A stretch of DNA of 34,268 bases from Saccoglossus kowalevskii (Eukaryota > Hemichordata > Enteropneusta > Harrimaniidae), in contig NW_003134343.1 in the NCBI RefSeq assembly GCF_000003605.2, positions 610,764 through 645,031 of the forward strand, written 5' to 3'. Of this stretch, positions 1-34,268 are shown one piece after another (the first letter of the stretch is position 1; every line of letters begins with the position of its first letter). The notes beneath the pieces are model-generated. The model was not told the DNA's origin and made no database searches. It saw only the letters and a program-made list of their open reading frames with translations. The position numbers and the translations under genes are program-made.

Positions 1-177
1 TTTATACTTTCTGACCATCTAGTTGCATTTACCATGTCCATATAAACTAAAGCTCCAGCCAATATCAGATTTGACTACTTGTTTCAAGCTATGGCACTTG
101 GAAATGAGTGTGTGACATGTGGCAAATGTCCAACTGTCTTGGTTAATAAGATTGGCTATATTTCAACTAGAAACAGG
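1..177 (+). pseudogene. Cys-rich exon-like fragment at the left edge
   Basis: In frame 1 the last 44 codons (from 46) read RFDYLFQAMALGNECVTCGK, then CPTVLVNKIGYISTRNR, ending AACAG at a good donor GTAAAC (178). The C-x2-C-x2-C-P-x-V-L-V arrangement recalls Cys-cluster domains found with KDZ-type transposases and HMGXB3-like proteins, but this is recall, not a search. A stop at 43-45 interrupts the frame. Either the exon starts after it (weak acceptor near 58) or this is a decayed copy. Confidence is low. Confidence 0.25.
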
Positions 178-488
178 TAAACCAGTATACCTGTATGTAC
201 GAAGCCAGTGATCGTTATTCAAGCCAAAGAAACTGCATCTATTTATATAAATACACATGGACAGAGAATATTTTCTTGGAGCACTAAATGTGACAATTGC
301 CCTACTGTCTGTGATAAATATACCACACCAGCTACATAGTGCCCGACGAGGAGTTGGGTAGGTAGTGAAGAAAAACATTGACTGAAGCCTGGCAGAGGAC
401 TGAATTGTTGTCAACAGCAACAAACATACTGGGAAAGTCAAAGACAGTGAAAAAACAAACAAACAAAAAACACACAGGCATATAAATA

Positions 489-594
489 CTAACTTTCTAG
501 GATCTTTATTGACTCCAAGTAATCCAGAGTAGAACGAGATGAATCAACGCTATACTCCGCCATCTTTATTTTAATATTAGATGCAACCATTATT
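489..594 (-). CDS. Possible 5' coding exon with AAGATGGCGG start
   Basis: On the minus strand GTTGTCCCCTACAG forms an acceptor ending at 595. The frame then reads MVASNIKIK and, from the ATG in AAGATGGCGG (563-561; identical to the YY1/translation-initiator element), MAEYSVDSSRSTLDYLESIK. It stops at TAG 491-489 unless spliced at GTTAGT (493). A strong acceptor, GACTTTCCCAG ending at 429, would close a 65-bp intron. Beyond it two frames are open (one continuing to 163), so I cannot tell which, if either, is coding. Opposite in direction to the 1-177 fragment. Confidence 0.3.
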
Positions 595-599
595 CTGTA

Positions 600-963
600 G
601 GGGACAACGGGTCATAACTTGAGGGGAGTTAACACCCATGATTTTTAAAATGCCTTGATCAATAAGAGTCTAAGTTACAGGGAACATTATTTTCATTTTT
701 CAGTGGACCAATAAATGCATTTGACAGGAAAATAGAAAAACTCTACCACAACAGCAATTAGAACAGCTTGCTGCATTATAAGTATCACTTCCCTGTCAAA
801 TTAGTGGTTCATGCTTATTTGAATCTGAACATAACAGGCCAATTCTATCACACCTTGCTAGGCTTGAACTTCCATCCAATCAGAGCATTCCAAATGAACA
901 TGATTCTCCACAAAACTAGAGGGCGCTCTGACCAAAAAATTGCCATGATCTAAATAAAAAGAA

Positions 964-966
<3 letters not shown>
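600..966. promoter_or_regulatory. Possible promoter region with CCAAT and CTCF-like motifs
   Basis: Upstream of the minus-strand exon at 489-594 this block holds CCAATCAG (875-882), CCAATAA (708-714) and ACTAGAGGGCGCTC (916-929), the last matching the CTCF core at 13 of 15 consensus positions. It is less AT-rich than the DNA from 1000 onward. Promoter function is inferred. Confidence 0.25.

Positions 967-1000
<34 letters not shown>
967..1000. repeat. (AT)17 microsatellite
   Basis: Thirty-four bases of uninterrupted AT. It marks the border between the more complex left edge and the AT-rich desert. Confidence 0.95.
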
Positions 1001-1003
<3 letters not shown>

Positions 1004-4000
1004 TATTTACAAACAACATCAATTCAAATTGAGGTTTACTTGTTTACGATGAACAACTCTTTTACGATGAACAACCTATTCTCGTGTCATAGTATACCTC
1101 GTAAATACCAATCTTCCGTTCAGTACTAATGTCGCAGCTATTATTACAGATTTATCCAAAAATACAAATTATTGCTATAATTTGGAATTTGACTATGGTT
1201 CACTCAAAATATTGTAATTTTGTCTGTTATTGAAGTCTTTTTATCCAAATTTCTAACGTGTAAAAACTAGGTTTATAACAGTCGTACAGGCAAAAAGCTT
1301 GATATAAAAATTTATAAGACCATTACTCCATTATGACCATTATGAATTTGTATCTTTAATATATTTGTTCTTCCAAAATGTGGTGTCATTGGACTTCACA
1401 GACAAATCATCTGGCGTTGAAAACAACTGTTAATAATGCTAATTCGGTGACTTTTCAATATTAATAAAATTGAGACAGGCATTCATCAAATTAAGTGATC
1501 CAATTTTGACACTCATTAGTTTTTTTTAACTTATTAGTTTTGTTCGATTTTGATGAAGCAAAAAGTGTCGCTCCTTAAAATGCGATTTCACTGATTGTTC
1601 TATTTATTCATTAATTTATGACTGATATTACAGAACTCGTCCCTAGAGAGTTCCTGCACACATTCATAGTAACAAAGGAATTACATTTCAGTTCCTAACC
1701 TTGTCACTTGTTTTGCATCAGAGATTATTTTGATTCCTAATGCCAGCCCGTAAAATTTAACCGTGTTTGCTATTTTTTATTTCTTCGTAAGTCTAGTATT
1801 TCTTGGTGTTTTTTTTTTTTGACTGAGTCACCGTAATACAAGTTTACAACAACTTCCGGGTCATCTGTACGTGTGGCTACCATCATAGAAAGAAATGATT
1901 AAATTTCCTTTATGTTCTGGTTGTCCACACAAAAAGGCTTCTGATATCTGACGATGGCGTTTTTATTGGATGAATTCTATGCGCTGAGTTATATACAGTG
2001 GCGTGAAGATATGTTGTAATATTCAGTCACGTGATCAACTGTCACGGTTTTCAGTTGAACGTAAAAATGTAGTGAATAATTGCGATGTAATGCCTCATCT
2101 TCTTCATTGTGACAAGGTATGTGGCTAGAACCATGACGAGAACCGGCTGATATCGAAATGGCAATAGAAAAAATAAGACATATAGTTCTTGGCCGATCAA
2201 AATGCAAAATACAAATTGAGTGAGTAAAGTTAAAAATTTTGTTTTTCTTTGCACATTTTCTCTTTGATGGCAGTCCAGTGGCACCCATATATACGTGTGT
2301 TGTTGGAATGCATCTTATTTGTAATATTGATATGCCCTAAAATCCGTCATTTTAAAAATGCTATATCTGTATATTCTATAAAGTATATACAATAAAGCGG
2401 AAATATCACACTCCTGATCAGACATGGCATCATATCGTAAGCACTTTTGTGTAGCTTTATTGAATTTTAACCCAATGTTTGACACATAAATGACCTGTGA
2501 GTTTACAATCCATCACGTGGGTAAACACTCTGAAAAACATATTTACTGGAGAACGCTCCGACTTGAATTTGCCTTCCTGCGCAAGCCATTTCAACTGAAA
2601 TCAATAGTGAAATAACTGTAATGTATTTAGGTCACATGATCGTATCTGGTGATATTTGTTTATAGTTCATTGCATTTATGTGTAACTTTCGTATTTCAAA
2701 ATGAGTCGAAATGAGACGAATACAAATAAATATGAAAGATATCACGGATTATTCGTGTATTAATTCATACATTTGATCCCATAATTTGTTTGCTATGCGA
2801 AAAAATACAGATGTTTTCGTTATTTTTCTCGCGAATTAAATCCGAAAGAAAGGTTTATACTGTAATACTATAGTTTTGTATACTTTCCATCATTGGCAAA
2901 GAGTGCAATCGTTTTTTGAGACTGATTATAACTTCAAGTCAGAGAATGTTCTAAAACAAGTCTCAACAAATTTAAATCAAGCTTTTCGTACTGCGATTTG
3001 GAAAGACTGAGTGAATGTTAATACAAACTTAGTTGCTCTTTACAAACTGCCAAGTTTTTTGTTATACTACTTGGGTTCGGAATATATCAGTGTTCAAAGC
3101 GTAGTTCAAGGCATAATATGCCATAATAAACGTGCCACGTTGCAGCCAAGAAATGTGTATTTATTTACTCCTAGAAACAATGCATGTGTAGATTTCTCGC
3201 AACGCAAGATAAACATATTTTATCATAGCAAAACGCAAACATTCATATATCGTAAATACTATATACCAGTCCAGTATGTAACTACTTCTAAGTGGGAATG
3301 TAAGCCATGTCGAGACATTTCTATGTGATACTGTTCTAATTTTAAGCCACAAGCAGATGTTCAAATAATCGCATTGATTGCATTATGCTAATAGTTTTCA
3401 ACTCCCAGAGCCCGCGTGACAATGTGTGAATTTCGCCAAGGTGGATGAGAACGTGACACCTCACGAACAGTTTTCGTAACCGCAGGCTAGCAAAAAGGTA
3501 GACGCAGTGTGAAATAGAATCGTGCGTAAGCCGTACATATGCCTTAATCACTATGCATAGCATAGTGGATTGGACGTTAAACTTGTCACCCATGAACTTT
3601 ATTTGATACCATCCCTCATTAAACAGATATACCTTATATCCGAAGAGATCGAAGATACCTGAACGAGCTTTTCTCTCTCAAAAGTTGAGCAATGATTGAA
3701 TATTCGATTTAAAATTAATGTCAGTTTTAACTAATTTATACTTTAATTTCAAATACCAAAATGTTTCAATTTGTCTCCCTAAAAATATGGTTTGCAGTTG
3801 ACCAGGGGCGGTGACCCAATCTTTGATCTAAACTCGATGTCTTTATTATTGCTGGTTATTTGGCCATACATTTACAGAATGTACAGTTGATCCCCGTTGA
3901 CCCCGTTATTTAATGTCGTTTATACTGCCCGAAACACGTATAGGAACGCTGTGTCACTTCCACTTGATTATATCAACGTTCTAACCTTCAGTGTCCATTC

Positions 4001-6480
4001 ATCTCTCTTATTGTGTACATACAACACGATATTTATGGTCTATTTCTAGTGGAAACACATTATATATTTGAATACATTTAATCCCTTCTCAGCAGGGTGG
4101 AAATCGACAACTGATTATATCAATAAATGCACAGCGTACTATTTACGTTATGATTGTAATCGCCAAATTAAATACTGCGTTTCCTGCTTCAGGTTAGGTG
4201 GTTTGTTTCCCGATTGGTTAATATGTCCTATTTACCGTGATTTTAAGCTAGACTATTTGTATTGGCGATTCAATCATAGTATTTTTTGCCGTTTATTGGT
4301 AATAAATTCCATCAAATATATTCCATCTTATATTCAATTCAGTGATATGTATCGAACGCCATATTTAAGGAGAACCTGCACCTGGCATGTTAAGGCAACA
4401 TCATGAAAATAGTATCCACTTATTAGGACAGTAATTTATTCGATATTTAGGACATAGATATTTTGAACATAGTGTATTAGTTTTTCTAACACTGGAATAA
4501 TATGCGTGTATATAAAAATGTAATACTTTGAATTCGGATGTGTCACAAGAACGAAATACATTTTAAGTTAACACGAAAGACAAATCAATATTAGAAACAG
4601 TGAGTGGAATTGATCACCAGTCTCTGTCTTACAAGTATGTAAAGTAGATTGTTTTTACTCAACATTGCCCATTAAATCGATGGCCACGCACCGCCGCAAA
4701 AAACATTTAAATACTTAATTGATCACAATAAATTATAGAGTATGTCCACGCAGTTACATTTTTTTTCAATTTCTGGGAGACTGATGTAAAAGAAAACCTA
4801 CGCGGCTCGAACAAATAACATATTAATGTACTCTTATTAATTAATTATATATTCAGATGAACATATTCTGGCCATCCTACTCAACGTGATGCAATATTTG
4901 GTGCGGAGACCGACGATGAATTGTGTCAGTTTCGATTACAAACTATCGGTTCTGTTCGAGCCTTCATGTCCTGATTCCATGACCTCTTTGCATGTTATGA
5001 TCTCTTCCTGTAGAACTTTGACGGAATCAATAGTTGACTTTTACGAGATACGCTTCTCAGATTAGTAATTACTGAGCCATTTGCCTTTTTTATTTTAAGA
5101 CGTATTTAACTAGTGTTTGTTTAATTATTGCTTTTTTATTATAATTACTTTTCCATGTGGTAAACTTGTATTAAATTATTATTATTTTCTATGTACTATA
5201 TTTACGAAAGTTGTAGCGATAGTGAAAATAAAATAAAATTATGAGATTTTGATAATAATTAAGTAAAGTATATTTTCATAACATTTTCGCTATATACGAT
5301 GTGTCCCAATTATCTGCGGTGTTCGTTAATTAATTACAGTTCGTTAGTTTTCCTGTAAAAAGATGATCATTCAAGAACACATAATTGCGTTACGCTGTGT
5401 TATTTCTTACGGTATTTTATCTTGACTAATGACGGTTTTTGTCATGACGTCATTGACACTGATCAACCAGAGTTGATGTTTGTTACTTGCGATTTTTCAA
5501 TATTGGACGAGAGTGAATTTTGTTGAGTGGGGAAAAATGTATATTCTCAGAATTACCATCAAATTAAACTCTCTGTAAACAGATTGTATGTGTCACTATG
5601 TTTATTTAGCTACCATACATATAATCATAATCATATGAATTTTTATGATATTTACGATCATCGTTTCAGTGCCACAAATTCAAAAATATATTCTCAAAGA
5701 CGAAACGTGGCTATACAGTTTATTTTAGCAGTGCACATTTAGGTATACTATTACCACAAAAAAAATCTGTGATTGCTTTGCAAAGCAGTTATCCACGTTT
5801 GAATCACTGCATTACGTAATTGCTGTCACTCAATACAAAATGTTTTTCAACAAACTGATCTTTTTAGGAGCATTGTTCTATATCCGTTCAGCAAGATTAA
5901 TAACAACCATATCTATTGTCATGAAACCGACTTTTCTCTTAATGACGCTTGCGACAAAACTCCATTTTATTACCGTTTACTGTGTATAAAATACTAGTAT
6001 GCTATGTAATTCCATCAAGTTTATTATAATTTATAAGTAATGTCTGTCGTTTTATTTAATTGACCAGCTTTCCAGTTACGATGCACATTGCTCTCCGTAC
6101 ATTGTTCTGTGTTTTGTATTTTATCTGCAGCTACAACGTGTACATAAACGCTGCTTTCACGGAACTATCAACGTCAACTGGCAAGACATCGTCATAAAGT
6201 TTTGGAACGGTATGCCATAGATGACGTTGACCTATCGATAATAGGCGCATGGGTTATAGTACGCCTCCTTGCACGACAAACGTGAATTAGTGGACTTTCT
6301 TTCGTCTCAGTCGAGTAAGAAGCGTAGCATTATTATTATTAGCATATTTATCCATCAATACAAACATACTGATTGAATATGTGTTAACGTGTGTTTTCTA
6401 TATTGTATGCTAATTATATGCTATTCTAAACTCTAATCTATATAATATGATATATTGTAAAGTAAAAACGATTACTTTCC
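1001..6480. other. AT-rich non-coding stretch, no gene seen
   Basis: No frame on either strand exceeds chance length, and the ones present (for example 1989-2288 minus and 4068-4406 plus) lack convincing splice sites or peptide character. One CRE palindrome TGACGTCA lies at 5445-5452. No repeats were recognised other than simple A/T tracts. Confidence 0.6.
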
Positions 6481-6510
6481 CAGCACAGAACTAGTGTTCG
6501 TTTGCTCGTT

Positions 6511-6690
6511 AATATACTACTCAAGCGCGTAGGCTCCTTAAAATAATATTATAAGTTACTCGACACGCATGCGCGTTTGCGTAATGCATTGATTTCAAAA
6601 CGAGTAGTATTTAGTAGAACATGTCTGTTTCACGATAAAATATGTGATCAATGTACAATATCAAACAAAAATATTAACGCATGCGCAGAG
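6511..6690. promoter_or_regulatory. Pair of NRF1-like sites inside an inverted repeat
   Basis: ACGCATGCGCGT (6565-6576) and ACGCATGCGCAG (6677-6688) both match the NRF1 consensus closely and stand about 112 bp apart in AT-rich DNA. ATACTACTC (6514-6522) and GAGTAGTAT (6602-6610) form 9-bp inverted arms around the first. It could be a promoter or the remains of a small transposon. No transcript start is otherwise indicated. Confidence 0.3.
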
Positions 6691-6699
6691 TTGTTCATA

Positions 6700-9600
6700 T
6701 TTCCTTTAGTTATTCTTGCTGCATGTTTGAATTCCACCTCAGTTATTATTTAACATTTCACAAATACCTCAGTGTTCAGTTACTGAATATCCTTCTCAGT
6801 TTTAGTTGAAAATTACGTGGATGGCTTACTGAACAGCGTAACTCATAAATAGACTCAGAATAAACAACACCAAGCTGCGCGAAATGAGACGGAACCATAA
6901 TATCTCTTATATCATGTGCTATGAATCATAAAGGTATGAGTTTCAACTAAATATGTAGAAAATTTGAAAAGCACAAACAAATCGATTTGCTTATTTATTT
7001 CTACTGAGCTTTAAACAGTACTGGTTACACACAAGCTCACATAGATCCACATATTATAACATCGATATTTCACAAAGCTGTAGTTAAAATCTTCTTAATT
7101 CTGTCTTGTGATCTCTTAGCACTTCAGCTGACATTGATAATTGGTGTTTTCAGTGAAACAAACACAATACTATAATTTTACGGTTCAATATGCAATGTTA
7201 TTTTAATCTACAATTAACCTATTCTAGATGTTTTTCCCTCAATGAATTTTATTAAATTACAATATTTTTGTTCAATTCCATAGGGAAGTAAAATATATGT
7301 TTTCGTTGCAAAACATAGTCAACTTATCGTCAGACATTTTATTGGTTTACCTAATTAAAGTCATGGCGTTACTCGGTCAAATAACAGTCTGTCAGCGTAT
7401 TATTGTAATCTAAACTATTTGTGGTTTGCTTTTCTGAAATGTATCCCCTAAATGTTACAAAATTACTATATGTGAAATGGAGGTATGATAACATTATATG
7501 TAAATTGTATCTAAAGATTATTTTAATAAATGAGACCCGCAAACTGCATGCCTGAATATTGATGATTGACCCCGAGGTCACAATGATACGTCTCACTACT
7601 TGTTTGATCGATGAGTGGATTATAGGGGTAAGTGAAGAGTGAAATTATATGCATTGTGTTAATCGTACTACCAAGGACTAGCTACTGGCTTACATGTACG
7701 CCCGGCTTCATTTCCATGAAAAAAACTGATTGCAATTATAGATCAAAACAAAGAGAAACAATCATAGCACGTATTTCTTGTGTTTGCCATACATACAGTG
7801 GAAACGTATATGGTAAGGTTATATCCTCAAATGAACAAGACAACGAACGTAACTCAATTATCGAGCATAGTTACCCTATTTATTACACACCGATGAGAAT
7901 TACAAGTACATGAACTAAATGGTTTAGTTACTTCAATTGCGTTCTTACAACTAAATCAGTGACGTGAAAGTATGGCGGTTAAGAAAGACAAGTGTAGTGA
8001 TTAGGGAAGAAGTGTACTGTGTGTGTGTGTGTGTTTGATTGATGGGACTGATGAAGTGATTAGACCATGATATGCATTCATTCAGTGTAATTAGATTCAG
8101 CATAATTGAGCACCTTTAACATTTCTATGCCGAATGATGTCATATGTTTCAGACAACGCACAACACAGCGAAAATACTTATTTTTAGTCGAAACTTATAC
8201 AAAATACGTTTAAGAAATAACACAATCATTGTGCTATCATAATTTAGTTCAGAAAGTTCCACTCTGTCGGATTATTTTAAACATTCACTTATAATTTCTG
8301 ATACTGAAATAAAAGAGTGCATTTCTAAACCTCTTCTGTGATTTTAGATAATTGTGAATGTGATTCTATATTCTGTATGTAATGTTGTGATATATATCGT
8401 CATTAGTTAATACCTGCATGTGTATGTATTCGAGTTACAGACTCACTGTATTCCAGGTCACACGAAGAAGCTGGTAATCGACATGATTGGGTGTGCCGTA
8501 ATAAATTATACGTCACGATTGTACAACGTCATATTTGTATCAGTTGACGCTCGAAGTGAAATTCATATTCTTTTCGTTTTTTTAGTGAATTTCCCGGATT
8601 CTATATATTTCAAAATCGAAAAGGTTAATTACTGGTACGCAGCTACATAGTTGAAGCTAGGATAAACAGACTTGCCTAATTTTAGCTATATACCATCTGT
8701 GTGTACATTATAACAACTAGCTAATCAAGAAAATATATATATTGAAGAGTTCTATTGCCAATCTCTCAAAACGTCGAATTCATAATTAGTGAAAACGTGG
8801 CAACTGATCTTACAAGAATTATATATCACTAAGCACATACGATACGAGATTCATTTACACAATGTCTTGAGTTCTATGAGCGATTGACTTATTTTGTCTT
8901 GTGTGTAATCACAACTGCTGCCTAATTATGTAGCGTGCTTCAGCCGACTTAGCTGCGCTATGTTCATTCTCAAATTAAAGCGCACGCAAATTTTATTTTT
9001 TTCTAATCCGAGTAAACACCAAGAGTGGTGAAACAAGTTATAAAATAATCTGTGATTCAGACATTCTCGAATTGTTTATATGCATGCCAATAAAACAACC
9101 AAACCATTTTAGAGCTGAGATATAGACATATGCGGTAAGCTAAATGTGTATGCCGTATAGTGTATATAGTTAAACATATTTTGAGCATTCAATTTATTCT
9201 CTCAATCGTCAGAAAACATTACACTCCACCAGGGTTATTATGGAATCGAATTTCTTTCAAAAGCAGTAAAAAACAAAGTTTAAATCATATTTGTTTGGTT
9301 AGATCGCACCTTTTTAAGTTCATTCAATGTGTGATCGATCAATTATTTTAATTTTGATATAATCTTCACTGATGTTGAATCAATATAATAAAGCTGACAA
9401 AGTTGGGTTATTATGGCTTGGTGTTACACTGTGTGCAATAAAACACACAGCTTTATAAATACAATGGAGTACAAGTGTTTCGACTGTATAGTTTAGTGTA
9501 GCAGCATTGGAAGATTACTCATAAGGTAGTCGCAAATACGAGAATTATGCCAATGAGCAAGTTATCAAGAGTCGTTATTTTGTAATTTAAACTCAAATGT

Positions 9601-10340
9601 TTGGTTTAGTTGCTTTCCATGATTTTATGTCGCATATCACAGCCGCTCCTTTCTCAATGAATGATAAAACAGAATGCAAATACAAATAACAACAATATAT
9701 TAGCAATACCTTTGAGTCGTGTAAAGCATGTTCTATGCAATCTGCCTCAGCTAGTGTATTTATTAAACGTGATTACAGTTTAGTGAGTTAAATATATATA
9801 GATTGAAAAAAACAAAGACTGTAGTATGTGAACAACAATTATAATACTAATACGCTAATCTCAATGATAATAAATACTATAGGTAGCATTAAATATACTT
9901 GAAACTAACAAACTATATGATTCATTAAACATTATCGGAAATTAAAAGCATTAATCATGAAGTCTCCCAGCATAATAACATAGCTAACCTATTCGCAGCA
10001 CTAGTTGCTCGAAAGAAACAAATACATGTGAAACAGTAAAGTGAAATTATACAATATTTGTCAACACTATGTTGTGGGTGAAAAATACGAGCTATTCGGC
10101 TACTAATGAACACTCCGTTTCTGCTTCAACTATTCCCGTTTCAGTTTTCTGAAATGACAAAAATAGATGTGAAATTAGTTATCATCATGAAATAATCATC
10201 TGATTATACTAATATTAGGCAGAGAAAGTATATATTTTTTTCAAGTCGTAAATCGATCGCGTTTCCTTGAGCGCTATAGTCGTAATATAGGACACGTTAG
10301 AATTTTATACATGTGCACATGTTGTACATGTCGCGTACCG
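6700..10340. other. AT-rich non-coding stretch, no gene seen
   Basis: Contains a (TG) microsatellite at 8018-8034 and nothing else structured. Short open frames (7632-7913, 8420-8650 and 9160-9351) are of chance length and AT-driven composition. Confidence 0.6.
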
Positions 10341-10345
10341 ATATT

Positions 10346-10962
10346 TAACACGACGCAAATTCAGTTTCTAGTCTGTCGCAGCTTATGGGTGCCCCTTGTA
10401 ATATTCCAAACGTTTCCTTTCATGGTGAGTGTGGGGGAGTCCCGATTTTTTTCCATACTACACGAAGATGTGTTAAATATTGGTGTAAACTGCTGAATAT
10501 ACCTAATCATAGATGTCAAAAAAGTGCTACAACACGCTTTACTGTAATACAATATCGGGGTTTAGGTCTAAACCACCATTTGTCAGGTTTAAAACCTATT
10601 AGTGCGTTGTAATCTCACAAATGTGTGGGATCAGGAAGAAATATTAAATATGTACGATTTTCTTGATATTTCATCTGGAAAGGTAACTATTTTATATATC
10701 GAGAAAAGTCTGCTCTGATGATATTTATCCTCGTATCGGGATTTTAACTTACAACCTGAAAAATTGTTATTTTGCTTTCAAGAATATGTTTATATTCAAA
10801 TGCTCGCCTTCCCCTATTCATCAGATTGGCTTCAGATTGAGAGTGACTGTACATAGCAAGTGGACTGGCATGTCTGCTTATGTTTACTTTGTGACGAATT
10901 TTCCGTAGAAAATGAATACCATTTCGTCTTAGTCTGTTCATTTGTTGATATTTGGCTAAAAA
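10346..10962 (+). pseudogene. Decayed LINE: C-terminal part of ORF2
   Basis: Two stretches read like the end of a non-LTR retrotransposon ORF2 downstream of the reverse transcriptase. From about 10346 to 10500 the plus strand gives QIQF, a frame change, then MGAPCNIPNVSFHGECGGVP and RRCVKYWCKLLN. These match the usual G-V-P-x-x-T-P-N, G-E-L-G-R-x-P-L and KYW pattern. From 10623 a second frame gives VWDQEEILNMYDF, and later LQIESDCT and the Cys-rich tail motif C-LLCDEFSV-ENEYHFVLVC. At least three in-frame stops and one or two frameshifts show it is dead. The order and spacing of motifs fit one truncated copy. The clade (CR1, L2 or similar) is not decided. No reverse transcriptase core is recognisable upstream, so the insertion is 5' truncated or eroded. 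Confidence 0.7.
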
Positions 10963-10965
10963 AGT

Positions 10966-11062
10966 CAGTGGCGGTGGCACCGGGGGCAGAGAAGGGCAGT
11001 CGCTCGAAAAAGATTTGGGGGGACGTCGCCCCACCCAAATCAAGCTGAACCCCTTGAAGACG
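10966..11062. repeat. GC-rich repeat-like block next to the LINE tail
   Basis: A short block much richer in G+C than its surroundings contains GGCGGTGGCACCGGGGGC and GGGGGGACGTCGCCCC, an imperfect G-run/C-run inverted pair. It abuts the end of the LINE remnant and precedes ordinary AT-rich sequence. It looks like a fragment of a dispersed repeat. Open frames over it on both strands are by-products of this composition. Confidence 0.4.
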
Positions 11063-11187
11063 ACCGTCATCCAACACTAATGATTATACACAGATTTTAT
11101 CAACAACGTTGATGAAAGAGGTATCTATAAATAGAACAAGTTTCGTCTTAAGTTGGCACTCAACCGTCGTCACGGGAATCACTTGTA

Positions 11188-12761
11188 TCATTTGTATATG
11201 GGTATGCGACTCACCAACTTTTGGTGAAAATCACGATAATGGAGACTAAATTCCTCATAATCCACCCCTTGAATCACATTTTCCAGAAAACACCAACACT
11301 TGAATATAATTTACATTACAACCCCATTATTACATATATATAATATGGGCCTTTCATTGCCACATATCACACAATATATCAACACTGTAAAAATCCAACC
11401 ATATTGATTCCTGAAAATGATGTCAAAAGGGGATCCCTTGACAATTGAAAATGTCAAAAAGGGTTTCCCTGACTATTGAAAATGTTAAAAAGGGACCCCT
11501 TGACCATTGACAATTTTAAGAAGGGATCCCTTGACCATTAAAAATGTCAAGAAGTAACCCTTGCCTATTTCGAAACATAATGTATAGCACTCTTGCCTGC
11601 CTCGTCTACTCAGAGTGCTTGTTTAATATAATCATTACGATAACAAAATAATATGTATTACTCACCGTATGATCTCCAGCTTTTGTCATTGTTCATGTAA
11701 TTTTCAAACATTTCACGAAGCATACGATAATATTCAGCTTTTGTGGGGTCATTTCATTACTGTTTTCATAATCTTGTCGTGTCTCGATTTGTCTACTGTC
11801 TTCTAAGTCACCACTCGCCTTCCTGCTAACAAATACAATTAAATTGAAATTAATGTGTACTGAGAATGAGCTACTTTTATATATAAGTTCTAACGAATCT
11901 GTTCTTGTGCAGTGAAAATTTCAAAAAGTCCACCCTAAATTATTCGAATGAAGAAAGTAGTCCATTAAATAGATGACAGTTTAATAGTAGTACCGATGAC
12001 GTTATAGCGCCCTCATTCTCTTATCCCTAACCGTGAGCGGACGGTGGTGGCGCGAATCGCTTCCATCTAAATTAATTTGGTTAGGATGTTTTTTTTTTCT
12101 CAACTGAATTCAATGAAAATAGACAAAAAATCAACAATAAAATAAACAACCGAGTTCATCGGGTGTGTGGACATAGGAAACCAATAGTGAGTCACAAAAT
12201 AAGAAAAGAAAACAAGAGAACTCGAACCGTTTTCAAGTAACTATGTATAATAACTACCTATTCTGAAAACTCTCTACAATCCTCTTCGTTAGACCAATAC
12301 TACCACCAATACAATGCGCTCTGCTCTGTGCTTGCTTCCATGAACCACTGAAAATACACAAATACATGTAATCACTTTCACCAGCCACATACGGGCACAC
12401 AACGCACGTTTCCCTATTACCATAAAGATTCAATTTCTTTCAGTACTTAAAAATTGTCATGTTTATACGCTTATAAGCCCATGCAAAACATGTGCGATTA
12501 TTTGTATTATAGAAAACATGCTTTGTCATTTGTTCCACTGTACTGATGAAGACCAATCTCGGGGTGCAGGTTTTCCATTTCAAAAACTGCATAAGCAACA
12601 AAATCATGGTAGATCAATAAATGTGTGTGGAAGAAATTTCTAAGAGAAAAATAGCTTAAGAATACGATTAAAAATATATGTATTGTAATTTACCATGACT
12701 GGGCATGTGTGTGGTGAAACGTTATGGACATCAATATGACAGTCAGTGTGACGAGTTTCAT
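11188..12761 (-). CDS. Small secreted, neuropeptide-like precursor, four coding exons
   Basis: Coding exons on the minus strand are 12761-12694, 12347-12258, 11822-11666 and 11267-11188, with GT-AG introns of 346, 435 and 398 bp. Exon 1 encodes a signal peptide (residues 1-20, starting MKLVTLTVIL, likely cleaved after HTHA). Its last two bases plus the first base of exon 2 make Cys23. The segment after the signal has Cys23, Trp26, His34, Cys35, then I-G-G-S-I-G-L-T and the dibasic Lys44-Arg45, giving a 23-residue product with one possible disulphide and an N-terminal Gln that could cyclise. The remaining ~86 residues are charged, Cys-free and rich in Tyr, Arg, Glu and Met (for example EYYRMLREMFENYM, then VDYEEFSLHYRDF), ending SRIPIYK at a TGA (11190-11188). 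The precursor is about 131 residues. Phases agree at all three junctions (2, 2, 1). Exon 3 needs one extra base in its middle to keep frame. A GTGAGT donor at 11214 could instead lead to further exons. I do not recognise the family. C..W..H.C.GG is faintly like protostome GGNG peptides, which is inference only. Confidence 0.6.
11413..11569. repeat. 31-bp tandem repeat, about five copies, inside intron 3
   Basis: Five head-to-tail units (34, 31, 31, 31 and 30 bp) follow the pattern GAAAATGTCAAAAAGGG, then ATCCCTTGACCATT. Each carries a near-palindrome such as AAGGGATCCCTT. The unit is not a multiple of three and no frame is kept, so it is non-coding. It lies wholly within the last intron (11268-11665) of the secreted-precursor gene. 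Confidence 0.8.
12006..12015 (-). promoter_or_regulatory. CTCF-like half match in intron 2
   Basis: The minus strand reads TGAGGGCGCT, one base from the core found at 918 and 22096. It lies inside intron 2 of the secreted-precursor gene. Weak on its own. Confidence 0.2.
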
Positions 12762-12810
12762 ATTCACGTTCAAGTGGCAGAAATTCTGGAAAACAAAGAA
12801 AAAGTTATTT
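12762..12810 (-). promoter_or_regulatory. 5' UTR start and splice acceptor of the secreted-precursor gene
   Basis: Directly 5' of the signal-peptide exon, the minus strand has a pyrimidine-rich tract (TTTTTCTTTGTTTTCCAG) ending at 12786. Transcribed exon therefore probably begins at 12785, leaving 24 nt of 5' UTR before the ATG at 12761. At least one non-coding exon should lie at higher coordinates. The most consensus-like minus-strand donors that I see there are GTGAGT after 14433, GTAAGT at about 13934 and GTAAGT after 14990. None is proven. Confidence 0.5.
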
Positions 12811-13639
12811 ATAATTATTGGGGATAAATGTGGTCTGGTGATTTATTAGACGCCATTTCAAGCACTGAAACTTTTGTCAGTTTACTTTTCAATTGATCTT
12901 GAATAATCTATAAATAAAACTATGCCATGGGGTGAGGTGAATTATATATTGGCAATTCGTCAGATTAACGTAACCTAATATTTTTGTCTTTTATTGGTCC
13001 AGGAGAGATATTGATTCGACGATAAAAATGCAACCGAGCATTAGTATATTTAATTTATGAGAACGAAAAATTGTCAATCACTCGTGTTGTTATAAAATAA
13101 AATACAACTGTAGAACATTTATAATAAACATTTTAAAAATATCAGAAAACGAACACTGATATAGCATGTGTAACACTTAATGACAATAATGAGATATTGA
13201 CAGAAAATGTAAATAGTTTCTCTTTTTTTTCTAAATTGTATATTTGATAATAATCAATTAGTCAGTCAATCAGACAAGGCCAGGGTAAGTTCATCAGACA
13301 GGGTGGATACATTAATGTACCGTACAAGTACATTGACGCTATGAAGGAAGTCATTATCACGTCTATAATAGCCACGTGTAATGACATGTCGTATTGTTTA
13401 TGCTGATTGACAGGACACTAGTTGTATTGTATAATACTCGTGATCGTTCTGTGCGTTGGCGAAAATGCGTCTACTGTGGTTGTTTGGTTATATTATGCAA
13501 TTACATAAGACATTGTAAGTATATCTGACAGTATAAGTGCATCCGATTGTAGAGTGACATCGTACAGGGTGGGGACATCAAATAGTCCACATAATGCATT
13601 AACATGAAAACACTCAATTATTTTCATTCTAGGCCAGAC

Positions 13640-14040
13640 TTTTATTATCCCTTGTTTCGCGAACCCGCCGAATGAACAAGAGCCGAAAATTAAATAAAAA
13701 TTTTATTTCAGCGTAATTTCTCGCGCCCGCCGACTTGTAAGCGCAAAAAAATGCTAAAAAAATATTATTTTTATCTTTTTTATTTTTTTTACCGCCCGCC
13801 GCATAACAAATCCAAGTTGCATTTTCGTGAGAGTATCATGGTCAAAGTACCGAAGTCTCGCGCAGATGAGAAACAAGGTTATACATGGAATAAAATTTTA
13901 TTTCATTTCTTCTCTTCGATCAATGATCTCACTTACAATTCTTTGAGAATCACACAAATCTAATGGGAAAAAAGAATTAATTTTATTTTTTTCCGCCCCT
14001 CTCAAAAAAATTGCCTTATAAAAACTCGAGGAACAAGGAA
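13640..14040. repeat. Diverged short repeats with CCCGCCG cores
   Basis: CCCGCCG recurs at 13664, 13726 and 13795, each separated by A/T-only tracts such as AAATTTTATTTC. Related TTTTATTT and CCGCCCCTCTC strings follow at about 13893 and 13985. The units are roughly 60-70 bp but diverged. Sharp GC/AT alternation and homopolymers here may explain why the assembly stops at 14043. Confidence 0.45.
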
Positions 14041-14043
14041 TAA

Positions 14044-14093
14044 NNNNNNNNNNNNNNNNNNNNNNNNNNNNNNNNNNNNNNNNNNNNNNNNNN
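14044..14093. other. Assembly gap of 50 N
   Basis: Fifty undetermined bases. The left flank is a GC/AT-contrasted repeat block and the right flank an open reading frame, so the two sides may not be adjacent in the genome by exactly 50 bp. Confidence 1.
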
Positions 14094-14094
14094 A

Positions 14095-14340
14095 GCATTA
14101 CATCAGATTTTAATCAGATTGGGATCTATGTATCCGGCGTTGAAACAAAATAATCTGATGTATATGCTAAGAATTTCTTCACCGGAGGAATTACTTGTAC
14201 CGTACGAGGGCGTACTTGTTCGTTTTGCGATTACACCGCAGTTATATACGCATAATTCAATCTACGCATATACTAAGCAACATAAAGTGACGAACGTTGT
14301 TAAGGCACTTATGGTTGAACAGTACAATATGCAAGAATAA
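14095..14340 (+). CDS. Open frame truncated by the gap, unknown protein C-terminus
   Basis: An 82-codon frame is open from the gap edge to a TAA at 14338-14340. That stop overlaps a poly(A) signal AATAAA (14336-14341). The peptide looks protein-like rather than low-complexity: a Met/Leu-rich start, then SSPEELLVPYEGVLVRF, AITPQLYTHNSIYAYTKQ and a terminal KALMVEQYNMQE. No signal peptide or membrane span is visible in the part present. Its start lies in or beyond the gap. I do not recognise the family. It could be the last exon of a host gene, part of a mobile element, or a chance frame. Confidence 0.35.
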   Translation, partial: ALHQILIRLGSMYPALKQNNLMYMLRISSPEELLVPYEGVLVRFAITPQLYTHNSIYAYTKQHKVTNVVKALMVEQYNMQE

Positions 14341-15063
14341 AACACCATGTAGTATCATTGCGTATGAGTATTCGCACATGCATGAATTAAGACGGCACTT
14401 ATTAAAGGAACATAGTTAAAATGTCTACTCACGCGATATGCTCGTGGTTAACTGTACAGCGTGGAGCGTGACAGTTCGGTCTTTAAATTTATTTTTTTCT
14501 ATAATCCGAAAATGTCAGCATTGATTACCAGTGGATAGATAATAAAACAAATAAGAGCTGATGAGCTTTGCAATTTCTCGGTCAATTGAGAAATAAGACT
14601 CACGGGATTTCTTCTTAATGATAATTGATTTAGAAAGAATGATTACTTCATTTTTTACAAGCGACGTCATATATCCCACGTAAGATGATGTCAACGGGTT
14701 CTACTTAAGTTTTCTTATTCTGTGACCATTCATCACTGAGTAGATTTTTTTTTACAAATTGTATATACTTAATACTATTAAATGAAATTGTATTTGCTCT
14801 TTGGGCCAATGGCCTTTTGCTTCGAAATAAAAATAAGCTGAACATTCATCACTGAACCTGTATCGGCGTAAACTATGTATACGATAACGTGCGAGTGAGA
14901 TTGAAATCAGACATTGGGTGACACTGGCCCACAGACCCGATTTTAATATCTGAACGACTGCACGACCATGAGTACGTCATCCGACTTACATCCGTGAACA
15001 GCACCTGGGGTTTGCACTACCCGATCATGTTCGACTGATTGGATTGGTATAAATGTATACATA

Positions 15064-15196
15064 TTAAAGCACGGTGGTCATGACGCAGCGCGTGTTTGAA
15101 TTTCATGTAAATAAACAATGTATTTTACACGCGTTGTATACGGCGCTACGAGTCCCATATCGAACAAGAAGCAGCGCGACGACTGCCGCCCTTTAA
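15064..15196 (+). mobile_element. TTAA-flanked MITE, copy 1 (133 bp)
   Basis: Bounded by TTAA at both ends (15064-15067 and 15193-15196). It starts AAGCACGGTGGTCATGACGC and ends CGACGACTGCCGCCC. The ends are imperfect inverted repeats of about 25 bp. The interior carries ATGTAAATAAACAA and GAGTCCCATATCGAACA, shared with copy 2. No coding capacity. The size, inverted ends and TTAA boundaries suggest a non-autonomous cut-and-paste element, possibly piggyBac-like in target choice (inference). Confidence 0.7.
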
Positions 15197-15242
15197 TATT
15201 TTGAGTACACTTTGGACGCCTTTGAATTCATTGCAAAATGAA

Positions 15243-15430
15243 CACAAAGGTGCAATGGCCACAGTGTTGTAATACACGTCACAAAGCAGTCAAGAGGCCT
15301 AAGTGTCGTAATACGCGTCACTGAATTCCCCCATAACAAAGCGGTCAAGATGCCTGAGTGTTGTAATACGCGTCACCGAATCCCCCGATAACAAAGCGGT
15401 CAAGAGTGTAAGTGTTGTAATGCATTTCAC
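15243..15430. repeat. 55-bp minisatellite, about 3.3 copies
   Basis: Units starting AAAGC(A/G)GTCAAGA at 15283, 15338 and 15393 are exactly 55 bp apart. Each contains TAAGTGTTGTAATACGCGTC or a close variant, followed by the spacer (GAATCCCCCGATAAC). A shorter leading copy from 15246 lacks the spacer, and the last copy ends at CATTTCAC. It begins about 50 bp after MITE copy 1. Confidence 0.8.
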
Positions 15431-15684
15431 TAACGTGTACAGGAATATGAATATGTTAAGTTTTCGTATTTTCAATGTTATCTAAATAATAATTCACAAT
15501 TATACGAAAACAGTTAGAGCATGCGAACTTAAAGTTCGAATTGTTTATCAAATCGGCGTGAGGTGACGAGGGGGGGGGGGCAATGCGTGTAATATAAATA
15601 AATTCGACAAACAGTGAGTGGTCGATTCTCCGGACACTACACTTTTACCCACCTGAGAATCCTGTCCCGATACCCTCGCTCCAG

Positions 15685-16210
15685 TGTAATGTCAGTTGTA
15701 TGCACATTCATTCTGGGAGGTTCTCGGGAGAACACATGAGGGAATTGTATAAGAAATTCTACGGAGATGATCCGATTACTAGATTACAAAATAGGTGGTT
15801 TATTCAGTCCTATGCAAGGTACACATTCACTTGTTCAAGTTGATGTCGCCAGTTTCATCTTTTTTTGAGAGATATCGAGATAGTAAGCCCCGTAATAATG
15901 TGGAAAACAGAAAGAGTAACCCCCTTAGAGAATACAACGCATTCGCTGTCACCTTATCGCATTGACTATTCATTTGGGGCATTATATACTACAACACTTG
16001 AGATATAACGGCTATAATAGCGCCAGTATATACAAAACGGTGTATCGCTGTCGCTACTAGCAAACTGTGTTTCATTTGTAAGGTATAATAAATGTCCTTT
16101 CATGTTCTAGTCGTGAGATGGATGAGGGCTTGAATGAAAGGAATACGGATAGGTCGAACCACAGGGAGCCCAGGAAAACTATAATCAACTGTAGTACGCA
16201 GTCTCAGTGA
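15685..16210 (+). CDS. Candidate two-exon gene, unknown product
   Basis: A frame with no early ATG is open from 15598. Within it, CCCTCGCTCCAG is a good acceptor, so exon A would be 15685-15818, ending GCAAG before GTACAC. It encodes SCMHIHSGRFSGEHMRELY, then KKFYGDDPITRLQNRWF and IQSYA. After a 292-bp intron, TCCTTTCATGTTCTAG is a good acceptor, and exon B (16111-16210) continues in matching phase to a TGA with a hydrophilic, Arg/Asn/Glu-rich sequence. AATAAA follows at 16319-16324. No start exon or signal peptide was found upstream. Supported only by splice-site quality, phase match and peptide character. A phase match by chance is one in three. Confidence 0.3.
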
Positions 16211-16318
16211 GCGGGGGGGGGGTATCAGCTGATATCTAGTGTAAGGAATAGACAAGGGATGAAGGCTCCAGCCAGCTCACATTTTTTAAACTCGAAAAAA
16301 CAGACGAAAAGAATGAAA

Positions 16319-16324
16319 AATAAA
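16319..16324 (+). terminator. Possible poly(A) signal AATAAA
   Basis: AATAAA 109 nt after the TGA of the candidate exon at 16111-16210, followed by A-rich sequence. Such hexamers are common in this AT-rich DNA, so the call depends on the gene being real. Confidence 0.25.
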
Positions 16325-16329
16325 ATCTA

Positions 16330-17560
16330 AAAAAAATACCAGGTTGAAGAATATTAGTTGCTCCCTCAAATTTCGCCAAAGCCTTACCTACGTTTTACCG
16401 ATATCTGCAGAATAAATCAAGAAAACTACACAAATTGACTCCAATTAGGTATTCCTAACGGTTTGCCCGAACGCACGACACAGTTGGAGGCGTGGCCTGT
16501 TCAGCATTTTGTCAACAACCAGTTGAGCAAGGCTAACCGAGTCGTGACCTCGATGTGGTTCGTAACCAGTCTTGTGATTGAGCGAAAGTTGTCGTTGTTT
16601 GTGTAAATCGTGATCTAAGTAATGAAATACGTTGTTTTTTATTGAAATCAGCTATAGTGTGTTTATTTATTTTAACAAGTCATTATTGAACAGTTTTCGC
16701 ATTATTTTTTACTCTTTGCTAAATCTCAAATTATGAGACTTGTCTAAAGTCAGTGCAAGGGGATTGTCTACAATCACTAAGTAATGACAGTGCGTTGCAA
16801 TTGCCCACAAGCTACCGTGGGGATTATAATGATGTATATGGATAGTAATACGCTTGACTGCCTGATCTAGAACGAAAAATACTAGTAATCAAAATTTCTC
16901 TTTGTTGTGTGTAGTTAAGTCGGTGCATAATTGTTTCGTTTTCCCTAAGCCCCCATCTCTACAGGCGTCTTTGGCACATCTCTGGTGGCACGAACCGTTT
17001 AATATCAGTTTCGACTAAGTATACGCAGTTTGCATCCCAGCCTGTGTGAGCAAGAGAGAGTGAGGTGTGTGAAGAGTCCTTCACAACAGAAACATGTTGA
17101 TCCATGAAACGAGTCATCTCTAGAAAGTCATATCCAATAAGTGAATTTTGACGTGATTACTTGATTAAGTAGAAAGAAAACACTACGCCCTCATTGGGGA
17201 GAGCATATGACGTCTCACTTGGGAGTCTGAGAGGCAATGAAGATATGTTTATTGTCCGTAAAACAGTCAACTCCGTCATGATTACTTCGACTTACAGTGT
17301 CAAGAGAGTAATCCGACTAACAGTAGATTTGATTTGATATGACATAGAAGAAATGTGCGGATTGCGTTGCGCTTTAATGGTGAGAATTCCCGATTTGAAA
17401 TATGAATGGCATTTTACATAATGTGTTCACTTCAACTGAGGAAGCATACCAGCAACAGGAGTAGATGGCACGTGACTTGCTGAATAACGTCGATCGCGAT
17501 AGTTTAGAAACATATTTCACGGCCAGTTACAATTGATCTACTCTCAGTTATTTACATATT
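16330..17560. other. Non-coding stretch, no gene seen
   Basis: A somewhat GC-richer patch at 16440-16600 contains GGAGGCGTGGCC, a GC-box-like string, but no frame with splice support. The remainder is ordinary AT-rich sequence up to MITE copy 2. Confidence 0.5.
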
Positions 17561-17563
17561 AGT

Positions 17564-17680
17564 TTAAAGCGCGGTGGTCGTCGCGCAGCGCGTGTTCGAA
17601 TTTTATGTAAATAAACAACGTATACGTCGCTGTGAGTCCCATATCGAACAGGACGCGGCACGACGACTGCCACCCTTTAA
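17564..17680 (+). mobile_element. TTAA-flanked MITE, copy 2 (117 bp)
   Basis: Same element as 15064-15196, again bounded by TTAA. The 5' end reads AAGCGCGGTGGTCGTCGCGC. The reverse complement of the 3' end reads AGGGTGGCAGTCGTCGTGCC, so the inverted repeats share GTCGTCG and flanking bases. It lacks a ~16-bp interior piece present in copy 1. It shares TGTAAATAAACAA and GAGTCCCATATCGAACA with copy 1. Confidence 0.7.
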
Positions 17681-18204
17681 GGCGTACGGCTAGCTAGCCA
17701 GTACTTTGAAATCAAGCTGTTCATCACCAATCCTCCATCGCCATGTCCTTAGATAGGGGTATTGGACATTAGTTGAACGCCATGACTCACAGTAATAATT
17801 GAGATTTTGAAACTGAAGTAAGTCGAGTCTTGTGCAAATAATATATAATTAAATGTTAATTTATATGTGAAATAAATCGTAAATAACTTTACGTCCATCG
17901 GACGAAAAAGAATTCCATCATCCTGCTCGAATACAGATAAAAAGAAGTCAATTACAAGTTACCAGACATTTTACCATGGCACAATGATCTTATCTCATTG
18001 GTTTACCATTTTTATCTCTATAATGATTATTATTCAAATCAAAATATACATGGAAAATCCACGACATCAAGTAAGTATTCTCTGCAGTCAATGTAACATA
18101 AGATGAAGCACCAAAATAAATAAACTATACAAAAAATGAATAAATAATACATTGTTCGACAACAAGATAAGAAAACAGTGATATAATTATAATTAATTCA
18201 AACA

Positions 18205-18275
18205 TGTAGCTCAGTGTGTTGCTACTGCGGGGAAAAACAAATCCGACCAAGGTTGTATTATGGGTAATTCGTAAC
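18205..18275 (+). mobile_element. Possible second, eroded tRNA-like SINE head
   Basis: TGTAGCTCAGTGTGTTGC is a good Pol III A-box. About 57 bp on, AAGGTTGTATTATGGGTAATTC is a degraded B-box. The lead-in AAACATG resembles that of the SINE at 29515. No clear tail. Confidence 0.25.
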
Positions 18276-18675
18276 GCGTTTTGTCAATTGTTTTAATCCG
18301 CAACTTTATTTAACCCAAATGAATGTGTGGCGCCAGATAAATACACGTGGAGCGAAACGTTAAAATGTTATGCTTGCTATTATTATAAATATATCAGAGT
18401 GTGCTTACTCACTTGATAGTGTAAGATAATTTTCGAGCAGTATTGAATGTACGAAGAAAATGACAACAAGGCGTAACTAACGCACCCCTAAAATATGTAA
18501 AATTATTCTATTATACGAATCGTTATCCTCATTTAAATAATATTTTCAGCACCAGATCAGTTGTAGAGTTTATTACAGAAGGCTATTTTAAATATGCTGT
18601 GCGTTAGACGATAAATGTGATTAGAGATTATATAAGCAAATGAAGAATAAAAGACGTGTATAACCTTGACATCTT

Positions 18676-18772
18676 AGAGCGTGCGTCCGAATGTCGTCTA
18701 AAAATGGGTATTTTACGCGCCCAGTGTAGGTTTCGTGGGTTCCATATCCATGTACACGCGGTGTGACGATGT
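18676..18772 (+). mobile_element. Possible diverged relic of the same MITE family
   Basis: The interior matches copy 1 in order: GTGCGTCCGAATGTCGTCTA, GTATTTTACGCGC, GGTTCCATATC and GCGGTGTGACGA. These correspond to copy 1's GTGTTTGAATTTCATGTA, GTATTTTACACGC, AGTCCCATATC and AGCGCGACGA. The terminal TTAA and inverted ends are not clear. Called by eye. Confidence 0.3.
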
Positions 18773-19267
18773 AGCGCGTTTACAGGCCGAGGCTGGTAAT
18801 ATTGATTAACATCCGTGATATGGTTATATTCTTTTGTGTTTATAGCGTTGTAAAAAGAGAATCATTGTGTGATTTGCTCGTTTATTTGTTTATCAGTCAT
18901 ACTTGCTTTCCCCCGTGATTTACCTTGATCTAATATAAAGAAAATAACTGTAGCGGCTAGTCGAATGCAATTCCGATTCTATAAATAGCATTCTTTTCTG
19001 CAACCATGCTAGTATTTCACTTTGCAGTGATTTACATAATAATGTAGTAATATGAGCGACTTTGACATTGAACTCGTTTTTTCGTATGGTGCAATACGTG
19101 ATAAGATGTACGTGCGCAGTTTTTAATTTCTCATTACAGAAATAGAAAATTCATTCAACTGACAATTAAAAAAAAAAATTGATAATTGCGCGTCTGATGT
19201 TTTCCCTCACAACAAAGCAATAATTTATTGTGGTGGTGAAATATGAATCAGGAGTATCAATATCAGT

Positions 19268-19309
19268 TGCAAATGATATATATATATATATATATATATA
19301 TTGCAAATA
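19268..19309. repeat. (AT)13 microsatellite between direct TTGCAAAT repeats
   Basis: TTGCAAAT occurs immediately on both sides of the AT run, at about 19268-19275 and 19301-19308. The layout resembles a duplicated flank around an expanded dinucleotide. Confidence 0.7.
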
Positions 19310-19379
19310 GATAACGAGAGACTGATGCTATCAATCAGTGATAACGATGATGATGGTAACCTTGTCTGGACACTCTGAT

Positions 19380-19402
19380 ATGCATGCATGCACGCATGCA
19401 TG
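19380..19402. repeat. ATGC-rich alternating palindrome
   Basis: Alternating purine-pyrimidine ATGCATGCATGC followed by ACGCATGCATGT. Self-complementary overall, able to form a cruciform or Z-DNA in principle. Confidence 0.7.
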
Positions 19403-21986
19403 TGTTTCTCTGTCTGCCGTTTTAGAAATCTAATTTAAACATGTCATTTTATTCATACGTTTTTGATTGATTGATTTATACAGGAGTTCGTCATATTCCG
19501 AATAGTGTTTCAATATTACAATGACAAAGTAAACAATCTGGACACGATTGTGATTTGATGACAGGCCGGAAATTGATGTTTGCGAGTTTTGCAAGACGAT
19601 ATAGACCATAAAATGTCACTTGGAAACGAACGTAAGAAATATAGATACATGAGGAATTACGAATTAATACGATGCCACGCGAATGAGAAATGGGTTGTGA
19701 TTATTTTGTCACTTATGATAGTCTTTCTTATAAAATTGGTTTCATAAAAATTGATTGTAATGTACGTGGATTCAGAAAAAGCGTTTGACCGCTGGGCCAA
19801 TTATCGCCGTAGTGAATTGATTTGCAGTTTTTGAAAATTGTCACATAATTGAATATTATTTTTGTGTTTTAAAAGTGTTAAGATGTTTTTTTTATTGAAA
19901 CACTTGTGGACTTATGAATCACATTTCAGTTATGGCCGATCATGTGAGTAATACGAAACGATGCGATGACGTCACAACAAAACTGTTGGAAACGATCGTG
20001 AAAAACAGCAAGAATTTCCATAATATATGATTATTTTATTTTCATGTTAAAAATGGCATTGAATTTGACAGACTGCTTACAGGCCGAAAGTATTTCGATC
20101 GTATCAACATACATAGTGTGGCACCAACTCAAGGGAATAAAACATCTACGGTCATGATAAATAGCCTGAAGTATGTTTGATAAAACTGTGCTGTAGTAAT
20201 TGTACGAAGACATAAACAGAACATTTCAAACAATTCAGGAAAAACAGCATAGCGGTATACCGTGTGAGCGCGACATATAGGAATGAGCGTCAAAGATTTG
20301 CGGGGTAATTTCGAGTGGTTTAATTCTATTACGACATTCCTACATATTCCTGTAGGTTTAGGTGCCGATTAATCTGCAAAAATGACGTTTATTGAAACGG
20401 TTTAGTGACATCCATGCGCCTTTTTCGTATTCACAGTATAACGCGAATATATACAATCGAACGTCTATAGTTTCAGCTAATCAGAACAGAATATTCGAGC
20501 GTGTGACGTCATGGAAAATATAATATATATTTTCGCAGGCGGGGAAAAGGGGGTGTATCGGGTTTATTATTTTTTCAGAAAACTAATTTAATATAACACA
20601 CTATTTACTAGCATTACTATCAGTGGGTTTAAACAACCATTTACAAGAAACCGCGATCACGTGTTTTTAAATTAAAGAATATCATGCAAATCGAGAATGT
20701 GTTAAAACAGTAAACAGTTAATTATTATTAAATAATTAATTTATTGAGATTTTTGCAAGAAACGTTTTTTTAAACACCAACGTACTGCTCGATTGCCAAA
20801 CTCGCGGGAATATTGGTTTTTCAGTGTTACTTTTAAAAACATGAGAAGAAAATTTGGAACCACGAAACATTTTAATAGTCCGATTTGTGTATATTTCAGT
20901 TATTTTATACGTGACATGCGTTCACATGGTAATATCGTAAGTGGATTATGGTTTTAGAGTAAGATATTTATTGCTATGATACATAGCTACATGGTTTTAG
21001 ATTTTGTCGGCTTAATATGTTACCTTGGCGCAAAATACAGCGTCTACCCTTAATGAAATGTATGCACGATGTCATAAGTCAATATTGTCTTATCAAACAC
21101 CGGGGGAGACAACTGATCAGTTTTCTCAGTTTATTACAATTTTATTCTGACTCTCTCTTAATAATTCCGTCTACGTAATATATCATCTGCTTCAGTTACT
21201 TGCCTGCACACTAATTATGACATTTCATGGATAAGATTAACATCGACGTGATGCATGAACAATATCTCAGGGCGGTATATTCAAGACAATAATAGTTATT
21301 GTTTGAGGCAACGAGCCATTACGATTAAATCTCGGATAATTGCAATCGTAAATTAAAGTTGTCACTGACTGGAAAAGAGGAAACAATACTGGTGTTTTCC
21401 CTCCGCAGGACGCTGATGTAATTACACAATCTGAATGTGTTCTAGAAGTGAAGAATGAAGAAACAGGTTTGCAAATTCGAATTCTAGAAATCGATCTGCC
21501 GAGGCACGTCACTGAGCCACAAACATTTTCGATTAAAAATCGGCTAGAAATCGAAATAATGAACAAATTGAGAGATAACAAAAATCTCTTATTATTGACG
21601 TAATGACGTTGTTTAATGGTTGGTATTTGCCTGTACATTTACTATATCACGGTCAATGGCAATAATATCCGCTTTAATATCGCGTTGTTAGTTCAAGCAT
21701 GTCGGTGACAGGATAAGAAGTTGCTGAGTATATCTGAATTGAGTGTTGACAGGACAATGCCGCATTGAATTTCAAAATGCTGACAGATTTATAAAAAACG
21801 GTGTACTTCATTCATCAGTTGATGGTAAACATCGTCAAATTAACCCAATATTTCAGGACAAAAATACATACACAATTGCCTATATACAGTGAAGTATGAA
21901 CGTACCTGGAATGACTTCCCTGAGAACAACATTTTTTTCAACTATGATGAATTCAACAAAGTATATTTGTTAAGTGAAGCTTAATA

Positions 21987-22244
21987 CTATAGATATGAAC
22001 TTGAAGAACCAATCAGAGTTAGACGTCTTCCACTGTCCTTCGACTCAATTGGAATAACTCTAAATCCAGCGATTTGAACTTTGCTTATCGCCAAAAGCGC
22101 CCTCTTGTATCCTACGTATTTCCTGATGTAACGCAAACCGAAAAGATTCACTTCATTTCCTACGTTCGCAGTGGATAATAGCGAATATTCCCAAGTGTGA
22201 CCGCCTGCGCTCCTCACTGCCTTCGTAGGATTATCTCGACTGAA
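21987..22244 (-). CDS. GC-richer open frame, unknown, possibly an exon
   Basis: An 85-codon minus-strand frame lies in an island clearly richer in G+C than its surroundings. It has no upstream ATG, and the first usable start is GTG at 22217. The peptide is not low-complexity: SRDNPTKAVRSAGGHTWEYS, then NEVNLFGLRYIRKYVGYK and VIPIESKDSGRRL. No strong splice sites frame it. It could be an exon, an untranslated promoter-proximal exon, or chance. A CTCF-like core (AGAGGGCGCT, minus strand, 22096-22105) falls inside it. Confidence 0.25.
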   Translation of the reverse strand, partial: FSRDNPTKAVRSAGGHTWEYSLLSTANVGNEVNLFGLRYIRKYVGYKRALLAISKVQIAGFRVIPIESKDSGRRLTLIGSSSSYL

Positions 22245-22259
22245 CTAGCGGACGCTCTT

Positions 22260-25200
22260 TCCTAGTTTTTAATTATACGGCTCTCCCTGCAGGAGGTCGA
22301 TCGCATCGTCAACCAACCCAGTGCTACTCCACGGCAAACAGAAATATGATTATTATTAATGAATTAACATCCATGTTGATGATGTCACCATATCTGTGAC
22401 ACCATCATGATGGCGTCGCTACCTGTTCATTCCTCGTTTAGTCTCTTGTTGGTCTCTTAGGTACTGAGCCAATTATTCGAGATATTAATAAGAATTCGAC
22501 AGCGGAAATTTGAAATGTGACAATATGTCAGCGCTGTACTGTCAACACCATAATAGCCGTAGTCAGTATTGTTAACGATTTTAATTTGCCGACTTTCCGG
22601 CATCCACGTCCTTCAATAATCTTAATTTTCATCAATTTGAAATTTTACTAATATTGCGTTCTGCTATTTTATGTATGAACGTTGGTGAATCGTCGATGAA
22701 TAAACTTTTGGAGTTATTAGACACATTCATGAATCAAACTAATACTTATGCAGTCTGAAATGCCAACATGCCTACTATTTCACATACGATACTCTTCCGA
22801 CTACCCGGTCATTTATCGTCTCACTTTGTAACTTACGATAATGCGTAACGGCAAACATGGATTTGTTTGCTTGAAAAAACGTCATAATGGAAACAAATTG
22901 GTAGGTAGGTGTTAAAACATAACGGGACTGGCTACCGACCGCGTATACCCGTTAAATCTTAATATTTAACACTGCAAACCCTGTGCACGTGTGATAATTC
23001 CACAGTCATGAGTTGCGTTAAGCGAGACAAAAGAATCACTGTGATAACCATTTATAATCTGAGGTAGACTTCTACAAGAATTACAATGCTTTAATGAGCA
23101 TGGTAGCAATTAGAGTTACTACACAGACAATAAAATATTATTGTCATAATGTTCATAAAAATAAACTAACTGCCTAGCGTCAATCTATCTTACGTTATTT
23201 GTTTGTACAGCGCCGCGAGGTAGTTACTTCCACTGTGGTTAAATTTTCATTTTTATGATTGTATGTTTTGCCCGGCATTATGAGTAAGGTAACGACATCT
23301 GCAAATGGCTGCATGACTGCAGGGAATCGTTTAGCATGACTTTTTAACTTAAAATATTATGTATTTTTGTCAATGGGGTCAGTGGCTTGTTAATAACGCT
23401 GCCATCGTCAATTAACACATTTGGCCTTATTTCGCCAGATATACCATATCCCGTTGGTTTAGAACGTTGATCACAACGATAGATACAGCTTACATACGGT
23501 GAACGTGTGAGTGAATATTGCATTTATTATAAACATCAAAATGAAAGGACATGCCATATTATTGTACCGTCAAATATTGACGCATGACAGATGTAAACAT
23601 CAAATTCAACATTTCGTACATTTTAACATATCAACGATTAATGGGTCGATAATAAATTTGACGATCGCTTGCTTGACATGTACACCAAATATATAATAAC
23701 CGTGACTATATATATATAACTGTTTACTGCACAAATGTCAAATATTTCATGATTGACACCCACACAATCGGCAATGTGACATTTCTTTATGGAATGAGAT
23801 TAATCCATTCACAAGAACACGACACGCATTACAATACACATGACATAGTTATTGCGTGCTGTTTTTGTGTTGCACTATTTCAAGATTGATTCGCATAGCG
23901 CACATGCCTAAATATCAATTATACAATCAACCAATAGAGGGTTATCTTGTGTTAAGTTAAACCCTTGCGCGCTGTAAAATACCCAGGGGGTGTTTGTTGT
24001 TGATTCTTACATGTACATCAGTTTTCCAATTAATGATTATATTAACTTAAAACCATCATTTCATTTCTACAAAAAATAACCATTCGATTGTGAAAGGTAA
24101 AATGTGTAGTGAAATCACCACAAACTCAACTAACGTGTCACACTCCCTAAACAAATTATAATTTTGATTTAACGCAGAGTTTACATAAATTTCTGAATAT
24201 CATAAATCTCCATTGTGCAGTTAACCATTGGTATGATGATATCGTTTTTACATCCTGACGAAAATGATAGAATCATCTGCATCTAACGACTCGGCTCCGC
24301 CTCGTTGCTCACTTCTTAAAATAGTATATTCAATTGCAAGACTAACTGACTCTGTAAAGCTGTTATAACTACAATTGTCAATAATGTGTTCATAGATTAT
24401 AGGTTATCAATGAATCATAGTATGTTGCATCGACATACAATTATACACTATTTTTCCTGTTATCTTACGTATTTTATCTATTATCATATCAACGCGATGT
24501 TCATATATCACAATGATGTATGTACACAGTATGACAGAATAATAGAATTTAATACACACGGGATAGGCGTGCCCATGACAAATGCATATCACATTTAAGT
24601 ATAGTCATTAGTACTACAAAAATGCAATATTCTAAAAAGTTGGTTCAAGTATAAAGTTATTTCAAAAGACTAGGACGTTGGCACACAAAACTGTTTGTAA
24701 TAAACGGGCTTTAGGTTGCAATCATGTTAAAACATGTGTGCCAGTGTAATTGTCCACTGTTCGTTGCATGGTGGTCATGACAATCATATCAACAAATCAA
24801 CTAATCACGAAGTAGCTAAATTCGTGACTCGCATTCAGTTATCAAACGCCTAAAGCTGTGTGGGTGTGTGTGTGGTAATATTACATTATAATGTAACTGT
24901 CGCCAGTTTAACGTGAACGTTGCAGAACTTACATCCCACAATTGAAATACACATAAACTAACAGCATTTTATCGCAGTAAACTTGTTTGTTTGCATTTTA
25001 ATACAATGAGGAAAAGAAGAAAAGAACTTTACGGATGTTAATTAAGGTGATTTCATCTTGAAGATATAATAGAATAATAAACAAATGTTTAATTTGTATA
25101 AATGTTAAATTATTTGTGTTCCGCATAGTGGACTCGGATGTCATTATTATGTTAGGTTTCAATTTATCTATCGAATACAACAAGTATATATATATGTGAA

Positions 25201-28180
25201 TGCAATCATACACACGTACACATAAGTACAAGCAGTGTAGAATTTAGTTGAATGATTATATGTTTATCATTCACATCTTTCTTCTGTAAATTGCTCTATA
25301 CAAATATTTAATGAATTAGGCATAAATCATGCTTCCCCATAAGTCGTACAATCATATCAGCCGATTAGTACGCATGTGTATAGTTTACTGGCGTATGAAG
25401 CCAAACTTACATCATTGAAAACAATTCATGGTTATCCGTAAGATAAATTACAAAAGCAGAAACAGCACGCAACAAGAACTTACAAGAACAGAAATAGTCC
25501 GTTGTGAGATATTACAAGAACAGAAAATGCAGACACGTGGTCAAATTTGTCAGACAATCAGACTTGTATCTGAATGCATTTAACGAATAAATTATATAAT
25601 CATGTGTTATTGTATCTTCTTCATGCAGTTTGTATCTCTTAGTTAAGGTGACGTGTGTTTCAACGTACCTACAGTTACATGGCTACTGCATTTTTTCCAA
25701 TAATTTACCAAGCGAAAAGCACTGTATTGTGGGTATCATGATATCTGATCTTAACAGGTAAATAGCATACATCGATTTATTTTTTCGAGAATTATGCATC
25801 ACACGCTGTCTCTAAACCAACATATGTTTCGGCGCGTTTCGGCAAATACATTGAATTGAACAATTTCAACTATTACTACTTCACACATTTAGTTGCCGTG
25901 GTTTTGTCAACGAATATAAGAATACAAATTAAATGAAGAAATGTATCGATATTCTAAAATTATTATATAAAAAAACTTGCATAATTAGCTATTTTTGAGT
26001 GTCCATGACCGGGTATACGGATGGATGACATACTTGTAATATTATCATGACGTGACGTGACGTGTTATTACATTTCATGAAATCGACCTCACGGGAAGAA
26101 TAGAAATGATGACGAAAATGGATGAGATTATGCTGTGTATCTCGAGTCGCACACTGTGATATGTTTTAAGTGTTCCCGCGCTTTGGCGTGTATTGTTTTA
26201 CCAATCTAATTTTCTTAACACCGTCTAAAAGTTGTTATGTTTCCCGCATAATAGTTTTCACTCGTTGCTTAACAACATGTTATTGACCATTTAATTAAAG
26301 AGAATGAAAAAGGTAAACGGCAGGGGTGAATAAATCAACAAATAAATTTTCAACTTTTAAACATCATGTTCAATGACATCGTAAAACTGGCATTTTTCAA
26401 TGCAATGAACATATAACAGCGTCTACTAAAATCACTATACCACATCAATACAATCTACGATTTCTCGCCATTTATCTCACATTCGTTTTTACTAATCGCC
26501 ACTTCGATCGAATTATAAAACAACTACAATGATTTCCCGGGGCATGGTATAGCTTTTTCGTCGATCATATGTGGAATTGTCCTGCCAAAAATAAGCATTT
26601 AATACAAAAAGCGCATCAAAGTGTCTACCGCTCTGCACCTGTGGCACAGTTTCTTCAGCGTATCACACTGAGTACAGACACCTAGTGATTATCGTCTGGC
26701 CTATAATATTACCTCACAGCGCACGTATTTTTCTGGCTGGTCGGGTAAAACTAATCTTAGAGTGCGCCATTGCGAGTAACTATGTGATGTAACAAAATAC
26801 ACTTTTTACTAGATAATTAAAGAGTTGCAAATGATATTTAATTCACGCTCGAACAATTCGTTATTCATTTATACAATGTGGTAAATTGATATACATTCAT
26901 GACTATGATTTAGCATAATCATAATTATATTCGTTCAGCATAACTATTATTCAGTACGTACCATTAAGTGCGCACAATCATTGCGTAGTTTTGATTATTA
27001 TTAAATCAGTGATATGTTTGTCTGATTGAGTTTATAAATAATGGGTATATTTATACAACCTGTGCATATGGTATATGATATACTCTGATGATCGTTTTAT
27101 GTGCGGACGTATCAATTCCGATGCACAATACGCAACGCGAAGTGTAAATACAACAGTCTATAAAGATGGTTGTTCTGAAAATACCAATGCTATACATACA
27201 ATGCATGTTTTTATTTAGATACTATTTGATCAAATAACCTCTTACATCTTTTAATATCAGGATGTGTATGATGCCGTTTATAAACACAAACGCCAGTGCT
27301 ACAAACTTTGAAATTCTGTTTTAGTCGTAATTAACATTTATTGACACAATCTATGTATAACAGACATAAATCGTAATATGGTATGATAGACAGACTGAAT
27401 AGGAGCATTAGTAGACACTTCCCACCTACATCAATGTCAATGTTAATGGTTATATTCAGAATGACACGGTTAGAAAATATTGAAAAAAAACATGGATGAT
27501 ACGTCAATAACGTGATTACAGCAGGTGGAATATGCTTGAACTAGTTTATGCAAATTATGAGGGAAAAAAAACATGAGGTATTGTTTATGAAATAACCGTA
27601 GTTTCGCGTGGACTACTCGCTGATTTACTCTCAAGCAAAATCTAACCCCGGTACTTCAAGCAACGCCTCAATTAGTCTTGCGATAAAAGAGTACGATAAC
27701 TGACAAGAAACCGTGGCTAATTGAATGTTCACCTCCGATCTGTGTTGACGTTTTCAAGATTGCGGATTTTCAGTCTAATCCCAACTCATACCGTGTCCTT
27801 CAAATCCCAGTAGACTCGACGGCAGCAAGACTCGAACTAGTACGCGAATCGTAATGATGTCATGCGATACAAAACTGTGGAACTTTGCCAGGGCTTTTCT
27901 TTAACGCTTTACCGAGCACTGTGTTTATCTGAAATGCGTCAACTCTTTCCATAATGACAAAAAAAAATTTTTAAATATCCGAAGTCTAACAATGAAAAAC
28001 TGAATTGATTGTCGTTAAAAACATATATTTGGTTTTAAAATGTGCTCGAAACGAATAAAACTTGCGCGTTGTGCTTAAGTGCAAATTACTGGCACGTCAG
28101 TGTAGTTTCTCATTGGAATACTTTTCACACAAAAACTGCAGCGTGCTCGCGGTATTGTTAGCAATTACTCTAAATATAAA
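22260..28180. other. AT-rich non-coding stretch, no gene seen
   Basis: No supported exon. Minor structure only: two TTACAAGAACAGAAA copies 39 bp apart (25479 and 25518), a threefold GACGT ladder at 26048-26062, and short TA or GT runs. A GC-richer spot at 26600-26770 has a short minus-strand frame starting MAHSKISFTRP, but its only donor follows a stop. Confidence 0.5.
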
Positions 28181-28539
28181 ATAACTCACTTACCATAGTA
28201 CCGATTATAAAATTACAATTGGTCCACAGTGGCATTTTTCACAACCAAATAATGCAGTTTACTTTTAGTTTATGTTTAGCTTTCCCTTCTCTTCTAACGC
28301 TGTCTCTTAATAAACGTCGTTATTTATAGTTTTTAGCATTTTAAATCTTTTCTACTTGGCACAATTTCATGTATTGCGTTTCACTTTACACAGTGCTCCC
28401 TAACTTGCCAGTTATTGTAAACTTCAAATAAAGGTTTTTTCAAGTATGCACTAAATATATGCATTATCAGTGGACAAGTACAGGTGCTTTATGTGGGGCT
28501 TAGAAACGATTAAGTCATACACTGTTTGTCCCGTTCAAA

Positions 28540-28700
28540 TCAGATTAACCGAAGGAAAAGGGATCGTATTGGCAACTGACAGATGCTGTTTGCGTCATGT
28601 GGTGCAAATGGTCAAGTATAAGCAGCGTGCGCACGGCGTGCGATGCCAGTACGTGCGGGCACCAAACACATGGCATGACATATGCAGACAAAAAAGAAGC
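28540..28700. other. GC-richer patch with chance-length frames
   Basis: More G+C than its neighbourhood, with GCGTGCGCACGGCGTGCGAT. Overlapping open frames exist on both strands (28470-28912 plus and 28716-29016 minus), a sign that low stop density comes from composition rather than coding. No splice-site support. Confidence 0.3.
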
Positions 28701-28861
28701 GCTACCATACCTTACCTAATATATATTCACCCCGCTTATCTCAACTAGTAGATAATATCTTTGTTTATTATATAGCAGTGTATTCGCGAAAGCGTCGAAC
28801 GTTTGTGGGGTGTACACGCACAGCATTACTCTGTATCTTGGCAACGTATTGTCGCACATCC

Positions 28862-28916
28862 TTAAACGGCCGTGGTCGTCGCTCCGCGCATGCGCGACAT
28901 TTGCGCCGATAAACAC
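28862..28916 (+). mobile_element. 5' fragment of the TTAA-flanked MITE family
   Basis: TTAAACGGCCGTGGTCGTCG, then CGCGCATGCGCG and GATAAACAC align base for base with the first half of the full copies (TTAA, GGTGGTCGTCG, GCGCG, ATAAACA). The second half cannot be found after 28916. The piece contains a perfect NRF1-type palindrome GCGCATGCGC at 28886-28895. Confidence 0.45.
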
Positions 28917-28949
28917 TGATTTTCCCACAATCCAATGCACTCTTGCAAT

Positions 28950-29510
28950 GGAAATCACAAGTCTGAGTTTTTATCTGGGCGTGACTTGCATTAATTATCG
29001 CTGGTGACTCCATCAATACCTTATTCGCCTAAAGAATATCTAATTATATTATTAAAGCTTGGTAACGTGTCAGTTAGTACTCGTTGATCTGCGCAACAGT
29101 CCAAGTCGCCATCTTTGTTTATATTAGACTCATATCCAATTTAACCTATTAGAAGTCATCCGGCCTACCGAGTGCGCATTTTAACGGCAATGTGATAACT
29201 TGAATACGAATTTGAGAACTTTTTGTTGGTATTTAGATATAGATTAATTTAATAACTTCCGTTGAAGAAAAAAAAACCGAAGCCGTAAAATTCTGACTTC
29301 GAAAGTCTTATCTCGCAATTTCACTTCGCTTATATGCTATTTTTTAAGGTGACAATTAATTTGTTTCTACGCGTAATGATCATAGCTGTCATATTGGAAT
29401 TAAATTTGGCCCAAAAAACATTGTCTTATGTTAATAAACGCATAAAATGAATTATTACAAAGAATTCATAACACTGGAATAGCAATAATACTCAATCATA
29501 AATATCATTG
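28950..29510. other. Non-coding stretch, no gene seen
   Basis: AT-rich sequence between the MITE fragment and the SINE. It contains a YY1-like string on the minus strand (AAAGATGGCGAC, rc of 29107-29118) without a supporting exon. Confidence 0.5.
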
Positions 29511-29514
29511 AACA

Positions 29515-29617
29515 TGAGCTACAGTACAGAGGTGAACGTGTTCACCTTCCATCAGATTGTGGGTTTAATTCCCGGGGCTGATTTATTACTCAGCAATACA
29601 AATCAATCAAATCAAAG
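29515..29617 (+). mobile_element. tRNA-derived SINE (head and tail)
   Basis: The block has an A-box-like TGAGCTACAGTACAGAGG (29515-29532) and, 47 bp on, a B-box-like GGTTTAATTCC (29562-29572) followed by CGGGGCTGA, as in tRNA-related SINE heads. A short body leads to an AATC-rich tail (29600-29616). Between the boxes lies an inverted pair AGGTGAAC/GTTCACCT. It cannot be a functional tRNA gene because the acceptor stem does not pair. Confidence 0.55.
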
Positions 29618-30121
29618 TATTGTTTACATCGATCGAACACTTAGTATTATGTTAAAGAGACTGATTCGCACATGCACGTGAAATTAGCAAACACATCAGA
29701 AGCGGCAACAGTGTTTTCAATGTCCGGAAATGTCGCCTGGCTAAAAAAAATCATTTTATCTCGTCAATGGAGATTAATAATTAATTATTGCGGAAACCGA
29801 CTATCTGTGTGTGACGTCACTTACTTGAATGTCGTGACACAATAAGACAAAATCATGTGAATGGCTGTTTCTCATTTTGTGTCGATTTTTCAAAATATTT
29901 CCTTTCCTGAAACGTGTCTCTTACATTTTCATGTCCAGAACTGTTGATATGACATTCAATTATGGTTATTTGGCTAAATGCGAAATGCATTATGGTGGTT
30001 ATCGTGACTTATCACTGTCAGACAGAGGTTGTACTTGAACTCCAAAGCTCGTGCTTTCTATGGAATGTCATAAAAAAACACAAATTAAGTCCATTAATAT
30101 ATCCCTAATACTTTAGGTGAA

Positions 30122-30286
30122 ATGGACGACAATGGATTACAGAGCATGTCATTCAACGATTCATGCAACAGTTATATAAGTTTACCAAGCAGAAAGAAAC
30201 GACGGGTTGAATCCACGACTAAGACTACATTGACGCTCCTATGTGGTACACTAAGCAACGACGCGATAACACCGACACACGGGTAA
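30122..30286 (+). CDS. Candidate first coding exon with a nuclear-localisation-like motif
   Basis: ATG at 30122 (context GTGAAATGG, good for initiation) opens a 54-codon frame starting MDDNGLQSMSFNDSCNSYIS. It contains the basic run SRKKRRVE, then TKTTLTLLCGTLSNDAITPT, ending GG before GTAAAT at 30283, a fair splice donor. If unspliced, it ends at TAA 30284-30286. An acceptor-like CCCTAATACTTTAG precedes the ATG. The composition, Ser/Thr-rich with one basic cluster, would fit the N-terminus of a nuclear protein whose remainder lies to the right. Family not recognised. Confidence 0.35.
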   Translation: MDDNGLQSMSFNDSCNSYISLPSRKKRRVESTTKTTLTLLCGTLSNDAITPTHG

Positions 30287-30466
30287 ATTAACAGGGGTGA
30301 GAGGGAAATTAATAATTATAAAAAAGCAATTATTTTATATCATTTTGCCTTATTGCCAATCAATTTGACTGAATTAATAATGTGCGATTCAATAAGCAGT
30401 TAAATTACAGTCAATTTGCATCACAGTGACGGAATGGATCTCAGAAGACCAATTAATGGCACGCGG

Positions 30467-30556
30467 TGACGTCATCTAATATGCCGGATGCCCGGCCTTC
30501 AGAAGTTGGTATGATCGCTACCCGAAGAGGTGGACACAACACGACCGTGAGTGGTG
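30467..30556 (+). promoter_or_regulatory. CRE palindrome followed by a possible alternative first exon
   Basis: TGACGTCA (30467-30474) lies just before an ATG at 30481 opening MPDARPSEVGMIATRRGG, then HNTTV. Two overlapping strong donors follow (ACC|GTGAGT and GTG|GTGAGTTA, near 30546-30556). This could be a CREB/ATF-type promoter with a short first exon, alternative to the one at 30122. No transcript evidence is available here. Confidence 0.25.
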
Positions 30557-30559
30557 AGT

Positions 30560-33500
30560 TAATTGTATTCTGAATAACTTAAAATGTAATATAGATAATA
30601 TCTTGCATATTTGTGAATAAATGTTGGACAGCTAGAAATCGCCAAGTTTTGTTCATAAACAAATGTTGGTGCGTACGATTTGCTTGCATTCTAATATAGA
30701 AAAATAATGCCATATACAGTATTCATATAGTCAAAACAAAAACTCAGTTCGCTTTTCACACTTTCGTCTTTGTTTTGTACTATTATGTATTTTCTTTATG
30801 TTTTGTTTTCATTTGTATTAGTATAGTGCTTGTACTATTGCTCAATCGGTACCAAACGTCACTTTCACACGCTTGGCGAAAGGCTGTTTATTACAATCAA
30901 TATTATTGCCTGAAACGATGTAGTTAAATGATAATATTCCAACTTCAGCAGTTCTAATTCAATAAGAACCTTAAACACGAATCGTACACTTCAATCATTA
31001 ATATCATATTATTAAAGTCGGGTAGATTGGCTAAAACTCTGTGATTAACAAGTTATTAAATTGCATACGTAAAACCAATGACCATGTGTCGAAGCATAGT
31101 ATATATCGATCAACCACGCAAGCGCATGTCTAGCTGCTGCCACATCTTCGCACTTGTCGATTCGATCGAAACTGTGTAAAAAAGTATGTGTTTTTTTTAT
31201 CAGATCTATATTATCTGACTTAGGCTCGGTTGTTAAAATAGATTTGCATAACCCGACGTCTAATTATAATGTGGCACGCTAATATCTTGGTATGTCGGTC
31301 ACTGTTTCCAAGCAATGCAATTTAGTGATGCTAGAACAACGGACAATATAGGCTCGATTTTCAGTCTCTGCCTCTCGCGCTTGCCGTCTCTATTATACTG
31401 CCCTCAACGGCATTTGCTAATTATACACAGGAACATAAGCCGCTCATCGAGTCACGAAAGCTCAGCGGCGAGATTATGGAACGGAGTCAACGTCGTTGCA
31501 CCGCCACTGTTAATTACCAATATGACAAATATATGACATTCTATCTGAGTACACACAATTGCGAAAACATTTTATCAATGAGTGAAAAGTTGAATTCATT
31601 GGTAAAATTCGACATATTAAAAAGCTTTTTGAATGCAATAACACAATGACAACCAATAAATTTGACGTCAAAATATGCGTCTGCATGTTGATTTACTGAC
31701 GGATTGAACGGAAAGCACTTTAGACGGAACTAATCACCGCGGTGACCACTTCCTGGCTTCCATAATTAATTGCCCATCGTCGAGTAACGATAAAGGGTAC
31801 TTTTATTGGCGTCTCATTGAAAGCTGTTTTTCATCTGTTGTCTTTTCATAAAGTTGACTACACCGAGTAAACTAACGGTGGTAACATTTATGACAAATTT
31901 TCAATTTGATCACAGACTTCAGAGACATATGTTTTTAAAGTATAGTTGCGCGTTCATGGACACACGGAGCCTTTGAAATGTTTTGCATTGTTCTGGCTTT
32001 CTACTCTTTACATTTTAAAGCATAAATACCGTTTTACATCATGTTAATCTGTCTGTTTATAATCACTGTAATATAGGTGTCTATAACATTTTCCCTTGAT
32101 GACTCATTATACTAATTGGTCATTCTCTCAACTTGTTTGAGATTCAAACTTAAATAGTTACTAAATTTATGTTTTATTTACTTTAAAACTGTCACACTAC
32201 ATTGAAGTTTATTTTATATATACAAAAAAACATTTGGTTTGCATTGTCCTTCTATTACAATGTGTCAAACAAGGCGTCGTTAAAACAATAAGGACTCTAG
32301 CTCTTCTTTGCAGCATGATATATAAACACAACATTATATAGATTGTTATAAACAATACCTGGAGTCCCTGTTCAAATGAATATTCAACATATATGGTATG
32401 AAATTTTTAAATCAAGTTTATCCATCTGAATAAAACCGAAACGTGGATAATGCTCATTTTAAAATATAAAGGCTCTGGCGTACTACCTCTATAGTTTGGT
32501 ATTTACTTGTGGTAGAGGCCGGAATGTTAAAAATATATAGCCGAGACTGTAGAAATACTAAAAACACTAAAACATTTTAATTAAAACGTTTACATATCCC
32601 CATCACATGCGTAAGTACTTCACATACCCCTAGGTCTGAGCTAAAATAAAAGGGTGTGACACATCCATTTTAATATAAATCTCTACTTCACTTTAAGAAA
32701 AATCGGTCAATGTCGCCGACTTTTAGTTTCGCATTGTCGGAATACTGCGCTGATCATGAACTGCTTGTAATGTAATGTAATGTAATTTTTTTTTATTTTA
32801 AACAACAACAAAAGAAAAGCGATGACATCATACTAATAACTTGGTAATATATCTTTGGCATGAAGTCTGACAAATAAAATGTGGTTGTATACGGCTATGT
32901 TATGTGTGCAACGCCACTAGTAGGTGTAAAACAGAAACGTGTCGAGGACGTCGACGTTCAATACAAATATCTTCATATATAAATAATATACGTATTATTC
33001 TTGTAACAACCATGGTGGAATGAGGTATACTTATGGACAAAAATGCAGATTAAGAAAACACGGAACTGAATATGCTAGTCTGTCATTTTTATCAATTCAT
33101 TTAACACAAAGTATGTCACTCAGTGTAACTACTTGATTTCTAAGTACACTCAATTCACGATATCCAGAATGTTTACCAAATGAACGGCTACACTTATATC
33201 TGACATTTTCACAATTGGCGTGTGGACGCCATTCTCTGTTTTTTTTGCTTTCAATCAAATTGAAAAATTTCAATAATATGCTTAGATAAGCGGTGTATTT
33301 GATTAACGATGAAAGTGGTTTGAATTTCCGACATTCCAAAAAAATGAACGGAAGTTCAAAAACATGTTTCATTATTATGGAGATTGTACATACAAATTGC
33401 CCAATGATAAAAAATGGCGATATGCCCATATGTCGATTGCATCATGCTTTGAATGCTTAGTCATAAGAATTCGGGAGATTTATAACAAAAATAAACTCAA

Positions 33501-33740
33501 CTTGCACGCACACATATAAATTTGGCACATTATAATGCGCTTCAGGTAATGCAAAGTAATACTTTTTACTTTATGAATCGACTGAAAACTTGTTCAACAT
33601 GCACGGCGTGTATGATTTGATATGACGTCATTACGCCGACGGCCTGTCTGTTAAAGGCGTCAGTTACGCGTCATATCCTGACCGTAGGTGTTCAAACAAC
33701 GTCATTGTTGCCAAGAACCGTCGTCGATCCAATCATGACA
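30560..33740. other. AT-rich stretch with two CRE palindromes
   Basis: TGACGTCA at 31663-31670 and 33623-33630. A GC-richer patch at 31310-31510 carries a 73-codon plus-strand frame (Ser/Arg/Leu-rich, no splice support). The 110-codon minus-strand frame at 33097-33429 is of chance length. No gene is supported. Confidence 0.45.
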
Positions 33741-33756
33741 GAAGGAGTACAGTAAG

Positions 33757-33990
33757 GGTTGGACCATTTGATTTTTGAGGGGAGAGGTCAGAATTTAAAA
33801 AAAAAATTGCGAAGTGAAGGGTTCTTAAAAAAAAATTGTTGCTTCACCAGTGTAAACAAAAAATATTTGTCACTATATGACTTAGGAAAAAATAGGTTTC
33901 CATCAGCTGTTTCACTTGAATTACTGCGTCATAAGTATGCCAATTCTTCTTGCCAAGATAAGGGGGCACAGAGAACAAGAAGAAACTAGG
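33757..33990 (+). repeat. Possible dispersed repeat with A-runs
   Basis: GGACCATTTGATTTTTGAGG, then GGAGAGGTCAGAATTT and two long A-runs before ATTG (TTTAAAAAAAAAATTGC and TTAAAAAAAAATTG), have the look of a dispersed repeat. TTTTTGAGGGGAGA partly resembles the reverse complement of the CCGCCCCTCTCAAAAAAA block at about 13995. Only one clear copy is in the window, so the assignment is weak. Confidence 0.25.
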
Positions 33991-34268
33991 TCATATATAA
34001 ATAGATGTCAATGATTCTGGTTTGTGGATTAATTAATAGCAGAGGGAAAATTAATATCTGCATTTCAATATTAATTTCAAAAACAATTTCACTCTGGTTG
34101 CATTTAGATTGTATACCATATATGCTCTATTATGACAACATCTCTAATAGAAGCACATGTACGACAACAATTGCATTGATTGTATACTGATTTATTAAAA
34201 TATGATTTATTTTTACCAGAAACACCTCTGTTATTTACATGCATGCAACATCTCTGACAATTTAGCTG

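Follow-up and report, generated by a model that had tools for sequence, protein, structure and literature searches.

A probable acorn-worm gene for a secreted peptide with a single disulphide loop

In protostomes, the EP/GGNG/CCHamide peptides are defined, in the account given by PMC6617912, by two cysteines with an aromatic residue and often a histidine between them, and by Gly-Gly or Gly-Ala after the second cysteine; apart from one tardigrade, nearly all of the members it treats carry an amidated C-terminus. The receptor group that comprises those of elevenin, CCHamide and endothelin typically takes disulphide ligands, according to the part of PMC5818035 that deals with it. In the acorn worm Saccoglossus kowalevskii, bombesin-type receptors have been reported (PMC12002301) and elevenin-like receptors have been predicted, as also in amphioxus, with no precursor predicted in either in the corresponding section of PMC10175484. 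In text passages of PMC10175484, PMC12002301, PMC5627052, PMC6188537 and PMC8557429, no elevenin precursor of S. kowalevskii is named. Here we describe a stretch of 34,268 bases (hereafter the window; C2594:610764-645031 in a genome of 572 Mb and 4830 contigs) that probably holds a small acorn-worm gene, encoding a secreted peptide with one disulphide loop that would be released at Lys-Arg.

One contig of this genome, C4830 (17037 bases), is the mitochondrion, as recognised from COX1 by Pfam and from the other genes by reading their translations. COX1 is inverted, ND2 precedes ND1, and CYTB precedes an inverted ND6. Its codons at positions that we take to be conserved among animals fit ATA = Ile and AAA = Lys, with AGA = Ser at one CYTB site, and the sole AGG found sits upstream of the likely COX3 start. 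The mitochondrial code described for S. kowalevskii is that read on this contig, and its gene order is derived from that of Balanoglossus by inversion of COX1 and movement of ND1 or ND2, in the relevant passage of PMC3121625. On this evidence the genome comes from an acorn worm, either S. kowalevskii or a very close relative.

Table 1. Positions within the window of the parts of the candidate gene
Feature	Positions	Strand	Description
3' end of 5' untranslated region	12762..12785	minus	directly after strong 3' splice site TTTTTCTTTGTTTTCCAG/AATTTC
Coding exon 1	12694..12761	minus	reads MKLVTLTVILMSITFHHTHAQS plus TG
Coding exon 2	12258..12347	minus	supplies T, reads CGSWKQAQSRAHCIGGSIGLTKRIVESFQN plus AG
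Exon 3	11666..11822	minus	RKASGDLEDSRQIETRQDYENSNEMTPQKLNIIVCFVKCLKIT, hydrophilic tail RKASG..TPQK, then in-frame TGA; strong donor after 11666
Exon 4 of the earlier note	11188..11267	minus	questionable: poor acceptor, and open in a different frame only

Joined, the first two coding exons (Table 1) encode QSCGSWKQAQSRAHCIGGSIGLT-KR. The predicted signal peptide, M1-A20 (12702-12761), has a Lys in the n-region, a hydrophobic stretch, small residues and an A-X-A-like end, and so passes a simple signal rule; it is followed by Q21, S22 and two bases of Cys23, a codon that intron 1 splits and that is completed over 12694/12347. Exon 2 encodes the remainder of the looped peptide up to T43 (12287), then Lys44-Arg45 (12281-12286), IVESFQN and two bases. 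The loop is marked by C23, W26, H34, C35 and G37-G38, with 11 residues between the two Cys, and the K44-R45 pair provides the dibasic site found in neuropeptide precursors. The signal-like exon, the splice sites, the phases, the Cys pair and the Lys-Arg are all present in the DNA; expression, splicing, the disulphide, cleavage and a receptor are inferred. An earlier note, made from the letters of the window, had read the first exon as a signal peptide, the Cys codon as completed across the first junction and a 23-residue segment with Cys23, Trp26, His34, Cys35, Gly-Gly and Lys-Arg, and in all of these points our analysis agrees with it. The three junctions that it claimed all have GT..AG.

We favour an orphan, non-amidated, Cys-looped precursor of the neuropeptide type, a small secreted prepropeptide, and put the probability of this reading at about 0.5. 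Cleavage after Ala20, as predicted, would leave the 23-residue QSC-GSWKQAQSRAH-CIGGSIGLT, in which one disulphide would close the loop and the N-terminal Gln could cyclise. A prohormone convertase would then free the peptide at Lys44-Arg45, its C-terminus would stay a free acid because no Gly precedes KR, and it would signal, as a neuropeptide or hormone, through a receptor on the cell surface. The signal peptide, the basic residues and the single Cys pair would also suit a small secreted protein other than a neuropeptide, such as one of epithelial or antimicrobial function, with a loop that serves some purpose other than receptor binding, and the missing amidation signal agrees with this too; we nevertheless consider it decidedly unlikely, as peptide hormones are usually laid out in this way, with one loop directly after the signal and KR at its end, in the precursors described in parts of PMC6617912 and PMC5627052.

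The 3' part of the gene is less clear-cut. The earlier note had proposed four exons joined in phases 2, 2 and 1. Junctions 1 and 2 are indeed in phase 2 (68 and 158 nt), but junction 3 is in phase 0 (315 nt), and exon 3 contains a TGA (11695-11693) in frame with exon 2, 27 nt before it ends. The one frame that stays open through both the 3' part of exon 3 and exon 4 is a different one (AEYYRML..SYG/VDYEEF..), whose last upstream stop is at 11756-11754, and thus the four-exon protein does not exist as written. The acceptor at 11267 scores -7.4, a value that 70.5% of AG sites equal or better. On these grounds the proposed last exon does not fit; exons 1-3 are best described as coding for a secreted precursor in which one Cys-loop peptide, closed by KR, directly follows the signal peptide. 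A good donor after 11215 (fraction 0.006) lies inside exon 4, hinting that this exon, if real, would not be the last one, and there is no AATAAA on the minus strand between 12842 and 9764, which, like the stop and the unfitting exon 4, counts against the precursor reading. The coding sequence may close at the exon-3 TGA, with a product of 95 residues whose tail holds a second Cys pair; otherwise the frame is broken in exon 3, by an assembly error or in reality, before a longer tail. The exon-3 DNA occurs at a single place in the genome, so that no second allele contig is at hand to settle the frame. In the surrounding DNA, a 31-base tandem repeat (4.4 copies, 11420-11554) falls within the claimed third intron, and plus-strand frames at 10191-11045, beside the doubtful exon 4, resemble by eye the end of a LINE-type reverse transcriptase (CLLC..ENEYHFVLVC), with no Pfam match.

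The stop in exon 3 and the weak acceptor at 11267 are also what might be seen if there were no working gene here, but a chance signal-like exon with splice-like sites, or a decayed gene with its frame broken in exon 3. This reading, which we regard as rather unlikely, has against it that two sites which rank among the strongest splice sites in the window fall where the gene model requires them. Scored with approximate textbook weights, the acceptor upstream of the ATG (exon start 12785) reaches 8.4 and ranks 2 among 3086 AG sites, and the donor after 11666 ranks 2 among 4164 GT sites. The fractions of sites scoring at least as high are 0.043 (donor) and 0.063 (acceptor) for intron 1, and 0.073 and 0.008 for intron 2. 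The top acceptor of the window (score 9.8) lies elsewhere, in front of an exon-like stretch on the plus strand (21409-21600) that reads DADVITQSECVLEVKNEETGLQIRILEIDLPRH.. and is CUB-like by eye, with no Pfam family above cut-off.

The absence of a working gene is further opposed by simulation. We scanned the window for models in which a signal-like exon that starts with ATG is spliced, in phase, onto one that carries a dibasic site and two Cys, no more and no fewer; the candidate gene itself is the sole model returned. Among 4642 third-order Markov windows, a signal-like exon alone is found in 2161, the two-exon ring model in 13, the same with a third open exon of 43 codons in 1, and the full model, with a strong 5' acceptor as well, in 0, counts that flatter the model because the thresholds were fixed post hoc at the observed scores and with approximate textbook splice weights, so that the true odds are less extreme. 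The candidate is more than would be expected by chance. Behind the signal the residue make-up is protein-like: compared with 118 open stretches, its best window of 55 residues would come 3rd, and its best of 40 residues 6th among 310, the candidate being spliced and the reference stretches unspliced. The back piece is unremarkable in this respect (-0.44 over 40 residues).

Other frames lie in the region around the window. About 22 kb below the first base of the window, an open frame on the plus strand (C2594:588630-589016; L015 7867-8253) resembles another neuropeptide precursor, with KR/RR sites and amidation Gly (..LGLMFGRR.., ..YHMPVGKR..), and about 36 kb past its end, frames on the plus strand at C2594:680944-684531 (L020) resemble by eye an SLC26-type anion transporter. 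The flanks of the window itself are all N (C2594:591630-610763, 19134 bases, and 645032-679244, 34213 bases), and nearby exons therefore cannot be seen. Inside the window, two MITE-like copies (15064-15196 and 17564-17680) start with TTAAAG, end with CTTTAA and are 87-88% alike over their shared stretches.

Codon usage weighs mildly against coding. The score was trained on receptor genes, using the longest open frame at each of 29 loci out of 30, the genome having 149 such matches. Its tails against random open stretches are 0.33 (exon 2), 0.47 (exon 3, first part), 0.44 (exon 3, second part in its own frame) and 0.92 (exon 4). The exons lie at the null median or just above, with between a third and more than half of random open stretches doing as well. 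Two controls disagree: a nearby neuropeptide-like frame is above the null (tails 0.01-0.30 in 31-codon windows), whereas an SLC26-like exon is not (0.13-0.92). That the candidate does not exceed the null although one control does favours the absence of a working gene, and because of this result we keep the precursor reading at the probability given above.

The same alternative gains from the searches for relatives, none of which was found in the genome itself or in Pfam. No paralogue of the loop exon was found, a single genomic locus matching it even when the cut-off is relaxed to E 10 (only first-look candidates being scored), and the back piece matches its own two exons and one further place (C2731, E 4.8), which we attribute to chance, its surroundings not being precursor-like. 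Of 20 proteins compared with Pfam, two being the pieces of the gene and 18 coming from further open stretches in the window, none matched above cut-off; Rfam gave 0 matches at gathering scores, and 0 tRNAs were found. In the PDB, the front piece has 0 matches and the back piece 6 weak ones (best E 0.055), likewise taken as chance; no relative of the front piece appeared in bacterial/archaeal and viral contigs. The finding of no relative thus covers the own genome, Pfam, the PDB and bacterial/archaeal/viral contigs, with no animal collection among them. Peptide strings searched in literature text gave unrelated matches only, which, with sequences in figures outside that scope, says little about an earlier description.

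Compared feature by feature, the candidate precursor fits none of the GGNG/CCHamide, elevenin, bombesin and insulin families. The ring of GGNG peptides comprises 8 residues, whereas that of the candidate has 11. Like the protostome EP/GGNG/CCHamide group it would have a single copy directly behind the signal peptide, an aromatic residue and a His enclosed by two Cys, and Gly-Gly after the second Cys, here C35-I-G37-G38 (features as set out in PMC6617912). However, the candidate ends in ..GLT-KR, without an amidation Gly, and has neither Asn nor His at the peptide end. The kinship with GGNG peptides that the earlier note had offered as speculation finds no support as membership, given the lack of an amidation Gly before KR and of Asn after Gly-Gly, and an animal that is a hemichordate, not a protostome. 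The CCHamide-like peptides of echinoderms (Arnp25, and Ophionotus CCHamide-like 1 and 2) resemble the candidate in being ambulacrarian and in placing one cyclic peptide between signal and dibasic site (in the passages concerned of PMC5627052), but they are amidated and the Arnp25 ring has 4 residues (PMC4772807).

Elevenin resembles the candidate in its disulphide ring, the lack of amidation, a Gly two residues after the second Cys and an intron inside the peptide code (sections of PMC10175484, PMC4237046 and PMC5627052); for that intron the passage of PMC4237046 gives no phase, that of the candidate being phase 2. The Cys of elevenin are 8 residues apart instead of 11, and its conserved I4, D5, F11, P13, R16 and V18 have no counterpart in the candidate, G17 alone agreeing (PMC10175484, in its description of the peptide). 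Bombesin-type precursors also carry one N-terminal peptide whose code is interrupted by an intron, but with phases 1 then 0, as described in part of PMC12002301, against 2 and 2 here, and bombesins are amidated and have no disulphide (in the account of PMC5627052).

The earlier note had known no family with this Cys spacing; in fact, the 11-residue spacing is common to the B chain of the insulin family. This raises the possibility of an insulin-superfamily gene, the loop serving as B chain and a further, unseen exon coding for the A chain. The candidate has the C-x11-C spacing, the Gly after the first Cys and the C-G / C-x-G pattern of the IGF-like B chain of this genome, LCGRTLVDVLALICNGRG. 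The B-chain core positions, normally hydrophobic, are K, Q, S and H in the candidate. No CCxxxC, as in the A-chain pattern CCxxxC(x8)C, lies downstream on the minus strand in the window, where the nearest motif, C-x3-C-x8-C at 724-765, is looser and no fit, and none was found on the minus strand of a joined stretch of 114268 bases, of which 56553 are N, including 19134 that adjoin the window. Insulin-superfamily genes have a phase-1 intron in the C domain, beside which Dilp7 orthologues have one in phase 2, in the relevant section of PMC8286064; the second of these points would favour an insulin gene, while exons 1-3 (phases 2, 2, 0) contain no phase-1 junction. The four Pfam Insulin matches of the genome are, moreover, all on contig C1344. 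With no A chain found in the DNA that could be read, no phase-1 junction in exons 1-3 and no hydrophobic core, we put the insulin B chain aside as very improbable. At about 401 to 527 kb (L009-L012), C1344 carries a gene of IGF-like type together with two more A-chain exons, dilp7-like in appearance; for the latter two genes, no convincing B-chain exon was found in two stretches of 19500 bases, the second with 10841 bases N.

Returning to the Cys-looped precursor, its ligand-receptor relations can be considered by layout. Since elevenin-like receptors are predicted in S. kowalevskii without a precursor, in the part of PMC10175484 cited above, a looped, non-amidated, N-terminal acorn-worm peptide makes a testable candidate ligand. 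It is a long shot, by analogy of layout, that this peptide is the ligand, so far missing in hemichordates, of the Saccoglossus receptors of elevenin-like type or of the bombesin/CCHamide clade. If true, a deuterostome peptide would have retained its disulphide loop together with a free C-terminus, and the looped ligands of that receptor group would predate the protostome-deuterostome split. Even as an orphan, the candidate would bring a cyclic peptide into a phylum that is useful for connecting the neuropeptides of chordates with those of protostomes.
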